A stretch of DNA of 64,000 bases. It comes from Pedococcus aerophilus. Its GTDB lineage: Bacteria > Actinomycetota > Actinomycetes > Actinomycetales > Dermatophilaceae. Below the pieces are notes generated by a model. That model saw nothing but the letters and a program-made list of their open reading frames with translations, did no database searches and was not told where the DNA came from. Positions 1-64,000 of the stretch are shown in pieces (within the stretch, counting starts at the first letter, position 1; every line of letters begins with the position of its first letter). The translations under genes and the position numbers were made by a program. The stretch is taken from the NCBI RefSeq assembly GCF_039532215.1, contig NZ_BAAARN010000001.1, forward strand, positions 559,036-623,035, read 5' to 3'.

Positions 1-132
1 ACGGGTCAGGCGACCGGTTTCTCGCGACTTGATTTGAGGATGCTCAATGTCCATCTGGTGCGCAAGCGGTATACGTCGCCGGGCCTAAGCACTGAGGAGG
101 GAAAGATTGGGGTCTGCTGCACCACTAGGTGA
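1..132 (+). CDS. Possible 3' end of an unrecognised gene
   Basis: Frame 1 is open from the window edge to a TGA at 130-132 and would encode the last 43 residues of a protein with a basic stretch (LDLRMLNVHLVRKRY). An open stretch this short is weak evidence in high-GC DNA. Its stop lies 28 bp before the first copy of the recurring motif (161-175), which matches the gene-then-motif spacing seen elsewhere. I do not recognise the sequence. Confidence 0.25.
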   Translation, partial: TGQATGFSRLDLRMLNVHLVRKRYTSPGLSTEEGKIGVCCTTR

Positions 133-160
133 CTCGATCGGTGGAGGCACGTGACCGGCT

Positions 161-175
161 GGCGGCGGAAAGACG
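161..175 (+). repeat. Recurring intergenic motif, copy 1
   Basis: GGCGGCGGAAAGACG. Identical over 15 bp to the copy at 51782-51796 and one substitution class away (W position and first base) from the copies at 52823 and 55764. It lies in a non-coding gap between a possible gene end at 132 and the gene starting at 224. Confidence 0.6.
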
Positions 176-223
176 CTGCTAAATCGGTGGGTCTCCCACG
201 CCTGACCCTGACATCCTGCTGCG

Positions 224-571
224 ATGAGCAGGCAGACAGTGACCCTTTGGCGACCGACGGGCCCAAAGGAGCTCGCACTGGTCGAGGCCACCGGATGGCA
301 TGCGTGGCCGCCACGGTTGCCAGACCAGCCGATCTTCTACCCGGTGCTGAACGAGGACTACGCCACACGAATCGCTCGTGACTGGAATGTGAAGGCGAGC
401 GGGGTCGGCTATGTGACGCGATTTGAGGTCGAGAAGGATTACCTGGACCGGTACGACGTTCAGCAGGCTGGAGGCCAGACCATCCTCGAGTACTGGATCC
501 CGGCCGATGACCTTGGCGAGTTCAACAACCACATCGTGGGGCTGATCGAGGTTGTTGCGGAGTTCCACTGA
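224..571 (+). CDS. Small conserved cargo protein (ADP-ribosylation/crystallin J1-like)
   Basis: A 115-residue soluble protein with no signal peptide or membrane segment. It has an N-terminal RPTGPKELALVEATGW block, a PPRLPDQPIFYPVLNEDYA block, a NVKASGVGYVTRFEV block, and ends IVGLIEVVAEFH. From memory this pattern belongs to a widespread bacterial family often labelled ADP-ribosylation/crystallin J1; that label comes from weak historical similarity and no catalytic role is established. The ATG at 224 is preceded by only a weak Shine-Dalgarno. The gene stands alone: motif copies lie on both sides (161-175 and 572-586) and the second begins at the stop codon. It is probably cargo in the integrative element or an adjoining cassette. 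Confidence 0.7.
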   Translation: MSRQTVTLWRPTGPKELALVEATGWHAWPPRLPDQPIFYPVLNEDYATRIARDWNVKASGVGYVTRFEVEKDYLDRYDVQQAGGQTILEYWIPADDLGEFNNHIVGLIEVVAEFH

Positions 572-586
572 CGCGGCGAAAAGACC
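572..586 (+). repeat. Recurring intergenic motif, copy 2 (degenerate)
   Basis: CGCGGCGAAAAGACC, differing from the consensus CGCGGCGGWAAGACG at two positions. It starts immediately at the stop codon of the preceding gene. It is followed by a small hairpin (GACCG at 583-587 pairing with CGGTC). Confidence 0.45.
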
Positions 587-648
587 GTCCTTTCGGTCAC
601 GCACTGCGTACGCCGTTTCCTCCGGAAACGATCCGGCAGGATGGCCTC

Positions 649-1149
649 GTGGCATGGGTGGGTGAACAGATACTCGATTCAGGAACTCGACAGGCATATG
701 CCCTCGTCGAGGCCGCGGCCGACTGGTCTCCGTGGTCCCCGTTCCTGACGGGGCAGACCTCTGCGCCGCGGCTGCCCGGCGTGTACCTCTTCCGCGAGCC
801 TGGATCCCAGGTGATTCGCTACGCAGGCATGGCAGGAGAGCGCGCCGGAAGCGGACGCCCCATGGGACTACACGGTCGGCTTTCTGTCTACCGAACTGGT
901 AAGGGCGCCGTGAGCGGCTTCGGTGAGGCCGCACTTGATCGGGCACTCGCCGATCCGCATTGGATCGGGGTCCAGCTTGACCGCCTCGAAAATGAGGGAC
1001 CAAGGCGGGCCAAGGAATGGGCGGCGGACGCTATCTTGCGGCTCTCTCCTGAGGTCAGCTGGACCATCGTCACCGATGGCCCCAGCGCAAAAGTCCTCGA
1101 AGGCGAGCTTGTCCCACTCCTGCGACCACACGGACTCTGGAACCGGTGA
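649..1149 (+). CDS. GIY-YIG-like nuclease family protein
   Basis: A 166-residue protein from a GTG start. The middle carries LPGVYLFREPGSQVIRYAGMAGER, which has the layout of a GIY-YIG core: a GVY first strand, then Y-A-G-M in place of the YIG triplet. This is followed by LHGRLSVY with a conserved arginine. The C-terminus LEGELVPLLRPHGLWNR holds the glutamate and the P-x-x-N-like ending often seen in GIY-YIG nucleases. If active it would be a metal-dependent endonuclease, but substrate and role are unknown. It is a single-gene unit with motif-like sequences on both sides (572 and 1153). The assignment rests on motif reading only. Confidence 0.6.
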   Translation: MAWVGEQILDSGTRQAYALVEAAADWSPWSPFLTGQTSAPRLPGVYLFREPGSQVIRYAGMAGERAGSGRPMGLHGRLSVYRTGKGAVSGFGEAALDRALADPHWIGVQLDRLENEGPRRAKEWAADAILRLSPEVSWTIVTDGPSAKVLEGELVPLLRPHGLWNR

Positions 1150-1152
1150 CTT

Positions 1153-1167
1153 CGCGGCGGAAGGCAG
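1153..1167 (+). repeat. Recurring intergenic motif, copy 3 (weak)
   Basis: CGCGGCGGAAGGCAG, 4 bp after the stop of the GIY-YIG-like gene. Only the first ten bases match well, and a similar ACGGCGGAAGGCG string occurs inside a core gene near 41350, so this copy is uncertain on its own. Confidence 0.3.
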
Positions 1168-1284
1168 CAGGTCTCGGCGAACTCCAGCGTGGGCTGTGCG
1201 CACGGGCCAGCACGGACGGGCGCCAGCCCCGCGCCTCTCCCCTTCCCCATGCGAAGGTTCACTGCGGCCGATGGCTGCGCGAAT

Positions 1285-1310
1285 GGTGCCCCCTTGGCCA
1301 CGTCTCCCCA
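1285..1310 (+). promoter_or_regulatory. Shared upstream element, copy 1
   Basis: Begins GGTGCCCCCT and lies 29 bp before the ATG of the coupling-protein gene. It matches the element at 8059-8084 at about 17 of 26 positions, with the first ten identical. See copies at 3832 and 8059; all three precede a transcription unit of the integrative element. Confidence 0.4.
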
Positions 1311-1338
1311 TGAAAGGGGATCGAAGTAAGGGGTATTG

Positions 1339-3048
1339 ATGCGTGTCGGACTGCCTACACGGAGACAGCCGCGTCGCGGAGTGACGAGCGGTACCGCAGC
1401 GTTGGGCGCGCGGCTTCCGTCCTGGCTGGGCCACGCATCCCTTTTCGCCGGCCAGTCGGGTCTGGACGAGTACCTTCATCACGTCTGGGATCAGATAGAG
1501 GCTCGAGCCTCGATCGGCTCCGCGTGGTCCAGCTGGCCAGTCCTAGTACTGCTTGTAGCCTCGGCTGCGTGCTTGTTGGCCGTGGCGGCCCGGCAAGGCA
1601 CGCGCATCCCTCGAAGGCCAGGGATGGCAGCGCGCCGCCAGGTGCAAGGCAGTGCCGGCCAACGTCGCCTGCATCAAAGAGCAGCCGCCCTACGACCGTC
1701 CATGACTCGAACCGCGACGTCTCAGGACCTCGGTTACCACCTCGGGGAGTCCTGCGGAGTTGCCTGCTTCTGCTCGGTCGAGGACTCCGTGGTGGTCCTG
1801 GGTCCTCCGCGTGCGGGCAAGGGGCTGCATCTGGCCATTCCCATGATCCTCGACTCCCCGGGCGCCGTGCTCACGACGAGCACTCGGCCGGACAACCTCA
1901 CGGCAACGCTGCGGCGGCGAGCGGCATGGGGACCGGTCGCGGTGTTTGACCCACAGGGACGCGCACCCGGCATACCGTCCGCCACTCGCTGGTCCCCCAT
2001 CCGGGGCTGCGAGGACCCGCACACGGCCATGGTGCGCGCGAAGGCGCTGACGAGCGGCACTGCCGCTGGCACCACCGACTCCAACTTCTGGCAGGCCTCG
2101 GCCGAGCAGGCTGTGCGATGCCTGCTCCACGCCGCCGCCCTGGGCGGCTACTCATGCTCGGAGCTGTTCCGGTGGTCACTGTCCGCCGTCCATGCCCGCG
2201 AAGCCGTCCAGATCCTCAACGGCCACCCCGATGCCGCCGCGGGGTGGTATCAGGGACTCGACGCGATCATCAGCGCAGACCCGCGCCAGCGAGACTCGGT
2301 CTGGGCCATGGTCACCATCGTCTTCTCCGCGTTGGCCGACCCCCGCGTCATGGATGCCCTCTCCCCCTCCCCTGACGAGGTCTTCGACCCTGGCGATTTC
2401 CTCCGCAGCGACGGCACGGTCTACCTGCTGGGCACCTCGACTGGCAGTGCAGCCACGGCAGGGCTGGTCGGTGCATTCGTCGAAGACGTCGTCGAAGCCG
2501 GTCGCCGCATCGCTGCGCGCTCCCCCGCCGCCCGGCTCGACCCTCCCCTGACGCTGGTACTGGATGAGGCTGCCAACTATCCGTTGCCGTCCCTGCCCGC
2601 CCTGATGTCCGATGGAGGAGGCACAGGGATATCCACCGTCGTGGTGCTGCAGTCGCTTGCCCAAGCGCGCGCGGTCTGGGGTGAGCACGCCGCCTCCGCG
2701 ATCTGGGACGCCGCCATCGTCAAGGTGATCCTCGGTGGGGGCTCGAACGCACGGGACCTTGAGGACCTCTCCAAGCTCCTCGGTCAACGCGAGGAGAGGC
2801 AGACCTCCACCAGCCGTGGTGCCGACGGACGACGGACCCACTCCACCACGACGACACGGGTCCCCATCCTCGAACCCGCCCAGCTGCGCACCCTGCCGTT
2901 CGGCAAGGCGGTCATGCTTCTTCGCGCCGCCCAACCCATCGACCTCGCCCTGACCCCATGGACGAGCCGCAGGGATGCCAAACAGCTCGTCGCCGACCGC
3001 CGACTCCTGGAGGAGGCGATCCATCGTGCGAACGCGTCCGACGAATAG
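1339..3048 (+). CDS. Type IV coupling protein (VirD4/TraG/TraD-like ATPase)
   Basis: This 569-residue protein would move DNA to a conjugative pore. One transmembrane segment (about residues 66-84, PVLVLLVASAACLLAVAA) is followed by a P-loop, GPPRAGKG, at about 155-162. A Walker-B-like LTLVLDEAANYPLP stands near residue 400, followed by the VVLQSLAQARAVWG and LEPAQLRTLPFGKAVML stretches typical of the TraD/TraG C-terminal (TraM-recognition) region. The ATG at 1339 is favoured over the TTG at 1336 because AAGGGG sits 5 nt upstream. It is first in a probable run with the HNH gene, which overlaps its 3' end. No relaxase or other secretion gene is visible here; those may lie to the left of the window. 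Confidence 0.85.
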   Translation: MRVGLPTRRQPRRGVTSGTAALGARLPSWLGHASLFAGQSGLDEYLHHVWDQIEARASIGSAWSSWPVLVLLVASAACLLAVAARQGTRIPRRPGMAARRQVQGSAGQRRLHQRAAALRPSMTRTATSQDLGYHLGESCGVACFCSVEDSVVVLGPPRAGKGLHLAIPMILDSPGAVLTTSTRPDNLTATLRRRAAWGPVAVFDPQGRAPGIPSATRWSPIRGCEDPHTAMVRAKALTSGTAAGTTDSNFWQASAEQAVRCLLHAAALGGYSCSELFRWSLSAVHAREAVQILNGHPDAAAGWYQGLDAIISADPRQRDSVWAMVTIVFSALADPRVMDALSPSPDEVFDPGDFLRSDGTVYLLGTSTGSAATAGLVGAFVEDVVEAGRRIAARSPAARLDPPLTLVLDEAANYPLPSLPALMSDGGGTGISTVVVLQSLAQARAVWGEHAASAIWDAAIVKVILGGGSNARDLEDLSKLLGQREERQTSTSRGADGRRTHSTTTTRVPILEPAQLRTLPFGKAVMLLRAAQPIDLALTPWTSRRDAKQLVADRRLLEEAIHRANASDE

Positions 3049-3415
3049 GCGTCGCCGCGTCGACCAGATCGCCCGCAGGGCGGCCTACGACGCCTACCTC
3101 ACCTCCGGCGGATGGCGGGCGCGACGGCACGCTTGGTATGCCGCCTGGCTGACCTCACATGGAACCCCACCCCAGTGCCTGGTCTGCGACCGGGTCTGGT
3201 GCCCCCGCAGTGGGCACTTGCATCACCTCACCTACATCCGTATCGGGCGTGAGGACGATGACGACCTCGTACCATTGTGCGCCCGAGACCACAGGCAGCT
3301 GCACCGCGTTCTCGCGCGCAGCGCGGGCTGGCGGCACCTGAGCAGACGGCAGGCGAGCCTGGGGATCATTGCGCTCCTTCGACGTCGCGGCGCCAGCCAG
3401 CGGGACGCTTCGTGA
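3026..3415 (+). CDS. HNH-type small protein of the integrative element
   Basis: A 129-residue basic protein. The start is taken as the GTG at 3026, about 10 nt after GGAGGAGG and overlapping the coupling-protein gene by 23 bp. The centre shows a CLVC pair, then HLHHLTYIRIGREDDDDLVPLCARDHRQLHRVL, matching an HNH fold with a zinc-binding C-x2-C and a DLVPLC-x3-H block. It may be a nicking or processing nuclease for the element, but similar small HNH proteins have many roles. The stop overlaps the next start by 4 bp (GTGA), so it is translationally coupled downstream. Confidence 0.65.
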   Translation: MRTRPTNRRRRVDQIARRAAYDAYLTSGGWRARRHAWYAAWLTSHGTPPQCLVCDRVWCPRSGHLHHLTYIRIGREDDDDLVPLCARDHRQLHRVLARSAGWRHLSRRQASLGIIALLRRRGASQRDAS

Positions 3416-3807
3416 GCGGTCAACCAGCTCTCGCCTTCGGCGACGACGAACATGCGGTGACCTTTGGTCAGCTGACCGGACCTCTGCACCTGCCGTCGCT
3501 GTCAGGTGTCGTCCGTGAGCGGGTGAAGGCGGAGCTACGCGCGTGGGTTGCCGAGCTGGTGCGACGCTTCTGCGTCGACGCCCGGGCGATCCCGCCCTGC
3601 TGGGAGGAGCACGGCGGCATGGTCGAGGCCTTGCTTGCCCTGAAAGACCATGAGCGGGCCTGTTTCGCGCAATCTGCGGCACCGACCGCGGCCGTCGACT
3701 GGCTGCGCGCTCTGCAGGACGTGACGCATCTCCTAAGGGAACTCAACGCGGTGACCCAGTGCACCATGCGAGAGCACCGGGACCCGCCACAGCGACCCGC
3801 GCTCTGA
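3412..3807 (+). CDS. Unrecognised integrative-element protein
   Basis: A 131-residue protein whose GTG start overlaps the preceding stop (GTGA). It is predicted soluble and mostly helical, with the distinctive stretch RAWVAELVRRFCVDARAIPPCWEEHGGMVEALLALKDHE. This loosely recalls small element-borne proteins with a W-x-x-H-x(3)-V-x(2)-L pattern (DUF4913-like), but I cannot confirm it. It closes the first operon of the element; the next gene has its own upstream element at 3832. Confidence 0.5.
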   Translation: MSGQPALAFGDDEHAVTFGQLTGPLHLPSLSGVVRERVKAELRAWVAELVRRFCVDARAIPPCWEEHGGMVEALLALKDHERACFAQSAAPTAAVDWLRALQDVTHLLRELNAVTQCTMREHRDPPQRPAL

Positions 3808-3831
3808 TCGCCGGTTGGGCTGCCACTTCAT

Positions 3832-3857
3832 AGTGCCCCCACGCCGCCGTTGTCCAG
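3832..3857 (+). promoter_or_regulatory. Shared upstream element, copy 2
   Basis: Matches the copy at 8059-8084 at 22 of 26 positions, ending CCGTTGTCCAG in both. It lies 37 bp upstream of the ATG at 3895, which opens the primase operon. It could be a promoter (TTGTCC as a -35-like box) or a regulator-binding site shared by the element's operons. Confidence 0.55.
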
Positions 3858-3894
3858 AGGGAGCGCGGGAAGGGCCCGCGCGGGGAAGGCCGTC

Positions 3895-4536
3895 ATGAGC
3901 GCCACCTCGGAAGGGACAGACCAGAACCGCGCTGTCGAACAACTGATCGCACTGTCCCGCAACGCACATGAGGGCGTTGACCTGGACGACCCCGCGGACT
4001 ACTGGTACCGCCTCGGGCAGCGCAACGCCTACGCCCACGCTGTCGGGCTCACCCTCAGCAACGGCGTCGACGATGTCGCCTTCACCGTCGCTGACCGGAT
4101 CACCGGTGCGCTCAGTGACGGCGTCCACGAACTGAGCGCACTGACGATGGCGGCCTCCGGTCGCGCGCCCGGCGACCCCACGCCCAACTCACTGACCTGG
4201 ACCGGGCCACAAGCGTTCAAGGCTGCATACGGACACCTGCCTGGCATCGACCGCGACTACGGCATGCGTTGGGGTGAACGCCGCGAACAGCGGATCTCGC
4301 TGCGCCGCACCGCCGCCGCCAGTGAGGGCCTTCTGTATGCCTACGACCCCACCTGGGACGAGTACGCGGCCATCAGCACCCACGCCCCGGCCGATGCTGT
4401 GGAGTCGACGTTCGCCAAGGCCATCGAGGTCGACATGCACATGACTGTCCCGCAGTTCGCGGAGCTCTTCGCCGGCCAACTCCTCGCACGGAGCAGCGCG
4501 ATGCAGCGCCACCCATCGCGGGGAGTCGAGCTGTGA
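3895..4536 (+). CDS. Unrecognised protein of the primase operon
   Basis: A 213-residue protein from the ATG at 3895, with GGGGAAGG just upstream. It has no membrane segment. Charged helical stretches dominate (DPADYWYRLGQRNAYAHAVGL, GMRWGERREQRISLRRTAAASEGLLYAYDPTWDEYAAI). The stop overlaps the primase GTG by 4 bp (GTGA), so it is coupled to the primase and may act in element replication. No family is recognised. Confidence 0.55.
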   Translation: MSATSEGTDQNRAVEQLIALSRNAHEGVDLDDPADYWYRLGQRNAYAHAVGLTLSNGVDDVAFTVADRITGALSDGVHELSALTMAASGRAPGDPTPNSLTWTGPQAFKAAYGHLPGIDRDYGMRWGERREQRISLRRTAAASEGLLYAYDPTWDEYAAISTHAPADAVESTFAKAIEVDMHMTVPQFAELFAGQLLARSSAMQRHPSRGVEL

Positions 4537-5981
4537 CAGCCACCTCCGCCTCCGTCGACGTCGCCGAGGTCCGACGCCATCACCCGATCGAAGACGTGAT
4601 CACCGCATCCGGCGTCAGGCTTCGCCGTTCGGGGCACGGCTTCATGGGCTGCTGCCCGTTCCACGACGACTCCACCGCTTCCCTGTCCGTGGGGGGCAAG
4701 GACCCGGACCGGTTCCACTGCTTCGGGTGCGGCGCCTCAGGTGACGTCATCGACTACGTCCAACGCCACGAGGGAGTCGGTTTTCGCGATGCAGTCGCCC
4801 GCCTCGAGAACACCGACCGGTCGACGCGAACCGCGCTGGGACGACAGCCATCGCAGACCGAGCCCCCACCATGGAGGCTCATCAGCGTCGACCGCGCCCA
4901 CGCGATCCACGAGTTGGCATGGGAACACCTCACATCGAAAGTCCGGCACGCGTTCGCAATCAGCTACCTGCACCACCACCGCGGCATCGACGTCCGCGAG
5001 CTCGAGTCGGCTCTCGCCCAGCCAGTCATCGGTCACAGCGGGCGCAGCTGGTCCTGGCTGACCGAACGCCTCCTGCGCGATGGGGTATCGGTCGACGAGC
5101 TGCAGGCCGTCGACCTCGCGCACCGCAGCAGCTCCGGCCTGCTGTACGACACCTTCCACGACCGCCTCATGGTTCCAGTCCGTTCGGGCACCGGACACAT
5201 CGAGGGCTTCATCGGTCGCAAGGTCGACGACATCGAGCGGGGACCGAAGTACCGAAACCCCACTCGCACCGCGACCTTCGACAAGTCCCAAGTGCTCTAC
5301 ACGCCCCTCGTCGAGCCTCCGGTCGCCCACGCGACGGCGGTGGTCGTGGAGGGCCCACTCGACGCATTGGCCGTGGCGGCCTCAGCCGCACAGGCAAATC
5401 GTCTCGGCGAGTTCTGGCCGTGTTCCACCAACGGGGTGACGGTGTCTTCCACCCAGGCGGAGCGCGTGGCCACCTCATGCGCCAAGCGCATCGTCGTCGC
5501 CCTGGACGGAGACCAAGCCGGCGCCGAGGGCACCCAGCGGTGGGTGGACGCGGTATGCCGCGGCATGGGTCACCCGGCGATGGTCACTCGACTCCCGGGC
5601 GGGCTTGACCCCGCCGAGTGGATCGCGACGCAGGGTCACCCGGGCCTGTCGGCCTTCGACCCGCAGCACCAGTGGAAGCGGAACGTCGTGGCGCCCAAAC
5701 CGCCAGGGCACGAACTGGTGCGGGCCATCGCAGCACGGTCCCGCGACCCCCTGCAGGAGACCATCGACACCGTCGTACCGCTGAGCCTGCTGACCGCCTC
5801 GCCCCGAGAGGCGGCCAAACTGTTGGCACAAGTCGAGGCTGAACTGACCCAGCACGGCTGGGACCCAGCCGCGACCGCAATCCCCGTACTGCGCCGCCGG
5901 GCCATGGAGGCTCACGCGGTCGAAGCCAGCATGCACCCAACCGCTGCCCTCTCGGTCGATAGCCCCGGCCCCAGCCTCTAA
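4533..5981 (+). CDS. DnaG-like DNA primase, CHC2 zinc finger plus toprim
   Basis: A 482-residue primase that would make RNA primers for element replication. The N-terminus has a CHC2-type zinc ribbon: C40-C-P-F-H44, then F-H-C63-F-G-C66-GASGDVIDYV. A DnaG catalytic-core-like part follows (LYDTFHDRLMVPVRSGTGHIEGFIGRKVDD). The toprim domain shows VVVEGPLDALAVA, with the conserved glutamate, and VVALDGDQAGAEGTQRW, with the D-x-D pair. It is shorter than chromosomal DnaG (about 600 residues) and lacks an obvious C-terminal helicase-binding domain, as is usual for element primases. It is the second gene of the operon that starts at 3895. Confidence 0.9.
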   Translation: MTATSASVDVAEVRRHHPIEDVITASGVRLRRSGHGFMGCCPFHDDSTASLSVGGKDPDRFHCFGCGASGDVIDYVQRHEGVGFRDAVARLENTDRSTRTALGRQPSQTEPPPWRLISVDRAHAIHELAWEHLTSKVRHAFAISYLHHHRGIDVRELESALAQPVIGHSGRSWSWLTERLLRDGVSVDELQAVDLAHRSSSGLLYDTFHDRLMVPVRSGTGHIEGFIGRKVDDIERGPKYRNPTRTATFDKSQVLYTPLVEPPVAHATAVVVEGPLDALAVAASAAQANRLGEFWPCSTNGVTVSSTQAERVATSCAKRIVVALDGDQAGAEGTQRWVDAVCRGMGHPAMVTRLPGGLDPAEWIATQGHPGLSAFDPQHQWKRNVVAPKPPGHELVRAIAARSRDPLQETIDTVVPLSLLTASPREAAKLLAQVEAELTQHGWDPAATAIPVLRRRAMEAHAVEASMHPTAALSVDSPGPSL

Positions 5982-6021
5982 CAAGGCACTCGAGCACACG
6001 GCACACCCAAGCGAGGAAGCC

Positions 6022-6345
6022 ATGACCAGCGCCACCGAACTGCTCGACCGGGCAGCAAGCCAACTGCATTCGGCAGCCGAACGGGTCGACAATCTCGCGG
6101 GCCTGCACGACTCACCGTCGTTGCGCGCGTTCGCCGGCCAGATCCGCCTGAACGCCGCCGGGCTCAGCCCCGACCAGTGGCCCACAGCCGGCCCGCCGGC
6201 CGCCGGATCGATCCTGGAGCAGCTTCAGGCCGCACTCAACACGCTCGACGAGATCCACCCGCTTGAAGGGCCGCCAGACCTCCCGCTGTGGGCGCGGCAC
6301 GTCGCCGACCTCGTGCGAATCGCCAAGGACACGGACGCGCGATGA
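6022..6345 (+). CDS. Small helical element protein
   Basis: A 107-residue, alanine- and leucine-rich, probably all-helical protein (ELLDRAASQLHSAAERVDNLAG, ILEQLQAALNTLDEIH). The ATG at 6022 has GAGGAAG 5 nt upstream. The stop overlaps the next ATG (ATGA). No family is recognised; its position suggests an accessory or partner protein of the gene at 6342. Confidence 0.55.
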   Translation: MTSATELLDRAASQLHSAAERVDNLAGLHDSPSLRAFAGQIRLNAAGLSPDQWPTAGPPAAGSILEQLQAALNTLDEIHPLEGPPDLPLWARHVADLVRIAKDTDAR

Positions 6346-7736
6346 GCACCACCAGCGCAGCTGACCTTCTGGCCCACGCCGATCTCTTCACCCGGCAACT
6401 GCGCGACAGCGAAGTCCCCATCACCAGGGAACAGTGGGCCACTTTCGACGTGACCGTGCACCGGCTCATGTTCGAGCTCGCAGGACCAGACGCGATGCAC
6501 AGACCCGGCACGACGCGCACGGCGCTCGCGCCCACCCTTGCCGTGTTCCGTTCCTACCCCGAACCGCTGCGGCATCCCTTCGACACCCAGCTCAGCCTCG
6601 AACAGGCCGCCGCGCTCACCGGCAAGAGGGCCGCCTACTTCCGTCGCAGGGTGCAGCACGGCAACCTGCACGTGGTCCACGACGCGGGCGTTTACCTGGT
6701 CAAGACCCGTGACCTGGACGTGGACCCCGACATCACCCCGGCGGAGCTCGGCGACCCGCACCCGCTTGCACGAATCTCCTGCACGCTCGGCGCAGCCGCA
6801 GACTTGGCCGTGGCCCAGCGACAGGTCGAGCAGGCCCGCTTCATGGACGACGCACAACTGGCCGGCACCTACATCCACATCCTTTCCCTCACCTACTCTG
6901 CAGCACGTCACGCCCTAGCCCATGGCGCAGTAGTGGACGCCGACCGCCCGCTGGCCATCTCGCAATACGCGGAAAGGTCCATCGACGCGCTCCGCGAAGG
7001 TGCGCAGCGTCCCCTCGCGCTCGAGCGGCTCACCGCCACCTCGCCGGAGCCGGCTCCAGCGACAATCAACGAGCGCCTCGAAGCAGCCGTCGAACACTGG
7101 ACGAAAGCCGCCGAGCTGGAGCTCCTCCGGCTCGTTCCGAGCGCAGACACCCTGCGCATGCTGGCCAACCAGGGAGCCCACCTGTACGCGGTTACGCACC
7201 AGGTACTTACCGCGCCCCATGGCAACCTCGAGGACGCGCTCGACGGAGCCAGCACCTCTCTGGTAGCTGGTGCACGCGCCTTCCAGTCCGCCGACAAGTC
7301 CTGGGCACGGCTCACCACCGCAAGCCGCAGCAGCACCGAGTTCGTCGCCGCCAGTCGTGAGCTCTTCAACGCCCTCAACGAAGTCGGTGTGCACGCATCC
7401 GAACCAGCGGATGTTTGGGACAGGCCACGAGGACTACGCGACCTCACCCACGGTGTCGAGACTCTTGGACGAGTCATGGAGCTGAGTCAGACGCTTCCAG
7501 ACCGACTGCTCCGATCCGGACTCGTCTTCGCCCCCGCACGAGCCCTGCCGGTCTCCGTGACCCGGATGCCAGCCAAGAGTCAGGGCAAGTTCGTCGCCGT
7601 CTCCAGCCACGAGGTGCCCGACCTCCAGATGCTGTGGAACGAGGCGTATCGACAGACGCAGCAGGTCAAGCACTCCATGGCACGGCCCGACCTACATCCC
7701 GGTCCCTCGCCAGTCCAGAGACTGCTCGAGCTCTGA
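6342..7736 (+). CDS. Unrecognised large element protein
   Basis: A 464-residue protein starting at the ATG that overlaps the preceding stop. Its first 20 residues (SAADLLAHADLFTRQL) resemble the start of the upstream 107-residue protein in style. A short HTH-like segment (SLEQAAALTGKRAAYFRRRVQHGNLHVVHDAGVYLV, about residues 84-120) has the look of a MerR/excisionase-type DNA-binding motif. The rest is long, charged and helical with no membrane segment. It may be a DNA-binding factor for element replication or transfer. No relaxase histidine cluster is visible. Confidence 0.5.
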   Translation: MSTTSAADLLAHADLFTRQLRDSEVPITREQWATFDVTVHRLMFELAGPDAMHRPGTTRTALAPTLAVFRSYPEPLRHPFDTQLSLEQAAALTGKRAAYFRRRVQHGNLHVVHDAGVYLVKTRDLDVDPDITPAELGDPHPLARISCTLGAAADLAVAQRQVEQARFMDDAQLAGTYIHILSLTYSAARHALAHGAVVDADRPLAISQYAERSIDALREGAQRPLALERLTATSPEPAPATINERLEAAVEHWTKAAELELLRLVPSADTLRMLANQGAHLYAVTHQVLTAPHGNLEDALDGASTSLVAGARAFQSADKSWARLTTASRSSTEFVAASRELFNALNEVGVHASEPADVWDRPRGLRDLTHGVETLGRVMELSQTLPDRLLRSGLVFAPARALPVSVTRMPAKSQGKFVAVSSHEVPDLQMLWNEAYRQTQQVKHSMARPDLHPGPSPVQRLLEL

Positions 7737-8107
7737 CCCAGCCACAGGGCTCTCCACGCGAGCAAGGCTTGTCGCCGTCCGGTTTACCCTCCGGCTTTGG
7801 TCGAGAAGAGCCAGGAAATGACGAGCACCCTCACAAGCTCCATCCGCACATTTATGCAGGTCAGAGACTATTCATGAAGTAGGACGAGTAACGACGCGCG
7901 CTCCCTCCGGATAATCAACGGATTCGGGGCTCGAGAGCACACCACTCTCGTCTCGAACTCACTGCACGTGGTTGAGCAGCAGCGCCGGCAACGATCACGC
8001 AACTCCAAGGTCAACTGAATGTGCTGACGCCAGGGCCAAACGGCGACCTGGCGCGGATGGTGCCCCCTCGTCACCGTTGTCCAGTCGAGAACGACAAGGG
8101 AGAAACC
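7737..8107. other. Non-coding gap before the excision module
   Basis: No convincing gene. It contains a small hairpin (CGAGAG at 7932-7937 pairing with CTCTCG at 7945-7950) and, at its right end, the shared upstream element at 8059-8084. A GGGAG Shine-Dalgarno precedes the excisionase ATG. Confidence 0.5.
8059..8084 (+). promoter_or_regulatory. Shared upstream element, copy 3
   Basis: Begins GGTGCCCCCT and ends CCGTTGTCCAG, 23 bp before the excisionase ATG. It matches 3832-3857 at 22 of 26 positions and 1285-1310 at about 17. It thus precedes the excision/integration operon, the primase operon and the coupling-protein operon of one element. Confidence 0.55.
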
Positions 8108-8317
8108 ATGACCGCAGTGGCAGAACGCGCACTCCTCGGCATCACGGAAACAATGGAGCTGCTCAGCATGAGCCGCACCGTCGTCTATGAGCAGATCCGT
8201 GCAGGCCGCTTGCAGACCGTGCACCAAGGGCGCCGCTGCTACGTCACTGCGTCGGCGATCGAACGTTACGTCGCCCTGCTCGAGTCCGAGGCGGAGGCGG
8301 ATGGCCACACGGCGTAG
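8108..8317 (+). CDS. Excisionase-like helix-turn-helix protein
   Basis: A 69-residue protein forming a single MerR/excisionase-type winged HTH: LLGITETMELLSMSRTVVYEQIRAGRLQTVHQGRRCYVTASAIERYVALLE. Proteins of this size and fold act as directionality factors (Xis) for tyrosine recombinases. The ATG at 8108 follows a good GGGAG Shine-Dalgarno. Its 3' end overlaps the integrase start by 17 bp, the usual xis-int arrangement. It may also regulate the element's operons. Confidence 0.85.
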   Translation: MTAVAERALLGITETMELLSMSRTVVYEQIRAGRLQTVHQGRRCYVTASAIERYVALLESEAEADGHTA

Positions 8318-9512
8318 TCGCGGCGAAGGTGGTGTCCACTTCTCGGAGTCACGCCAGCGCTGGATCGCGACCGCTCAGGTGGGCTTCCACCCAGACGGCA
8401 AACGCATCGTCAAGACTGGGACCGGTCGCACCAAGACCGAGGCCAAGGACAAGCTCCAGAAGCTCATTCGCGACCACCGCGATGGCATTTCGGTAGCAGC
8501 CCGCATGACAGTTGCGTCGGCCATCGAGGACTGGCTGGAGTTCGGTCTGGCCGGCCGGTCCGCGAAGACCATCACCACGTGCCGGATCCTGGCCAACGGA
8601 CATGTCATCCCGGACCTGGGCGCCAGAAAGGTGCAGGAGCTCACCGCCGAGGACGTGGACCGATGGCTCAAGCGCAAGGCACCTGACCTCAGCCGTGCCA
8701 CCCTGCAGCGCATCCTCTCCATCCTGCGTCGAGCCCTGTCTCGCCAGGTGGCCCGTGACCGGCTCCGGCGAAACGTCGCGTTGCACTGCGAGGTCCCGCA
8801 GGGACGAAAGGGGCGCCCGTCCAGGGCGCTGACCTTCGAGCAAGCTGCGGCCGTGCTGGCCGCTGCGCGTGGAACGGACATGAATGCCTACATCACGCTC
8901 AGCCTCGTCACGGGCGCCAGGACGGAGGAGCTGCGCGCCCTGACCTGGGCTCACCTGGACCTGACCGGCGACCTCGCGTCGAAACCACTGCGGCCGCCGA
9001 CCATTCAGGTCTGGCGGTCGGTGCGTGAAACTGGCGACACCAAGACCAAGCGGTCACGACGGACCCTTCGGTTGCCTACCGTCGCCGTCGAAGCGCTCAC
9101 GCTTCACAAGCTGGAGCAGGACCGTCGCAGGGAGGCAGCCGGGGACAACTGGACCGACAACGACCTCGTCTTCTGCACCGATTCCGGGCTCGCCCTGGAC
9201 TCGGCGAACGTCCGCCGTGCCTTCCGCAGCGTCGTGCGCCGAGCTGGCTTGGTCGACGGGACGTGGACACCCCGCGAGCTCCGGCACAGCTTCGTCTCGA
9301 TCCTGTCCGAGGCGGGAGTCCCCCTGGAGGAGATCGCCCGGCTGGTCGGCCACCGGAGCACCACGGTCACCGAGGCGGTTTACCGAAAGCAGCTCAGACC
9401 CGTGCTGACCGAGGGCGCGGAGGCCATGGACCGCATCTTCGTGCCGGAGGACGTCCGCCCGCGTCCGGACTCCGTTTCGACACCGGAACCGGACCCAAAA
9501 ACGGATCCTTAG
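8301..9512 (+). CDS. Site-specific tyrosine recombinase (integrase)
   Basis: A 403-residue integrase that would insert and excise the element at tRNA-Val. An N-terminal arm-binding region is followed by a SAM-like core-binding domain (about 68-160) and the catalytic domain. Catalytic residues visible are R207 in TGARTEEL, the TKTKRSRRTL lysine region near 250, R328 in ELRHSF, H351 in GHRST and the nucleophile Y361 in EAVYRKQL. The first histidine of the HxxR box is an arginine (R325). The ATG at 8301 overlaps xis. The gene runs toward the 3' end of the tRNA, only 100 bp away, the normal geometry for a tRNA-integrated element. Confidence 0.93.
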   Translation: MATRRSRGEGGVHFSESRQRWIATAQVGFHPDGKRIVKTGTGRTKTEAKDKLQKLIRDHRDGISVAARMTVASAIEDWLEFGLAGRSAKTITTCRILANGHVIPDLGARKVQELTAEDVDRWLKRKAPDLSRATLQRILSILRRALSRQVARDRLRRNVALHCEVPQGRKGRPSRALTFEQAAAVLAAARGTDMNAYITLSLVTGARTEELRALTWAHLDLTGDLASKPLRPPTIQVWRSVRETGDTKTKRSRRTLRLPTVAVEALTLHKLEQDRRREAAGDNWTDNDLVFCTDSGLALDSANVRRAFRSVVRRAGLVDGTWTPRELRHSFVSILSEAGVPLEEIARLVGHRSTTVTEAVYRKQLRPVLTEGAEAMDRIFVPEDVRPRPDSVSTPEPDPKTDP

Positions 9513-9532
9513 TCAAGCAGTTAGTCAAGCAT
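9509..9532 (+). repeat. Direct repeats at the integrase stop, possible arm-type sites
   Basis: Two adjacent 12-bp units, TTAGTCAAGCAG and TTAGTCAAGCAT. They include the integrase stop codon and lie between the gene and the tRNA. Short direct repeats here are typical of integrase arm-binding sites in attP regions; this is inference from position. Confidence 0.5.
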
Positions 9533-9565
9533 CGCCCTTGAGGGCCGATTCGAAGCCCTACGAAC

Positions 9566-9606
9566 AACAGCCCCTGACCGGCGTTTCCGCAGGTCAGGGG
9601 CTGTTT
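9566..9606. terminator. Strong hairpin between integrase and tRNA-Val
   Basis: A 13-bp stem (ACAGCCCCTGACC at 9567-9579 pairing with GGTCAGGGGCTGT at 9592-9604) with a 12-nt loop, flanked by short T and A runs. It could end both the rightward integrase transcript and the leftward tRNA transcript. Confidence 0.85.
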
Positions 9607-9611
9607 CGTTC

Positions 9612-9686
9612 TGGTGGGCGATACTGGGTTTGAACCAGTGACCTCTTCCGTGTCAAGGAAGCGCGCTACCACTGCGCCAATCGCCC
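9612..9686 (-). tRNA. tRNA-Val (GAC)
   Basis: Complete cloverleaf: acceptor GGGCGAT/ATCGCCC, anticodon loop TTGACAC giving anticodon GAC, T arm with GGTTCAAACC. The 3' CCA is encoded. The 3' end faces the integrase, making this the probable attachment-site gene. Confidence 0.95.
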
Positions 9687-9718
9687 GAGGTGGAGCATTT
9701 CGGGTTCGTACGTAGTCG

Positions 9719-9789
9719 AGGTGGAGACGGGATTTGAACCCGTGTACGCGGCTTTGCAGGCCGCTGCCTCGCCTCTCGGCCACTCCACC
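9719..9789 (-). tRNA. tRNA-Cys (GCA)
   Basis: Cloverleaf with acceptor GGTGGAG/CTCCACC, anticodon loop CTGCAAA giving GCA, and T arm GGGTTCAAATCCC. CCA is not encoded. It is the middle gene of the Gly-Cys-Val cluster. Confidence 0.95.
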
Positions 9790-9811
9790 GTGAAGGCGGT
9801 CAAACCCTCCG

Positions 9812-9884
9812 AGCGGATGACCGGGCTCGAACCGGCGACCTCAACCTTGGCAAGGTTGCGCTCTACCAACTGAGCTACATCCGC
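9812..9884 (-). tRNA. tRNA-Gly (GCC)
   Basis: Cloverleaf with acceptor GCGGATG/CATCCGC, anticodon loop TTGCCAA giving GCC, and T arm CCGGTTCGAGCCCGG. First gene of the leftward tRNA cluster. Confidence 0.95.
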
Positions 9885-9921
9885 ATTACACGCGCGTTGG
9901 TGACGAACGAGAAGCTTTTGG

Positions 9922-11184
9922 CTACCCGCTGCGCGTGCGTAGAAAACTTATCGGATCAGGCGCTTCCTCTCCAAATTGGGTGTCGTCCGTGTCGTCGGGC
10001 ACGGGGGTCAGCGGCTTGCGCGCCTCCTCCTTCAGACCCTCCAACGACCCCGCCAGCTCCGCCTCAGCCGTGCTCAACCGGCCCTCGTCGGAGCTCGTAT
10101 GGCGCGTGCTCACCCCTGCGTGGACCGCTCCGTTCCGCGTGCTGGCCTCCTGAGCAGCCAGCAGCCCGGCGACGCCCCCGGAGGCCGCAGCAGCAGCCGG
10201 GACGGGCGCAGGACGCAACGAACCCGGCGCGGAGGGACCAGCCTTGCGCTCGGCCAGCCGCTTCTTCACCCACGTGACGAGCTGGGCGCGCAGCGACTCG
10301 CGCTCCTCGACCGGCCACAGCATCCGGATGGCGGCGTTCAGGGCGGCCCCGATGAGGACGGCGATGGCCAGGGCGTAGAGGAAGATCAACAGGGCGATCG
10401 GCGCCGACAACGGCCCGTAGATCGACGTCCCACCCAGCGAGGCCGCGATGGTGCCGCGCAGCACGTACGACGACAGCGACCACAGGACGAGCGTCAGCAC
10501 CGCCCCGGGCACGTCGCGCATCCACGGGGTGCGCCGCGGGGTGGAGATGTGGAACAGCGTCGCGATGCTCGCCACGGCCAGGACGGTCACGACCGGCCAG
10601 TAGAGCCAGGCGAGGAACTCGGTCTCCTTCGGCAGCAGGTCACGCAGCCAGGTCGGTCCGATCACGACCAGCGGGATGACGACGACGCCGACCACGAGGG
10701 AGAGGAAGTACAGCGTCAGCGACAGGGCGCGGGTCCGGACGATGCCGCGCACCCCCGACTGCCCGTACATGATCGAGATGGTGTCGACGAAGACGTTGAG
10801 CGCGCGCGAGCCGGACCAGACCGACAGCAGGAAGCCGACCGAGATGAGGTCGAACCGGCCGTCGGTGAACACGTCCTGCACCGTCGGTAGCAGCGTGCCC
10901 TGGATCAGCCCAGGGGTGAGGAACCGCTCTGCCCACTCCTGGATGCCGGCGATGATCTGCTGCACGGTGCTCTGCCCCAGCCACTTGCCGAGGTAGCCGA
11001 CGCCACCGAAGAGCCCCAGCACCAACGGCGGCAGCGAGAGCAGCATGAAGAAGCCTGCCTCGGACGCCAAACCGGTCACCCGGTACTTCAGGCAGACCCT
11101 GATCGTCTCCACCGTCATCCGGGCCACGGACATGGCTCCGGGCACGCGCACCAGCTCGCGTCGGACCCGCGCCTTCACACTCAC
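9922..11184 (-). CDS. YihY/BrkB-family inner-membrane protein
   Basis: About 420 residues with six predicted membrane segments. They include GFFMLLSLPPLVLGLFGGVGYL, ALSLTLYFLSLVVGVVVIPLVV, FLAWLYWPVVTVLAVASIATLFH and APIALLIFLYALAIAVLIGAALNAA, with the family-typical GTSIYGPLSAPIALLIFLY block. A long hydrophilic tail of about 100 residues follows, rich in Pro, Ala and Glu. BrkB/YihY proteins are conserved but functionally unclear; they were once misassigned as RNase BN. The start is uncertain: GTG codons at 11184 and 11178 both fit and neither has a strong Shine-Dalgarno. It is divergent from the acyl-CoA dehydrogenase gene, 31 bp away. Confidence 0.85.
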   Translation of the reverse strand: MSVKARVRRELVRVPGAMSVARMTVETIRVCLKYRVTGLASEAGFFMLLSLPPLVLGLFGGVGYLGKWLGQSTVQQIIAGIQEWAERFLTPGLIQGTLLPTVQDVFTDGRFDLISVGFLLSVWSGSRALNVFVDTISIMYGQSGVRGIVRTRALSLTLYFLSLVVGVVVIPLVVIGPTWLRDLLPKETEFLAWLYWPVVTVLAVASIATLFHISTPRRTPWMRDVPGAVLTLVLWSLSSYVLRGTIAASLGGTSIYGPLSAPIALLIFLYALAIAVLIGAALNAAIRMLWPVEERESLRAQLVTWVKKRLAERKAGPSAPGSLRPAPVPAAAAASGGVAGLLAAQEASTRNGAVHAGVSTRHTSSDEGRLSTAEAELAGSLEGLKEEARKPLTPVPDDTDDTQFGEEAPDPISFLRTRSG

Positions 11185-11215
11185 CCGACCACGGTATCCC
11201 GCATACTCTGCCGTC

Positions 11216-12862
11216 GTGCCCACCCACGCCGTCACCAACCAGGTCCCGCCCCTCCCGGACTACAACGCGCTGACCGCCAATCCCGCGCTCTCCGAGGCTG
11301 TTCGACGCTGGGCCGATGACGCGGCACACGACGAGGTGGAGCAGCTGGGAGCGCACTCGGGGTCGGCGCAGGCGCGCGTCTGGGCCGAGCAGGCGAACAC
11401 CCACCACCCCGTCCTGCGCACCCACTCCCCCACCGGCGAACGCCTCGACGAGGTCGACTTCCACCCGGCGTGGCACGCGCTCATGGACGTCGCCGTCAGC
11501 GGCGGACTCACGGCCGAGCCGTGGACGCAGCCCGGGGGACGCGGGGCGCACGTGCGTCGCGCGGCCGGGTTCACGACGTGGTCCGAGGTCGAGCAGGGAC
11601 ACCTGTGCCCCGTCTCCATGACGTATGCCGCCGCGCCGGCCCTCGCGGCGAACCCCGCCCTCGCGGCGCGCTGGGTCCCCCAGCTCGCCTCGCGCAGCTA
11701 CGACTCCGGGCTCCGTCCGCTCGACGCCAAGTCCGGGGCGATCGCGGGCATGGGCATGACGGAGAAGCAGGGCGGCTCGGACGTCCGCGCCAACACCACC
11801 CGGGCGGTCCTCACCAAGGACGGTCCCGTCGCAGGCGGGGACACGTACCGCCTGACCGGTCACAAGTGGTTCTGCTCGGCACCGATGAGTGACGCGTTCC
11901 TCGTGCTGGCCCAGACCGAGGCCGGCATCGGGTGCTTCCTCGTGCCACGGGTCCTCGACGACGGCGAGCGGAATCCCTTTGCGCTGCAGCGCCTCAAGGA
12001 CAAGCTGGGCAACCGTTCCAACGCGTCGTCCGAGGTCGAGCTCGAGGGCACGTGGGGCGTGCGCGTCGGCGACGAGGGCCGCGGCATCCGCACGATCCTC
12101 GACATGGTCGCCGCGACCCGGCTCGACTGCATCCTCGGCTCGTCGGCCACGATGCGGGCGGCCCTGCTCCGTGCCGTCCACCACGCACGGCACCGCCGCG
12201 CCTTCGGCGACCTGCTCGTCGACCAGCCGCTCATGCAGAACGTCCTCGCGGACCTGGCGCTGGAGTCCGAGGCTGCGACGACGCTCGCGCTGCGGCTCGC
12301 GCACGCGGTCGACGAGGGCGACACGGCCTTCTCCCGGCTCGGCGTGGCGCTCGGCAAGTACTGGGTCTGCAAGCGGACGCCGGTGATGGTGGCCGAGGCC
12401 CTGGAGTGCCTGGGCGGCAACGGGTACGTCGAGGAGAACGGCCTTGCCCGGCTGTACCGCGAGGCGCCGCTCAACTCGATCTGGGAAGGCTCGGGAAACG
12501 TCAACGCCCTCGACGTCCTGCGGGCCGCCAGCCGTGAACCCGCATCGGTCGAGGCCTACCTCGACGAGGTCCGCCGCGCCCGCGGTCACCATCCGGCACT
12601 GGACCAGGCGATCGCCGCGCTGCCGGACGTCCTGGCCCGGGCCTCTGACCCGGACGCGCAGGCGAGTGCCCGCACGTTGGTCGAGCGGCTCGCCCTCACG
12701 CTGCAGGCCGCCCTGCTGGCCCAGCACGCCCCGGCGGTCGTCGCGGACGCCTTCATCGCCAGCCGTCTCGGTGGTGACCACGGCGTGACGTTCGGGACGC
12801 TCGACGCGGGCCTCAGCTCGACAGCAGCGGTGGGCCTGGTCGAGCGGGCGTTCGCCACTTGA
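11216..12862 (+). CDS. AidB-like acyl-CoA dehydrogenase family flavoprotein
   Basis: A 548-residue FAD protein of the acyl-CoA dehydrogenase superfamily, AidB branch. Key blocks are GMGMTEKQGGSDVRANTT, TGHKWFCSAPMSDAFLVLAQT (FAD and substrate contact), DEGRGIRTILDMVAATRLDCILGSSATMR, HHARHRRAFGDLLVDQPLMQN and LGGNGYVEENGLARLYREAPLNSIWEGSGNV. The length and the C-terminal extension match AidB, a protein of the adaptive response to alkylation damage in E. coli that binds DNA. The actinobacterial substrate is unknown. The GTG at 11216 is the only start that avoids the divergent brkB-like gene. Confidence 0.88.
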   Translation: MPTHAVTNQVPPLPDYNALTANPALSEAVRRWADDAAHDEVEQLGAHSGSAQARVWAEQANTHHPVLRTHSPTGERLDEVDFHPAWHALMDVAVSGGLTAEPWTQPGGRGAHVRRAAGFTTWSEVEQGHLCPVSMTYAAAPALAANPALAARWVPQLASRSYDSGLRPLDAKSGAIAGMGMTEKQGGSDVRANTTRAVLTKDGPVAGGDTYRLTGHKWFCSAPMSDAFLVLAQTEAGIGCFLVPRVLDDGERNPFALQRLKDKLGNRSNASSEVELEGTWGVRVGDEGRGIRTILDMVAATRLDCILGSSATMRAALLRAVHHARHRRAFGDLLVDQPLMQNVLADLALESEAATTLALRLAHAVDEGDTAFSRLGVALGKYWVCKRTPVMVAEALECLGGNGYVEENGLARLYREAPLNSIWEGSGNVNALDVLRAASREPASVEAYLDEVRRARGHHPALDQAIAALPDVLARASDPDAQASARTLVERLALTLQAALLAQHAPAVVADAFIASRLGGDHGVTFGTLDAGLSSTAAVGLVERAFAT

Positions 12863-12926
12863 CCGAGGCGCGCCACCCACGAACGGATGATCGACGCGGA
12901 CGCACGGCGGCCGCATACTCGGCAGC

Positions 12927-13283
12927 ATGAGAGGTCAACCCGGACGGGGAGCCTTGATCGGGCTCTTCCTCGGTGCCGTGACTGCGGCGCTCGTCGTCCT
13001 GCTGCCTGCAGCGATGAAGGGCCTCAACTACATGGACGTCCTCGACCCGCTGCTCTACATCGGCGCCCCGATCGTCGTGCTCTCAGCGTGCGGCGGTGCC
13101 ATGCTCGGCGCGCCGGCGCCGCGGCCACAGCACGAGGTGTGGATCCGCCCCATCCGCAAACCCGGCCCTGCCGCCATGGTGGCCGGCGGCTTCGTGCTGC
13201 TGACGATCTGCGCGATCGCCGTCTGGGTCCTGCTCTGGGGGTTCGGCCACGCCCCGGCGCCGCCAGGGCTGCGCCAGCTCTGA
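12927..13283 (+). CDS. Small membrane protein
   Basis: A 118-residue protein with three hydrophobic segments: GALIGLFLGAVTAALVVLLPAAM, LLYIGAPIVVLSACGGAML and AAMVAGGFVLLTICAIAVWVLLWGF. No family is recognised. Codon use matches its neighbours. It converges on the VOC gene across a tandem repeat. Confidence 0.6.
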   Translation: MRGQPGRGALIGLFLGAVTAALVVLLPAAMKGLNYMDVLDPLLYIGAPIVVLSACGGAMLGAPAPRPQHEVWIRPIRKPGPAAMVAGGFVLLTICAIAVWVLLWGFGHAPAPPGLRQL

Positions 13284-13285
13284 AC

Positions 13286-13345
13286 CGTTGGTCCTGGATC
13301 CGTTGGTCCTGGATCCGTTGGTCCTGGATCCGCTAGTCCTGGATC
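13286..13345. repeat. Four tandem 15-bp units at the end of the VOC gene
   Basis: Three exact copies of CGTTGGTCCTGGATC and a fourth, CGCTAGTCCTGGATC. The fourth holds the last codons and stop of the leftward VOC gene, so the extra copies look like tandem duplications of that gene's 3' end. They lie just past its stop. Confidence 0.9.
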
Positions 13346-13707
13346 ACCGAGAGGACGTTGCCGGCCGGGTCGGTGAACCACGCGATCAGCGGGCCGCCAC
13401 CGCGGAAGATCCCGTTGTCGTCGGTCGCCATCGGCGTCCCCTCGTACTTCTCGAACTGCACGCCGGCGTCGGTGAGAGCGCCGACGGCCGCCTCGATGTC
13501 GGCGACGGGGAAGTTCAGGACGGTGAAGCCTGCGGGCACGTGGTCGGGCTTCGGGTAGATGGTCGCGCGGTGTCCACCGCCGAGGTGCAGCGTGAGGATG
13601 CCCATCTGCTCGCTCACCTCGAGACCGAGGACGCCGCCGTAGAAGGCACGCGCCGCCTCGATGTCGTCGGCCGAGAATCCGCTGAATGCCTTCGAGTCGC
13701 TGAGCAT
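13333..13707 (-). CDS. VOC (glyoxalase/bleomycin-resistance fold) protein
   Basis: A 124-residue single VOC domain with paired beta-alpha-beta-beta-beta motifs: [27 protein letters not shown] at the N-terminus and [25 protein letters not shown] in the middle, ending [20 protein letters not shown]. The final acidic DPAGN stretch is typical of the metal-binding or substrate side. Function cannot be given from sequence; such proteins include dioxygenases, isomerases and antibiotic-binding proteins. Its 3' end forms the last unit of the tandem repeat. It stands apart from the PPK2 gene upstream. Confidence 0.85.
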
Positions 13708-13798
13708 GCCCAGCTCCTTTCGCTCAGTGGCAGCAGCGGGTTGCTACCGCCTCCACACATACCGACCCGCCGCCGCCTCCCAACTCATCGCTGCGGTG

Positions 13799-14782
13799 TC
13801 AGGTGATGCGCAACCGCTCCTGCTCGGCCTCGACGTCGTAGTCGACGGCGGGCCACTGCGGATCCATCGCCTCGAGGTGCTCCAGCACCAGGCTCTGCAC
13901 GGCGAGCCGGGCGTACCACTTCCGGTCGGCGGGGACGACGTGCCACGGGGCGGCGTCGGTCGACGTGCGGTCGAGGACGGCCTGGTAGGCCTCCTGGTAG
14001 TGCGGCCACTCGAGGCGCTCGTCGACGTCGCCGGGGTTGTACTTCCACTGCTTGTCGGGTCGCTCGAGGCGCTCGGTCAGCCGCGCCTTCTGCTCGTCCG
14101 AGGAGATGTGCAGCATCACCTTGACGATCGTGGTCCCCTCGGCGACGGCCTTCTCCTCGAAGGCGTTGATCTGCGCGTACCGGCGCGACCACGTCGCCTT
14201 GGGCACGAGGTCGTGGACGCGGACGATGAGGACGTCCTCGTAGTGCGAGCGGTCGAAGACCCCGATCTGACCGGGGTTCGGCAACGCGTTGCGGATGCGC
14301 CAGAGGAACGGGTGGCGACGCTCCTCCAGCGACGGTGCCTTGAACGCTGTGTAGCGCACGCCCTGTGGGTCCATGTGGCCGACGACGTGGCGCATGATGC
14401 CGCCCTTGCCGGAGGTGTCCATGCCCTGCACGACGAGCAGCAGGGACCGGGTGCCGTTCATCTTGGCCTCGGCGTACAGCCGTTCCTGGAACTCGCCGAT
14501 CTCCCCCGCCCTCAGGTCGAGGGCCTGCTTCCCGGCGACCTTGTCGCCGTCGAAGGCAGGAGTCGACCGCGGGTCGCACTCGGCGAGGACGAAGCCCTCA
14601 CGGGCCCTGAGAGCCTCACTGAACGACACCGGGGACAGGGGCGCGACCTCGGCCGGCTCAGCCTTCGGGTTCTTGGTGGCCCTGACGGCCTTCTTCGCCG
14701 AGACCTCCTTGGCCAGGGCGGCCTTGAGCTCGGCCTTCGTGGACTTGCCGGACTTGGTGGACTTCTTGTCCTTCTTCGCCAT
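13799..14782 (-). CDS. Polyphosphate kinase 2 family protein
   Basis: A 327-residue PPK2, moving phosphate between polyphosphate and nucleotides. The first 45 residues are a lysine-rich low-complexity tail (MAKKDKKSTKSGKSTKAELK) that is unusual in length. The catalytic domain has Walker A VVQGMDTSGKGGIM, the MDPQGVRYTAFKAPSLEERRHPFLWRI block, and FDRSHYEDVLIVRVH, the Walker B-like RSxYED. A polyphosphate:ADP or AMP phosphotransferase of the single-domain type is likely; which class cannot be decided by eye. It is followed upstream by the ZapE gene with a 12-bp gap, so the two are probably co-transcribed. Confidence 0.9.
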   Translation of the reverse strand: MAKKDKKSTKSGKSTKAELKAALAKEVSAKKAVRATKNPKAEPAEVAPLSPVSFSEALRAREGFVLAECDPRSTPAFDGDKVAGKQALDLRAGEIGEFQERLYAEAKMNGTRSLLLVVQGMDTSGKGGIMRHVVGHMDPQGVRYTAFKAPSLEERRHPFLWRIRNALPNPGQIGVFDRSHYEDVLIVRVHDLVPKATWSRRYAQINAFEEKAVAEGTTIVKVMLHISSDEQKARLTERLERPDKQWKYNPGDVDERLEWPHYQEAYQAVLDRTSTDAAPWHVVPADRKWYARLAVQSLVLEHLEAMDPQWPAVDYDVEAEQERLRIT

Positions 14783-14794
14783 CTCGGCATCCTG

Positions 14795-15802
14795 TCACCG
14801 GTCGTCACCGCGCGCGAGGGCTGTGAGTCGGGAGATGGCCCGGTAGTACTTCTTCCGGTACCCGCCGGCGAGCATCTCCTCGGAGAACACCTGGCCCAGT
14901 GGTTGGCCGCTGGCGAACACCGGGATGTCCGCGTCGTACAGGCGGTCGGCGAGGACGACGAGGCGCAGGGCCACCGCCTGGTCAGTGACGGGCCGCACGT
15001 GGGTCCAGGCGATCGCGCTGACCCCGTCGAGAAGCGTGCGGTAGCGACTCGGGTGGACCGTCGACAGGTGCCGCGTCACGTCGACGAAGTGGTCGAGGAC
15101 GGCACCCTCGCGCTGACCGGCTGCGCGGACCTCGTCCTCGGTCAACGGCGGTGGGCTGTCGACCGTGTCGCGGTGCCGGTAGTCGGGTCCGTCCACCGTG
15201 AGGACGTCGAACCGTGAGGCCAGGGCCTGGATCTCGCGCAGGAAGTCCTCCGCCGCGAACCGTCCCTCCCCCAGCGCGTCGGGCAGGGTGTTGCTCGTGG
15301 CAGCCAGCGACACCCCTGCCTCGGTCAGCCGGGCGAGCAGCGTGGCCATGAGGACGGTGTCACCGGGGTCGTCGAGCTCGAACTCGTCGATGCAGACGAG
15401 GGTGTGACCGCTGAGCGCCTCGACCGTCTGCGCGAATCCCAGTGCCCCGACGAGGTTCGTGTACTCAACGAAGGTGCCGAAGGACTTGGGCCCGTCCGCC
15501 TCGTGCCACAGGCTCGCCAGCAGGTGCGTCTTGCCGACACCGAACCCGCCGTCGAGGTAGATCCCGCGCCCCGCCTGCGGACGCTTCTTGCGCCGCCCGA
15601 AGAGGCCGGTGCCGCCGCGCGCGGCACCCAGCGACGCGGCATACGCCTCGAGCCGCTCGACGGCCGCGGACTGGCTGGGCTCGGCGGGGTCGGGGCGGTA
15701 GGTCGAGAACCGTTCGGCGTCGAACCTCGGCGGGGGCACGAGGTCGCGCACCAACCGTTCGCGGTCGAGCTTCGGTGAGCGGTCGGTCAACGAGGAGGGC
15801 AC
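14795..15802 (-). CDS. zapE: ZapE/AFG1-family ATPase
   Basis: A 335-residue AAA-type ATPase. It has the P-loop GGFGVGKTHLLASLWHEA, a Walker B LVCIDEFELDDPGDT with the ZapE-typical CIDEF, and a sensor stretch AATSNTLPDALGEGRF. The C-terminal FASGQPLGQVFSEEMLAGGYRKKYYRAISRLTALAR is shared by the AFG1/ZapE family. In E. coli ZapE modulates Z-ring constriction; mitochondrial Afg1 acts in protein quality control. Lies 12 bp upstream of the PPK2 gene on the same strand and divergent from the reductase at 15835. Confidence 0.9.
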   Translation of the reverse strand: MPSSLTDRSPKLDRERLVRDLVPPPRFDAERFSTYRPDPAEPSQSAAVERLEAYAASLGAARGGTGLFGRRKKRPQAGRGIYLDGGFGVGKTHLLASLWHEADGPKSFGTFVEYTNLVGALGFAQTVEALSGHTLVCIDEFELDDPGDTVLMATLLARLTEAGVSLAATSNTLPDALGEGRFAAEDFLREIQALASRFDVLTVDGPDYRHRDTVDSPPPLTEDEVRAAGQREGAVLDHFVDVTRHLSTVHPSRYRTLLDGVSAIAWTHVRPVTDQAVALRLVVLADRLYDADIPVFASGQPLGQVFSEEMLAGGYRKKYYRAISRLTALARGDDR

Positions 15803-15834
15803 GCAGGAAGCCTAGGTGAGGCAGACTTCGCGCC

Positions 15835-16596
15835 ATGCGCCTGCTGCTCAACGAGACCGGTCTGCCCTCGTCGTCCTCGTCGTCCTCGTCGTCCTCGGCG
15901 GACGCCGGCTCCAGCGACCTCGATGAGGCCGCCCTGCGTGAGGTGTATGCCGTGCCGGCCGACCGAGCGTGGCTGCGCGTCAACTTCGTGGCTTCCCTCG
16001 ACGGTGCCGTCACCGGTGCCGACGGCCGCTCCGGGAGCATCAACACGCCTGCGGACTTCCGCGTCTTCTCGGTGCTGCGTCAGCTCGCGGACGTCGTGGT
16101 CGTCGGCGCGGGAACCGTTCGGGCAGAGGGGTATCCAGCGCTCCAAGACGAGGACCCGGACGCGCCGGTCCTGGCCGTGGTCAGCAACCGGGGAGAGCTG
16201 CCGCCGACCGTGGCCGCCATGACGTCTCCTCAGGGCGCAGCGCTGATGATCACCTGCGAGCACGCGGCTGCGGAGAAGGTGGAGGCTGCCAAGGGGGTCC
16301 TCGGTGAGAGCAACGTGATCGTCACCGGCGGTGAACGCGTCGACCTCGTGGCGGCTCGTCAGGCGCTGGAGGAAAAGGGATTTCGGAGCATCCTGTCCGA
16401 GGGTGGTCCGTCGCTGTTCGCCACCATGCTCGAGGCCGGAGTCGTTGACGAGGTCGACCTCACCTGGGCACCCACCCTCGTCGGCGGCGACCACGGCCGG
16501 ATCGCCGGAGGGCCGGACCTCGACGTGGCCCTGACGCCCATGCTTCTCCTGGAGGAGGACGGGACGGTCCTCGGTCGATGGCGCGTGGGCCGCTAG
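15835..16596 (+). CDS. RibD C-terminal (pyrimidine/dihydrofolate reductase-like) protein
   Basis: A 253-residue NADPH-dependent reductase-like protein related to the C-terminal half of RibD. Family marks are WLRVNFVASLDGAVTG, ADVVVVGAGTVRAEGY, VSNRGELPPT, ILSEGGPSLFATML and the closing VDEVDLTWAPTLVGGDHGRI. No deaminase domain is fused. The real riboflavin gene may be elsewhere, and this subfamily's substrate is unknown. Residues 12-21 are ten serines encoded by TCG/TCC repeats, an insertion relative to a usual N-terminus and a likely slippage tract. Divergent from zapE. Confidence 0.85.
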   Translation: MRLLLNETGLPSSSSSSSSSSADAGSSDLDEAALREVYAVPADRAWLRVNFVASLDGAVTGADGRSGSINTPADFRVFSVLRQLADVVVVGAGTVRAEGYPALQDEDPDAPVLAVVSNRGELPPTVAAMTSPQGAALMITCEHAAAEKVEAAKGVLGESNVIVTGGERVDLVAARQALEEKGFRSILSEGGPSLFATMLEAGVVDEVDLTWAPTLVGGDHGRIAGGPDLDVALTPMLLLEEDGTVLGRWRVGR

Positions 16597-16688
16597 ATCT
16601 CTGATCGCGGCTGTCCGACGGTGCCCAATTCTGTTCTGCTGTGGGCGAACTCGCGTACTTCAATTGTGGACTTCTCTTCCCGATGAGT

Positions 16689-16704
16689 TCGAACACCTGT
16701 ACGA
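16689..16704 (+). promoter_or_regulatory. Probable LexA (SOS) box before a DUF222/HNH gene
   Basis: TCGAACACCTGTACGA matches the actinobacterial LexA consensus TCGAAC-N4-GTTCGA with one mismatch. It overlaps a -10-like TACGAT and ends 7 bp before the ATG at 16712. In Mycobacterium tuberculosis several 13E12-repeat genes, which encode this same protein family, belong to the LexA regulon. Confidence 0.75.
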
Positions 16705-16711
16705 TTGAGGT

Positions 16712-18244
16712 ATGTCGACCGCTCCCCTCAGCACCGTCCCCGACGCACTCGCGCCGGGCAGCTGGGGTGTGCGGAACCGGGCCCTGTGGGACCGGACCGC
16801 CGCCGTTGCAGGACAGTTGAACCGGGTGCAGGCGGAGCTGGTCGACATCATCGACGAGGTCATGACCGGCGGTCACTGGGGTGAGGGCGGGTTCAAGTCC
16901 CCCGAGCACTACCTGGTGGTCCGGGCCGGGTTGGCCCCTGCCCACGCCGCCGACATCGTCGCTGTGGCTCGGCGCCGGTCGGAGCTGACCGACGCCGGGA
17001 CTGCACTGTCTGCCGGTGAGCTGTCCCTGGACCAGGTCGCGGTCCTGGCCCGCAATGTGCCCACGAGTCACCAGAAGTCGCTGACCCGATTCGCCCGCGA
17101 AGCAACCGTGCCCCAGCTACGTCGTGCGGTCCGGATGCACGCCTTCCCTGCCGATCCAGTACCCGAACCGGGCGACGACGGACCAGCAGCGACCATCACC
17201 GCGCCAGACGCCCGCGCCCTGGTGAGGGAAGAGCACGACGCCGCGAAGGCCTCGGTCGCGGAGCAGCGGGCCTGTGCGCGGCCCGAGCTGACCATGACGT
17301 ACGACGCTGATGGTCGGTTCCAGCTGCGGTACTCCGCGCCCGCGACCATCGGCGCGCTGGTCGAACAGGCCGTGAAGGAGGCCAAGGACGCGTTGTTCAC
17401 CCTCCGCCGCCGTGAGACCGACAACAGCACCAGCGACTCTCCGACCGACAGGGACCAGCTCCTTGACCAGCATGCTGGGCTGCCGACCTATGCCGACGCG
17501 CTCGAGGAGATGGCCAACCGGTCCCTGGCCTCAATGACGTCGACCTCACGGGCGGCGCACTACCGGGTGTACCTGCACCTGGACACCAATGGTGCCTGGG
17601 TCACCGGCGGGCACGCGATCCCCAAGCGGCTGCTCGGGCGCTTCGTGTCGGATGGCGTGGTCCAACCCGTCTGGGAAACCCAAGGGCGACCGGTCTCGGT
17701 CGGGCGGTCGATGCGGATCCTGCCCGAACGCTCCCGACGCCTGGTCCTCGACCGCGACCGAGGCTGCCGGTTCCCCGGCTGCCCCACCACCAACACCGGC
17801 TTCGTCGAGATCCACCACCTGCACCCCTGGGCCGACGGCGGCACCACCGACACGACCAACCAGATCTCGTTGTGCACCAGGCACCACGACGGCATCGACC
17901 GTGGCGACTACCAGATCACCGGCGACCCCGACCGACCCGACGGACTGACCGTGGTCAACCGGTACGGGCTACCCATCCGCCCACCCCGACCCGACGAGAC
18001 AGCACCACCACCCGGCGGCGACCCGACCGTCCCGGCCGGCACCTACCGACCACCCACCGGCGGCAACGCCAGCTGGAACGACATCGAGCTCCCCTCCGAC
18101 CTCGAGATCGACCACCCCGAACTCGCCCGCACCAGACCACCCGGACAACCCACCCGCACACCCCGCACCCCAACCAGGCGCAGGACCACATCCTCCGGAG
18201 CCGGACTCGTCATCATCTCCGAAGGCCTCATTCCCTGGGAATGA
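16712..18244 (+). CDS. DUF222 / HNH endonuclease (13E12-type) protein
   Basis: 510 residues. The N-terminal two thirds is a helical DUF222 domain (VQAELVDIIDEVMTGGHW, SELTDAGTALSAGELSLDQVAVLARNVP). The C-terminal HNH domain is RDRGCRFPGCPTTNTGFVEIHHLHPWADGGTTDTTNQISLCTRHH, with zinc cysteines and the H-H-L-x-P-W-x-x-G-G-x-T signature. It is followed by a proline- and threonine-rich tail. Such proteins are abundant in actinobacteria and their role is unresolved. The upstream LexA box suggests DNA-damage induction. A second family member is at 61935. Confidence 0.9.
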   Translation: MSTAPLSTVPDALAPGSWGVRNRALWDRTAAVAGQLNRVQAELVDIIDEVMTGGHWGEGGFKSPEHYLVVRAGLAPAHAADIVAVARRRSELTDAGTALSAGELSLDQVAVLARNVPTSHQKSLTRFAREATVPQLRRAVRMHAFPADPVPEPGDDGPAATITAPDARALVREEHDAAKASVAEQRACARPELTMTYDADGRFQLRYSAPATIGALVEQAVKEAKDALFTLRRRETDNSTSDSPTDRDQLLDQHAGLPTYADALEEMANRSLASMTSTSRAAHYRVYLHLDTNGAWVTGGHAIPKRLLGRFVSDGVVQPVWETQGRPVSVGRSMRILPERSRRLVLDRDRGCRFPGCPTTNTGFVEIHHLHPWADGGTTDTTNQISLCTRHHDGIDRGDYQITGDPDRPDGLTVVNRYGLPIRPPRPDETAPPPGGDPTVPAGTYRPPTGGNASWNDIELPSDLEIDHPELARTRPPGQPTRTPRTPTRRRTTSSGAGLVIISEGLIPWE

Positions 18245-18327
18245 CGACTCAGCCTCGACGCCCCCACGCGATAGTTCGCGGAAGCCCCACCGCCCAGGCA
18301 GATCCACGCCGTGGCCGGCTGAACTCG

Positions 18328-19545
18328 CTAGCTGCTGACGAAGTCGGCGACCGAACGCTCCCACCGGTCCGGGTCGACGTTCCACTCCTTCGTGTGGCGG
18401 GAGGTGTCCCAGTGCTCCATCGTCACGAGATCCGGCCGGGCGGCAGCCAGCTGCTGCGAGGGCCCGACGGGCACGAACTCGTCGTCGACCGAGTGGATGA
18501 TCAGCGTCCGGTGCCGCAGCTCGGAGGCCTTGGCCACCCAGTTCGTCTGCGCCACGTCGACAGGATCGTGGACCCCCGCCAGCCGCCGGGTGAGTCGCCG
18601 GCCCATGATGAACCGACTCAGGCCACCGATCGGGTCGGGGATGCCGTGCAGCCGACCGTGGTGGATCAGGACGTCGGTCCAGTCGATCACCGGGGCATCC
18701 AGCACCACGTGGCTGACGTGGTCGGCCAGCCACGAGCGGCTCAGGGTCTGGAGCACGATGGCCCCGCCCATCGACCACCCGACGAGGAGCAGCTCGCGCG
18801 CTCCCTGCTGCACCGCGAACAGTGCTGCGTCCTCGATGTCACGCCACTCCGACAGGCCCAGGTTGTACCGCCCATCCGCACCGCGTCGCGCTCCGAGGTC
18901 GTTGCGGTAGGACGGGATGATGATGTTGATCCCACTGTTGTGCAACGGTTTCGCAGCACGCAGACCCTCGTCACGACGAGCACCACGACCGTGCACGAGC
19001 ACCGCCCAGCGGGTCGACGGCTTCGGGGCACGGATCACCCACGCCGGCATCGTCCCGAGCTCGGTGAGGACGTCGACGTACTCCGTGCGCATCCCGAGCG
19101 CGCGGTCCGGCGGGCCCGCGTAGAAGTACTGGTCCCACCGGCCGTACCCCGGCGCCAGGTGACCCGAGTCGACCCCCAGCACCTCGCGACGAACCCGGCC
19201 ACGCTCCTCGTCGACGTCGAGGATGTCCCCGAGCCGCACATGCCCGGACGACTTGTCCAGCCACAGGCCGTACCGTCCCGGCACCACGGTCTCCGGCGTC
19301 ACGTCGAGGGTCACCGAGGTCTCGTCGACGGCAAGGATCTGCGTGTCGTCGGGACGTTGACGATCAGGGGTCAGGGCCCGGCGGGCGAGGTAGGCGGCCA
19401 GCCCGACGGAGGAGACGGCAGCCGTGGCCGCGAGGGAACCAGCGGTCACCCCGGCCACGGTGGCGGCGGTGCGCAGCGGCCGCCGGTCGGGCGCCAGCGG
19501 CGGGACCTTCGGGCGCGACACGATCGACGGGCTCGACGGCCTCAC
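18328..19545 (-). CDS. Alpha/beta hydrolase with N-terminal membrane segment
   Basis: 405 residues from a GTG that overlaps the LigD stop (GTGA), so the two are coupled. An N-terminal hydrophobic stretch (AATVAGVTAGSLAATAAVSSVGLAAYL) suggests membrane anchoring or export. The hydrolase fold shows RWAVLVHGRGARRDEGL, the oxyanion region, and the nucleophile elbow LLVGWSMGGAIV, with Ser in G-W-S-M-G. An acid at IIHSVDDEFVP and a final histidine at EHWDTSRHTKEW complete a plausible triad. It resembles lysophospholipase- or dipeptidyl-peptidase-like hydrolases. The substrate is unknown, and the link to DNA repair is positional only. Confidence 0.85.
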   Translation of the reverse strand: MRPSSPSIVSRPKVPPLAPDRRPLRTAATVAGVTAGSLAATAAVSSVGLAAYLARRALTPDRQRPDDTQILAVDETSVTLDVTPETVVPGRYGLWLDKSSGHVRLGDILDVDEERGRVRREVLGVDSGHLAPGYGRWDQYFYAGPPDRALGMRTEYVDVLTELGTMPAWVIRAPKPSTRWAVLVHGRGARRDEGLRAAKPLHNSGINIIIPSYRNDLGARRGADGRYNLGLSEWRDIEDAALFAVQQGARELLLVGWSMGGAIVLQTLSRSWLADHVSHVVLDAPVIDWTDVLIHHGRLHGIPDPIGGLSRFIMGRRLTRRLAGVHDPVDVAQTNWVAKASELRHRTLIIHSVDDEFVPVGPSQQLAAARPDLVTMEHWDTSRHTKEWNVDPDRWERSVADFVSS

Positions 19546-21701
19546 CGCTTCACCTGCCCCAGCACGTCGGCGAGGTCGAAGCTCACGGGTTCCTCCAGCT
19601 GCTCGTAGGTGCACGACCGGGGATCCCGGTCCTCGCGCCATCGCACGAACTGCGCGGTGTGGCGGAAGCGGACTCCCTCCATGTGGTCGTACTTCACCTC
19701 GACGACGCGCTCGGGCCGCAGCGGCGTGAACGACAGGTCCTTGCCCGCGTTCCACCGGCTCGTGGCGCCGCTGGTGGGCGTCCGCGACCCCGCCTCCTGC
19801 TCGGCCCAGGCCCACGGGTGGTCCTCGAACGTCGTCACGAGGGGCTGCAGCTCCTCGAACAGCTCCTTGCGTCGCGCCATCGGGAAGGCGCCGATCACCC
19901 CGACGCTCATCAGCGACCCGTCGTCGTTGTAGAGCCCGAGCATCAGCGAACCGACGAGGTCATCCCCGCTCTTGTGGGTGCGGTACCCCGCGACCACGCA
20001 GTCGGCGGTCCGGACGTGCTTGATCTTGAGCATCGTCCGCTTGTCCTGCTCGTACGTCCCGGACAGCGGCTTGGCGATCACCCCGTCCAGCCCGGCCCCC
20101 TCGAACTGCTCGAACCACTCCTGCGCCTCCTGCGGGTCACGGGTCGCCCGGGTCAGGTGGATCGGCGCCTCCACCGAGGCGAAAGCGTTCTCCAGCAAGG
20201 ACCGTCGCTCGGAGAACGGCCGATCCGTGAGGTCCTCCCCCGCCAGCGACAGCAGGTCGAACGCCACGAACTGCGCCGGCGTCTCTGCCGCCAGCTTCTT
20301 CACCCGGCTTGCCGCAGGGTGGATCCGCTGCTGGAGCGCCTCGAAGTCCAGCCGGTCACCCGACGACCCCACGACGACGATCTCGCCGTCGACGACCGCC
20401 TGGTCCGGAAAGTTCGCCAGCACCGCCTCGACCACCTCGGGGAAGTAGCGCGTCATCGGCTTCTCGTTGCGGCTGCCGATCTCGACGGAGTCACCGGACC
20501 GGAAGATGATCGAGCGGAACCCGTCCCACTTCGGCTCGAAGAGGTAGTCGCCCGTCGGGATCCCCTTGACCGGCTTGGCCAGCATGGGCGCCACGGGTGG
20601 CGGCACCGGACCCCACTGGGCGCGCAGCTCGGCGTCCCGATCGGCCTTCGGGGTCATGTACTCGTCGTCGGTCTTGTCGGCCCGGCGCTTGCTCGGCTGG
20701 ACCCGCGGCGGCTCCCCCGGCATCTTCGGATAGTCCGGGGGGAAGTTCAGCTCACCCAGTCCACGCTCGTTGATGTCCCTGTCCCACAACGCGATCGCGC
20801 CGGTGACGTCACCCACCGCCTCGTCCATCCCGGCCCACGCATCACCGGACGCGGCGATGATCCCCGGCACGGTGCGGAGCGTGAACTCCCCCGGGTCGAC
20901 GCCCACGAGGTGGTCCCAGCCGAGCGGCATACTCACCGGCGCACCGGGCAGCGGGCGCGGGCTGTAGGCGGAGGCGATGGTGCGGTCACGACAGGCCTGG
21001 TTGAAGTCGACGAAGACGCGCTCGCCCCGCTCCTCCTTCCACCAGGAGGCGGTGACGAGGTCGGGCAGGCGTCGCTCGAGCTCACGCGCGATCCCGATCA
21101 CCCCGTGCCGCACGTCGAGGAACTCGTGGGTCGGCGCGATGCGGACGAACACGTGCACGCCTCGGTTGCCCGAGGTCTTGACCCACCCGGTGAGCCCGAT
21201 CTCGGTGAGCAGCTCGCGCAGTGCGACCGCGGCCTCGACCGCGTCGGCGAAGGTGCGCCCCGGCTGAGGATCGAGGTCGATGCGCAGCTCGTCGGGCTTG
21301 TCGACGTCCGCCGTCCGCACCGGCCACGGGTGGAACGTCACCGTGTTCATCTGCATCGCCCACACGACCGCGGCCGGCTCGTCGACGACGACCTGGAGGT
21401 GCCTGCGCCCCGAGGGGTAGGTGCACATCACCGGGGTGATGAAGTCGGGCATCCCCTTGGGCGGGTTCTTGGTCCAGAACTCCTCCCCGTCGATCCCCTC
21501 GGGGAACCGCTGCAGGGTCACCGGCCGGTGCCCGAGGGCGTTCATGAACCCCGTGCGGACATCGATGGCGTACTGCGCCAGGTCGAGCTTGGTGATGCCC
21601 TCACCCGGCCAGATCAACCGGTCCGGGCTCGAGATCCGCACCTCCCGCGCGTCGCCCCACGGGCCCTCGGGGACCTCCACCGTCGTCGCCGCTGCCGCCA
21701 T
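19542..21701 (-). CDS. ligD: LigD: polymerase and ATP-dependent DNA ligase domains
   Basis: A 719-residue NHEJ enzyme. The N-terminal primase-polymerase (LigD_N) domain (about 1-300) includes LIWPGEGITKLDLAQYAIDV, the D-x-D pair in ELRIDLDPQPG, and SGNRGVHVFVRI. The ligase domain (about 370-719) starts with PMLAKPVKGIPTGDYLFEPKWDGFRSIIFR; the lysine in EPKWDGFR is the adenylated residue. DGEIVV and GLDGVIAKPLSGTYEQDKRTMLKIKH are further nucleotidyltransferase motifs. The 3'-phosphoesterase domain found in many LigD proteins is absent. No Ku gene is in the window. It is coupled to the hydrolase gene downstream. Confidence 0.93.
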   Translation of the reverse strand: MAAAATTVEVPEGPWGDAREVRISSPDRLIWPGEGITKLDLAQYAIDVRTGFMNALGHRPVTLQRFPEGIDGEEFWTKNPPKGMPDFITPVMCTYPSGRRHLQVVVDEPAAVVWAMQMNTVTFHPWPVRTADVDKPDELRIDLDPQPGRTFADAVEAAVALRELLTEIGLTGWVKTSGNRGVHVFVRIAPTHEFLDVRHGVIGIARELERRLPDLVTASWWKEERGERVFVDFNQACRDRTIASAYSPRPLPGAPVSMPLGWDHLVGVDPGEFTLRTVPGIIAASGDAWAGMDEAVGDVTGAIALWDRDINERGLGELNFPPDYPKMPGEPPRVQPSKRRADKTDDEYMTPKADRDAELRAQWGPVPPPVAPMLAKPVKGIPTGDYLFEPKWDGFRSIIFRSGDSVEIGSRNEKPMTRYFPEVVEAVLANFPDQAVVDGEIVVVGSSGDRLDFEALQQRIHPAASRVKKLAAETPAQFVAFDLLSLAGEDLTDRPFSERRSLLENAFASVEAPIHLTRATRDPQEAQEWFEQFEGAGLDGVIAKPLSGTYEQDKRTMLKIKHVRTADCVVAGYRTHKSGDDLVGSLMLGLYNDDGSLMSVGVIGAFPMARRKELFEELQPLVTTFEDHPWAWAEQEAGSRTPTSGATSRWNAGKDLSFTPLRPERVVEVKYDHMEGVRFRHTAQFVRWREDRDPRSCTYEQLEEPVSFDLADVLGQVKR

Positions 21702-21822
21702 GGCCCGACCCTATCCGGCGGGCCCGTCACGGACCCGTAAGAATCGGGGTGGGCGGAGCGGGACCATTTCCGGCCCCGCTGGCGTTGAGCACGACGTGAG
21801 ACTGTTCCGAAGGAGTCACGAC

Positions 21823-22254
21823 ATGACCATGGACAAGACCGACCGCACGTATGCCGTGTCCAAGACCGAGGACGAGTGGCGTGCCGAGCTCAGCCCGGCG
21901 GAGTACCAGGTGCTGCGCCAGGCGGGCACCGAGCGCCCGTACGTCGGCGAGTACACCGACACCAAGACCGAGGGCGTGTATGCCTGCCGCGCCTGCGGTG
22001 CCGAGCTGTTCACCTCGGGCACGAAGTTCGACAGCCACTGCGGCTGGCCGTCCTTCTACTCCCCCCTAGCGGGCGACAGCGTGGAGTACATCGAGGACGT
22101 GAGCATGGGGATGAAGCGTGTCGAGGTGCGCTGCGCGAACTGCGGCAGCCACCTCGGGCACGTCTTCGAGGGCGAGGGGTACGGCACCCCCACCGACCAG
22201 CGCTACTGCATCAACTCGATCTCGATGACGCTGCGCCCGGCCGACCAGGCCTGA
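21823..22254 (+). CDS. msrB: Peptide-methionine (R)-S-oxide reductase MsrB
   Basis: A 143-residue cytoplasmic enzyme reducing methionine-R-sulfoxide in proteins. Both structural zinc pairs are present (C55-R-A-C58 and C104-A-N-C107), with HCGWPSF, and the catalytic C129 in QRYCINSISM. It is a full-length single domain, not fused to MsrA. The ATG at 21823 has AAGGAG 8 nt upstream. Monocistronic, with a hairpin terminator at 22283-22302 shared with the convergent operon. Confidence 0.95.
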   Translation: MTMDKTDRTYAVSKTEDEWRAELSPAEYQVLRQAGTERPYVGEYTDTKTEGVYACRACGAELFTSGTKFDSHCGWPSFYSPLAGDSVEYIEDVSMGMKRVEVRCANCGSHLGHVFEGEGYGTPTDQRYCINSISMTLRPADQA

Positions 22255-22282
22255 CGAAGACACCGGACAGGGCTGGGACACC

Positions 22283-22302
22283 GACGCCGGTCACCCGGCG
22301 TC
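22283..22302. terminator. Bidirectional hairpin between msrB and the WXG-like operon
   Basis: GACGCCGG (22283-22290) pairs with CCGGCGTC (22295-22302) around a TCAC loop. It overlaps the stop of the leftward gene and lies 28 bp past the msrB stop. Confidence 0.65.
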
Positions 22303-22726
22303 ACCAGGTGCCGGCCGAGGGCTTCGGCCCCGAGGTCCCCTCCCGGACCTCACGCACGAAGTCGGCGGCGGACCGCTCCTGCGCGGTCCGCTCGTCGGCC
22401 TCCTGCTCGGCGACGATCGCGGCCGAGCGCTCCTCGGGCGACATCGCCTCGAACTTCTCCCACCCGCGGTCGGCGAGCGGCCCGACGAACGAGCCGAACG
22501 ACGGGTCCCGCGCCAGGTCGCGCAGGCTGGCCCGGTCCTCCAGGACCGCGGTGAGCCGCTCCCGCATCTGCGGGTCCGCGCTGTCGCGCAACGTCTCCAG
22601 GGACTCGCGGAGCTTCTTCGCCAGGAACGGGCTGTCCCGCAGCGTCGGCAGCAGGGGCTCGGAGGGCGATGACGGAGAGCCCGAGGACAGAGAGCCCGTG
22701 GACCGAGAGCTCGTGGGTTCGGACAT
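22301..22726 (-). CDS. Third gene of WXG-like operon, unrecognised
   Basis: A 141-residue hydrophilic, strongly charged protein beginning with a Ser/Pro-rich segment (SEPTSSRSTGSLSSGSPSSPSEP), then helical LPTLRDSPFLAKKLRESLETLRDSADPQMRERLTAVLEDRASLRDLARDPSFGSFVGPL. The ATG overlaps the upstream stop (TGATG). It has no signal peptide. In this context it could be a chaperone, immunity protein or secreted partner for the WXG-like proteins, but none of these is shown by the sequence. Confidence 0.55.
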   Translation of the reverse strand: MSEPTSSRSTGSLSSGSPSSPSEPLLPTLRDSPFLAKKLRESLETLRDSADPQMRERLTAVLEDRASLRDLARDPSFGSFVGPLADRGWEKFEAMSPEERSAAIVAEQEADERTAQERSAADFVREVREGTSGPKPSAGTW

Positions 22727-23469
22727 CAGACCACCTTGTTGTCGTAGTCGCCCGGCAGGGACACGTCGACCGACTCGGCGATCGCCGAGGCCGACGTGGC
22801 GATCACGCCGAGCGTGCCGTTGGCGATCTGGAAGGCCAGGTCGATCGCGTCGAGCACCAGCTTGACCTTGGAGATCGCCGCGATGATCGCGGCTCCGGCA
22901 GCTGCTGCGCCGGTGAGTCCTCCGACCACGGTCCAGGACGACGCTGCTGCGGCGGCAAGGGCGATGGCTGCCGTGATGACGAGGTCGAAGATCGCCTCGA
23001 TGCCGTCCTCGACGGACTGGCCGCACTCGTAGACCCCGAACGCCGCGCCGTTGCAGGCGTCGGCGATCTCGTCGCAGTTGGCCTTCAGCCCGTCCAGCTG
23101 GGCGCTCACCCCGGCGAAGTACGTGACCATGGCGTTGGACGCCTCACCGGTCCACCCGGACTGAGCCTGCAGCACCGCGCTGTCGAGGCTGCTGGCGTAG
23201 GACTCGCAGAACTTGCCGAGGTTCCGCAGCGCGTCCGCGACCTTGCTGACGTCCTTCCAGTCACCGGCGAGCATCTCGCTCCAGGCGTCGGGGATGCTGT
23301 CGCCGCCCATCTCCTCCCACGCCTTCAAGGCCATCGAGCCGAACGACGGGATCTTGTCCCGGGCGTTCATGATGGCTTCCCACTCGTCGGGGATGGCGTC
23401 CTCGGCCACCGGCGTCGTCAGCCACCCGCTGGGGTTGTAGCCGCCACCACCCTCGGCTGCGTTGACCAT
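22726..23469 (-). CDS. WXG100/ESX-substrate-like protein with hydrophobic C-terminal half
   Basis: 247 residues. Residues about 85-160 form a WXG100-like helical hairpin (VADALRNLGKFCESYASSLDSAVLQAQSGWTGEASNAMVTYFAGVSAQLDGL, with W-T-G at the turn). A long hydrophobic, alanine-rich region follows (DLVITAAIALAAAAASSWTVVGGLTGAAAAGAAIIAAISKV). That layout suggests a type VII secretion substrate that may insert in membranes. Both ends couple to neighbours through TGATG overlaps. No secretion machinery is nearby. Confidence 0.65.
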   Translation of the reverse strand: MVNAAEGGGGYNPSGWLTTPVAEDAIPDEWEAIMNARDKIPSFGSMALKAWEEMGGDSIPDAWSEMLAGDWKDVSKVADALRNLGKFCESYASSLDSAVLQAQSGWTGEASNAMVTYFAGVSAQLDGLKANCDEIADACNGAAFGVYECGQSVEDGIEAIFDLVITAAIALAAAAASSWTVVGGLTGAAAAGAAIIAAISKVKLVLDAIDLAFQIANGTLGVIATSASAIAESVDVSLPGDYDNKVV

Positions 23470-23810
23470 CAGGCGCTCCAGTAGGTGGAGTCGACCCGCT
23501 GCGCCGACTCCTCGTCGAGGGTGCGGTAGAGATCGCGGGTGTTGCGGATCTCCTCGGATCCGCGTCCGGTGATCTGGCTGAGCCGCTCGAAGGCGCGCTC
23601 CAGGTCGTCCGAGACGTGGACCGTCGCATCCGCGAGCCGGACCATCAGTCCACCGCCCGAGCTGTCCACGTCGGCGTACGACGAGTAGGACTTCGCGCTG
23701 ATCGCGTGGCCCTGGAGCTCCTCCAGGGCGTTCGCGAGGTCTGTCAGCACGGGCAGCTCGACCGAGAACTTTCCAGCGGGGCTGCCCCCGCCCCCCTCAT
23801 GAACCCTCAT
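23469..23810 (-). CDS. Small WXG100-like helical protein
   Basis: 113 residues, first gene of a three-gene operon. The body is two helices (ELPVLTDLANALEELQGHAISAKSYSSY and VSDDLERAFERLSQITGRGSEEIRNTRDLYRTLDEESAQRV). The length fits an ESX-type partner, although the central W-x-G is not obvious. The start is unusual: three ATG codons each preceded by AGGG lie in tandem 10-bp repeats (23798-23827). Only the one at 23810 is in frame; the one at 23820 gives a seven-residue peptide. Confidence 0.6.
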   Translation of the reverse strand: MRVHEGGGGSPAGKFSVELPVLTDLANALEELQGHAISAKSYSSYADVDSSGGGLMVRLADATVHVSDDLERAFERLSQITGRGSEEIRNTRDLYRTLDEESAQRVDSTYWSA

Positions 23811-23827
23811 GAACCCTCATGACCCCT
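23798..23827 (-). repeat. Tandem 10-bp repeat over the start codon
   Basis: Two exact copies of CATGAACCCT and a third, CATGACCCCT, placed over the start region of the leftward gene at 23469. Each unit carries an ATG and the AGGG Shine-Dalgarno for the next. The unit is not a multiple of three, so a change in copy number would change which ATG is in frame. Confidence 0.8.
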
Positions 23828-23929
23828 CCAGCACCGAAACGGTGCCCCCTGCAGGCACCTGCGGACAGCCTGCCCGACATGTCGGCGGGACGACAGGGGG
23901 AGCACTCCCCTGCCGGGAGCAGGAGGGGC

Positions 23930-24631
23930 TCAGCGCAGCGAGGCCAGCAGGTCGGCGACCTCGACGCGGCGGCCGGTGTGGAACGGCAGCTCGTCGCGGA
24001 CGTGCATCCGGGCCCGCGACGCGCGCAGCTCCCGCATCAGGTCGACAATGCGGTGCAGCTCGTCGGCCTCGAACGCCAGGACCCACTCGTAGTCGTTGAG
24101 CGCGAACGAGGCGATCGTGTTGGCCCGCACGTCGGGGTAGTCGCGCGCCATCTGCCCGTGCTCGCGGAGCATGTCGCGGCGCTCCTTGTCGTCCAGCAGG
24201 TACCACTCGTAGGAGCGCACGAACGGGTAGACGCAGATGAAGTCCTTGGGGTCCTCGTCGGCGAGGAACGCCGGGATGTGGCTCTTGTTGAACTCCGCCG
24301 GGCGGTGCAGCGCGGCGGCCGACCAGGTCGGCTCGAGGAGGTGCCCGAGGTCGGTGCGCAGGAACGCGCGGTACGCCGCCTGGACGTCCTCGATCTTCTC
24401 CGCGTGCCACCACACCATGAAGTCGCAGTCGGCCCGCATGCCGCCGAGGTCGTAGACCCCACGGGTCAGCACGCCCTTCTCCTCGAGCTCGCCGAAGAGC
24501 GCCTCGACCTCCTTGGCCATCTGCTCCCGGTCGTCGCCGAGCGGAGCCGTGACGCTGAACACCGACCACATGGCATACCTGATGGAGTCGTTGATCTCGC
24601 GGATCCGGGAGGGGGTGGGCTTGCTGCTCAT
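23930..24631 (-). CDS. chdC: Coproheme decarboxylase ChdC (HemQ)
   Basis: A 233-residue member of the chlorite dismutase superfamily, actinobacterial HemQ type. It converts coproheme to haem b by two oxidative decarboxylations. Family stretches are [75 protein letters not shown] and [28 protein letters not shown]. The [10 protein letters not shown] block carries the tyrosine region needed for decarboxylation. It is 4 bp downstream of cgoX on the same strand, so the last two steps of the pathway are co-expressed. Confidence 0.92.
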
Positions 24632-24635
24632 GGGT

Positions 24636-26060
24636 TCATTCTCCCGCGCCGCCGCCGCGGGCGCGCAGGTGGGTGGCCACGGCCCGTGCGGCGGCCCGCC
24701 CGCTCGCGATGCAGGCCGGGATGCCGACCCCTTCGTATGCCGCGCCGGCCAGCTCCAGCCCCGGCGCACCGTCCACGGCCGCCCGGATCCGGGCGACCCG
24801 GTCGACGTGTCCGACGGTGTACTGCGGCAGGGCGCCTCCCCACCTCTGGACGTGCGCGTCGACAACTCGGGGCAGCTGGTGGCCGAGCGCCTCACTCACC
24901 TCGGCGACCGCGATCGCGACGAGCTCCTCGTCCGGGCGCTGCAGGTCGGAGGTCTCCCCCCAGCGACCGACGGAGGCCCGCAGGAACACGAGGTCGTCGG
25001 CCGCATCGGCCGTCCAGCGCCACTTGGTCGAGGAGAAGGTGCTCGCCTTGATGGTGCGACCGTCCACGGCCGGGACCAGGAAGCCCGAGCCCGGCAACGG
25101 ACCACCGGCCGCGTCGACGGCGAGGGTGACGATCGCCATGGAGGCGTACTCGATCTCGCGCAGCGCCGTGGCCGCCTCGACCGCGTGCGGTGCAACGAGC
25201 CGAGCAGCGGCAGCCGCAGGGACCGCGACGACGACCGCATCGGCCGCGAGGCGCGTCGGAGTGGGGCGCGCACCCGTGACCACCGTCCAGCCGCTGCCCT
25301 CGCGGTGGACCTCGCGGGCGATGGTGCTGCTGAGGATGGTGACCCCCCGCGACCGGAGCCGCTCGGACAGGGTCTCGGTGAGCCGTCCGACTCCCCCGTC
25401 CAGACCGGCGAAGACGGGAGCCGACGAACCGGCCGACGACAGGGCCGAGGTCTGCGCAGAGGTCGCGGCTGCCTGCGTCAACGACGCTCCGGCGGTCACG
25501 GCGGCGTGCACCTGCGGCAGGCAGGCGCGCAGCGACAGGCTGCGCGCCTGTCCGGCGTACACCCCGGCGAGCAGGGGTTCGACCAGGCGGTCGACGACGG
25601 CGTCACCCAGGCGGGCCGCGACGTAGTCCCCCACCGAGACGTCATTGAAATCCCCTGCGACCCATGGCTGCTCGCCCTCGGCACGCGCCACCTCGGCGTC
25701 CGACAGCAGACCCCGGGCAGAGGCGGCAGGAGAGGGGATGCCCATGAGGGTGCCCCGCGGCATCGGGTGGAGCTGGCCGCGCGACCAGATGCTCGCGGTG
25801 GTCGCCTCGGGGTGGACGACGAGGTCGTCGAGCCCGAGCTCGGACATCAGCGCGAGCGCCTCCGGGCGGCGAGCCAGCACCGACTCGGCACCGACGTCCA
25901 GCGCGACCCCGGCGACCGGCTCGCGACGCAGCTTGCCCCCCGGGCGGTCGGCGGCGTCGACCACCGTGACCTGGGCCCCCGGGAGCGACTCCAGGAGCTG
26001 CCACGCGGCGGTGAGGCCGCTGATGCCTCCACCGATGACGACGACCCTGGAACCGACCAT
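24636..26060 (-). CDS. cgoX: Coproporphyrinogen III oxidase (HemY-type, CgoX)
   Basis: A 474-residue FAD-dependent oxidase with an N-terminal Rossmann fingerprint [17 protein letters not shown] and [17 protein letters not shown]. It continues with [23 protein letters not shown] and a C-terminal FAD block, [28 protein letters not shown]. In actinobacteria the HemY-type enzyme oxidises coproporphyrinogen III to coproporphyrin III, feeding ferrochelatase and ChdC. The older name is protoporphyrinogen oxidase. The ATG overlaps no neighbour; the gene diverges from the DUF4349 lipoprotein gene 120 bp away. Confidence 0.92.
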
Positions 26061-26179
26061 GACCCCACCCTTTCAACATCGTGACTGTTTCGACACCACG
26101 GGGTGGGAACGGCCCCCACGTCCACCGAGTCCGAGTGCCATCACCACCTGCCCACCTCGACGTCGACCTGGGGGTCGCC

Positions 26180-27199
26180 ATGTTCCGTGATCGTCCGCAC
26201 CGTCTCCTCGTCGGCCTCTCGGCCGCCCTCCTCGCTGCCGTCGCCCTCGCCGGGTGCAGCGGCAGCAGCTCCAACACCTCGTCCGCCGGCTCGGCCGACG
26301 GATCGGCGATCGGCGCCGAGCCCGCCCCGGGCGGCGCCCCCGACTCGGCGAGCAAGGAGGGCTCCGGCACCCAGCCCGGCACCGCCCTCCGCGGGTCCGG
26401 CGACACCGCCACCGGCAGCCCGGCCGGTACGGGCACCGTGGACCCAGCCGTCCTCACCGCCCCGGGCTCGACCCTGGCCCGTCGGGCCACCGTCGCCCTC
26501 AAGGTCAGGAACCTCTCCCAGACCGTGGCCGCCGTCCGCTCGCTGTCGGTCGCCTCGGACGGCGTCGTCCTCGCCGAGAACATCGGCACCGGTGGCGGGT
26601 ACGTGCCGCTGGAGGACCGGTCCAAGGTCAGCGCGACGACCTACGGCGAGATCACGCTGTCGGTCCCGGCGACCAAGCTCGACACGGTCATGGCCGAGCT
26701 CGGCAAGCTCGGCACCGTCATCCGTTCCGAGACCTCCAGCGAGGAGGTCGGCAAGCAGATCGTCGACACCGAGTCACGGCTCAAGACGATGCGCGAGAGC
26801 GTCAACCGCGTGCGGGCCCTGATGAGCAAGGCCACCGACCTCACCCAGATCGTCAACCTCGAGGCAGAGGTCAGCCGTCGCCAGGCCGACCTCGAGGCGC
26901 TGGAGTCGCAGCTGACGGCACTGAAGAGCAGCGTGGCGCGCTCTCCCATCCAGATCAGCCTGACGACGGAGTCCAACGTCATTGCGGCCCCCGAGGAGGA
27001 GGACGGCACCGGGTTCATGGCCGGACTGGTCGGCGGCTGGGACGCGTTCACGGCGTCGGTGCGGGTCGTCCTGACGATCATCGGGGCGCTGGTGCCGTTC
27101 GTGGCAGCCTTCGCCCTGGTCGGGGTGCCGCTGTGGCTGGCCTGGCGCCGTCGTCGGCCCGTGCCGACCTCGCCGACGGTTCCGACCGTGCTGCCGTGA
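26180..27199 (+). CDS. DUF4349 lipoprotein
   Basis: A 339-residue membrane-anchored protein. It has a lipoprotein signal peptide (MFRDRPHRLLVGLSAALLAAVALAGC) with lipobox L-A-G-C. A disordered Ser/Gly/Ala-rich linker follows (to about residue 100), then the DUF4349 domain with a beta part and a coiled coil (VNRVRALMSKATDLTQIVNLEAEVSRRQADLEALESQLTALKSSV). A C-terminal membrane segment (VVLTIIGALVPFVAAFALVGVPLWLAW) precedes a basic tail. The domain's function is unknown. The ATG at 26180 gives a clean signal peptide; earlier in-frame starts do not. It sits between hemE and cgoX on the opposite strand. Confidence 0.88.
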   Translation: MFRDRPHRLLVGLSAALLAAVALAGCSGSSSNTSSAGSADGSAIGAEPAPGGAPDSASKEGSGTQPGTALRGSGDTATGSPAGTGTVDPAVLTAPGSTLARRATVALKVRNLSQTVAAVRSLSVASDGVVLAENIGTGGGYVPLEDRSKVSATTYGEITLSVPATKLDTVMAELGKLGTVIRSETSSEEVGKQIVDTESRLKTMRESVNRVRALMSKATDLTQIVNLEAEVSRRQADLEALESQLTALKSSVARSPIQISLTTESNVIAAPEEEDGTGFMAGLVGGWDAFTASVRVVLTIIGALVPFVAAFALVGVPLWLAWRRRRPVPTSPTVPTVLP

Positions 27200-27226
27200 C
27201 GACTGTGCGGCGATCCGGCCCTCGGG

Positions 27227-28273
27227 TCAGCGGGCGCCGACCTCGTGGACGAGCTCGACGACCCGCGTGATGACGTCGGGGTCGGTGGTCGGCAGGACGC
27301 CGTGGCCGAGGTTGAAGATGTGCCCGGGCGCGGCCCGACCCTCCTCGACGATCGCGCGGACCCTGGCCTCGAGGGCCGGCCACGGGGCGAACAGGAGCGC
27401 GGGGTCGAGGTTGCCCTGCACGGCATACCCGTCACCGATGCGCGCGAGCGCGTCGGTGAGGGACACGCGGTAGTCCACGCCGACGACGTCGGCGCCGGCG
27501 GCGCCCATGGCGGGGAGCAGCTCGCCCGTACCGACCCCGAAGTGGATCGTCGGGGTGCCGTGCTTCGCCACCGCGGCGAGCGCCACCCGCGAGTGCGGCT
27601 GGACGTAGGTCTCGTAGTCGGCCCGCGGGAGGTTGCCGACCCAGGAGTCGAAGAGCTGGACGACCGAGGCCCCGGCCGCGGCCTGCACGTCGAGGAACGC
27701 ACCGGAGATCTGCGCGAGGCGGGCGCACAGGTCGTGCCACAACCCGGGGTCTCCGTACATCAGGGCCTTGGTGTTCTCGTGGTTCTTGCTCGGCCCACCC
27801 TCGACGAGGTAGCTCGCCAGGGTGAACGGCGCCCCGGCGAACCCGATGAGCGGCGTCGCGCCGAGCTCGGCGACGAGCAGCTGCACCGACTCGGTGATGT
27901 CGGGGACGAGGTCGGGGGTGAGCTCGGGCAGCCGGTCGAGGTCCGCGCGGGTGCGGAACGGCTCGGCGACGACGGGACCGACACCGGCGACGATGTCGAG
28001 GTCCACCCCGACCGCGGCGAGCGGGACGACGATGTCGGAGAAGAAGATGGCCGCGTCGACGCCGTGGCGGCGGACCGGCTGGAGGGTGATCTCGGTGACG
28101 AGGTCGGGGCGGCGGCAGGACTCCAGCATGCCGACGCCCTCACGGACCTTGCGGTACTCGGGCAGCGAGCGCCCGGCCTGGCGCATGAACCACACCGGGG
28201 TGTGGGTCACCGGCTGGCGGCGGGCGGCCCGGACGAGGGCAGAGTCGAGCGGGCTGTCGAGGGGGGAGGTCAC
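27227..28273 (-). CDS. hemE: Uroporphyrinogen decarboxylase HemE
   Basis: A 348-residue cytoplasmic enzyme that decarboxylates uroporphyrinogen III to coproporphyrinogen III. The N-terminal [19 protein letters not shown] carries the substrate-binding arginines. [57 protein letters not shown] and the C-terminal [26 protein letters not shown] are standard family blocks. Length is normal. It is upstream of cgoX-chdC on the same strand but separated by the oppositely oriented DUF4349 gene, so it needs its own promoter. Confidence 0.95.
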
Positions 28274-28306
28274 CCGCCCAATCCTAGGTCGCGCCGGCAG
28301 CGCCGC

Positions 28307-29131
28307 TCACACCGCGATGACCGCGGCGCCGACCAGCGACAGCAGCGCCCCCACCTGCTGGATCGGGCGCAGCCGCTCCTTGAGGACGAGCCGCGCGAGC
28401 AGGATCGTCACGACGGGGTACAGCGAACCGAGGACGCTCGCGACGCTCACCTGGCCACGGGAGGACGCGACGGCGAAGAGCGCGTTGGCGGCCACGTCCC
28501 CGCACCCGATCAGCAGCAGCGCCGGCACCTCGCGCGCGACCACTCCCCCGACCGACCGGGCGACGAGGGCGACCACGGTGAACACCACGACCGAGGTGCA
28601 CCGCATCCCCCACAGCGTCATCAGCGTCGACGAGCGCGCACCGCGGTCGAGGCAGAACAGGGCCAGCCCGAAGCCGACCGCGGCGATCCCCGCCAGCACC
28701 ACCGGGCGGGTCGACACGTCGCCGCTCAGCTCGGGTCCGGAGGCGAGGGTCACGCCGACGACGGCGACGAGGATGCCGACCCAGGTCCAGGCCGACGGCT
28801 CGTCACCGGTGGCGACGCCGAGCAGGACCGGGACAGCCACCCCGAGGGCCGCGATCGGGGCGACCACACCCATCGTCCCGGTGGACAGGGCGGTGTAGAA
28901 GCAGAGCAACCCAGTGAGGCCCGACAGGCCCGCGGCGGCCGACCACAGCGGCCAGCCCGACCAGGCGACGTCACCCAGCTGGGTGAGCACCACGGCGGTG
29001 AGCACGACGAATGCGAGCGCCTGCGTCCACCCGACCACCGCGACCGCCGGGCGCCGCCTCGAGAACAACCCGGCGAAGAAGTCGGAGGTGCCCCAGCACG
29101 CGCTCGAGGCCAGCGCGAGGAGGGAGAGCAC
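28307..29131 (-). CDS. DMT-superfamily (EamA) transporter
   Basis: A 274-residue protein of about ten predicted membrane segments in two EamA repeats: it begins VLSLLALASSACWGTSDFFAGLFSRRRPAVAVVGWTQAL and ends GSLYPVVTILLARLVLKERLRPIQQVGALLSLVGAAVIAV. The SLYPVVTILLA-x-L-x-L-K-E-R stretch is the repeat signature. The substrate is unknown. The GTG at 29131 is chosen because it begins the first membrane segment. The last codon lies 33 bp before the hemE start; same strand, possibly co-transcribed. Confidence 0.85.
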   Translation of the reverse strand: MLSLLALASSACWGTSDFFAGLFSRRRPAVAVVGWTQALAFVVLTAVVLTQLGDVAWSGWPLWSAAAGLSGLTGLLCFYTALSTGTMGVVAPIAALGVAVPVLLGVATGDEPSAWTWVGILVAVVGVTLASGPELSGDVSTRPVVLAGIAAVGFGLALFCLDRGARSSTLMTLWGMRCTSVVVFTVVALVARSVGGVVAREVPALLLIGCGDVAANALFAVASSRGQVSVASVLGSLYPVVTILLARLVLKERLRPIQQVGALLSLVGAAVIAV

Positions 29132-29213
29132 CCGCGCACGGTACCCGCGCAGCGCGACACGACGCGGACTCAGCCTCCCTGTGATATCCGACCCCGCGAC
29201 ATACTCTCTGACG

Positions 29214-29798
29214 GTGGGCAGCAGAACGGTCCCCGGCGACCAGTCACCCGAGTTCACGCAGGCGCTCAGCGACCTGCGCGGCGCGCGGTTGCGCCCCGAG
29301 ATCCGGCTCACCGAGGTGCCCGCGCCCCAGCGCATCGCCCCGTATGCCGTGGCCCTCACCGCCGAGGTGGTGGGTGCCGCCGCGGACGAGGACGAGCTCG
29401 CGTCGGGCCGGTTCGTCCTGCTGCACGACCCGTCGGCGCCGGACCCGTGGGACGGTGCCTGGCGCGCGGTGACGTTCGCCCGCGCCGAGCTCGAGCCCGA
29501 GCTGGCCAACGACCCGATGCTGGGTGCCGTGGGCTGGTCGTGGCTGACCGACGCGCTGGAGTCGCACCACCTCGGTTTCACCGCGGAGGCCGGCACCGTC
29601 ACGCGGGTCGTCTCCGAGAGCTTCGCGGGGCTGTCCGACCGACCTGCCAGCGTCGAGATGGAGGTCCGCGCATCGTGGACCCCGGTAGCCGGCAACGTCG
29701 GTGCGCACCTGGTCGCGTGGTCGGACCTCCTGTGCACCATCGCCGGTCTCCCGCCGCTGCCCGAGGGAGTCATCGCGCTGCCTGGGCCGCGGCGCTGA
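29214..29798 (+). CDS. DUF3000 family protein
   Basis: A 194-residue protein of the actinobacterial DUF3000 family. It shows the expected RLRPEIRLTEVPAPQRIAPYAVALTAEV opening, SGRFVLLHDPSAPDPWDGAWRAVTFARAELEPELA, and a closing block of VGAHLVAWSDLLCTIAGLPPLPEGV. No catalytic motif is apparent. It is found directly upstream of the HRDC/RNase D gene in many actinobacteria; here the gap is 25 bp, so an operon is likely. The GTG start at 29214 follows a weak Shine-Dalgarno. Confidence 0.9.
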   Translation: MGSRTVPGDQSPEFTQALSDLRGARLRPEIRLTEVPAPQRIAPYAVALTAEVVGAAADEDELASGRFVLLHDPSAPDPWDGAWRAVTFARAELEPELANDPMLGAVGWSWLTDALESHHLGFTAEAGTVTRVVSESFAGLSDRPASVEMEVRASWTPVAGNVGAHLVAWSDLLCTIAGLPPLPEGVIALPGPRR

Positions 29799-29823
29799 GC
29801 ACCGAGCCGGGTAGGTTGGGCCG

Positions 29824-31188
29824 GTGACCGACACCGACGCCGAGATCCCCGCAGTGGGAACGGCGCCCCCCACCTCTGCCGCGGACCGCCCCCAGGACTC
29901 GGGCGACCCGTCCGCCGGCGCCACCGCCGACGCCACCGCGGTCGGCACCAAGGCCGGCGCCGAGGACGCGGCCCAGGAGACGGCTGAGGACACCGTCGAG
30001 CTCATCCCCCTCGACATGCCCGCCGACGGCGTGCCGCCGGTCGTGGAGACCGAGCGCGGGCTGATGGAGGCTGCCGCGGCCATCGCCGCCGGTGAGGGCC
30101 CGGTCGCCCTCGACGCCGAGCGCGCCAGCGGCTACCGCTACGGCCAGCGGGCCTACCTCGTGCAGCTGCGCCGGGAGGGCTCCGGCACCTGGCTGATCGA
30201 CCCGATCGCCTGCCCCGACCTGTCCCCGCTCGACGAGGCCATCGGCAACGCCGAGTGGATCCTGCACGCCGCCACGCAGGACCTCGCCTGCCTCGCCGAG
30301 GTGGGGCTGCGCCCGCGCCAGCTGTTCGACACCGAGCTCGCCGGCCGCCTGCTCGGACTTCCCCGCGTCGGGCTCGCCGCCGTCGTCGAGCACTACCTCG
30401 GTCTTTCGTTGGCCAAGGAGCACTCGGCCGTCGACTGGTCGACGCGTCCGCTTCCCGAGCCGTGGCTGCGGTACGCCGCGCTCGACGTGGAGGTGCTCGT
30501 CGACGTCCGCAACCTCATGGGCGTCGACCTCGCCAAGCAGGGCAAGGCCGGCTGGGCCCGCGAGGAGTTCGAGGCGCTGCTCGACTTCACCGGCCCCGCG
30601 CCCCGCGTCGACCCGTGGCGCCGCACGTCCGGCATGCACAAGGTGCGCCAGCGCCGGATCGCCGCCGTCGTCCGCGAGCTGTGGGAGACCCGCGACGCCA
30701 TCGCCCAGGACCGCGACGTGTCCCCCGGTCGGGTCCTGCCCGACGCCGTCCTCGTCGAGATCGCCATGGCGGCACCGACGAGCCCGGCCGCGCTGCCCTC
30801 GGGCCACCGCTCGGTGCGCCGCTACCAGCGCCAGTGGCTCGACGCGGTGACCCGGGCCAACGCGATCCCCGAGGCCGACCTGCCGCCGATGACCCTGCGC
30901 TCGGACGGCCCGCCGCCGCAGCGCGCCTGGCCCGAGCGCGACCCGGTCGCCGCGGCCCGTCTGGCTGCCACGCGTGAGGCGCTGACCGAGTTCGCCACCG
31001 AGCACTCCATCCCGGTGGAGAACGTGCTGTCGCCGGAGCCCCTGCGTCGCGTCATCTGGACGCCGCCCGCCGACCGCAGCGCCGCGGGCTTCGCCGAGGC
31101 GCTCCAGTCCCTCGGCGCCCGCCGTTGGCAGACGGACGTCGTGGCCCCGCTGGTCGCGGCGGCCTTCGAGGCGCACCCCGACGAGTAG
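29824..31188 (+). CDS. rnd: Ribonuclease D-like 3'-5' exonuclease with HRDC domain
   Basis: A 454-residue protein. After an acidic, Ala/Thr-rich N-terminal extension (about 60 residues) comes a DEDD exonuclease domain. Exo I is VALDAERASGYRY, Exo II is AEWILHAATQDLACLAEVGL, and Exo III is PLPEPWLRYAALDVEVLVDVRN. An HRDC domain follows (RRIAAVVRELWETRDAIAQDRDVSPGRVLPDAVLVEIA), then an ARRWQTDVVAPLVAAAFEAH ending. In E. coli RNase D trims tRNA 3' ends; the actinobacterial role is assumed similar. GTG start. Confidence 0.92.
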   Translation: MTDTDAEIPAVGTAPPTSAADRPQDSGDPSAGATADATAVGTKAGAEDAAQETAEDTVELIPLDMPADGVPPVVETERGLMEAAAAIAAGEGPVALDAERASGYRYGQRAYLVQLRREGSGTWLIDPIACPDLSPLDEAIGNAEWILHAATQDLACLAEVGLRPRQLFDTELAGRLLGLPRVGLAAVVEHYLGLSLAKEHSAVDWSTRPLPEPWLRYAALDVEVLVDVRNLMGVDLAKQGKAGWAREEFEALLDFTGPAPRVDPWRRTSGMHKVRQRRIAAVVRELWETRDAIAQDRDVSPGRVLPDAVLVEIAMAAPTSPAALPSGHRSVRRYQRQWLDAVTRANAIPEADLPPMTLRSDGPPPQRAWPERDPVAAARLAATREALTEFATEHSIPVENVLSPEPLRRVIWTPPADRSAAGFAEALQSLGARRWQTDVVAPLVAAAFEAHPDE

Positions 31189-31368
31189 CCCCGCTCCCGG
31201 CAGGGACGGGGTGCCGCGCCATACCGACGTGCACCCGCGGACCGTCGTGACGGCTCTCACTCGCGGGGTCGGGTGACCGTCTTGTTACCGGGAAGTAGCA
31301 TCGTGGGCAGGTGCATGGACGGACCGTCCGGCACCGCCCACCTGCTCCACCGACCCAGGAGGCCACCC

Positions 31369-32586
31369 GTGCCCCGCACCCTTCAGGAGGTCGTCTTCGT
31401 CGACGGCGTCCGGACGCCGTTCGGCAAGGCCGGGGAGAAGGGCATCTACGCCCAGACCCGCGCCGACGACCTCGTCATCCGTTGCATCCGTGAGCTCATG
31501 CGCCGCCACCCCGAGCTGCCGCCGGAGCGCGTCGAAGAGGTCGCCATCGCGGCGACCACCCAGATCGGCGACCAGGGCCTGACCCTCGGCCGCATGGCCG
31601 CCCTCCTGTCCGGTCTCCCCAAGACGACGCCGGGCTACTCCATCGACCGCATGTGCGCCGGCGCGATGACCGCCGTGACCGCCACCGCGAGCTCGATCGC
31701 GTTCGGCTCCATCGACATCGCCATCGCCGGCGGGGTCGAGCACATGGGCCGCCACCCCATGGGTGAGGGAGTCGACCCCAACCCGCGCATCGTCGCCGAG
31801 AAGCTCGTCGACCCCAGCGCGCTCGTCATGGGCTCGACCGCCGAGAACCTGCACGACCGCTACCCGACGCTGACCAAGGAGCGCTCCGACGCCTACGCCG
31901 TCGCCTCCCAGGAGAAGCTCGCCAAGGCGTACGCCAACGGTCAGGTCCAGCCCGACCTCGTGCCCGTCGCCACCCGTCACCAGGACCTCGGCTACGGTCT
32001 GGCCATCCAGGACGAGCCGCCGCGCCCCGGCACCTCCCTGGAGAGCCTCGCCGAGCTGAAGACGCCGTTCCGCCCGCACGGCAACGTCACCGCCGGCAAC
32101 TCGGCCGGCCTCAACGACGGCGCGACCGCGTGCATCCTCGCCTCCGAGGCTGCGGCCCAGGAGCTCGGTCTGCCGATCCGTATGCGGCTCGTGGACTTCG
32201 CCTTCGTCGGCGTCGAGCCCGAGGTCATGGGCATCGGACCGGTGCCGGCTGCCGAGAAGGCGCTCGGCAAGGCCGGGCTGTCGATCGAGGACATCGGCCT
32301 GTTCGAGCTCAACGAGGCGTTCGCGGTGCAGGTGCTCGCGTTCCTCGAGCACTTCGACATCGCCGACGACGACCCGCGCGTCAACCAGTACGGCGGCGCC
32401 ATCGCCACCGGTCACCCGCTCGCCTCGTCGGGCGTGCGCCTGATGACGCAGCTCGCCCGCCAGTTCGAGGAGCACCCGGAGGTCCGCTACGGCATGACCG
32501 CCATGTGCATCGGCATCGGCATGGGTGGAGCCGTCATCTGGGAGAACCCCCACCACGCTGACTACGGCAAGGAGGTCGCCGCATGA
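31369..32586 (+). CDS. fadA: Acetyl-CoA acyltransferase (thiolase), FadA
   Basis: A 405-residue thiolase performing the last step of fatty-acid beta-oxidation. The active-site C96 lies in SIDRMCAGAM. GGAIATGHPLASSGVRLM carries the catalytic histidine and MTAMCIGIGMGGAV the second catalytic cysteine. LFELNEAFAVQVLAF is another family block. The GTG at 31369 has AGGAGG 6 nt upstream. The stop overlaps the fadB ATG (ATGA). Upstream, 31284-31297 (TTACCGGGAAGTAG) is an imperfect inverted repeat close to the likely promoter and could be an operator for a fatty-acid regulator. Confidence 0.95.
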   Translation: MPRTLQEVVFVDGVRTPFGKAGEKGIYAQTRADDLVIRCIRELMRRHPELPPERVEEVAIAATTQIGDQGLTLGRMAALLSGLPKTTPGYSIDRMCAGAMTAVTATASSIAFGSIDIAIAGGVEHMGRHPMGEGVDPNPRIVAEKLVDPSALVMGSTAENLHDRYPTLTKERSDAYAVASQEKLAKAYANGQVQPDLVPVATRHQDLGYGLAIQDEPPRPGTSLESLAELKTPFRPHGNVTAGNSAGLNDGATACILASEAAAQELGLPIRMRLVDFAFVGVEPEVMGIGPVPAAEKALGKAGLSIEDIGLFELNEAFAVQVLAFLEHFDIADDDPRVNQYGGAIATGHPLASSGVRLMTQLARQFEEHPEVRYGMTAMCIGIGMGGAVIWENPHHADYGKEVAA

Positions 32587-34688
32587 GCGACCAGCAGACG
32601 TTCGACGAGGTCGTGACCCACACCCCGGTCCGCGACATCACCCTCCCCGGCGACGCCGGCGTCCTCGCTCTCGTCACGCTCGACAACGGGTTCGACCACA
32701 CCAAGCCCAACACGTTCGGGCCGCAGACCATCGCCGGACTGCTCTCGGTGGTCCAGAGCCTGCGCGCCCGCGCCGAGGCCGGCGAGATCCAGGCCGTCGG
32801 CATCACCGGCAAGCCGTTCATCTTCGCGGTCGGAGCCGACCTCAAGGCCGTCGCCCAGGCGACCAGCCGCGACCAGGCCCTCGAGGTCGCCCGGGCCGGC
32901 CACGCCGCGTTCGGGGCGATCATGGACCTGCCGGTCCCGACGTTCGCGTTCGTCAACGGTGCGGCGATGGGTGGTGGCGTGGAGATCGCCCTGTCCGCCG
33001 ACTACCGCAGCATCTCCGCGGGCGTGCCCGCGATCGCGCTGCCCGAGACGTTCCTGGGCCTCGTCCCGGGGTGGGGCGGCTGCTACCTGCTGCCCAACCT
33101 CGTCGGACCGGCGAACGCGCTCAAGGTCATCATCGAGAACCCGATGAACACCAACCGGATGCTCAAGGGCCCGCAGGCGTTCGAGCTCGGCATGGCCGAC
33201 GTGATGTTCGCCCCTGCCGACTTCCTCGAGGAGTCGCTGCTCTGGGCCGCGAAGGTCATCACGGGCGAGACGAAGGTCGAGCGTGCCGAGGTGTCCCGGG
33301 ACGAGGCGGAGTGGTCCGGCGCCATCAAGGCCGCCAAGGGCCTGGTCGACCTCAAGACCGGTGGGAAGTCCCCCGCCCCCTACCGCGCCCTCCAGCTCGT
33401 CGCCGAGGCCCGCACCGCGACCCGCGACGAGGCGTTCGCCGCCGAGGACGAGGCACTTGCCGACCTCGTCATGGGTGACGAGCTGCGCGCGGGGCTCTAC
33501 TCGTTCGACCTCGTCCAGCGTCGGGCCAAGCGCCCGGCCGGGGCGCCCGACAAGGCCCTGGCCCGCAAGGTCACCAAGGTCGGCATCGTCGGCGCCGGTC
33601 TCATGGCCAGCCAGCTCGCGCTGCTGTTCGCCCAGCGCCTCGAGGTGCCGGTCGTCATGACCGACCTCGACGAGGAGCGGGTGGGCAAGGGTGTCGGCTA
33701 CGTCCACGCCGAGGTCGACAAGCTGCTCGGCAAGCGCCGGGTCAACCAGGACAAGGCCAACCGCATCAAGGGCCTCGTGACCGGGTCGACGAGCAAGGAC
33801 GGTTTCGCCGACGCCGACTTCGTCATCGAGGCCGTGTTCGAGGAGATGTCGGTCAAGAAGCAGGTCTGGGCCGAGGTCGAGGCGGTCGTGTCGGGCGAGT
33901 GCGTCCTCGCGACCAACACCAGCTCGCTGTCCATCACGGAGATGGCGTCCGAGCTGCAGCACCCCGAGCGGGTCGTGGGCTTCCACTTCTTCAACCCGGT
34001 CGCCGTCATGCCGCTGCTGGAGATCATCAAGGGAGAGCAGACCGACGACGCCACCCTCGCCACGGCCTTCGCCACCGGCAAGACGTTGAAGAAGACCACG
34101 ATCCTCGTCAAGGACTCGCCGTCGTTCATCGTCAACCGGCTCCTCGGCCGCTTCATGGGCGAGGTCGCCAAGGTCGTCGACGAGGGCACCCCTATCGAGG
34201 TGGCCGACCGTGCGTTCGCCGGCCTCGCGCCGATGCCGCCGTTCATCCTGCTCGGCCTCGTCGGACCGGCCATCGCGTTGCACAACAACGAGACCCTGGC
34301 CAGGGCGTTCCCCGACCGCTTCTACGTCTCGGAGAACCTGCGCAAGGTCGTCGCCGCGAAGAAGTCGGCCATCTACACCTGGCCCGAGGGCAAGCCGGTC
34401 GTCGACCCCGAGGTCGAGGCGCTGTTCGACAAGCCGGCCGACCCCGTGGTGCTGACGACCGAACAGGTGCGCGAGCGCGTCCTCGGCGTCCTGGCCGACG
34501 AGGCCCGGCGCATGCTCGACGAGGGTGTCGCCCAGGCCCCGATGGACCTCGACCTCGCGATGATCACCGGCGCCGGGTTCCAGTTCTGGAACGGTGGCCT
34601 CACGCCGCTGCTCGACCGCGAGGGCGTCTCGGAGAAGGTCACCGGCAGGCGCTTCCTGCCCGCCGGGGTGGCGAGCGTCCCCGCGTAG
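32583..34688 (+). CDS. fadB: Fatty-acid oxidation multifunctional enzyme, FadB
   Basis: A 701-residue enoyl-CoA hydratase / 3-hydroxyacyl-CoA dehydrogenase, partner of FadA in the trifunctional complex. The N-terminal crotonase domain has GKPFIFAVGADLKAVAQ (oxyanion-hole region) and AMGGGVEIALSADYR. The NAD domain begins KVGIVGAGLMASQLALLF with VVMTDLDEERV. The dehydrogenase core shows NTSSLSITEMASELQHPERVVGFHFFNPVAVMPLLEII, with the catalytic His in GFHFFNP and the Glu in LEII. The C-terminus ends with a second dehydrogenase-type helical domain. Translationally coupled to fadA and followed by a strong hairpin. Confidence 0.95.
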   Translation: MSDQQTFDEVVTHTPVRDITLPGDAGVLALVTLDNGFDHTKPNTFGPQTIAGLLSVVQSLRARAEAGEIQAVGITGKPFIFAVGADLKAVAQATSRDQALEVARAGHAAFGAIMDLPVPTFAFVNGAAMGGGVEIALSADYRSISAGVPAIALPETFLGLVPGWGGCYLLPNLVGPANALKVIIENPMNTNRMLKGPQAFELGMADVMFAPADFLEESLLWAAKVITGETKVERAEVSRDEAEWSGAIKAAKGLVDLKTGGKSPAPYRALQLVAEARTATRDEAFAAEDEALADLVMGDELRAGLYSFDLVQRRAKRPAGAPDKALARKVTKVGIVGAGLMASQLALLFAQRLEVPVVMTDLDEERVGKGVGYVHAEVDKLLGKRRVNQDKANRIKGLVTGSTSKDGFADADFVIEAVFEEMSVKKQVWAEVEAVVSGECVLATNTSSLSITEMASELQHPERVVGFHFFNPVAVMPLLEIIKGEQTDDATLATAFATGKTLKKTTILVKDSPSFIVNRLLGRFMGEVAKVVDEGTPIEVADRAFAGLAPMPPFILLGLVGPAIALHNNETLARAFPDRFYVSENLRKVVAAKKSAIYTWPEGKPVVDPEVEALFDKPADPVVLTTEQVRERVLGVLADEARRMLDEGVAQAPMDLDLAMITGAGFQFWNGGLTPLLDREGVSEKVTGRRFLPAGVASVPA

Positions 34689-34705
34689 TCCGCACGCGCC
34701 ATACG

Positions 34706-34744
34706 CGACGACGCCCCGACGAGCACCTTGTCGGGGCGTCGTCG
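34706..34744 (+). terminator. Terminator after fadAB
   Basis: A 15-bp perfect stem (34706-34720 with 34730-34744) and a 9-nt loop, 18 bp past the fadB stop. There is no T-run, as is common for actinobacterial terminators. The stem's end supplies the GGAG for the next gene. Confidence 0.85.
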
Positions 34745-34754
34745 TCGGAGGACC

Positions 34755-35141
34755 ATGCCTGCCATGACCACGACCGGTGACACGTTCGTCAACGCGCTGG
34801 CGGCCAAGGACGAGGACGGGCTGCGGGCGCTGCTCACCGAGGACGTCGACTTCCGCGGGCTCACCCCCGACCAGGCGTGGCAGGGCACCGGCCACGACGC
34901 GGTGCTGGAGGTGCTGCTGGGCCGGTGGTTCGAGCCCCACGACGAGATCGTCGAGGTGCGCGAGGTCGCCGTCGACACGGTGGGCGACCGGGACCGGGTG
35001 ACCTACCGGCTGGGGCTGAGCTGCCACGGCGAACCCCGCGTGACCGAGCAGCACGCGGTGTTCGAGACCGACGGCGAGGGCCGGATCGGCTGGTTGCGGA
35101 TCATGTGCTCGGGTTTCCGTCCTGATGCCTCTGGCGCGTGA
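34755..35141 (+). CDS. NTF2/SnoaL-like fold protein
   Basis: About 128 residues, a single cone-shaped NTF2-like domain: GDTFVNALAAKDEDGLRALLTEDVDFRGLTPDQAWQG, then GRWFEPHDEIVEVREV and the C-terminal strands VTYRLGLSCHGEPRVTEQHAVFETDGEGRIGWLRIMCSGF. Members range from isomerases to binding proteins; no catalytic residue pattern identifies this one. Two ATGs (34755 and 34764) are possible; GGAGG lies 3 and 12 nt upstream respectively, so the start is undecided. Confidence 0.75.
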   Translation: MPAMTTTGDTFVNALAAKDEDGLRALLTEDVDFRGLTPDQAWQGTGHDAVLEVLLGRWFEPHDEIVEVREVAVDTVGDRDRVTYRLGLSCHGEPRVTEQHAVFETDGEGRIGWLRIMCSGFRPDASGA

Positions 35142-35223
35142 CCCGTCCCACCACACAGAACCACCCTCAACTGTGGCTCGTCGCCACATGCTCGGCCCAC
35201 CCCCGCGGTCCTAGTCTCGCGGC

Positions 35224-35988
35224 ATGCCGACGACGCCTGCGCTGCTCGACCTGACCGGACGCACCGCTCTCGTGACCGGTGCGGCGAGCGGGATCGGCGC
35301 CTCCTGCGTCGAGCGGCTCGTGGCCGCCGGCGCCAGGGTGCACGCGGCGGACCGCGACAAGGAGGGCCTCGACCGGTTCTCCTCCCTCGCCGGGGTCGAG
35401 CTGCTGCCGACCGACCTGTCCGACCTGGCCGCCGTGGACCAGCTGCCTGGCGATGTCGACATCCTGGTCAACAACGCCGGCATCCAGCACGTGAGCCCGA
35501 TCCACGAGTTCCCCGTCGAGACCTGGGACCTGATCATCCGGCTCATGCTCACCTCGCCGTTCCGCCTCACGCGCCGCGTGCTCCCCCACATGTACGCGCA
35601 GGGGTTCGGGCGCATCATCAACGTCTCCAGCGTCCACGGCCTGCGGGCGAGCGCCTTCAAGGCGGCCTACGTCTCGGCCAAGCACGGCCTCGAGGGCCTG
35701 TCGAAGGTCACCGCCCTCGAGGGTGCCGAGCACGGGGTGACGAGCAACTGCGTCAACCCCGCCTACGTCCGCACCCCGCTGGTGGAGAAGCAGATCGCCG
35801 ACCAGGCCAAGACGCACGGCATCACCGAGGACGAGGTCGTCGCCAAGATCATGCTCGAGCCGGTGGCCGTCAAGCGGCTCGTGGAGGCCGACGAGGTCGC
35901 CGAGCTGGTGGCGTTCCTCTGCGGCCCCTCGGCCGCATCCGTGTCGGGTTCGTCCTTCGCGATGGACGGTGGCTGGACGGCCCACTGA
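35224..35988 (+). CDS. bdhA: SDR, probable 3-hydroxybutyrate dehydrogenase
   Basis: 254 residues, classical short-chain dehydrogenase. The cofactor motif is TGAASGIG, the structural motif is NNAGIQHVSPI, and the catalytic Ser-Tyr-Lys are in INVSSVHGLRAS...AAYVSAKHGLEG. The stretches NAGIQHVSPIHEFPVETWD, GLRASAFKAAYVSAKHG and CVNPAYVRTPLVEKQIADQA match D-3-hydroxybutyrate dehydrogenases, which oxidise 3-hydroxybutyrate to acetoacetate. A PucR/GAF regulator follows 29 bp downstream and may control it. Nearness to fadAB suits ketone-body or PHB use. Confidence 0.88.
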   Translation: MPTTPALLDLTGRTALVTGAASGIGASCVERLVAAGARVHAADRDKEGLDRFSSLAGVELLPTDLSDLAAVDQLPGDVDILVNNAGIQHVSPIHEFPVETWDLIIRLMLTSPFRLTRRVLPHMYAQGFGRIINVSSVHGLRASAFKAAYVSAKHGLEGLSKVTALEGAEHGVTSNCVNPAYVRTPLVEKQIADQAKTHGITEDEVVAKIMLEPVAVKRLVEADEVAELVAFLCGPSAASVSGSSFAMDGGWTAH

Positions 35989-36017
35989 CGGCACCAGCCG
36001 CCATAGGATCCGACTCG

Positions 36018-37868
36018 ATGGACGCCCACGACGACTCAGCGATGACCCTCCTGCGCCTGCTGGCCGAGGGTGCTCCCGCGTCGGAGCTCGGTGGCGTCCG
36101 GGACCCCGGGGGCGAGGCCCGCGAGCTGGCGCTGCGGGTGCGTGCCGCGTTCGACTCGCGTCGGCGCCGCGAGGCCGAGCTCACCGCCCTCGTCGAGACC
36201 GCCCGCGACCTCGCCGCCCTGCGCGACCCCAGCGGGATCCTCGAGGCCATCGTCCGCCGCGCCCGGACCCTCATCGGCACCGACGTCGCCTACCTCACGC
36301 TGTACGACCCCGAGGCCGGCGACACCTTCATGCGGGCCACCGACGGCTCGGTGTCCGTGGAGTTCCAGACGGTGCGGCTCTCCCTCGGCGACGGGCTCGG
36401 CGGGCTGGTGGCCTCGACCCACAAGCCGTACTGGAGCGCGGACTACCTCAACGACCACCGGTTCCAGCACACGGGGACCATCGACAGCGCGGTCGGCGAC
36501 GAGGGCCTGGTGTCCATCTGCGGGACTCCCCTGACCGTCGAGGACGAGTTCGTCGGGGTGCTGTTCGCGGCCAACCGCTCACCCCGGCCGTTCTCCCCCG
36601 ACCAGGTCGCCCTCCTCGGGTCGCTGGCCGCCCTGGCCGCCGTCTCGATCGTCCAGACCCGCAGCGCCGACGAGGTCCGGCGCCACACCGCCGGTGTGGA
36701 GCGGGCCGCCGCTGCTCACGACCGCTTCGCCGAGCTCGTCCTGGCCGGTGGCGGGGTCGACGACATCACCAAGGCCCTCGGCGACCTGCTGGGTGGCTGG
36801 GTGGTGCTGCTCGGCTCCGAGGGTGAGTGCCTGAGCACCCACGGCGACGCACCCTCGACCGACGACGCCCGCGCCGGCTCGCTCACCGACTCGGCCGTCG
36901 TCCGGATGACCCAGGCGTCCGGGCGGCTCGCCCACGACCCGGCCGGCGACCGGTGGGCCATCGGCGTCAAGGCACCGCAGACCCCCCTCGGCGTGCTGGT
37001 CCTGGGCGGTGTGGGGGTCCTCGACGACGCCGACCGGCGCACCGTCGAGCGCGCCTCGGTCGTGTCTGCCCTGGTCCTGCTCTTCGAGCGCACCGCCGCC
37101 GAGGCCGAGCAGCGCGTGCGCACCGACCTCGTGACCGACCTCGTCAGCGGCCGCGGCGACCCGCAGGCCCTGGCGTCCCGCGCGCGCGGCGAGGGCGTGG
37201 ACCCCTCGGTCCCCCACGCCGTGCTCGTGGCAGACGCGGACGACACGGTGCCGCGCCGCACCCTGCTGCTCGCCGCCCACGCCGCCGCCGGTCCCGACTC
37301 GGTCGTCGGCGAGCACGACGGACGTGTCGTGGCCCTCGTGCCCTCCGACGACGCCCACCAGTCCGCCGGTGAGCTCGCCCGTCGCCTGGGGCGACTGGGC
37401 CGGGTCAGCGTCGGAGCCGCCGGACCGGTCAGCCTCGCCGACGACGTGCCCGCCACCTGGGCCGAGGCGGTGCGGACCGTGCAGGCGCTGGAGTCCCTCG
37501 GGCTCGGCGGCACCGGAGCGAGCTCGGCCCACCTCGGCTTCGCCGGTCTCGTCGTGGGCTCGGCCCCCGACGTCGACGGGTACGTCACCGACCACCTCGG
37601 CCCGCTGCTCGACTACGACGCCAAGCGTGGGTCCGAGCTGGTCAAGACGCTCCAGGCCTACTTCGACGCCGGTGGCAGCCCGCGGCACGCCGCGACGCAG
37701 CTGCACGTGCACGTCAACACCGTCAGCCAGCGCCTCGAACGCATCGCGGCACTGCTCGGACCGCACTGGCAGCAGCCGGATCCCGCCCTGGAGCTGCAGC
37801 TGGCGCTGCGGCTGCGGCGGCTCAGTGCAGGCGCGTCGCCAGCGACGTCGCCACCGCGTCGGCGGTGA
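36018..37868 (+). CDS. GAF-domain, PucR-type transcriptional regulator
   Basis: 616 residues. A GAF domain (about 70-215: [37 protein letters not shown] and [28 protein letters not shown]) is followed by a middle sensor/GGDEF-like region. The PucR C-terminal HTH is [42 protein letters not shown]. This domain order is common next to 3-hydroxybutyrate dehydrogenase genes and suggests a local regulator responding to a small metabolite. The C-terminus overlaps the 3' end of the convergent dxs gene by 47 bp. Confidence 0.88.
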
Positions 37869-39690
37869 GCCCCAGCTCGTCGAGGAGCTGACCGCGCGAG
37901 GCGTGGTCCAGGAACGACTTCGGTATGCCGTGCAGGTGCACCGGCTGCTCGAGCCCCGCCGCGCGGAGGGCGACCGTGACGGCCACCCCCACGCCGCTCG
38001 TGACGAGGTTGTCCTCGACGACCGCGACGGCACCGGCGTAGCGCGCCAGCTCGACCAGGTCGTCGCTCACGGGCAGCACCCAGCGCGGGTCGACGGCAGT
38101 GACCCGCAGGCCCTGGGCCTCGAGCTTCTGCGCCACCTCGACCGACAGGGCGGCGAACGCCCCGACACCGACGACGAGCACGTCGCAGCCGTCCGTCGAG
38201 GTCTCGTGCAGGACGTCGAGCGCACCCACCTGGCGCACCGCCGGCACCGGCTCCCCCACGTCGCCCTTCGGGAACCGGATCACGGTCGGGGCGTCGGCCA
38301 CGTCCACGGCCTCGCGCAGCTGCATACGGACCTGCTGTCCGTCGCGCGGGGCGGCGAGGCGCAGGCCGGGCACGATGGAGGCGATCGCCATGTCCCACAT
38401 GCCGTTGTGCGACGCACCGTCGCTACCGGTGACCCCGGCGCGGTCGAGGACGAACGTGACCCCGGCGTGGTGCAGCGCCGCGTCCATAAGCAGCTGGTCG
38501 AACGCCCGGTTGAGGAACGTCGCGTAGACCGCCACCACGGGGTGCAGCCCGGCGAACGCGAGCCCGCTCGCCATGGTCGTCGCGTGCTGCTCGGCGATGC
38601 CGACGTCGAAGACGCGGTCGGGGTAGGCCGCGGCGAACCCGTCCAGGCCCACGGGGATGAGCATGGCCGCGGTGAGCGCGACGAGGTCGGGCCGCTCGGC
38701 ACCGAGGGCCACCATCTCGTCGTTGAACTCGTCGGTCCAGATGCGGCCGCTGACCTCGAACGGCAGCCCCGTCTCGGGGTTGAACTTGCCGACGCCGTGG
38801 AACTGGTCGGCGTCGTCGTTGATGGCCGGGTCGTAGCCGCGGCCCTTCTGCGTGATCACGTGGACGAGCACGGGGCCGCCGAAGGCGCGCGCCCGGCGCA
38901 GCGCCGCCTCGACCGCGGGCTCGTCGTGCCCGTCGATGGGGCCGAGGTACTTCAGGCCGAGGTCCTCGAACATCCCCTGCGGGGCGACGATGTCCTTGAT
39001 GCCCTTCTTCATGCCGTGCAACGTCTCGTACATCGCGCCGCCCACGACGGGGGTGCGGTGCAGCGTGTTCTTGCCCCAGTCGAGGAAACGCTCGTACCCG
39101 CGCGTCGTGCGCAGCGTGGCGAGGTGCTCGGCGAGGCCCCCGATGGTCGGGGCGTAGGAGCGCTCGTTGTCGTTGACGATGATGGTCAGCGGCAGGTCCT
39201 TGTCGGCGGCGATGTTGTTGATCGCCTCCCACGCCATGCCTCCGGTGAGTGCCCCGTCACCGATCACCGCGACCGTATGGCGCCCACGCTCGCCCTTGAG
39301 GCGGCGCGCCTTGGCGATGCCGTCGGCCCAGGACAGGGCCGTCGAGGCGTGCGAGTTCTCGACGACGTCGTGCTCGGACTCGGCGCGGCTCGGGTAGCCG
39401 GAGAGCCCTCCCTGCTTCTTGAGCTTGCTGAAGTCGTGGCGGCCGGTGAGCAGCTTGTGGACGTAGGACTGGTGACCGGTGTCGAAGACGATCGTGTCGC
39501 GGGGGCTGTCGAAGACCCGGTGCAGCGCGATGGTCAGCTCGACGACGCCGAGGTTCGGCCCGAGGTGCCCGCCGGTCTTGGACACCGACTCCACGAGGAA
39601 CGAGCGGATCTCCTCGGCGAGCTCGGTGACCTCGGGCGCAGGCAGCGCCTTGAGGTCGGCGGGGCTCTTGATCGTCTCGAGCAGTCCCAC
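37822..39690 (-). CDS. dxs: 1-deoxy-D-xylulose-5-phosphate synthase
   Basis: 622 residues, first enzyme of the MEP isoprenoid pathway (pyruvate plus glyceraldehyde-3-phosphate to DXP; thiamine diphosphate and Mg). N-terminal [18 protein letters not shown] and the ThDP motif [32 protein letters not shown] are present. The Dxs-specific YLGPIDGHD follows, then [22 protein letters not shown] and [23 protein letters not shown] in the pyrimidine-binding domain. A transketolase C-terminal domain ends at LATRLH. GTG start at 39690. Monocistronic; its 3' end overlaps the convergent PucR gene. Confidence 0.96.
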
Positions 39691-39791
39691 GCGGGGCCGT
39701 CCTTTCACGCAGTCGGTTCGCCCGGTCCACCGTCCGAGGTCCATGGGACGGGTCACCGCATCGGGCAAGCGACTGAGTCTAAGCGGTGGCG

Positions 39792-41903
39792 CTAGGCCCT
39801 GCCGCCACGCACCCTGACCTCGATGCTTTGGGGCACCCCGGTCACGTCGACCTGTCCGTCCCGGTCAACGCTCACGGTGACCGTGGCGTCCCCGACCCGA
39901 AGGCCCTCGACGCGCAGCGCCCCGAACGGCGCCGGGACGACGGGGTCGATGTCGATGGTCCCGGCCGGGACGTCGGCCCGCAGCCCGAGGGCCACCGTGA
40001 CCAGCGCGCCGGCGGACGCCGCGGACCACGCCTGCGGACGGCAGGAGGCCGGGTAGGGCGAGGGCCGCCCCATCATGGGCAGGCCCGAGTAGAGCTCGGG
40101 CCAGCGGTAGTCGAAGGCCTCGGCGGAGGCGACGAGCGACTTGGCGACGAGGGCGCTCTCGGCCCGATGTCCTTCTCGCGCCAGGCCCAGCGCCGCGATG
40201 GCGGTGTCATGGGTCCAGATCGACCCGGTGTGGTAGCCGATGGGGTTGAACCCGCCGTTCCCGCTGCCCATGGTCCGGATGCCGAACTCGTCGAGGAGCT
40301 CCTCCCCGGTCAGCTGGGCGGCGACCGAGGCGGACTCGGCCTCGGTGAGCACCCCGGTGCCGAGCACGTGGCCCATGTTGGAGCCGAGCCCGTCGACAGC
40401 GTCGCCGTGGCCGTCGAGCGCGATGGCGAGGTAGCGCCCGGCGTCGGTCTGCACCCAGAAGCGGTCGGCGATCCGCTCGCGGAGCTCCTTGGCCTGGCGT
40501 TCCGCGTCGTCGCCGCCGTCCTCGCCCAGGGCGCGCAGGAGGCGAGCCGCGCCGGAGAGCGCCTCGACGGCATACGCCTGCGCCTCGACGAGGGCGATGG
40601 GGGCGTCGGCGATGCGCCCGTCGCGCCAGCGGATCGAGTCCCCGGAGTCCTTCCACCCCTGGTTTGCCAGGCCGGTGCCCGAGGTGTCGAGGTACTTGAG
40701 GAGGCCATCGTCGTCGGGACGCCCGTCGGTGGTGAGCCACTGGAGGGCGGCGCGCAGGTTGGGCAGGAGGGCGCGGACCTCGTCCTCGGCCATCCCCCAC
40801 TGCCACGCCTCGACGAGCAGCGTCACCCAGAGCGCGGTGGCGTCGACCGTGCCGTAGTAGACCGGCGGGAGTGCCAGCCCGCTCTCGGGATCGAGGTATG
40901 CCGTGCGGCGCAGCTCGTGGGGGATCTTGCCCGGCGCCTCGGCGCTGCGGGGGTCGACGACCTTGCCCTGGCGGCGTGCGAGCACCCGCAGCGTGCCGCC
41001 GGCGAGGTCGGTGCCGAAGGGCAGCATCATGCGGGCGGCCCAGATCGAGTCGCGGCCGAAAAGCGTGAGGTACCAAGGGGTTCCGGCTGCGGCGAAGACG
41101 TCAGCGGCGTCGTCGGGGTCGCGCAGCAGGAGGTGCTGGAGGTCGTCCATCGCGTGCTCCACGAGGTGGCGCAGTCGCGGGTCGTCGGCGACGACCTCGA
41201 CCGAGTCCCAGGACACGGCGGAGTGGCCGGGGTCGGCGTCGAGGACCGACGCCGCGTCGCGGGTCGCCTCGACCCGCATCGTGGCGACGGTGCTGCCCCC
41301 GGGCTCGACCGACATCTCCAGCTCGACCACGGCCCGGTCGTCGGTGACGACGACGGCGGAAGGCGCGGGGTCGAACTCGACCCGGCCGGTGTGCCGCTCG
41401 AAGGAGAAGACCAGGGCGTCCCCGTCGCGGGACGGCGCCACGGCGGGGTGGACCACGTGGCCGGCCTTGACCGAGCCGATCGGGGCGCCGTCGCCCGCGA
41501 GCTCGACGGCCACCGTGGCGGTGACGGTCTCGCTGGCGCGGGACGTGAGGACCAGGCGCTCGACCATGGCCCCGTCCTCGAGCAGTCGGGTGCGGTGCAC
41601 CTCCACCGTCGGGTCCGGGCCGGGGTTGCCGAGGTTGCGCGCCGACAGCACGAACTCCGCGCGGGCACCGCTGGCTCCCTGCGCCACGAACGCCGGGGCC
41701 TCCCCGTCGATGCGGACGGTCGCGGTGCCGAGCACGCGGACGTCGTCGACGTAGAGCCCGTGCGAGGTCGAGGGCTCGATGTCGCCACAGGTCCCGGACA
41801 ACGCCGTGGCATTGCCGTTGGCGCAGATGTTGAGCTGGTGGAGCCAGGGCTGGCGCGGCGGGACGGCCGCGTCGGACACCTCCGGCGACTCGTGGTCGGA
41901 CAC
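39792..41903 (-). CDS. Glycogen-debranching-type amylo-alpha-1,6-glucosidase
   Basis: A 703-residue cytoplasmic glycoside hydrolase. An N-terminal glycogen-debranching domain ([28 protein letters not shown], about 1-200) is followed by an (alpha/alpha)6 catalytic domain. That domain shows [72 protein letters not shown] and [26 protein letters not shown]. The family trims branched alpha-glucans. It is divergent from the LacI-type regulator and shares its operator region with a sugar ABC operon, so maltodextrin or a similar oligosaccharide is the likely substrate. No signal peptide. Confidence 0.88.
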
Positions 41904-42050
41904 CTGTGGGCCTTCTCTCCGTTGACGTCAGGGCAGGTCAGCGAGCTGTGGACCGTGTCGTGGAACGACGTCCCGGGGCTCGGTCGGTTCCGGCGTGCCA
42001 TCCCATCATGCTCTTGACGACGCCGGGTGCGTAGAGCATGCTCGCTTTTA

Positions 42051-42064
42051 TTGGAACGTTCAAA
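42051..42064. promoter_or_regulatory. LacI-family operator, copy 1
   Basis: TTGGAACGTTCAAA, an inverted repeat centred on CG with an 8-bp perfect core (GAACGTTC). It lies between the divergent debranching-enzyme and lacI-type genes and fits operators bound by LacI-family repressors. Confidence 0.7.
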
Positions 42065-42073
42065 CCCCTTCGG

Positions 42074-42088
42074 ATTTGAACGATCACA
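42074..42088. promoter_or_regulatory. LacI-family operator, copy 2 (half-conserved)
   Basis: ATTTGAACGATCACA carries the same TTTGAACG half as the first copy, with a weaker second half. The centres are about 24 bp apart, close to two helical turns, which would allow cooperative binding. It ends 18 bp before the regulator's ATG. Confidence 0.5.
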
Positions 42089-42106
42089 TCGCAAGGGAGC
42101 GAGCCG

Positions 42107-43210
42107 ATGACGGGACTGACGGGTGTCGCCGCGACGCCGTCGACGCGCGCCACCATCGTCGACGTCGCCCGTGCCGCCCAGGTGTCCCGCCAGACCGTGA
42201 GCAACGTCCTCAACCGCCCGGACAAGGTCGCCGCCCCCACGCTCGAGCGGGTGCGTGCGGAGATCGCCCGGCTCGGCTTCACCCCCCACGTCACCGCCCA
42301 GCAGCTGCGTCGCCGCAAGGCCGCCGCCTTCGGCTTCGAGGTGAACCCCTCGGGCCACGGGAAGATGGGGCACATCCTCGACGAGTTCCTCGTCCAGCTC
42401 ACCGTCGCCGCCCCCGACCACGGCTCGCACCTCATGGTGTTCGCCCCGGACGCCGAGGACGTCATCGAGGGATACCGCCAGACGCTGGCGACCGGCCTCG
42501 TCGACGGGTTCGTGCTGGCCGACACCCGGCGCGGCGACCCCCGACCGCAGTGGCTCCTCGACCACGACGTCCCTTTCGTGTCCTTCGGCCGCGTGTGGGA
42601 CCTGCCCGACCTGCACCAGTGGGTCGACGTCGACGGCGGCGCCGGTGTGCGCCAGGGCGTGGCCCACCTCGTCGAGGCCGGCTACGACCGGATCGGCTTC
42701 CTCGGCTGGCCGTCGGGCTCCCCCGTCGGTGACGACCGCCGCAGCGGTTGGCTCGCCGGCCTGGCGGACGCCGGACGCAGCGACCCCGACGAGGCCGAGG
42801 CCGAGGAGTCCGTCCAGGACCTCGACCAGGCGACCGCCGCCGCCGAGCGGCTGCTCGCCCGCCTCGGTCCCGGCAGCGCCGTCGTGTGCGCCTCGGACAT
42901 GCTCGCCCTCGGTGCCGTCCGCGCTGCCCGCAACGCCGGGCTGGCCCTGGGCCCGGACGTCGGGGTGGTCGGGTTCGACGACACCGACGTGGCCGAGGCC
43001 CTGTCCGTCACCAGCATCCGACAGCCCATCGCCGAGGCGGCCCGCACCGCCTGGCAGATGCTCCTGTCCCCCCGAAGCACCGAACCGGTCCTGCTCACTC
43101 CCGAGCTCACGGTTCGTTCCAGCAGCACCCGCACCCCCCACCCACCCCGGACGGCCACCGATCCGGACACCACTGGCACGGCACACGGCCGTCGAAAGGA
43201 CACACCATGA
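42107..43210 (+). CDS. LacI-family transcriptional regulator
   Basis: 367 residues. The HTH and hinge are ATIVDVARAAQVSRQTVSNVLNRPDKVAAPTLERVRAEIARLGFTPHVTAQQLRRRK (about 13-66). A periplasmic-binding-like effector domain follows (YDRIGFLGWPSGSPVGDDRRSGWLAGL, VVCASDMLALGAVRAARNAGLALGPDVGVVGFDDTDVAEALSVTSIRQP). It is the likely repressor of both the sugar ABC operon it heads and the divergent debranching gene. Two LacI-type operators lie just upstream. The stop overlaps the next ATG (ATGA), so the regulator is made from the operon it controls. Confidence 0.93.
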   Translation: MTGLTGVAATPSTRATIVDVARAAQVSRQTVSNVLNRPDKVAAPTLERVRAEIARLGFTPHVTAQQLRRRKAAAFGFEVNPSGHGKMGHILDEFLVQLTVAAPDHGSHLMVFAPDAEDVIEGYRQTLATGLVDGFVLADTRRGDPRPQWLLDHDVPFVSFGRVWDLPDLHQWVDVDGGAGVRQGVAHLVEAGYDRIGFLGWPSGSPVGDDRRSGWLAGLADAGRSDPDEAEAEESVQDLDQATAAAERLLARLGPGSAVVCASDMLALGAVRAARNAGLALGPDVGVVGFDDTDVAEALSVTSIRQPIAEAARTAWQMLLSPRSTEPVLLTPELTVRSSSTRTPHPPRTATDPDTTGTAHGRRKDTP

Positions 43211-44466
43211 CGCCATACAGGAACCGCCCCACCCGGACCGCCTTCGCGGTCTGCCTGACCGCGGGGGCCCTGGTCCTCGGCGCCTGCTCGGGCGGCGGCG
43301 GCTTCGACGAGGGCTCCAGCGCCTCGCCGAGCAGCCAGAGCGGACCCGTGACGCTGAAGTTCATGATCACGTCCAACGGCCCGGCTGACGTCAAGCTCCA
43401 GCAGGACACCGTCAAGGCGTGGGAGACCAAGTCCGGCAACAAGGTCGAGATCGTCGCGGCCTCCGACATGAACCAGCAGCTGAGCCAGGGCTTCGCGGCC
43501 GGTTCGCCGCCGGACGTCTTCTTCACCGACGCCAACGTGTTCCCGACCTACGCGAAGGCCGGCAACCTGTTCCCCTACGGCGACAAGCTCGCCAACAAGG
43601 AGGACTTCTACGAGGGCCTGACCAAGACCTTCACCTACGAGGACAAGCTGTACTGCGCCCCGAAGGACTTCTCCGCACTCGCCCTGATCATCAACACCGA
43701 CATGTGGAAGGAAGCCGGCCTCACCGAGGCCGACGTCCCGAAGACGTGGGCGGACCTCGAGGCCGTCGCCAAGAAGCTCACCACCGACAAGCACGTCGGC
43801 CTCGTCATCGGCGACACCCGTGACCGCGTGGGCGCCTTCATGAAGCAGGCCGGCGGCTGGATCGTCAACGAGGACCAGACCCAGGTCACCGCGGACTCCC
43901 CCGAGAACCTCGCGGGCCTCAAGGAGGTCCAGAAGCTCCTCGCGAGCAAGACGACCGCCTTCCCGAAGGGTGTCGACGCAGGATGGGGCGGTGAGGCCTT
44001 CGGCAAGGGCTCGACCGCGATGACCATCGAGGGCAACTGGATCAAGGGCGCCCTCAAGGCCGACTTCCCGAACGTCAAGTACATGGCTGCCGAGCTCCCG
44101 GAGGGCCCGGCCGGCAAGGGCACGCTGAGCTTCACCCAGTGCTACGGCATCGCCGCGGACAGCAAGAACCAGGCTGCTGCGATCGACCTCGTGAACTACC
44201 TCTCGACGGCCGAGCCGTCCCTGGCGCTGGCCAAGGGCCTGGGCGTCATCCCGCCGATCAAGTCCGCCGAGGCCGGCTACAAGGAGGCGTTCCCGGACGA
44301 CGCGGCGTTCCTCGCCGGCGCCGAGTACGCCCAGGGCCCGGTCACCGTGGCCGGCATGGACCCGGTGCTCAAGGACTTCGACACCCAGCTCGCCGGCCTG
44401 CCGGGCGCTGACCCGAAGGGGATGCTCGAGCGCCTCCAGAAGAACGGCGAAGCCGTCCTGAAGTAG
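43207..44466 (+). CDS. Sugar ABC transporter substrate-binding lipoprotein
   Basis: A 419-residue extracellular solute-binding protein (maltose-type). It has a lipoprotein signal peptide (RNRPTRTAFAVCLTAGALVLGAC) with lipobox L-G-A-C. The mature protein has VTLKFMITSNGPADVKLQQDTVKAWETKSGNKVEIVAASDMNQQLSQGFAAGSPPDVFFTDANVFPTYAKAGNL, the typical opening of family 1 binding proteins. Coupled to the LacI-type gene by ATGA. A strong hairpin follows at 44474-44513 before the permease genes. Confidence 0.93.
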   Translation: MTPYRNRPTRTAFAVCLTAGALVLGACSGGGGFDEGSSASPSSQSGPVTLKFMITSNGPADVKLQQDTVKAWETKSGNKVEIVAASDMNQQLSQGFAAGSPPDVFFTDANVFPTYAKAGNLFPYGDKLANKEDFYEGLTKTFTYEDKLYCAPKDFSALALIINTDMWKEAGLTEADVPKTWADLEAVAKKLTTDKHVGLVIGDTRDRVGAFMKQAGGWIVNEDQTQVTADSPENLAGLKEVQKLLASKTTAFPKGVDAGWGGEAFGKGSTAMTIEGNWIKGALKADFPNVKYMAAELPEGPAGKGTLSFTQCYGIAADSKNQAAAIDLVNYLSTAEPSLALAKGLGVIPPIKSAEAGYKEAFPDDAAFLAGAEYAQGPVTVAGMDPVLKDFDTQLAGLPGADPKGMLERLQKNGEAVLK

Positions 44467-44473
44467 CCAGACC

Positions 44474-44513
44474 CGGTGCCCGCGCGAGGCTCCCCCGTTC
44501 CGCGCGGGCACCG
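44474..44513 (+). terminator. Intercistronic hairpin after the binding-protein gene
   Basis: A 13-bp stem (CGGTGCCCGCGCG at 44474-44486 with 44501-44513), 8 bp after the stop. A second hairpin (CGCCCCG/CGGGGCG near 44545-44570) follows. In binding-protein operons such structures stabilise the upstream message or partly end transcription, giving more binding protein than permease. Confidence 0.75.
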
Positions 44514-44623
44514 TCTCCACCCAGCCGCCGGGCGAGCCCCTGCTCGCCCCGCGGCACCACGGGGCGGGCCGACCGCCTCTCCCGTGGGCACCACGGGGCA
44601 TCGACGCGACCAAAAGGGGTCCC

Positions 44624-45790
44624 ATGCGACGCGGTACCAACTCGGCCAAGGCCGCCGAGGCACGCTCTGGGTGGTTGTTCATCACCCCGATGATCGTGAT
44701 CCTCGGACTGTTCCTCGTGTTCCCGATCCTCATCGCCTTCTGGGTGAGCATCAGCGACTGGGCTGGACGCGGCTCTCCCCTGGCGGGGACCGTGAACTTC
44801 GTCGGCGCGGACAACTACAAGCAGCTGATCGGCGAGGACTCTCTGGCCCGCAGCGACTTCGCGACCTCGATCCGCAACAACTTCTACTACGTGCTGCTCG
44901 TGGTGCCGATCCAGACGGTCCTCGCGCTCGCGCTCGCGCTGCTGCTCAACCAGCGACGGCTCAAGGGCCTGAGCTTCTTCCGCACCGCCTACTACTTCCC
45001 CTCCGTGACGAGCTCGGTCGCGATCGCGTCGGTGTTCCTGTTCCTGTTCGCCGGGGCCGGCACCGTCAACGCGTTGCTGTCGTTCGTCGGCATCAAGGGC
45101 CCGAACTGGTTCGCCGACCCGCGTGGCATCGGCCACCTCGTCCTCAACGGGATCGGGATCGGCAAGGACGGCCAGGGCCCGGCGTCGATGACGGACAACG
45201 GCTTCTTCAGCCTCACCTGGTGGGACTGGGTGTCCGGGCCGTCGATCGCGATGTGCACGATCATCTTCCTGGTCATCTGGGTCTCCGCCGGTGGCTACAT
45301 GCTCTTGTTCCTCGCCGCCCTCCAGAGCATCCCCGGTGACGTCTACGAGGCTGCGTCGATCGACGGCGCCGGCCCGATCCGCACCAACTGGTCGGTCGTC
45401 ATCCCGCAGCTCAAGCCGACCCTGTTCACGGTGCTGACCCTGGGGTTGATCGGCACCTGGCAGGTGTTCGACCAGATCTACATCATGTCCAAGGGCAACC
45501 CCGGCAAGACGACGCTGACGCCCGCCTTCCTCGCCTACGACAGCTCGATCAACAACGGCGAGTGGGGCCAGGGCACGGCGATGTCCTTCATCCTCTTCGG
45601 GATCATCCTCGTGATGACCGGCATCCAGTGGCTGCTGCTGCGAGATCGCGACACCCCGCGGCGCAAGCCGTGGAAGCGAGGGGGTGGCCCCGCCACCCCC
45701 GGCCCGGTCAACCCCGGCCCGCAGCGGGCCCTCGGGCAGGCGACGGTCGGCACCACCAGCGCCACCTCGACGACGGGACCGATGTCATGA
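44624..45790 (+). CDS. Sugar ABC transporter permease (MalF type)
   Basis: 388 residues with six core membrane segments: GWLFITPMIVILGLFLVFPILIAFWVSISDW first, then NNFYYVLLVVPIQTVLALALALLLNQ and so on. The EAA loop is YEAASIDGAGPIRTNWSVVIPQLKPTLFTVL. A basic, Pro/Thr-rich C-terminal tail of about 40 residues is longer than usual. It pairs with the next permease, whose ATG overlaps its stop (ATGA). No ATP-binding subunit is in the operon, so a shared MsmK/MsiK-type ATPase elsewhere is expected. Confidence 0.93.
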   Translation: MRRGTNSAKAAEARSGWLFITPMIVILGLFLVFPILIAFWVSISDWAGRGSPLAGTVNFVGADNYKQLIGEDSLARSDFATSIRNNFYYVLLVVPIQTVLALALALLLNQRRLKGLSFFRTAYYFPSVTSSVAIASVFLFLFAGAGTVNALLSFVGIKGPNWFADPRGIGHLVLNGIGIGKDGQGPASMTDNGFFSLTWWDWVSGPSIAMCTIIFLVIWVSAGGYMLLFLAALQSIPGDVYEAASIDGAGPIRTNWSVVIPQLKPTLFTVLTLGLIGTWQVFDQIYIMSKGNPGKTTLTPAFLAYDSSINNGEWGQGTAMSFILFGIILVMTGIQWLLLRDRDTPRRKPWKRGGGPATPGPVNPGPQRALGQATVGTTSATSTTGPMS

Positions 45791-46692
45791 GCACCCAGAC
45801 CACGCCCCGCTCCGACGCGGACACCAGCACCGTCGTCAGCGCCTCCCCGCGCAGTGCGCACGCCACGCGTGCCACGGTGCTCAAGGCGCTCGGCTACACG
45901 CTGCTGACGGTCTTCGCCCTGCTCTACCTCTACCCGTTCGTCATCCAGGTCGGCACGAGCTTCAAGACCGACCCGGACGCGACGGCGGCGCCGCTGAACC
46001 CCTTCCCGTCGACCTTCTCGACCGCCGCCTACAGCGCGCTGTTCGAGCAGGACTTCGCCCTGTGGGCCCGGAACTCGGTCATCGTGACCGTGTTCGTCAC
46101 CGCGGGTCGGGTCTTCTTCGACAGCCTCGCCGGCTACGCCCTGGCACGGATGAAGTTCCGTGGCCGCGGCCTGGTCACGACCGCGCTGATCGCGACGATG
46201 GCGGTCCCGGGCGTCGTCCTGCTCATCCCGAAGTTCTTGGTGCTCAAGCAGATCGGCATCTACGACACGTTCGCCGCGATGATCCTGCCGCTGCTCGCGG
46301 ATGCGGCCGGCATCTTCATCATGAAGCAGTTCTTCGAGTCGATCCCGGTCAGCCTCGAGGAGGCCGCGCGCCTCGACGGGTGCGGTCCGTTCCGGACGTT
46401 CTGGTCGGTGGTCCTGCCGATCGCCAAGCCCGCGCTCATCACCATCACGATCATCTCGTTCCAGTCCTCGTGGAACGAGCTCGGCCACTTCCTGATCTCC
46501 CGGCAGTCCCCCGAGCTCAACACCCTGACCACGGGTGTGGCCGGTCTGCTCACCGGGGCGCTCGGTGCCGGCAACCGGTACCCACTCAAGCTGGCGGCAG
46601 CAGTCCTCATGACGATCCCGGTCGCGGTGATGTTCTTCATCTTCCAGAAGCGCATCATCTCCGGGTCGCTCGAGGGCGGTGTCAAGGAGTAG
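45787..46692 (+). CDS. Sugar ABC transporter permease (MalG type)
   Basis: 301 residues, six membrane segments, beginning ALGYTLLTVFALLYLYPFVIQVGTSFKTD. The EAA loop EEAARLDGCGPFRTFWSVVLPIAKPALITI contacts the ATPase. The C-terminal GSLEGGVKE is typical of carbohydrate permeases of this type. It is the last gene of the operon and is followed by a 12-bp stem terminator. Confidence 0.94.
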   Translation: MSTQTTPRSDADTSTVVSASPRSAHATRATVLKALGYTLLTVFALLYLYPFVIQVGTSFKTDPDATAAPLNPFPSTFSTAAYSALFEQDFALWARNSVIVTVFVTAGRVFFDSLAGYALARMKFRGRGLVTTALIATMAVPGVVLLIPKFLVLKQIGIYDTFAAMILPLLADAAGIFIMKQFFESIPVSLEEAARLDGCGPFRTFWSVVLPIAKPALITITIISFQSSWNELGHFLISRQSPELNTLTTGVAGLLTGALGAGNRYPLKLAAAVLMTIPVAVMFFIFQKRIISGSLEGGVKE

Positions 46693-46721
46693 GGGGTCGG
46701 CCCGGCGGGGCCTCCACAGAC

Positions 46722-46760
46722 GGTGAGCGGGCCGGCGGGGACGTACCCGGCCCGCTCACC
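46722..46760 (+). terminator. Terminator of the sugar ABC operon
   Basis: GGTGAGCGGGCC (46722-46733) pairs with GGCCCGCTCACC (46749-46760) around a 15-nt loop, 30 bp past the stop. Confidence 0.8.
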
Positions 46761-46816
46761 TCCCTGCATACGCGCAAGCTCCCGTCGGGGCACCCCGTTG
46801 CGGCACAGTGGGAGCC

Positions 46817-47449
46817 ATGACCGACACCCACAAGGACAAGCTCCACCGGTACCTCGTCCGGACGCGCGCGTCGGTGCTGTGGAAGGTCGAGGGACTTTCG
46901 GAGTACGACCTGCGGCGCCCGCTCACCGTGACGGGCAGCAACCTGCTCGGGCTGGTCAAGCACCTGGCGATCGTCGAGTCCCGGTACTTCGGTGAGTCGT
47001 TCGGCAGGCCGTTCACCCCGCACCTGCCGTGGTGGGACGACGACCAGCCCGCGGACGGCGACCTGTGGGCGACGGCGGACGAGAGCAGCGCCGAGATCCT
47101 GTCGACGTACCGTGCGGTGACAGCCCATGCCGACGAGACCATCGCGGCGCTGGACCTCGACTCCCCCGGCAACGTGTCGTGGTGGCCCCGGCCCGAGGTG
47201 ACGCTGCACTCGGTCCTCGTCCACGTGGTGGTCGAGACCGCGCGGCACGCCGGCCATGCGGACGTCCTGCGCGAACAGCTCGACGGCCGGGTGGGCGACT
47301 GGGCACCGGATCCCGCCGAAGCGGTGTCCGCGCCGTCCGAGGAGGACGAGCGTCGTTGGGCCGAGCACCGCGCGAGGGTGGAAGCCGCTGCCCGCGAGGG
47401 CGAGAAGGCCGCGGCCGGCGCGTGGTCCGGGCCTGCCGCCAACCGCTGA
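46817..47449 (+). CDS. DinB-family (DUF664) protein
   Basis: A 210-residue four-helix-bundle protein of the DinB/YfiT-like superfamily. Putative metal ligands are H51 in LLGLVKHLAIVESRYFG and the histidine pair in ETARHAGHADVLREQLDG. Members with these three histidines include thiol-dependent transferases (for mycothiol or bacillithiol), but most are uncharacterised. The start ATG at 46817 has GGAG close upstream. A paralogue is at 61239. It is not related to DinB DNA polymerase. Confidence 0.85.
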   Translation: MTDTHKDKLHRYLVRTRASVLWKVEGLSEYDLRRPLTVTGSNLLGLVKHLAIVESRYFGESFGRPFTPHLPWWDDDQPADGDLWATADESSAEILSTYRAVTAHADETIAALDLDSPGNVSWWPRPEVTLHSVLVHVVVETARHAGHADVLREQLDGRVGDWAPDPAEAVSAPSEEDERRWAEHRARVEAAAREGEKAAAGAWSGPAANR

Positions 47450-47468
47450 GCTGCGCTTGACTGGGCCT

Positions 47469-48290
47469 GTGCCTCACGACGACTGGCACATCGACGCGCT
47501 CGACCTCGACGGGTACCTCACGCGTCTGGGGGTCGCTGCCTCGCCGCCCAGCTGGGAGGCGTTGGCGCAGCTGCACGAGGCGCACGTGCGCACCTTCACC
47601 TTCGACAACATCGACGTCGTCCTCGGGCAGCACCCCGGTGTCGGGATCGCGGCCGTGCAGGCGAAGTTCGTCGGTCGTGGTCGCGGCGGTTACTGCTTCG
47701 AGCACAGCACGATCTTCGCCGCAGCCCTGGAGCGCATGGGGTATGCCGTGCGACGTCACCTTGGCCGGGTCGGCGACCCCGAGGCGGGCACCCAGCAGGG
47801 ACGCACGCACATGGTCGTCGAGGTCGCTCTCGACGGCGAGCGGCTGCTCTGCGACCCGGAGTTCGGGATGAGCCTGCTGCGCCCCATACCGCTGCGCGAC
47901 GGGGCCGAGGAGGAGCAGGCGCCCGGGTGGGCCTACCGGGTGCACCGGTCGGACACGGGCTGGGCGTTGTGGCGACGGCGCGACGAGGGCTGGGAGATCA
48001 TGCACACCACCGATGAGCTCGAGGTGCGCCCGGTCGACGTCGTCATCGGGCACCACTACACGAGCACCTTCCCCGACTCCCACTTCCGCAGCGGCGTGAT
48101 CATCACGCGGCACCAGCCTGCTCGCCACGTGACGCTCACCCACGAGGTCGTCACCCTCCGCTCCCCCGGCCGACCGACCGAGCACCGACCGCTGCGCCCG
48201 GGCGAGTTCGAGGAGTGGCTGACCGAGGTCGAGGTGCCGTTGTCGGACGACGAGCGCAGTCGCCTGGTCGAGCGGGTGTCGATGTCCTGA
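47469..48290 (+). CDS. nat: Arylamine N-acetyltransferase
   Basis: A 273-residue NAT-fold enzyme transferring acetyl from acetyl-CoA to arylamines or related acceptors through a Cys-His-Asp triad. Visible residues are C76 in GRGRGGYCFEHS, H114 in GRTHMVVEV and D129 in CDPEFGMSLLRP. Length matches bacterial NATs. In mycobacteria NAT lies near cholesterol catabolism genes; no such genes are here. The GTG at 47469 follows the DinB gene by 19 bp, so co-transcription is possible. Confidence 0.92.
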   Translation: MPHDDWHIDALDLDGYLTRLGVAASPPSWEALAQLHEAHVRTFTFDNIDVVLGQHPGVGIAAVQAKFVGRGRGGYCFEHSTIFAAALERMGYAVRRHLGRVGDPEAGTQQGRTHMVVEVALDGERLLCDPEFGMSLLRPIPLRDGAEEEQAPGWAYRVHRSDTGWALWRRRDEGWEIMHTTDELEVRPVDVVIGHHYTSTFPDSHFRSGVIITRHQPARHVTLTHEVVTLRSPGRPTEHRPLRPGEFEEWLTEVEVPLSDDERSRLVERVSMS

Positions 48291-48330
48291 CCTGCTCGAT
48301 GAGCCTGTCGGTCGACCGGTAGGCAGCGTC

Positions 48331-48759
48331 TCAGCGGCCCCGGGACCTCTGGGGCAAGCCGTGCGCCAGGGCGTACTCGACGAACTCGGCGTGCAGCGCC
48401 CCCGGGACGTCCAGCGCGACCGGCTCACCCTGGGCCGTGACGACGCCGACGACGGCGCCGCGCCGAGCCCGGCCGGGTTCGGCGACTTCAGCGAGCCCTG
48501 ACCACGGCAACGTGCGCCACCGCAGCCAACGACGAAGCCGCACACCGTCATTCGACACGACCGTGCAGTTCCACCAGCTCAGCACCATCGGGACGGCGAA
48601 CAGCAACGAGACCACCAGCGCGCCTGCCTCGAGGTCGGTGGCGGCGACGAGGACCACCCCGACGGCGAGGATCGCCGCGGGGAGCACGACCGCGACCCAT
48701 ACGCGTCCGACGAACACGTGCGTGCCCTCGACAGCACCGCTCGAACGATCCCTGACCAC
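48331..48759 (-). CDS. Small membrane protein with bacterial PH-like domain
   Basis: 142 residues. Two membrane segments (VWVAVVLPAAILAVGVVLVAAT and AGALVVSLLFAVPMVLSWW) precede a short C-terminal PH-like part (CTVVSNDGVRLRRWLRWRTLPWSGLAEVAEPGRARRGAVVGVVTAQGEPVALDV). GTG start. Function unknown; such proteins are common in actinobacteria. It converges with the NAT gene. Confidence 0.7.
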   Translation of the reverse strand: MVRDRSSGAVEGTHVFVGRVWVAVVLPAAILAVGVVLVAATDLEAGALVVSLLFAVPMVLSWWNCTVVSNDGVRLRRWLRWRTLPWSGLAEVAEPGRARRGAVVGVVTAQGEPVALDVPGALHAEFVEYALAHGLPQRSRGR

Positions 48760-48825
48760 GTTTCTCCCCTGTCCCCCAAGAGCCTCCCAGCGTCGGCACG
48801 GCCCACACTCTCCCCTGATGAGGAC

Positions 48826-49779
48826 TCAGTCGTCCATGGCCTCGATGCCGAGCTCGTCCAGCTCGCCCATCCGCGACCGCAGCCGTTCGACGAGCGCGGG
48901 GTCGGCGGGCGGGTAGTCCGTGACCTCCTCGACGACGCGCAGCGCCTCCGTCGTGCGGTAGGAGCGCGTGGGGTTGCCAGGGAAGCGCTTGTCGGTGACG
49001 TTCGGGTCGTCCTCGATGGTGCCGAGCGGTTCGACGCGGTAGACGCGAGGGGGTCCGTCGCCACGGGCGAGCGCGGCAGCGAGCGGGGCGCCCTCGGCCG
49101 AGGACGTGATGTAGACGTGCTTCGACGGGCGCTGCGAGCCGTAGTTCGACCGCCAGCCGGGCGTCAGAAGGTCCCCGACCGACACGTCCGCCCTGGTGCC
49201 ATGGAAGAACGGACCGGGGTCGTCCACGACCCGCGGGACCGGGCGCGGGTCGCGCAGCAGGCTGTCGAGCCGGGCGGTGAGGACAGCGGTGCGGCTGCGG
49301 CCCTTCGGTGCCCGCGGGTAGCGCGACAGCACGTCGAGCACCACGGGCGTGGCGCGCTTCGCCGACGCGTCGAGGAGGTACTCGGCCACCACCGGGTCCT
49401 CACCGCGCGAGAGCTCCCCAGCGCGCGCCGCATGGACCGCCGCACCGAGGATGTGCCGGAGCTGGGTGTGGTTGGCGAGCGGGTGCAGGTATGCCGCGGC
49501 AGCAGCATCGCCCGCGGCCGTCGCTGCGTGCCGGGCGGGCTCGTCGGGGGCGTCCTTCGCCGCGCGGTGGGCGTCCGCCGCCGTCGCGCGCTGCAACCGG
49601 GAACGCGGCGCTCCCTCGGCGAAAGCCCTCGCTGCGTCCAGCGCAGCGGACGGGCGTGGGTCGTCCGGCACGGCCTTGGTGAACAGGACGAGCGCCGGCT
49701 CGGCGCACGCGGCGGCGTAGGCGGCCACGGCCCGCAGCTCGTCCATCGTCAGCTCGAAGTCTGGCTGGCTCGGCGGCAT
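48826..49779 (-). CDS. arr: Fusion: Imm5-like N-terminal domain and rifampin ADP-ribosyltransferase (Arr)
   Basis: 317 residues. The C-terminal 130 residues match Arr, which inactivates rifampicin by NAD-dependent ADP-ribosylation: FFHGTRADVSVGDLLTPGWRSNYG, SKHVYITSSAEGAPLAAALARG, PRVYRVEPLGTIEDDPNVTDKRFPGNPTRSYRTTEALRVVEEVTDY. The H-G-T and E-D-D-P-N-x-T-D-K-x-F-P-G-N-P-T-x-S-Y-R blocks are intact. The N-terminal 170 residues are alanine-rich helices (ELRAVAAYAAACAEPALVLFTKAVPDDPRPSAALDAARAFAEG), resembling an Imm5-like putative immunity domain. Stand-alone Arr is about 140 residues, so this is a fusion. Resistance is plausible but unproven. Confidence 0.85.
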   Translation of the reverse strand: MPPSQPDFELTMDELRAVAAYAAACAEPALVLFTKAVPDDPRPSAALDAARAFAEGAPRSRLQRATAADAHRAAKDAPDEPARHAATAAGDAAAAAYLHPLANHTQLRHILGAAVHAARAGELSRGEDPVVAEYLLDASAKRATPVVLDVLSRYPRAPKGRSRTAVLTARLDSLLRDPRPVPRVVDDPGPFFHGTRADVSVGDLLTPGWRSNYGSQRPSKHVYITSSAEGAPLAAALARGDGPPRVYRVEPLGTIEDDPNVTDKRFPGNPTRSYRTTEALRVVEEVTDYPPADPALVERLRSRMGELDELGIEAMDD

Positions 49780-49788
49780 CGGTCCGGC

Positions 49789-50124
49789 TCAGTCCTTCGT
49801 CGGCGTGGAGCCGCCCGCCACCTCGTAGTTCCAGACCTCGCTGTGGGTCGAGACCGGACGCGGTGCTTCTCCGCCGGCGCGCTCGACGGCCGACCGGTGC
49901 CCCTCGGCGAAACCGGGCGAGCTCACCCAGCCCTGGAACGACTCCTCGTCACGCCAGCGGGTGATGACGAGCCACTGCTCCCGGTCATCGGTCGGGCGCA
50001 GCAGCTCGAAACCCTCGAAGCCGTCGGCACCGTCGACCGCTCCGGCCCGTGCGGCGAAGCGGTGGGCGAGCTCGTCGCCGGATCCGGCAGGGACGGTGAT
50101 GGCGTTGATCTTGATGGTGGTCAC
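49789..50124 (-). CDS. MhuD-like antibiotic-biosynthesis-monooxygenase-fold protein
   Basis: 111 residues, ABM ferredoxin-like fold. The run [63 protein letters not shown] closely follows the pattern of mycobacterial MhuD, a haem-degrading monooxygenase. This includes the Asn of KINAI, a Trp in the RW-x(2)-E-x(2)-F-x-x-W segment, and a histidine ([10 protein letters not shown]) where the haem ligand sits. A haem-degrading or related role is therefore likely. It is 9 bp upstream of the Arr fusion on the same strand. Confidence 0.8.
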
Positions 50125-50228
50125 CCGCCCAGCCTGCCACTGCGCCGCACAGCCCGACCAGCGTTGCCCCCGGCAGGTGCCCGGCCACCGCCCGGGTGCC
50201 TGCTCCGCTCCTCGGGCAGACTGGTGAC

Positions 50229-50606
50229 ATGGCCCGACCTCCCCTGCCGTCCAAGCCCTGCGCCCGGTGCGGTCGAACCATCACCTGGCGCAAGGCTTGG
50301 GCTCGCGACTGGGACTCGGTGCGCTGGTGCTCGGACAGCTGCCGCAAGCACGGCCTGAGCGACGTCGATCGAAAGCTCGAGGCGTCCCTGGAGTCGCTGC
50401 TGGACGGGCGGTCGGCCAGCTCGTCGGTGTGCCCGTCGGAGGCGGCGCGCGCCGTCGGTGCGGACGACTGGTCCGACCTGATGGAGCCGGCACGGATGGC
50501 CGCCCGACGGCTGGTGGCAGCGGGGCGCGCCGAGATCACCCAGGGCGGACAGGTCGTCGACCCGAGCAAGTTCAAGGGCCCGATCCGGGTACGCCGACCC
50601 CGTTGA
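50229..50606 (+). CDS. DUF2256 plus DUF3253 protein
   Basis: 125 residues. An N-terminal zinc-ribbon DUF2256 ([34 protein letters not shown], four cysteines) is joined to a DUF3253 winged-helix-like domain ([65 protein letters not shown]). Such fusions occur in several bacteria, often near photolyase-like genes, but the role is unknown. ATG at 50229; a single gene divergent from the MhuD-like gene. Confidence 0.85.
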
Positions 50607-50662
50607 GGTCGAGGTCGGCGCCCTGACGGGTCAAAGCCTTCGTGCGCGGTGCAGCGTTCCGC

Positions 50663-51604
50663 TCACACCCTTTCGACGCGGTCGGCCTGCGGTCCTCGAT
50701 CGCTCTGTCGCACCTGGTACCTGACCCGGTCGCCCTGGTACAGCTCCTCGCCGTCCCGGATCACCGACACGTGCATGAACAGGTCAGCGCCGCCGGCGTC
50801 CGGGGTGATGAACCCGAAACCCCGCTCCGCGTCATACCGCGCGACCACACCCTCGCCACCGCGTGCCGGGACGTCGGACGCCCCACGGTGCCCCGACCGG
50901 GCGCGGGTCGTCGACGACGCGGGGCCCCGCTGCGCGGAGCTGCGCGCGAGGCGCACACCGCGAGCTTGCGGGCCCTTGTCGCTCATGACGACGTCGTAGG
51001 TCACCCGGTCACCCTCGTCCAACCCGAGCAGGCCGTCGGCCAGCTCCCGGACGTGGACGAAGACATCGGGGTCACCCGACTCGGGGGTGATGAACCCGAA
51101 ACCCTTGTCGCCGTCGTACCAGGACACGGTGCCGTCAGCCCCGTCCGAGGCCACTGCCTGCTGGGCGGCCTGGGCTCCCAGGGGGAGGAGGTGGTCAGCC
51201 TGCGGTCCCCTCTCGCCGTCGACGACGAGGAACGCCACCCGCTGCCCCTCCGAGACCACACCGCCGCCCACGATGGCCGAGCTGTGCACGAAGACCTCGG
51301 CGCCACCGCCGTCGGGGGTGGCGAAGCCGTAGCCCTTGGCAGGCTCGTACCAGGACACGGTGCCGAGCACGCCCAGCGGTGCATCGGCAGCCTGGTCGGC
51401 CGTGACCCTGACGCGCCGCGCCTGCGGCCCACGGTCCCCCTCGCCGATCTCGAACTCGACCACCTGCCCCTCCCGGAGCACCTTCATCGCGTCGTTGCTG
51501 ACGATCTCGGACGCATGGACGTAGAGGTCGTCTGCCCCCTGCCCGAGGGCGATGAAGCCGAACCCTCGATCTGTGTCGAACCAGCGGACGGTTCCCTCGG
51601 TCAC
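50663..51604 (-). CDS. Protein with four cold-shock domains
   Basis: 313 residues. Four CSD units each start with a TVRWFDTDRGFGFI-type RNP1 strand: TVRWFDTDRGFGFIAL, TVSWYEPAKGYGFATP, TVSWYDGDKGFGFITP and VVARYDAERGFGFITP. Each has an RNP2-like LYVHAS/VFVHSS/VFVHVR/LFMHVS and ends RGPQA. A basic Ser/Arg-rich linker separates units three and four. Ordinary Csp proteins have one domain of about 70 residues. Four in tandem could bind a long single-stranded RNA or DNA. GTG start. It borders the accessory island that begins about 51.65 kb. Confidence 0.92.
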   Translation of the reverse strand: MTEGTVRWFDTDRGFGFIALGQGADDLYVHASEIVSNDAMKVLREGQVVEFEIGEGDRGPQARRVRVTADQAADAPLGVLGTVSWYEPAKGYGFATPDGGGAEVFVHSSAIVGGGVVSEGQRVAFLVVDGERGPQADHLLPLGAQAAQQAVASDGADGTVSWYDGDKGFGFITPESGDPDVFVHVRELADGLLGLDEGDRVTYDVVMSDKGPQARGVRLARSSAQRGPASSTTRARSGHRGASDVPARGGEGVVARYDAERGFGFITPDAGGADLFMHVSVIRDGEELYQGDRVRYQVRQSDRGPQADRVERV

Positions 51605-52069
51605 GGCTGACTCCTTGTCAAAAACTGCGGTCGGTGTTACCCCAAGTGTCCCCGACGCAGCACGACTCGCGTCACGGCCTCAGGAGATGGTGACAACCGG
51701 GGCAAGTCCCCCACGGCGTCATCGACGGCATCCCGACTCGCACGGACAACGGCATTATCCAACGTCTGCGGTAGCCCGACAGGCGGCGGAAAGACGCGGC
51801 CCTGCGGCGGTCCGCTTTTTTGGGGTTGTGATTCCCTTGGCCTCACCAACAGATGCGCTACTGGGGGATGATCCGGGAGAAGCGGAACATCAGCTCCGGT
51901 CGTTTGAGGTTGCCAGTGTCGAATACGAAACACCTATCCCGCAAGGAGGCGCACGCCGCGACGCTTGGCGCCAATGGGCCGGGGGATGCGTCGGGTGAAC
52001 CGAACGCGCCTCGACCACCGCCCGGCTACAGTGCAAGATGGATTGTCGACAAGGCAGCAGGGAGTCAAT
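51605..52069. other. Non-coding left edge of the accessory island
   Basis: No gene recognised. Holds the motif copy at 51782-51796, with CGTCT about 22 bp before it that can pair with its AGACG end. A short GC hairpin (GCGG-CGGT-CCGC) then runs into six T, a possible terminator at about 51804-51821. Base composition becomes more AT-rich and irregular than in the flanking core genes. Confidence 0.5.
51782..51796 (+). repeat. Recurring intergenic motif, copy 4
   Basis: GGCGGCGGAAAGACG, identical to copy 1 at 161-175, 51.6 kb away. It begins the array of accessory genes. Confidence 0.7.
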
Positions 52070-52711
52070 GTGACCGTGGCGGAGAGCCCAGTGGATGCCA
52101 CCAGCTGGTGGACTACCTGGGGAGCCACATGGGTCCAGACACTAGGCGCCCTCATCGCCGCCCTCATCGCGGTCGCATGGACCGTGCACGTCCAGCGAAA
52201 GGAGGGCTTCAAGCAGCGTCAAATCACAGCCGCGTCGGACGTGATCATCAACTCTTTCCACGTGGTGCGCTACTGCCACCGCAACGCCGACCTAATGCGC
52301 GACTATGACTCTAAGTTCGACACCAGCCTACGAGCGTGGAGCATCGACCTACTTCACCAGGACGGAAGGCGCATCCTGCCTCAGCTTCGAAAGGAAGGCC
52401 GGGCGTTCGTGCAGGAAGCGCTGCAATGGAGAGTGCGACTGCAGAAGGATGCCTTGAGAATCGCGGCAGACATGGAGGACGGACGCGGTGACCTTCACCT
52501 GATACACCGAGGCCCTGAACTGGACGAGCTGCGGAACCATGCGCGAACGTTCGCCAACTTTGTGACGGCATGGTCGGCCGAGCCGTGGTGGTGGCGTCGG
52601 AGGCGATTGGTCGTAGCGATGACGAAGGCGCGGACTGGCTGGTGGGGCAACGACGACCTCGGAACTTTCCTGAATCACGACTGGCCTACCGGCGGTAAGC
52701 CGGGGGCCTAG
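52070..52711 (+). CDS. Accessory membrane-anchored protein, unrecognised
   Basis: 213 residues from a GTG with GGGAG 5 nt upstream. A membrane segment near the N-terminus (TWVQTLGALIAALIAVAWTVHV) is followed by a cytoplasmic helical domain rich in Arg, Trp and His (KEGFKQRQITAASDVIINSFHVVRYCHRN, FVQEALQWRVRLQKDALRIAADMED, AWSAEPWWWRRRRLVVAMTKAR). No enzyme motif is seen. A single-gene unit between motif copies 4 and 5. Codons are less GC-biased than the core genes, suggesting transfer. A membrane effector or sensor of a defence system is possible but not shown. Confidence 0.6.
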   Translation: MTVAESPVDATSWWTTWGATWVQTLGALIAALIAVAWTVHVQRKEGFKQRQITAASDVIINSFHVVRYCHRNADLMRDYDSKFDTSLRAWSIDLLHQDGRRILPQLRKEGRAFVQEALQWRVRLQKDALRIAADMEDGRGDLHLIHRGPELDELRNHARTFANFVTAWSAEPWWWRRRRLVVAMTKARTGWWGNDDLGTFLNHDWPTGGKPGA

Positions 52712-53161
52712 AGACTTCAATGCCGGCCGGCATCGAAGCCTGCGAGCCTCTTAACGCGCGGTGCCAGCGGGCCAAGGGTCTGAAACAACTCGCCCAATCG
52801 GACACTGCAACAGCGTCCAGCTCGCGGCGGTAAGACGTGCCGCAAGACCTGCGTCCGAGCCGACGTTCCGTCAGGGCGTGGCCTGGCCCTAATAGGACCG
52901 GCGGCTGCGCCAGCGCCCAAGAACTGAGCATCAAGTTAGAGCCGGGTGTCGTCACGCTGCGAGGAGCATTAAGAACTGAGCCAGTTACTCGCCGGTTCTG
53001 CTGCCTTTGCCGAAAGCGAGACAGTCCCACGTTGGCAGCGACCGGCGTCGCCAAGACGTGAAACCATCGGCGACCGCGGGCATAACCCGAGATGACCGCT
53101 TCGTCACCTAGGGTTTGCCCCAACGTCGCACCGAACGCGGCACTGTTGAAGGGTGGGGGAC
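52712..53161. other. Non-coding gap with motif copy 5
   Basis: 450 bp without a convincing gene. Motif copy 5 lies 112 bp after the preceding stop. The rest has no repeat or hairpin I can support strongly. Confidence 0.5.
52823..52837 (+). repeat. Recurring intergenic motif, copy 5
   Basis: CGCGGCGGTAAGACG, identical to copy 8 at 55764-55778. CGTC 9 bp before it can pair with its GACG end, and its GCGGC can pair with GCCGC just after it. Confidence 0.7.
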
Positions 53162-53620
53162 GTGCAAAGCCGACGGGGTGTTTTCGCGGTGCTGCTAGTG
53201 GGGCTGATGGGTGCATGCGGAGAAGGCGCGGAAGATCAGGACGTGAACGCAGGTAGCCAAGACAAGTCGCCGACGGTGAGCCGGTCGACTGGAGTCGACA
53301 CGGCGGCGTGGATCCGAGAGCTAGCTATTGCCGGCGTCACTGACCTAGATATGTCCAAGGTTGAGGCGCTCACAAGGGACATGTGCGATGACAGCCAAGA
53401 GGAGCTGACGACGTTCGCCAGCCTGCAGAAGGACGCAGGAGAACCAATGGATGTGCTGCGGATCAACTTCCGCTTTGTCTGTCCCGACCAGGTGGACAAG
53501 CTGCAGGCCGCTGAAGCCCAACTCGAGAACGCAACAGACTCCGTGCAGGAGGCGTGTGACATGGAACCAACTGCCCGCACACAGGACCAACAGCAGCTCG
53601 CTGAACTCATGGGTTGTTAG
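53162..53620 (+). CDS. Accessory small lipoprotein, DUF732-like
   Basis: 152 residues. The start is probably the GTG at 53162, after GGTGGGGG; an in-frame GTG at 53153 is also possible. Lipoprotein signal QSRRGVFAVLLVGLMGAC with lipobox M-G-A-C. The exported part has AAWIRELAIAGVTDLDMSKVEALTRDMCDD, resembling the DUF732 pattern of secreted actinobacterial proteins (a hydrophobic helix, a gap, then A/L-x(4)-C), and other cysteines (C in RFVC, EACD, final GC). Function unknown. Single-gene unit between motif copies 5 and 6. Confidence 0.6.
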   Translation: MQSRRGVFAVLLVGLMGACGEGAEDQDVNAGSQDKSPTVSRSTGVDTAAWIRELAIAGVTDLDMSKVEALTRDMCDDSQEELTTFASLQKDAGEPMDVLRINFRFVCPDQVDKLQAAEAQLENATDSVQEACDMEPTARTQDQQQLAELMGC

Positions 53621-54137
53621 GGACTTAAAGAATTGCTAACGCCCTACAGCACCTCGGCGGCAGCCGAATAGCAGATCCCGAACCTGCGACCCACCCAGTC
53701 CCGTCGACTTACTACCTCGGCAAGGCACACGACACCAACCGCGGCGATGCTGCTGCTCTTCGATCGAATGCCGTCAGGGACTCGACCTCAGGCTCGGACA
53801 CGCGGCCATCCCGCCGCCCTCCGCGTCATGCGTCAAGGACGCCCAGCGCTACGACAGACTCCTGAGAAGGACCTTTCGACGTCAGGGTCGACCGCGTTGA
53901 CGACGGCGTCACAACTGGGCGTCCAGGATCCGAGCCCATGAGTCGACCCGCGACAAAATGTGTAACGGCGCGAAAGAGCGAAGGCAGCGGTAAGACGCAT
54001 CGTGGCATATCGCGGTCATCGAGGCCCTGGGCTGCGGCAGACTATGACCGAGCCCTTCGAGTCAATTGTCGTCAATCGCCAGGCGGCCACGCGTCGACTC
54101 GGCCACGCTCGTTTCGACGGGATCTTGGGAGGTCGGA
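53621..54137. other. Non-coding gap with motif copy 6
   Basis: 517 bp without a supported gene. Motif copy 6 is at 53983-53997. No recognisable RNA or transposon. A broken gene too degenerate to identify cannot be excluded. Confidence 0.5.
53983..53997 (+). repeat. Recurring intergenic motif, copy 6
   Basis: GGCAGCGGTAAGACG, matching the GCGGTAAGACG core of copies 5 and 8. Confidence 0.6.
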
Positions 54138-54518
54138 ATGTCGGACGAGAGTGCAAGGCGGCTCCCCAAGCAGGGGAAGACAGCTGAAACGGACGTGTGG
54201 AAGTTGTTGGAGCAGGCCGAAGCCGCGATCGGCGCAAGGGACGAGCCGACTGCCGCCTACCTAGTGCTCGTGATTCGCCGTCTACTGCCCAGTCACTCCG
54301 CGGCCACGCGAAACGACATTGTCGACCGACTGGAGAACTCGGGTCTTGCGGCGCTGGATCGTCGTGCGACGGAGGCGATGGATCGCACCCTCCAAGTGGC
54401 AGCCAAGAGTGCGCCCAGCCCCTATGCGCGGACCCGACGCTATGTCCCTTGGTGGCTGTCCAATCGTCGGTCCTGGGAGCCACCCGCGGGCTCGCCCGGT
54501 CTAGGCAAGCGCCGTTGA
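54138..54518 (+). CDS. Accessory small protein, unrecognised
   Basis: 126 residues. The ATG at 54138 is preceded by GGGAGG with 5 nt spacing. The first 80 residues are helical and contain a repeat-like segment (ETDVWKLLEQAEAAIGARDEPTAAYLVLVIRRLLPSHSAATRNDIVDRLENSGLAALDRRATEAMDRTLQVA). The tail is basic and Trp/Pro-rich. No family or catalytic motif is recognised. Single-gene unit between motif copies 6 and 7. Confidence 0.55.
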   Translation: MSDESARRLPKQGKTAETDVWKLLEQAEAAIGARDEPTAAYLVLVIRRLLPSHSAATRNDIVDRLENSGLAALDRRATEAMDRTLQVAAKSAPSPYARTRRYVPWWLSNRRSWEPPAGSPGLGKRR

Positions 54519-54584
54519 CGGAAGGTTCAGCAAACCTGCGCCGCCAGGCTCATCTCGGAGGAACCCCTGCGTCGGCGAAATACA

Positions 54585-54599
54585 CGCGGCGATATGACG
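54585..54599 (+). repeat. Recurring intergenic motif, copy 7 (two mismatches)
   Basis: CGCGGCGATATGACG, differing from copy 5 at two positions. GCGTC 13 bp before it can pair with its GACGC end. It separates the small gene from the abiF unit. Confidence 0.5.
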
Positions 54600-54674
54600 C
54601 GCGCCCGGCGGGCGCGTGTGGACGCGACTTGTACGAGCCAGCGGCCATGCCCTGCGACTCGTGCTACTGTCTCC

Positions 54675-54724
54675 TTACTACATCCCCCACGCCTCTCCAC
54701 GATGCGCACTTGGGGGATTTTTTT
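54675..54724 (+). ncRNA. Small RNA/terminator upstream of abiF (abiF RNA-like)
   Basis: A hairpin with an 8-bp stem (ATCCCCCA at 54682-54689 pairing with TGGGGGAT at 54711-54718), an inner CGC/GCG helix, and seven T directly after: a textbook intrinsic terminator, rare in this genome. It lies 23 bp before the abi GTG and follows a TACTGT -10-like box at 54665-54670. A conserved structured RNA upstream of abiF genes (abiF RNA motif) has been described, from memory. A terminated transcript of about 50 nt fits an RNA antitoxin or attenuator. Exact ends are estimates. Confidence 0.65.
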
Positions 54725-54747
54725 GCCCGGGAGTGGAGGAGCCCTTG

Positions 54748-55734
54748 GTGCCTCAGTCGATGCGGCCACGCGGCTCGCTCAGCTTCAACAAGCCGCCGCT
54801 GACCCTCGACCAGCTGGCGGACCGTCTCATTGGACGCGGGCTCGAGGTGCCCGACCGCGAACGCGCCGATCGGTATCTCCGCCACATCGGCTACTACCGA
54901 CTCTCCCCTTATGCCATCCCATTCCAGCAGGGCGGCCCGGACCACGCGCTGCGAGAGGGCACCTCATTCGACGACCTGCTCGACCTCTACGTCTTCGACC
55001 GCGCGCTCCGCTCGATCGTCATGGACGCCATCGAGCGTGCGGAGGTTGCCGTTCGCGCCGCGCTGACGGACCACATGTCGACGACGTACGACGACCCGTT
55101 TTGGTACGTGGCGTCCACGCACTTCCGCGACTCCGGCAAGCACGCCCGGTTTGTGAGGATCGTTAGGGACACGTGCGAGGCGCGGCTGCGCGGCACCCCC
55201 GACGCCGGCGACGACGGGCTGGTTCACCGCTCGGCACTCGAGCACTATCTGACTACCTACGGGTCCCCCGAACTTCCTCCGTCGTGGCTCATGGGCGAAA
55301 TGCTGACCATCGGTCAGCTCGCCAGCATGTATCGAAACCTGAAGCAGCGCGCCGACAGGACCGCGGTCGCCAGTAGTGTCGGACTGAATGCTCCCGTCCT
55401 CGAGTCGTGGCTGACTACATATGTCCGCGTGCGCAATATATGCGCCCACCATGGCCGGCTGTGGAATGTCGGTCTGGGCGTATACCCGGCGATCCCTACC
55501 TCGCCGACGGTGCCGTGGCTCGCTGGTACCGGCTCGCTGCCGGACCGGTCGAAAAAGCGGCTCTACCCCGTCCTCATTTCGCTCCAGTCTGTCCTCTACA
55601 CCGTCTCGCCGCGCAGCAGCTGGGCCCGCCGCCTTCACGACCTACTGGACTCCAGGCCCTCGATGAACCTACGCGGCATGGGCATCCCCGAAGAGTGGGT
55701 CGAAGACCAGTTCTGGAGCAAGCTTCTCCCGTAA
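54748..55734 (+). CDS. AbiF/AbiD-family (Abi_2) abortive-infection HEPN protein
   Basis: 328 residues from a GTG with GGAGGAG 6 nt upstream. Abi_2 hallmarks: an N-terminal FNKPPLTLDQLADRLIGRGL, LRHIGYYRLSPYAIPFQ, YVFDRALRSIVMDAIERAEVAVRAAL, and the HEPN RNase signature YVRVRNICAHHGRLWN (R229-N-x3-H-H235). Family members act in abortive phage infection, probably by cutting RNA. AbiF proteins with an RNA partner have been proposed as relatives of the Cas13 ancestor. The upstream small RNA at 54675-54724 supports a toxin with RNA antitoxin or attenuation control. Single-gene unit between motif copies 7 and 8. Confidence 0.88.
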   Translation: MPQSMRPRGSLSFNKPPLTLDQLADRLIGRGLEVPDRERADRYLRHIGYYRLSPYAIPFQQGGPDHALREGTSFDDLLDLYVFDRALRSIVMDAIERAEVAVRAALTDHMSTTYDDPFWYVASTHFRDSGKHARFVRIVRDTCEARLRGTPDAGDDGLVHRSALEHYLTTYGSPELPPSWLMGEMLTIGQLASMYRNLKQRADRTAVASSVGLNAPVLESWLTTYVRVRNICAHHGRLWNVGLGVYPAIPTSPTVPWLAGTGSLPDRSKKRLYPVLISLQSVLYTVSPRSSWARRLHDLLDSRPSMNLRGMGIPEEWVEDQFWSKLLP

Positions 55735-55970
55735 AAACGCTCTCCGGCGCCCCTACTCCGGCACGCGGCGGTAAGACGGCAGCTCCTTTAAGGCAGCTCA
55801 AATGCTCGATGACTATCGCGGCGAAGTGTGGAACGTCTTCTCACTGGAATGAGAGGACATACGGGTGTCCCGCTGCCGTTGAATGCGCGCGCCACGAGAG
55901 TCAGTGGCTGCGCGAGCAGTAGGAGGGTGAAGTGATAGCCCCCGAAGGCTGACGCGATCTCGACGTCCGG
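55735..55970. other. Non-coding right edge of the island
   Basis: Motif copy 8 lies 29 bp after the abi stop. The remainder to 55970 has no supported gene; base composition drifts back to core-like. A weak CGCGGCGAAG match near 55818 was not counted. Confidence 0.5.
55764..55778 (+). repeat. Recurring intergenic motif, copy 8
   Basis: CGCGGCGGTAAGACG, identical to copy 5. The preceding CGCTCTCCGGCG at about 55738 is an imperfect reverse complement of it, so the site could fold into a hairpin. Confidence 0.7.
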
Positions 55971-56366
55971 TCACAAGCGAGGGATGTATCGCTTGCCCTG
56001 CAGGGCGTCGTAGACCAAGCCTGCGCTGCGCCGAGCGGCCAGCAACCGGACCCCTTCGGCCTCGAGATCTGCCAGGACCTGGGTCAGCCCCTCGCTCGTC
56101 AGGTGGTCGCCGAGCTCGACGCGCACCTCGCGGTACGCCTGCCGCATGGCCACCAGCTGGGCGTCGATGTGGCGGGTCGCGACCCAGGCGAGGGCGACGG
56201 GCTGGCGGCGCCACCCCGCGTACGAGCGGTAGTCCGACGGGCAGTGGTCGAGCAGCCAGGACACCGCCGGCACCTGCCACCCCGGGCTCTCCGGCGGCGG
56301 CACCAGCGGCGGCCAACCGGGCGGGACCGCGCCGAGGACCTCAGCCCGGCGGGCGCGACTCGGCAC
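55971..56366 (-). CDS. Conserved small protein under a LexA box
   Basis: 131 residues. The GTG at 56366 is chosen because GGAG lies 6 nt upstream and the conserved part begins soon after. Pattern: PPGWPPLVPPPESPGWQVPAVSWLLDHCPSDYR, then WRRQPVALAWVATRHIDAQLVAMRQAYREVRVELGD, ending VRLLAARRSAGLVYDALQGKRYIPRL. I recall similar actinobacterial hypotheticals, and no enzyme motif is visible. A perfect LexA box lies 51 bp upstream next to a TAGAAT -10, so it is almost certainly DNA-damage inducible. Helical, cytoplasmic, function unknown. Confidence 0.75.
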   Translation of the reverse strand: MPSRARRAEVLGAVPPGWPPLVPPPESPGWQVPAVSWLLDHCPSDYRSYAGWRRQPVALAWVATRHIDAQLVAMRQAYREVRVELGDHLTSEGLTQVLADLEAEGVRLLAARRSAGLVYDALQGKRYIPRL

Positions 56367-56416
56367 GACCGGCTCCGGACACCGAGACGGACGACCAGCA
56401 AGTAGAGTCGCCGCGT

Positions 56417-56432
56417 TCGAACATGTGTTCGA
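56417..56432 (-). promoter_or_regulatory. Perfect LexA (SOS) box
   Basis: TCGAACATGTGTTCGA, an exact match to TCGAAC-N4-GTTCGA. In the leftward direction the -10-like TAGAAT (56432-56437) abuts it, so LexA bound here would block RNA polymerase. It controls the gene starting at 56366. Confidence 0.92.
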
Positions 56433-56488
56433 TTCTAGGCCATGCTGAGGAGAGCCGACAGCCACTCGCCACCATCCGTGGCGCCCTG

Positions 56489-56607
56489 ACCACGAAGGGT
56501 TGTGCGAGCGGGCGGACCGCGACCGTTCGTGGCTCCACGGCCACGAAGGGTCGCCTGAGCGTGCGGCCGCAAAACAGGGGATGCCCCCGCGCCACCAAGG
56601 GTCACCC
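56489..56607. repeat. Three spaced CCACGAAGGGT repeats with a hairpin
   Basis: CCACGAAGGGT occurs near 56490 and 56543, and as CCACCAAGGGT near 56596, about 53 bp apart. Around the middle copy TTCGTGGC and GCCACGAA form an 8-bp stem with a 6-nt loop (about 56525-56546). The stretch is non-coding and lies between the SOS gene and the stop of the GAF regulator gene. Confidence 0.6.
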
Positions 56608-56629
56608 AGCCAAGGGAGCAGACCCACCC

Positions 56630-57868
56630 TCAGCGCAGGGTGGCGTCCAGCCTGGCCAGCCGCGCGGCATACAGGGAGCTGGCGAGGCCGCCCACGGGCA
56701 GCACGGCGACGAGCGCCTCGAGCGCCGCCATGTCGTCCGCTCCCCCGCCGTCCACCCAGCGAGCGAGCAGCCCAGGGTCACCGGAGCGCAGCACCGCACC
56801 CCGCAGGGTCTCGTGCAGCTCGGCGCGCAGCAGCGCGACCTCCAGCGATCCCGATCCGGGCAGCAGCGGCCCGGCGTACCGCTCCAGCGCCCGGGTCAGG
56901 TCCCCGGCCGCTAGCGCCCGTCGCACGCTCCAGACGTCCACCGACACCCCGTCGCCCCCGAGGCGGTACGGCGAGGAGTCCAGCCGTGGCCCGAGCACCT
57001 CGCGCAGCCGGTGCACCTCGGCACGGACGGAGGAGGGCACACCCCGGTCGCCGTACAACGCACCCGCCAGCTCGTCGGCGCTCCAGCCCTGCTCGCGCGA
57101 GGTGAGCAGGGCGAGGATGTCGGCCCGGCGCGGGGTGAGGTCGTGGACGACCCCGCCGACGCGGACGTTCGGCCGCGACCCGAGCAGGCTCACCGCGATC
57201 TGCGCCACCGCCCGCAGCGCCGGCTGGGACTGGGCGCGGCGCCGCAACGCGTCCCCGCGCATCATCTCCTCGATGAGCCGGGCGGCGGTGCGCACCAACG
57301 CCCCCGCAGCGACCGGCTCCAGACCGACCGGCGCCGACACGTCGAGCACCGCGACCATGTCCCCGGTGCCAGGGTCGGTGATCGGGGCAGCCGAACACAG
57401 CCACCCGTGGTGGGAGTGCACGAGGTGCTGACCGCCGACGAGGTCCACGGGGGTGCCGGTCACGAGACACTGGCTGATGGCGTTGGTGCCGATGCCGCCC
57501 TCCGACCAGTTCGCCCCCTCGACGAACTCGATCGACTCCGCCACCCGCAGCGCGTCCGCCGAGCCGATCCGCCAGAGCACCTCCCCCGACACGTCGGTGA
57601 CGACGACGAGGTGGTCGTCGCTGATCGAGGAGTCACCGAGCAGGCCCGTGACGACGGGGATGTATGGCGCGAGCGGGTGCTCGGTGCGCAGCCGCACCGT
57701 GTCGTCGACCTCACGGAACCGGCGCGGGCGTTGCCGTTCGGGGTCGATGCCCTGCGCCACGGCCCGCCGCCAGGACGCCGCGATCTGGGCACTGACGCGC
57801 GCGTCGTCCTCCCCCGCGAGGACGCGGTCGTGCGCCTCCCGGAGCCCCGCGACGGTGCGTCGGCCCAT
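56630..57868 (-). CDS. GAF-domain transcriptional regulator
   Basis: 412 residues from the ATG at 57868. An N-terminal segment (VAGLREAHDRVLAGEDDARVSAQIAASWRRAVAQGIDPE) and GAF sensor (VVTDVSGEVLWRIGSADALRVAESIEFVEGANWSEGGIGTNAISQCLVTGTPVDLVGGQH) match the front of AcoR-type activators. The sigma-54 AAA domain is missing. Instead a winged-helix region follows (LTPRRADILALLTSREQGWSADELAGALYGDRGVPSSVRAEVHRLREVLG). Actinobacteria use this short form next to aldehyde or monooxygenase genes. It is divergent from the flavin monooxygenase gene, its probable target. Confidence 0.87.
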   Translation of the reverse strand: MGRRTVAGLREAHDRVLAGEDDARVSAQIAASWRRAVAQGIDPERQRPRRFREVDDTVRLRTEHPLAPYIPVVTGLLGDSSISDDHLVVVTDVSGEVLWRIGSADALRVAESIEFVEGANWSEGGIGTNAISQCLVTGTPVDLVGGQHLVHSHHGWLCSAAPITDPGTGDMVAVLDVSAPVGLEPVAAGALVRTAARLIEEMMRGDALRRRAQSQPALRAVAQIAVSLLGSRPNVRVGGVVHDLTPRRADILALLTSREQGWSADELAGALYGDRGVPSSVRAEVHRLREVLGPRLDSSPYRLGGDGVSVDVWSVRRALAAGDLTRALERYAGPLLPGSGSLEVALLRAELHETLRGAVLRSGDPGLLARWVDGGGADDMAALEALVAVLPVGGLASSLYAARLARLDATLR

Positions 57869-57983
57869 GGCTGCACTCTCGCACGCGAGCACCTCTAGCG
57901 GGAGCCCCGAGCCGAAGTTCGATGCAACGCCGGTGCAACGCCCCGTGCCGTCAACTGGCCCCACCGGATGCAAAGGAGCAACC

Positions 57984-59774
57984 ATGGCTACCTCACCCAG
58001 CGACGCCGCCGAGGCGTGGCTCACCTCGTTCGACAAGGCCCTGCAGTCCCAGGACGTCGCCGCGGTCACCGACCTGTTCGCGGACGAGTGCTACTGGCGG
58101 GACCTCGTGGCCTTCACCTGGAACATCAAAACCATGGAGGGCCGCGACCAGATCGCCGACATGCTCGAGGCCACCCTGGGCCGCGTGCAGCCGAAGGGCT
58201 GGGCCCTCGCCGAGCCTGCGACCGAGGCAGACGGCACCGTCGAGGCATGGATCGACTTCGAGACCGCCGACGCCCGCGGCCACGGCCACCTGCGCCTGGT
58301 CGACGGCAAGGCGTTCACCCTGCTCACGACGATGACCGAGCTCAAGGGGTTCGAGGAGCCTGGAGGTGCCCGACGCATCAAGGGCGTCGAGCACGAAATC
58401 CACCAGGGCCGGCAGAGCTGGCTGGAGAAGAAGACCGCCGACGACGCCGCGCTCGGCGACACCGAGCAGCCGTACGTGGTCGTGGTCGGCGGCGGCCAGG
58501 GCGGCATCGGGCTCGGCGCCCGGCTGAAGAGGCACGGCATACCGACCGTGATCCTGGAGAAGAACGACCGGGCCGGCGACTCGTGGCGCAAGCGCTACAA
58601 GTCCCTGCACCTGCACGACCCGGTCTGGTACGACCACCTCCCCTACCTCAAGTTCCCCGACCACTGGCCCGTCTTCGCGGCCAAGGACAAGATCGGTGAC
58701 TGGCTCGAGCACTACACCGCGCTCATGGAGCTCAACTACTGGACCAAGTCGGAATGCCTTGGGGCGCAATGGGATGAGGCCGCCGGCGAGTGGGAGGTCA
58801 AGGTCAACCGTGACGGCAAGGACATCACGCTACGACCCAAGCACCTCGTCATCGCGCTCGGCGTGAGCGGGTACCCGTTCATCCCGTCCTTCCCCGGTGC
58901 GGACACCTTCCGTGGAGAGCAGCACCACTCCTCCCAGCACCCCGGTGGCGACGCGTATGCCGGCAAGGACGTCGTCGTCATCGGGTCCAACAACAGCGCG
59001 CACGACATCTGCGCCTCGTTGTGGGAGGTTGGCGCGAGACCCACGATGGTGCAACGGTCGAGCACCCACATCGTGCGCAGCGAGTCGCTCATGGACCTCG
59101 CCCTCGGCGACCTCTACTCGGAGCGGGCGGTGGCCAACGGCGTCACGACCGAGAAGGCCGACCTCGTCTTCGCCTCGCTCCCCTACCGGATCATGCCCGG
59201 CGTCCTGAAGCCGGCGTACGACGAGATGCAGGTGCGCGACAAGGACTACTACGACGCGTTGCGCGAGGCCGGGTTCGACCTCGACTTCGGTGTCGACGGC
59301 TCCGGGTTGTTCATGAAGTACCTGCGGCGCGGCTCCGGCTACTACATCGACGTCGGCGCCTCCCAGCTCGTCATCGACGGCCGGATCCCCGTCGTCAACG
59401 GCCAGGTCGACCACCTCACCGAGACCTCCGTCGTCCTCGCCGACGGCACCGAGCTCCCGGCGGACGTCGTCGTCTACGCGACGGGCTACCAGTCGATGAA
59501 CGGCTGGCTCGAGACCCTCATCTCCCCCGAGGTCGCCGACCGCGTCGGCAAGGTGTGGGGCTTCGGCTCCGACACACCGAAGGACCCCGGCCCGTGGGAG
59601 GGCGAGCTGCGGAACATGTGGAAGCCCACCAACGTCGACCACCTCTGGATCCACGGCGGCAACCTGCACCAGTCCCGCCACTACAGCCAGTTCCTGGCGC
59701 TCCAGCTCAAGGCCCGCTACGAGGGCCTCGAGACCCCCGTCTACGGACTTCAGGAGTCGCACCACCCGCGCTGA
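57984..59774 (+). CDS. FAD/NAD(P)-dependent flavin monooxygenase with N-terminal NTF2-like domain
   Basis: 596 residues. Residues about 1-130 are an NTF2/SnoaL-like domain (DAAEAWLTSFDKALQSQDVAAVTDLFADECYWRDLVAFTWNIKTMEG). Then an FAD-binding motif, VVVVGGGQGGIGLGARLKRHGIPTVILEKNDRAGDSWRKRYKSLHLHDPVWYDHLPYLKFP, and an NAD(P) motif, DVVVIGSNNSAHDICASLWEVGARPTMVQRS. ATGYQSMNGW lies near the end. This is the flavin-monooxygenase/Baeyer-Villiger superfamily; substrate unknown. The ATG at 57984 has AAAGGAG 6 nt upstream. It is probably activated by the divergent GAF regulator and ends at a 17-bp hairpin. Confidence 0.9.
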   Translation: MATSPSDAAEAWLTSFDKALQSQDVAAVTDLFADECYWRDLVAFTWNIKTMEGRDQIADMLEATLGRVQPKGWALAEPATEADGTVEAWIDFETADARGHGHLRLVDGKAFTLLTTMTELKGFEEPGGARRIKGVEHEIHQGRQSWLEKKTADDAALGDTEQPYVVVVGGGQGGIGLGARLKRHGIPTVILEKNDRAGDSWRKRYKSLHLHDPVWYDHLPYLKFPDHWPVFAAKDKIGDWLEHYTALMELNYWTKSECLGAQWDEAAGEWEVKVNRDGKDITLRPKHLVIALGVSGYPFIPSFPGADTFRGEQHHSSQHPGGDAYAGKDVVVIGSNNSAHDICASLWEVGARPTMVQRSSTHIVRSESLMDLALGDLYSERAVANGVTTEKADLVFASLPYRIMPGVLKPAYDEMQVRDKDYYDALREAGFDLDFGVDGSGLFMKYLRRGSGYYIDVGASQLVIDGRIPVVNGQVDHLTETSVVLADGTELPADVVVYATGYQSMNGWLETLISPEVADRVGKVWGFGSDTPKDPGPWEGELRNMWKPTNVDHLWIHGGNLHQSRHYSQFLALQLKARYEGLETPVYGLQESHHPR

Positions 59775-59786
59775 CGCGCGAAACTG

Positions 59787-59837
59787 GGTATGCAGCGGGG
59801 CTGGCCACGGCGCGCGCGGACAGCCCCGCTGCATACC
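59787..59837. terminator. Bidirectional 17-bp hairpin
   Basis: 59787-59803 (GGTATGCAGCGGGGCTG) pairs perfectly with 59821-59837 around a 17-nt loop, between convergent genes. There is no T-run. Confidence 0.9.
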
Positions 59838-59849
59838 TGTGTCGAACGA

Positions 59850-60806
59850 TCAGGCGAAGGTCTCGCCGGTGGCGTCGGTGACGAACTCCCAGAAGCGCTG
59901 GCGCTCGGGCGGCGTCTCGATCCGGACCGGGGCGTAGTGCGTCGGGCGCCGCCGACGGTCGTGCCAGAACCCGCCGGTGCCGATCGGGTCGTCAGTCGCC
60001 ACGAGCCAGCTCACCGTGTCGGCGCCCTCTGCCGGGGTGCGCAGCAACGGACCCATGACCTTGTCGAAACCGGGGAGCGAGTCGGTGACGCCGGGGGTGT
60101 TGGCCCACCCCGGGTGCATGCTGTGAACGGAGACCCGGCCCCGCAGGCGCTCGGCCCACTGCTCGGTGATGACCAGCTGCATCCGCTTGGTGCGTGCGTA
60201 GGCGGTGACACCGGAGTAGTCGCCTTCGGTGTACTCGATGTCGTCGACGACGAGCTTCTGCCCGTACGCGCCGCCGGAGGACACGACGACGACGCGGCCA
60301 CCCTCGAGGCTGTCGGCGAGCAGGGCGGTCATGAGGTGCGGCCCGAGGACGTGCGTGGCCAGGGTCAGCTCGTGCCCCTGGGCAGACGTGCTGCGCTCGG
60401 GCGGCAGCACACCGGCGTTGTGGACGAGGGCGTGCAGGTGCGGCACGCGGGCCGAGAAGTCGGCGCAGAACTCCCGCACCGCGTCGAGGTCGCTGAGGTC
60501 GCACTCGGCGACCTCGACCCGGGCCGACGGCTCCGCGGCCAGCAGGTCGGCGCGCGCCTTCTCCAGACGGGACGCCTTGCGCCCCAACAGGTGCACGGTC
60601 GCCCCGAGGGCTGCCAGCTGCTCCGCGGTGGCCAGGCCGAGACCGCCGCTCGCACCGGTCACCAGGACGTGGCGCCCGGCGAGGCAGGCGGGGCGCGGGT
60701 CCGCGGGCCACCACGACCGGCGCAGGCGGGGACCGAGGCGGGTGTAGCCGAGGACCAGGGACTTGTCCATCGCCCAGTCGAGGGCACCACTGAGTGACGT
60801 GACCAT
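59850..60806 (-). CDS. SDR-family oxidoreductase
   Basis: 318 residues. The cofactor motif is VLVTGASGGLGLATAEQLAALGATVHLLGR, preceded by a 45-residue N-terminal extension. NAG structural motif LVHNAGVLPPERS; active site VVSSGGAYG with YARTKRMQ, where Tyr and Lys are spaced normally. The C-terminal WLVATDDPIGTGGFWHDRRRRPTHYAP resembles the DHRS12/retinol-dehydrogenase-like group. Acts on an unknown carbonyl or alcohol. Convergent with the monooxygenase gene and divergent from the MazG-like gene. Confidence 0.87.
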   Translation of the reverse strand: MVTSLSGALDWAMDKSLVLGYTRLGPRLRRSWWPADPRPACLAGRHVLVTGASGGLGLATAEQLAALGATVHLLGRKASRLEKARADLLAAEPSARVEVAECDLSDLDAVREFCADFSARVPHLHALVHNAGVLPPERSTSAQGHELTLATHVLGPHLMTALLADSLEGGRVVVVSSGGAYGQKLVVDDIEYTEGDYSGVTAYARTKRMQLVITEQWAERLRGRVSVHSMHPGWANTPGVTDSLPGFDKVMGPLLRTPAEGADTVSWLVATDDPIGTGGFWHDRRRRPTHYAPVRIETPPERQRFWEFVTDATGETFA

Positions 60807-60868
60807 GGGTCAACGCTACGGGTGACCGGATGGGCGGGGCGCGCCGGGCACGACCTAGGGTGTCCGTC

Positions 60869-61213
60869 ATGCCCGAGATGCGACACCGAAAGCTCGTCCG
60901 AGACCGGATCCCCACCATCATCCGCTCCAGGGGCGAGAAGGCCAGGACCACGGTGCTCGCGCCGGCGGAGTTCACCCCCGCGCTGCTCGACAAGCTCGTC
61001 GAGGAGAGCGTCGAGCTGCGGATGGCCCCGACCCGCGAGCAGCTCGACGAGCTCGCCGACGTCTGGGAGGTGCTGACGACCGTCGTGACCGACCTCGGCT
61101 TCACCATGGACGAGGTCGAGCAGGCCGCCACATTCAAGCGCGTCGTCCGCGGCGGGTTCTCCGAGCGGGTGTGGCTCGAGTCCACCTCCAGCGACCAAGC
61201 GGTCAAGAACTGA
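60869..61213 (+). CDS. MazG-like nucleotide pyrophosphohydrolase
   Basis: 114 residues. RHRKLVRDRIPTIIRSRGEKARTTVL at the start and KLVEESVELRMAPTREQLDELADVWEVLTTVVTDLGF match the all-alpha NTP-pyrophosphohydrolase (MazG/PRA-PH-like) pattern. Acidic residues E-E-x3-E and E-x2-D for metal binding are present. It would hydrolyse a (d)NTP or related nucleotide. The stop codon lies in the right arm of a terminator hairpin. Confidence 0.82.
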   Translation: MPEMRHRKLVRDRIPTIIRSRGEKARTTVLAPAEFTPALLDKLVEESVELRMAPTREQLDELADVWEVLTTVVTDLGFTMDEVEQAATFKRVVRGGFSERVWLESTSSDQAVKN

Positions 61214-61224
61214 CCGCTTGGGTC
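61193..61224 (+). terminator. Hairpin overlapping the MazG-like stop
   Basis: CAAGCGGTCA (61196-61205) pairs with TGACCGCTTG (61211-61220), with partly paired flanks GAC/GTC. The loop is 5 nt and the TGA stop opens the right arm. Confidence 0.65.
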
Positions 61225-61238
61225 CCTACCGTGGAGTC

Positions 61239-61805
61239 ATGACCACCACACCTGAGCCCACCAGTCCCGACGCAGCGCCCGCCACCGGTGAGCGCGCCGA
61301 CCTCGTGCAGGCCCTGCGCCGACACCGAGACTTCCTGCGGTTCGCCGTCCGCGACCTCACCGACGACCAGGCGCGCCAGCGCACCACGGTCAGCGAGCTC
61401 ACCCTCGGCGGGCTCGTCAAGCACGTGGCCGACACCGAGGCGCAGTGGGCGACCTTCATGCAGGAGGGCGCCGGGACGGCACCGGACATCGACTGGGAGT
61501 CGATCGACTGGAGCAACCCGCCCGCCGAGGTCGCCGCCTACGCCGACTCGCACCGCCTCAGGGACGACGAGACACTCGCTGGGCAGCTGGAGCGCTACGA
61601 CGAGATCGCCCAGCACACCGACGAGCTCGTGCGGACCCTCGACCTCGACGCGGCGTACGACCTGCCGAAGGCGCCGTGGTTCGAGCCCGGCGCCCAGTGG
61701 TCGGTCCGTCGCGCCGTCCTGCACCTGCTCGCCGAGACCTCGCAGCACGCCGGCCACGCCGACATCATCCGCGAGTCCCTCGACGGCCAGAAGACGATGG
61801 GCTGA
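61239..61805 (+). CDS. DinB-family (DUF664) protein, second copy
   Basis: 188 residues, four-helix DinB/DUF664 fold. Conserved histidine sites are LGGLVKHVADTEAQW and LLAETSQHAGHADIIRESLDG, equivalent to those in the protein at 46817; the two are paralogues of about the same length. Likely metal-binding and possibly a mycothiol-linked transferase, but unassigned. ATG at 61239 with GGAG upstream. Confidence 0.85.
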   Translation: MTTTPEPTSPDAAPATGERADLVQALRRHRDFLRFAVRDLTDDQARQRTTVSELTLGGLVKHVADTEAQWATFMQEGAGTAPDIDWESIDWSNPPAEVAAYADSHRLRDDETLAGQLERYDEIAQHTDELVRTLDLDAAYDLPKAPWFEPGAQWSVRRAVLHLLAETSQHAGHADIIRESLDGQKTMG

Positions 61806-61934
61806 GCGCCGCACATCCTTCTTGCCGGACGGGATCCTCCGCCTCACCAGTCACACGAATTGCGTTGTGCCACAATGGTTTCGACCCCTGTGCGCGGGCC
61901 GAGCACTGTCGGTGGTCCCACCTAGGGTTTCCTC

Positions 61935-63320
61935 ATGGCCATCACACCACAGGAGCCCGCCGGGCAGGACGGCAACGCCCGTCTCCGCCCTGTGCTGGGA
62001 GCCGTGGGGGTGGCGGTCGACGCGATGTCCGACGCGCAGGCGACCCGGGTGTGGGCCCTGTCCGAGCCCGAGCTGAGGGAGGCTGTCCGCGCCCTCGGCG
62101 AGCTCTCCGCGCGGGTCGACGCCACCCTGGTGAGCGTCCTCGCAGAGGCCGGCTCGCGCGGGCTCGGCACGGGTGAGGGCTGGGGCCCGGTGGACTGGGT
62201 GAGGTCGCTCGTGCCGCTGCTGCCGCTGCGCACGGTCACCGATGCGCAGGCGGTCGCACGTGCAGCCGGCGACCCCCGGCTGTCCGGGGTGGTCGAGGCG
62301 GCCACCGTCGGTGCGCCGTCGCCCGAGGGGCACCACGGGGCGTCCGCAGACCTGCTGCCGGTCGGCAAGGCGGCGCAGCTCGTGCGGTTCCACCAGTCGG
62401 TGGCCGGGCTGGCAGACCCCGGACACCTGGACGAGGCCCTTACCACGCTCCTGGACGGTGCCACCGGCCCCGGTGGCCTGAGCGAGCGCGACCTGGCCAT
62501 CTGCCTGCGCCGCACCGGCGACCTCCTCCGACCCGACCGCGCCGTCGAGCACGACGCCGATGTGGCCCGGGCCCACCGGTCCCTCACCAAGGCCCGGGGC
62601 CCGGTGGGGCTGTCCCGCTACACCCTGCTGCTGGACGACGACGGTGCGGCGGTCGTCGATGCCGCGGTCGACGCCCTCGCCCGCCCCCGTCGCGACGAGG
62701 ACACCGGCGACCTCGACACCCGGACGCCCGCCGCGCGACGTGCCGATGCCCTGCTGGACCTGGTCACCCGCGCCGTGGAGGCGCCCGACGGCCTGCCCCG
62801 GCAGACCAAGACCACCATGCTCGTCACCGTGCCGCTCGAGGTGCTTCAGCGACGGGCCCGGGGCGCGGGCCTCACCCTCACCGGTGGCGTGCTCACGACC
62901 GACACGGTTCGCCGGATGGCCTGCGACGCCGAGGTCGTCCCCGTCGTCCTCGGCAGCCGCGGCGAGGTGCTCGACCAGGGCACGGCGGTCCGCCTGTTCA
63001 CCACCGCCCAGATCAGGCACCTCTGGGTGCGCGACCGGGGCCACTGCACGTTCCCCGGCTGCAGCAGGCCCGCGCGCTGGACCGACGCGCACCACCTGGT
63101 GCACTGGGCCGACGGCGGGCGCACGGACGTCGACAACGCCGCCCTGCTCTGCCGGGCCCACCACACCGTCGTCCACCGGGAGAGGTTTGCCGGCGACGTC
63201 GTCGACGCGGACGACGGCCGGGCGGTGGTCTGGGACCTCACGCCGGGCTCGTACGACTCCCGCCTGACCGCAGCTGGGCGCGACGCCCGGTCCGGACCGC
63301 TGGGCCGACGTCGAACGTGA
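61935..63320 (+). CDS. DUF222 / HNH endonuclease protein, second copy
   Basis: 461 residues. DUF222 N-terminal helices (LREAVRALGELSARVDATLVSVLAEAGSRGLGTGEGW) and a C-terminal HNH domain, RDRGHCTFPGCSRPARWTDAHHLVHWADGGRTDVDNAALLCRAHHTVVHRE, with zinc cysteines and H-H-L-x-x-W-x-x-G-G intact. Shorter and diverged from the copy at 16712. No acceptable LexA box is found upstream (a 15-nt look-alike at about 61894 lacks the right spacing). Followed by a 20-bp perfect hairpin. Confidence 0.9.
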   Translation: MAITPQEPAGQDGNARLRPVLGAVGVAVDAMSDAQATRVWALSEPELREAVRALGELSARVDATLVSVLAEAGSRGLGTGEGWGPVDWVRSLVPLLPLRTVTDAQAVARAAGDPRLSGVVEAATVGAPSPEGHHGASADLLPVGKAAQLVRFHQSVAGLADPGHLDEALTTLLDGATGPGGLSERDLAICLRRTGDLLRPDRAVEHDADVARAHRSLTKARGPVGLSRYTLLLDDDGAAVVDAAVDALARPRRDEDTGDLDTRTPAARRADALLDLVTRAVEAPDGLPRQTKTTMLVTVPLEVLQRRARGAGLTLTGGVLTTDTVRRMACDAEVVPVVLGSRGEVLDQGTAVRLFTTAQIRHLWVRDRGHCTFPGCSRPARWTDAHHLVHWADGGRTDVDNAALLCRAHHTVVHRERFAGDVVDADDGRAVVWDLTPGSYDSRLTAAGRDARSGPLGRRRT

Positions 63321-63415
63321 CCTCGCCCCGCACCCCGCCCGTCGGCGGGGTCACCGGCATGCGGACGGGCGAGCCTCCGTTTCTCGTCCCGACTCCCCTG
63401 CGCGCCACCCACGAC

Positions 63416-63456
63416 CGAGGGGTATGCCGCGTGGTGACCACGCGGCATACCCCTCG
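63416..63456. terminator. 20-bp perfect bidirectional hairpin
   Basis: 63416-63435 and 63437-63456 are perfect inverted repeats separated by one base, between the HNH gene and convergent acn. Like the hairpin at 59787 the stem contains GGTATGC. Confidence 0.9.
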
Positions 63457-63479
63457 AATCAGGTGCGGGAGAAGCGAAC

Positions 63480-64000
<521 letters not shown>

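What the first reader, a model, noticed from the sequence alone, without database searches (positions are those of the whole stretch)
51782..55778. Array of single accessory genes each separated by a 15-bp motif (CGCGGCGGWAAGACG)
Five motif copies (51782, 52823, 53983, 54585, 55764) alternate exactly with four unrelated genes, all in one orientation and all motifs in gaps. Two copies are identical over 15 bp. In four of the five a CGTC/CGTCT-like string 9-25 bp upstream can pair with the motif's GACG end, giving a potential hairpin site. This one-gene-one-site order is what a mobile cassette array would look like, yet there is no integron core GTTRRRY and no recombinase beside it. It may be a new kind of cassette or an insertion site used in trans.
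Basis: partly seen in the sequence, partly recalled or inferred. Interest (0 to 1): 0.85.

Follow-up and report, generated by a model that had tools for sequence, protein, structure and literature searches.

The report
Integron-like gene-cassette arrays in Actinomycetes
The repeated motif looks like the recombination site of a gene-cassette system of actinobacteria that we found no description of, in which genes sit between near-identical short sites and a dedicated recombinase, found beside such arrays in relatives, probably moves them as integrons do in other bacteria.

Summary
A site profile trained on other genomes finds the five sites and 162 in the window (7 hits at 14 bits, 0.33 expected). 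The site has a weak left arm, a nearly invariant core GCGGCG and a strong right arm GWADGACGCAC. Arrays of it occur in other Actinomycetes; 205 of 206 sites share their locus's strand. A XerC/D-like tyrosine recombinase (about 304 aa) lies in or beside arrays in relatives, with sites on the opposite strand (52 of 52 in 12 loci fetched by the recombinase). A site lies 95-121 bp before its start in 21 of 27 copies (controls 4 of 3,416). A cassette shared by two species begins and ends at the core; 20 homologous pieces hold no internal site (4.2 expected, 28 of 5,000 shifts as low). Recombinase and motif co-occur (p 1e-10). It fails integron tests: no IntI, no attC hairpin. A sister recombinase has an array of another site. 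This genome shows no such recombinase. Excision and integration are inferred, not shown.

The parts
51774..51800 (+). cassette site 1 (core GCGGCG at 51783-51788)
   Evidence: 29.2 bits by a profile trained on other genomes
52815..52841 (+). cassette site 2 (core 52824-52829)
   Evidence: 23.8 bits
53975..54001 (+). cassette site 3 (core 53984-53989, here GCAGCG)
   Evidence: 18.6 bits
54577..54603 (+). cassette site 4 (core 54586-54591)
   Evidence: 23.1 bits
55756..55782 (+). cassette site 5, end of the array (core 55765-55770)
   Evidence: 16.8 bits
51783..52823 (+). cassette 1: gene about 52070-52711, hydrophobic N-terminal stretch (by reading), no Pfam family
   Evidence: start codon chosen by reading
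52824..53983 (+). cassette 2: gene 53153-53620, 155 aa, lipoprotein-like (lipobox by reading); 253 bp match a cassette of another species at 68.8%
   Evidence: only a sub-threshold Pfam match
53984..54585 (+). cassette 3: gene about 54138-54518, 126 aa, no Pfam family
   Evidence: start codon chosen by reading
54586..55764 (+). cassette 4: Abi_2-type gene about 54748-55734
   Evidence: PF07751 E 2.7e-49 for the frame 54616-55734; start codon chosen by reading. PADLOC AbiD matches one member of the cassette set at 1.8e-58, taken to be this gene
54683..54718 (+). abiF RNA in cassette 4, in front of the Abi gene
   Evidence: RF03085, 41.3 bits, gathering score 37
153..179 (+). site of a second cluster (core 162)
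   Evidence: 27.1 bits
564..590 (+). weak site of the second cluster (core 573), just after the stop codon of the frame 224-571
   Evidence: 10.8 bits
1145..1171 (+). weak site of the second cluster (core 1154); homology to another copy of the neighbouring element starts here
   Evidence: 10.1 bits; L079 6459 matches from window 1156 on

Best explanation
The five motif copies are recombination sites of a gene-cassette array. Each cassette is a right arm (GWADGACGCAC), usually one gene, and a left arm, closed by the 6-bp core GCGGCG, at which strands are exchanged. The enzyme is a dedicated XerC/D-like tyrosine recombinase of about 304 aa. In relatives it is encoded on the strand opposite to the array and usually has an entry site 95-121 bp before its start, which plays the part of attI. 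It would insert circular cassettes there and excise or shuffle them between sites. In the window's genome no gene of this recombinase was found, so this array is an orphan, like the CALINs of integrons, or is served in trans, or its gene lies in an assembly gap. Shown by sequence: the site, its strand rule, the site in front of the recombinase, breakpoints at the core, and the co-occurrence. Inferred: catalysis by this enzyme, circular intermediates, and the direction of insertion.
For: Profile hits in the window 7 against 0.33 expected. 205 of 206 sites on the majority strand in the 41 of 49 stretches that have two or more sites; many of these stretches were picked for their motif clusters. 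In 12 loci fetched by the recombinase alone, 52 of 52 sites lie opposite to it; without the three loci that overlap the training set (L125-L127), 31 of 31. Eight random 20-kb regions hold 1 site. In 12 further loci with close recombinases, 15 of 15 sites are opposite. Site 95-121 bp before 21 of 27 recombinase copies against 4 of 3,416 control stretches. One cassette with both ends seen: L078 16897-19286 against L118 9268-11656, where sequence differs up to GCGGCG on the left and soon after it on the right. 20 merged homologous pieces from 14 segments (8,766 bp) hold 0 internal sites, 4.2 expected, 28 of 5,000 shifts as low. Shared cassettes are 91-97% identical where two conserved Xer-like loci of the same genome pairs are 72-86%. 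Three or more exact motifs: 8 of 13 genomes with the recombinase against 5 of 383 without. R156, K183, H247, R250, H273 and Y282 kept in 10 of 10 copies aligned (catalytic roles recalled). The 28 recombinases that I labelled array-linked fall in one clade of 31 (100/99).
Against: No excision, circle or integration was observed. The window's genome has no such recombinase at E 1e-60. 3 of 12 recombinase loci (L128, L130, L131) have no site. 6 of 27 copies lack the site in front, and four copies not given to that call (L078, L118, L119, L135) have a NERD-type gene in between instead, so it is 21 of 31 in all. The profile's training set included the entry sites or neighbours of 4 of the 21 (L086, L133, L134, L136). 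44 of 383 genomes without the recombinase have an exact motif, part of it chance. No empty site was found at the window locus. Cassette genes point both ways. The left arm is weakly conserved. Windows straddling the site fold a little better than shuffled ones (mean z -0.61 and -0.66, standard error 0.12). Of the 14 homologous segments two run opposite to the arrays, and cassettes A and B, among the best shared ones, have at least one end at a different, type-2-like site.
Confidence: 0.8

Rival explanations
1. It is a true integron (IntI with attC sites), or an integron remnant (CALIN), with unusually divergent sites.
For: Same layout: integrase on the opposite strand, site in front of it, array of cassettes. 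7 of 103 right arms fit the recalled GTTRRRY.
Against: The integrase scores 42 bits against a cut-off of 265 for TIGR02249, over residues 226-284 only; it scores 99 against XerC. The motif has no complementary partner beyond chance. IntegronFinder 2.0 reports no complete integron in Actinobacteria, one In0 and a few CALINs (PMC9024848, passages).
Confidence: 0.05
2. The recombinase is a passenger: the sites are landing pads of some other enzyme, such as the host XerC/D, and the 304-aa recombinase unit merely inserts there.
For: Some arrays, the window's included, have no such recombinase. Several copies of it can sit in one array.
Against: Similar distance and orientation of one site before the recombinase in many lineages. 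Co-occurrence. A sister recombinase goes with a different site.
Confidence: 0.12
3. The motif is a regulatory or structural element (terminator, regulator site, REP-like repeat) kept between accessory genes, without recombination.
For: The five copies lie in gaps between genes. Straddling windows fold slightly better than shuffled ones.
Against: Homology between genomes changes at the core. Genes in the arrays point both ways while sites point one way. No partner for a stem beyond chance. Linked to a recombinase.
Confidence: 0.03

Closest known systems
Integron / sedentary chromosomal integron; CALIN for the window's own array
   Same: Tyrosine integrase on the opposite strand, entry site in front of it, array of cassettes with same-way sites, n+1 sites for n cassettes in the window, some arrays without integrase.
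   Different: Integrase is XerC/D-like and far below the IntI cut-offs. Site is a short linear site with a nearly invariant GCGGCG and no paired partner. Cassette genes in both orientations.
pdif (dif) modules of Acinetobacter plasmids, moved by host XerC/XerD
   Same: Discrete genes between short sites made of arm, 6-bp spacer, arm, with Xer-type recombination (PMC13141974, passages).
   Different: pdif sites are 28 bp, come as C/D and D/C and have varied spacers; XerC and XerD of A. baumannii are the enzymes studied (PMC7399989, listing). Here sites are direct repeats, the 6-bp core is nearly invariant, the recombinase is a separate clade linked to the arrays, and it was not found among 72,556 plasmid records at E 1e-40.
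XerC/XerD/XerA recombinases (protein family level)
   Same: Best NCBIfam and PDB sequence relatives (98.8 bits XerC; 1a0p XerD E 1.3e-13).
   Different: Below every equivalog cut-off; apart from the conserved Xer-like proteins of the same and related genomes in the tree and about 26-30% identical to them.

Membership tests
Integron | IntI-type integrase (TIGR02249 / PRK15417) | tested here: not met
   41.9 of 265 bits, residues 226-284 only; 19.7 of 435 bits
Integron | attC sites that fold through paired R''/R' arms | tested here: not met
   Best complement of the motif 7.83 matches against 7.83 shuffled upstream, 8.08 against 7.93 downstream, 72 sites. Mean fold z-scores -0.30 to -0.66, so slight extra structure around the site, but not a paired site. 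No attC covariance model was run
Integron | Core GTTRRRY at each cassette junction (recalled) | tested here: not met
   7 of 103 right arms fit it; 10 of 103 sites have it anywhere within 40 bp
Integron | Entry site beside a divergent integrase | tested here: met
   21 of 27 copies have a site 95-121 bp before the start; four further copies with a NERD gene in between do not. Met as an analogue, in relatives; not in the window's genome
Integron | Cassette genes mostly oriented one way (recalled) | tested here: not met
   Pfam families on both strands: 43 from 111 same-strand and 39 from 106 opposite-strand ORFs; promoters not tested
pdif modules | Sites in both orientations (C/D and D/C) | tested here: not met
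   205 of 206 sites on the majority strand of their stretch
pdif modules | Recombination by the housekeeping XerC/XerD | not testable with these tools
   A dedicated Xer-like clade is linked to the sites, but which enzyme acts needs an experiment
Tyrosine recombinase family | Phage_integrase domain with R-K-H-R-H-Y (roles recalled) | tested here: met
   PF00589 E 6e-21; residues kept in the 10-row alignment

The most novel reading that the evidence does not exclude
Actinomycetes have their own integron equivalent, evolved independently from Xer-type recombinases: a clade of recombinases in which each subfamily has its own cassette site (GCGGCG type and GCGGCATG type), an entry site in front of the gene, and chromosomal arrays of accessory genes, defence genes among them, that are exchanged between species.
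Probability: 0.65. Interest if true: 0.93.

Novelty: categorically new. Interest (0 to 1): 0.87.

Why it matters
Integrons are the textbook system for capturing single genes, and a large survey found no complete one in Actinobacteria (PMC9024848, passages). A separate, Xer-derived cassette system would show that the design evolved more than once. It would explain how these actinobacteria collect accessory genes, including defence genes such as the window's Abi gene with its abiF RNA. It also offers a testable recombinase-site pair, and a sister recombinase with another site for comparison.

Tried and rejected
Integron attC hairpin: no complementary partner of the motif beyond chance, only slight extra folding around the site. 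Plain 15-mer statistics: not significant over the window at 3 mismatches, so a profile was used. Empty-site test at the window locus: left-flank homology ends at 51657 and the right-flank gene at about 55971 is conserved elsewhere, but no relative examined shows the two flanks joined. Orientation by ORF length was uninformative (43 same, 35 opposite), and codon usage called only 16 intervals (6 same, 10 opposite); Pfam was used instead. Structure prediction gave a useless model (mean pLDDT 36.9) and was not used. Recombinase on plasmids: none in PLSDB at E 1e-40; viral contigs: none of 19 candidate stretches. Other sister recombinases: type-2 profile hits none in L194, L257, L260, L261, L263, and one on each strand in L258 and L259; no clear motif of their own (L194, L257-L261).
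Full report
OBSERVATION. The five motif copies are present as described, between four genes on the same strand. The plain 15-mer is weak evidence: 17 against 13.2 in the window at 3 mismatches; 46 against 31 for the reversed pattern in the genome at 2 mismatches; 9 against 1 at 1 mismatch. But the best copies fall in clusters: window 161-1153, window 51782-55764, contig C2 659-4708, and contig C1 from 2192398 to about 2197033 on the minus strand. In congeners there are more such clusters. The median gap between neighbouring sites is 1.2 kb, quartiles 0.74 and 2.46 kb (163 gaps). A 27-bp profile trained on 91 sites from other genomes finds, at 14 bits or more, the five reported sites, 162, and one stray minus-strand place in the window, against 0.33 expected.

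THE SITE. 103 sites give: weak left arm (C at -6, C at -3, A/T at -2, C at -1 as commonest bases), core GCGGCG with 96-100% conservation per base, then G (82 of 103), A/T, two variable positions, GACGC, A, C. There is no complementary partner beyond chance; windows straddling the site fold slightly better than shuffled ones (mean z -0.61 and -0.66). 7 of 103 right arms fit GTTRRRY. This is the make-up of a simple tyrosine-recombinase core site with one strong and one weak arm (inference), not of an attC.

STRAND RULE. Of 49 stretches scanned (some adjoin each other), 41 have two or more sites; 205 of their 206 sites lie on the majority strand, the one exception being the stray place in the window. 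Many were chosen for their motif clusters, so the independent test is the next one.

THE RECOMBINASE. Searching PF00589 in eight genomes showed, among many other hits, 307-codon frames inside or beside arrays in G006, G007 (two) and G010; a broken relative lies in the G028 array. The protein (304 aa) is XerC/D-like (98.8 bits, cut-off 335) and not IntI (41.9 bits, cut-off 265). R156, K183, H247, R250, H273 and Y282 are kept in ten copies (roles recalled). A scan of named genomes with the protein alignment found 12 loci, in Phycicoccus, Pedococcus, Nocardioides terrigena, Flexivirga endophytica, Occultella aeris, an Intrasporangiaceae bacterium (URHB0013) and a Micrococcales MAG. With a profile trained on 62 sites of L068-L087 only, these loci hold 52 sites, 52 on the strand opposite to the recombinase; 9 of 12 loci have sites. 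In the nine loci outside the training set it is 31 of 31. Eight random 20-kb regions hold 1 site, and 29 loci of other PF00589 proteins 1. In a second survey, 12 loci with recombinases of 62% identity or more have 15 sites (12 bits or more), 15 of them opposite; 8 loci of 42-47% identical sister proteins have 2, one opposite and one not.

ENTRY SITE. Of 27 recombinase copies whose N-terminus could be read (24 loci given), 21 have a site of 10 bits or more at 95-121 bp before the start (95-140 searched), 16 of them 14 bits or more; control stretches reach 10 bits in 4 of 3,416. 4 of the 21 come from loci used in the profile's training set. Four copies not given to that call have a NERD-type gene between recombinase and first site, so it is 21 of 31 in all. 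Mean identity between copies, without gaps, is 0.34 in the 25 bases before the core, 0.94 in the core, 0.62 in the right arm, and 0.28-0.29 beyond. Between close copies homology runs through the leader and, where it reaches the site, ends 2-27 bp past the start of the core; 16 of 269 recombinase alignments between genomes end within -6..+20 of a site in both partners, many others stop short of it.

CASSETTES. One cassette (recombinase + NERD gene, 2.4 kb) is shared by Phycicoccus Root101 (L078) and Soil748 (L118) at 91%. At its 5' end the sequences differ up to GCGGCG and agree after it; at its 3' end they agree up to GCGGCG and differ soon after. Cassette B ends in the same way in three places. 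A cassette of about 520 bp from this genome's C1 array recurs in G366 and G411, each time between two sites. The window's second cassette shares 253 bp (68.8%) with a cassette of G010. 14 segments between genomes were kept (12 in array orientation, 2 opposite). Merged to 20 pieces (8,766 bp) they contain no site, against 4.2 expected, with 28 of 5,000 shifts as low. Cassettes A and B are 97.4% and 92.8% identical between G006 and G007, and the recombinase cassette 91.0% between G007 and G010; two conserved Xer-like loci of the same pairs are 72-86% identical. This points to recent exchange. A and B have one or both ends at a type-2-like site (see below), not at GCGGCG.

CONTENT. Pfam matches are nearly all single: 43 families from 111 same-strand ORFs and 39 from 106 opposite-strand ORFs, the first 25 of each seen; one protein can match several families. 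So genes point both ways. Some are defence-like: PADLOC lists 14 families in the same-strand set, AbiD among them; TIR is in the opposite set. Cassette 4 of the window carries an Abi_2 gene with an abiF RNA in front.

SPREAD. In 396 genomes of the order, the protein (E 1e-60) is in 13 (two of them, G146 and G375, with a sister protein of 45-48%) and the exact motif in 54. Motif: 10 of 13 against 44 of 383. Three or more motifs: 8 of 13 against 5 of 383 (p 2e-7 and 1e-10). In 394 genomes of the class, 19 have the protein; of the 12 with a close copy 11 have the motif, of the 7 with a sister copy 2, and of all 382 without a close copy 73 (p 2e-7). Single exact motifs are partly chance, as the reversed-pattern control in the same listings shows. 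The tree puts the 28 array-linked proteins in one clade of 31 (100/99), with L128, L130 and L131 nested in it without arrays.

A SECOND SITE TYPE. Beside a sister recombinase (44% identical, L196) ten copies of another site with GCGGCATG lie on the strand opposite to it; L262 has four, again all opposite, one about 110 bp in front of the recombinase. 160 kb of control have none. The profile was made from nine of the ten L196 sites, so the count there is not independent; L262 and the control are. Against it: L259, of the same sister clade, and L258 have one hit on each strand, and L194, L257, L260, L261 and L263 none. Such sites also lie in type-1 arrays: six in L072 opposite to the type-1 sites, and fewer elsewhere in either orientation.

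WHAT IS NOT SHOWN. No reaction was observed. The window's genome has no such recombinase; contig C2 begins in an array, so one may be lost in a gap. No empty site was found. The structure model failed.

KNOWN SYSTEMS. Integron membership fails on IntI, attC pairing, GTTRRRY and gene orientation; the layout is the same. pdif modules share arm-6bp-arm sites, but these come in both orientations and have varied spacers (passages), and the A. baumannii XerC and XerD are the enzymes studied for them (listing). IntegronFinder 2.0 finds no complete integron, one In0 and a few CALINs in Actinobacteria (passages). Nine searches of the open-access library (listings only, apart from passages of the two papers named) showed no description of this system. 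Preprints and most subscription journals are not covered, so novelty is likely, not certain. I rate it categorically new because defining features of both nearest systems were tested and not met.

VERDICT. Most likely a dedicated cassette-array system of Actinomycetes that works like an integron but is not one.

Noticed in passing
L196 2254-9794 (+), L262 8789-19566 (-), L072 12660-16122 (-): A second site type (around GCGGCATG); in L196 and L262 it forms arrays beside sister recombinases, on the strand opposite to them.
   Followed up: partly
window 1154; L079 6459; L077: A stretch shared by this genome and Phycicoccus Root101 (one copy there 99.8% identical, another 91%) starts, in the comparison with the 91% copy, at a weak cassette site.
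   Followed up: partly
window 54683-54718: abiF RNA (RF03085) in front of the Abi gene, inside one cassette.
   Followed up: no
L078 16897-19286, L118, L119, L135: Recombinase and a NERD-type gene form a conserved divergent unit; in L078 and L118 it is bounded by sites on both sides like a cassette.
   Followed up: partly
L177-L180, L181-L184: Several recombinase copies, some broken or truncated, lie in one array, most of them with a site of their own in front.
   Followed up: no
L262, about 5 kb before the recombinase start in array orientation: 18 copies of a repeat unit spaced exactly 34 bp apart, matching part of the recombinase leader.
   Followed up: no
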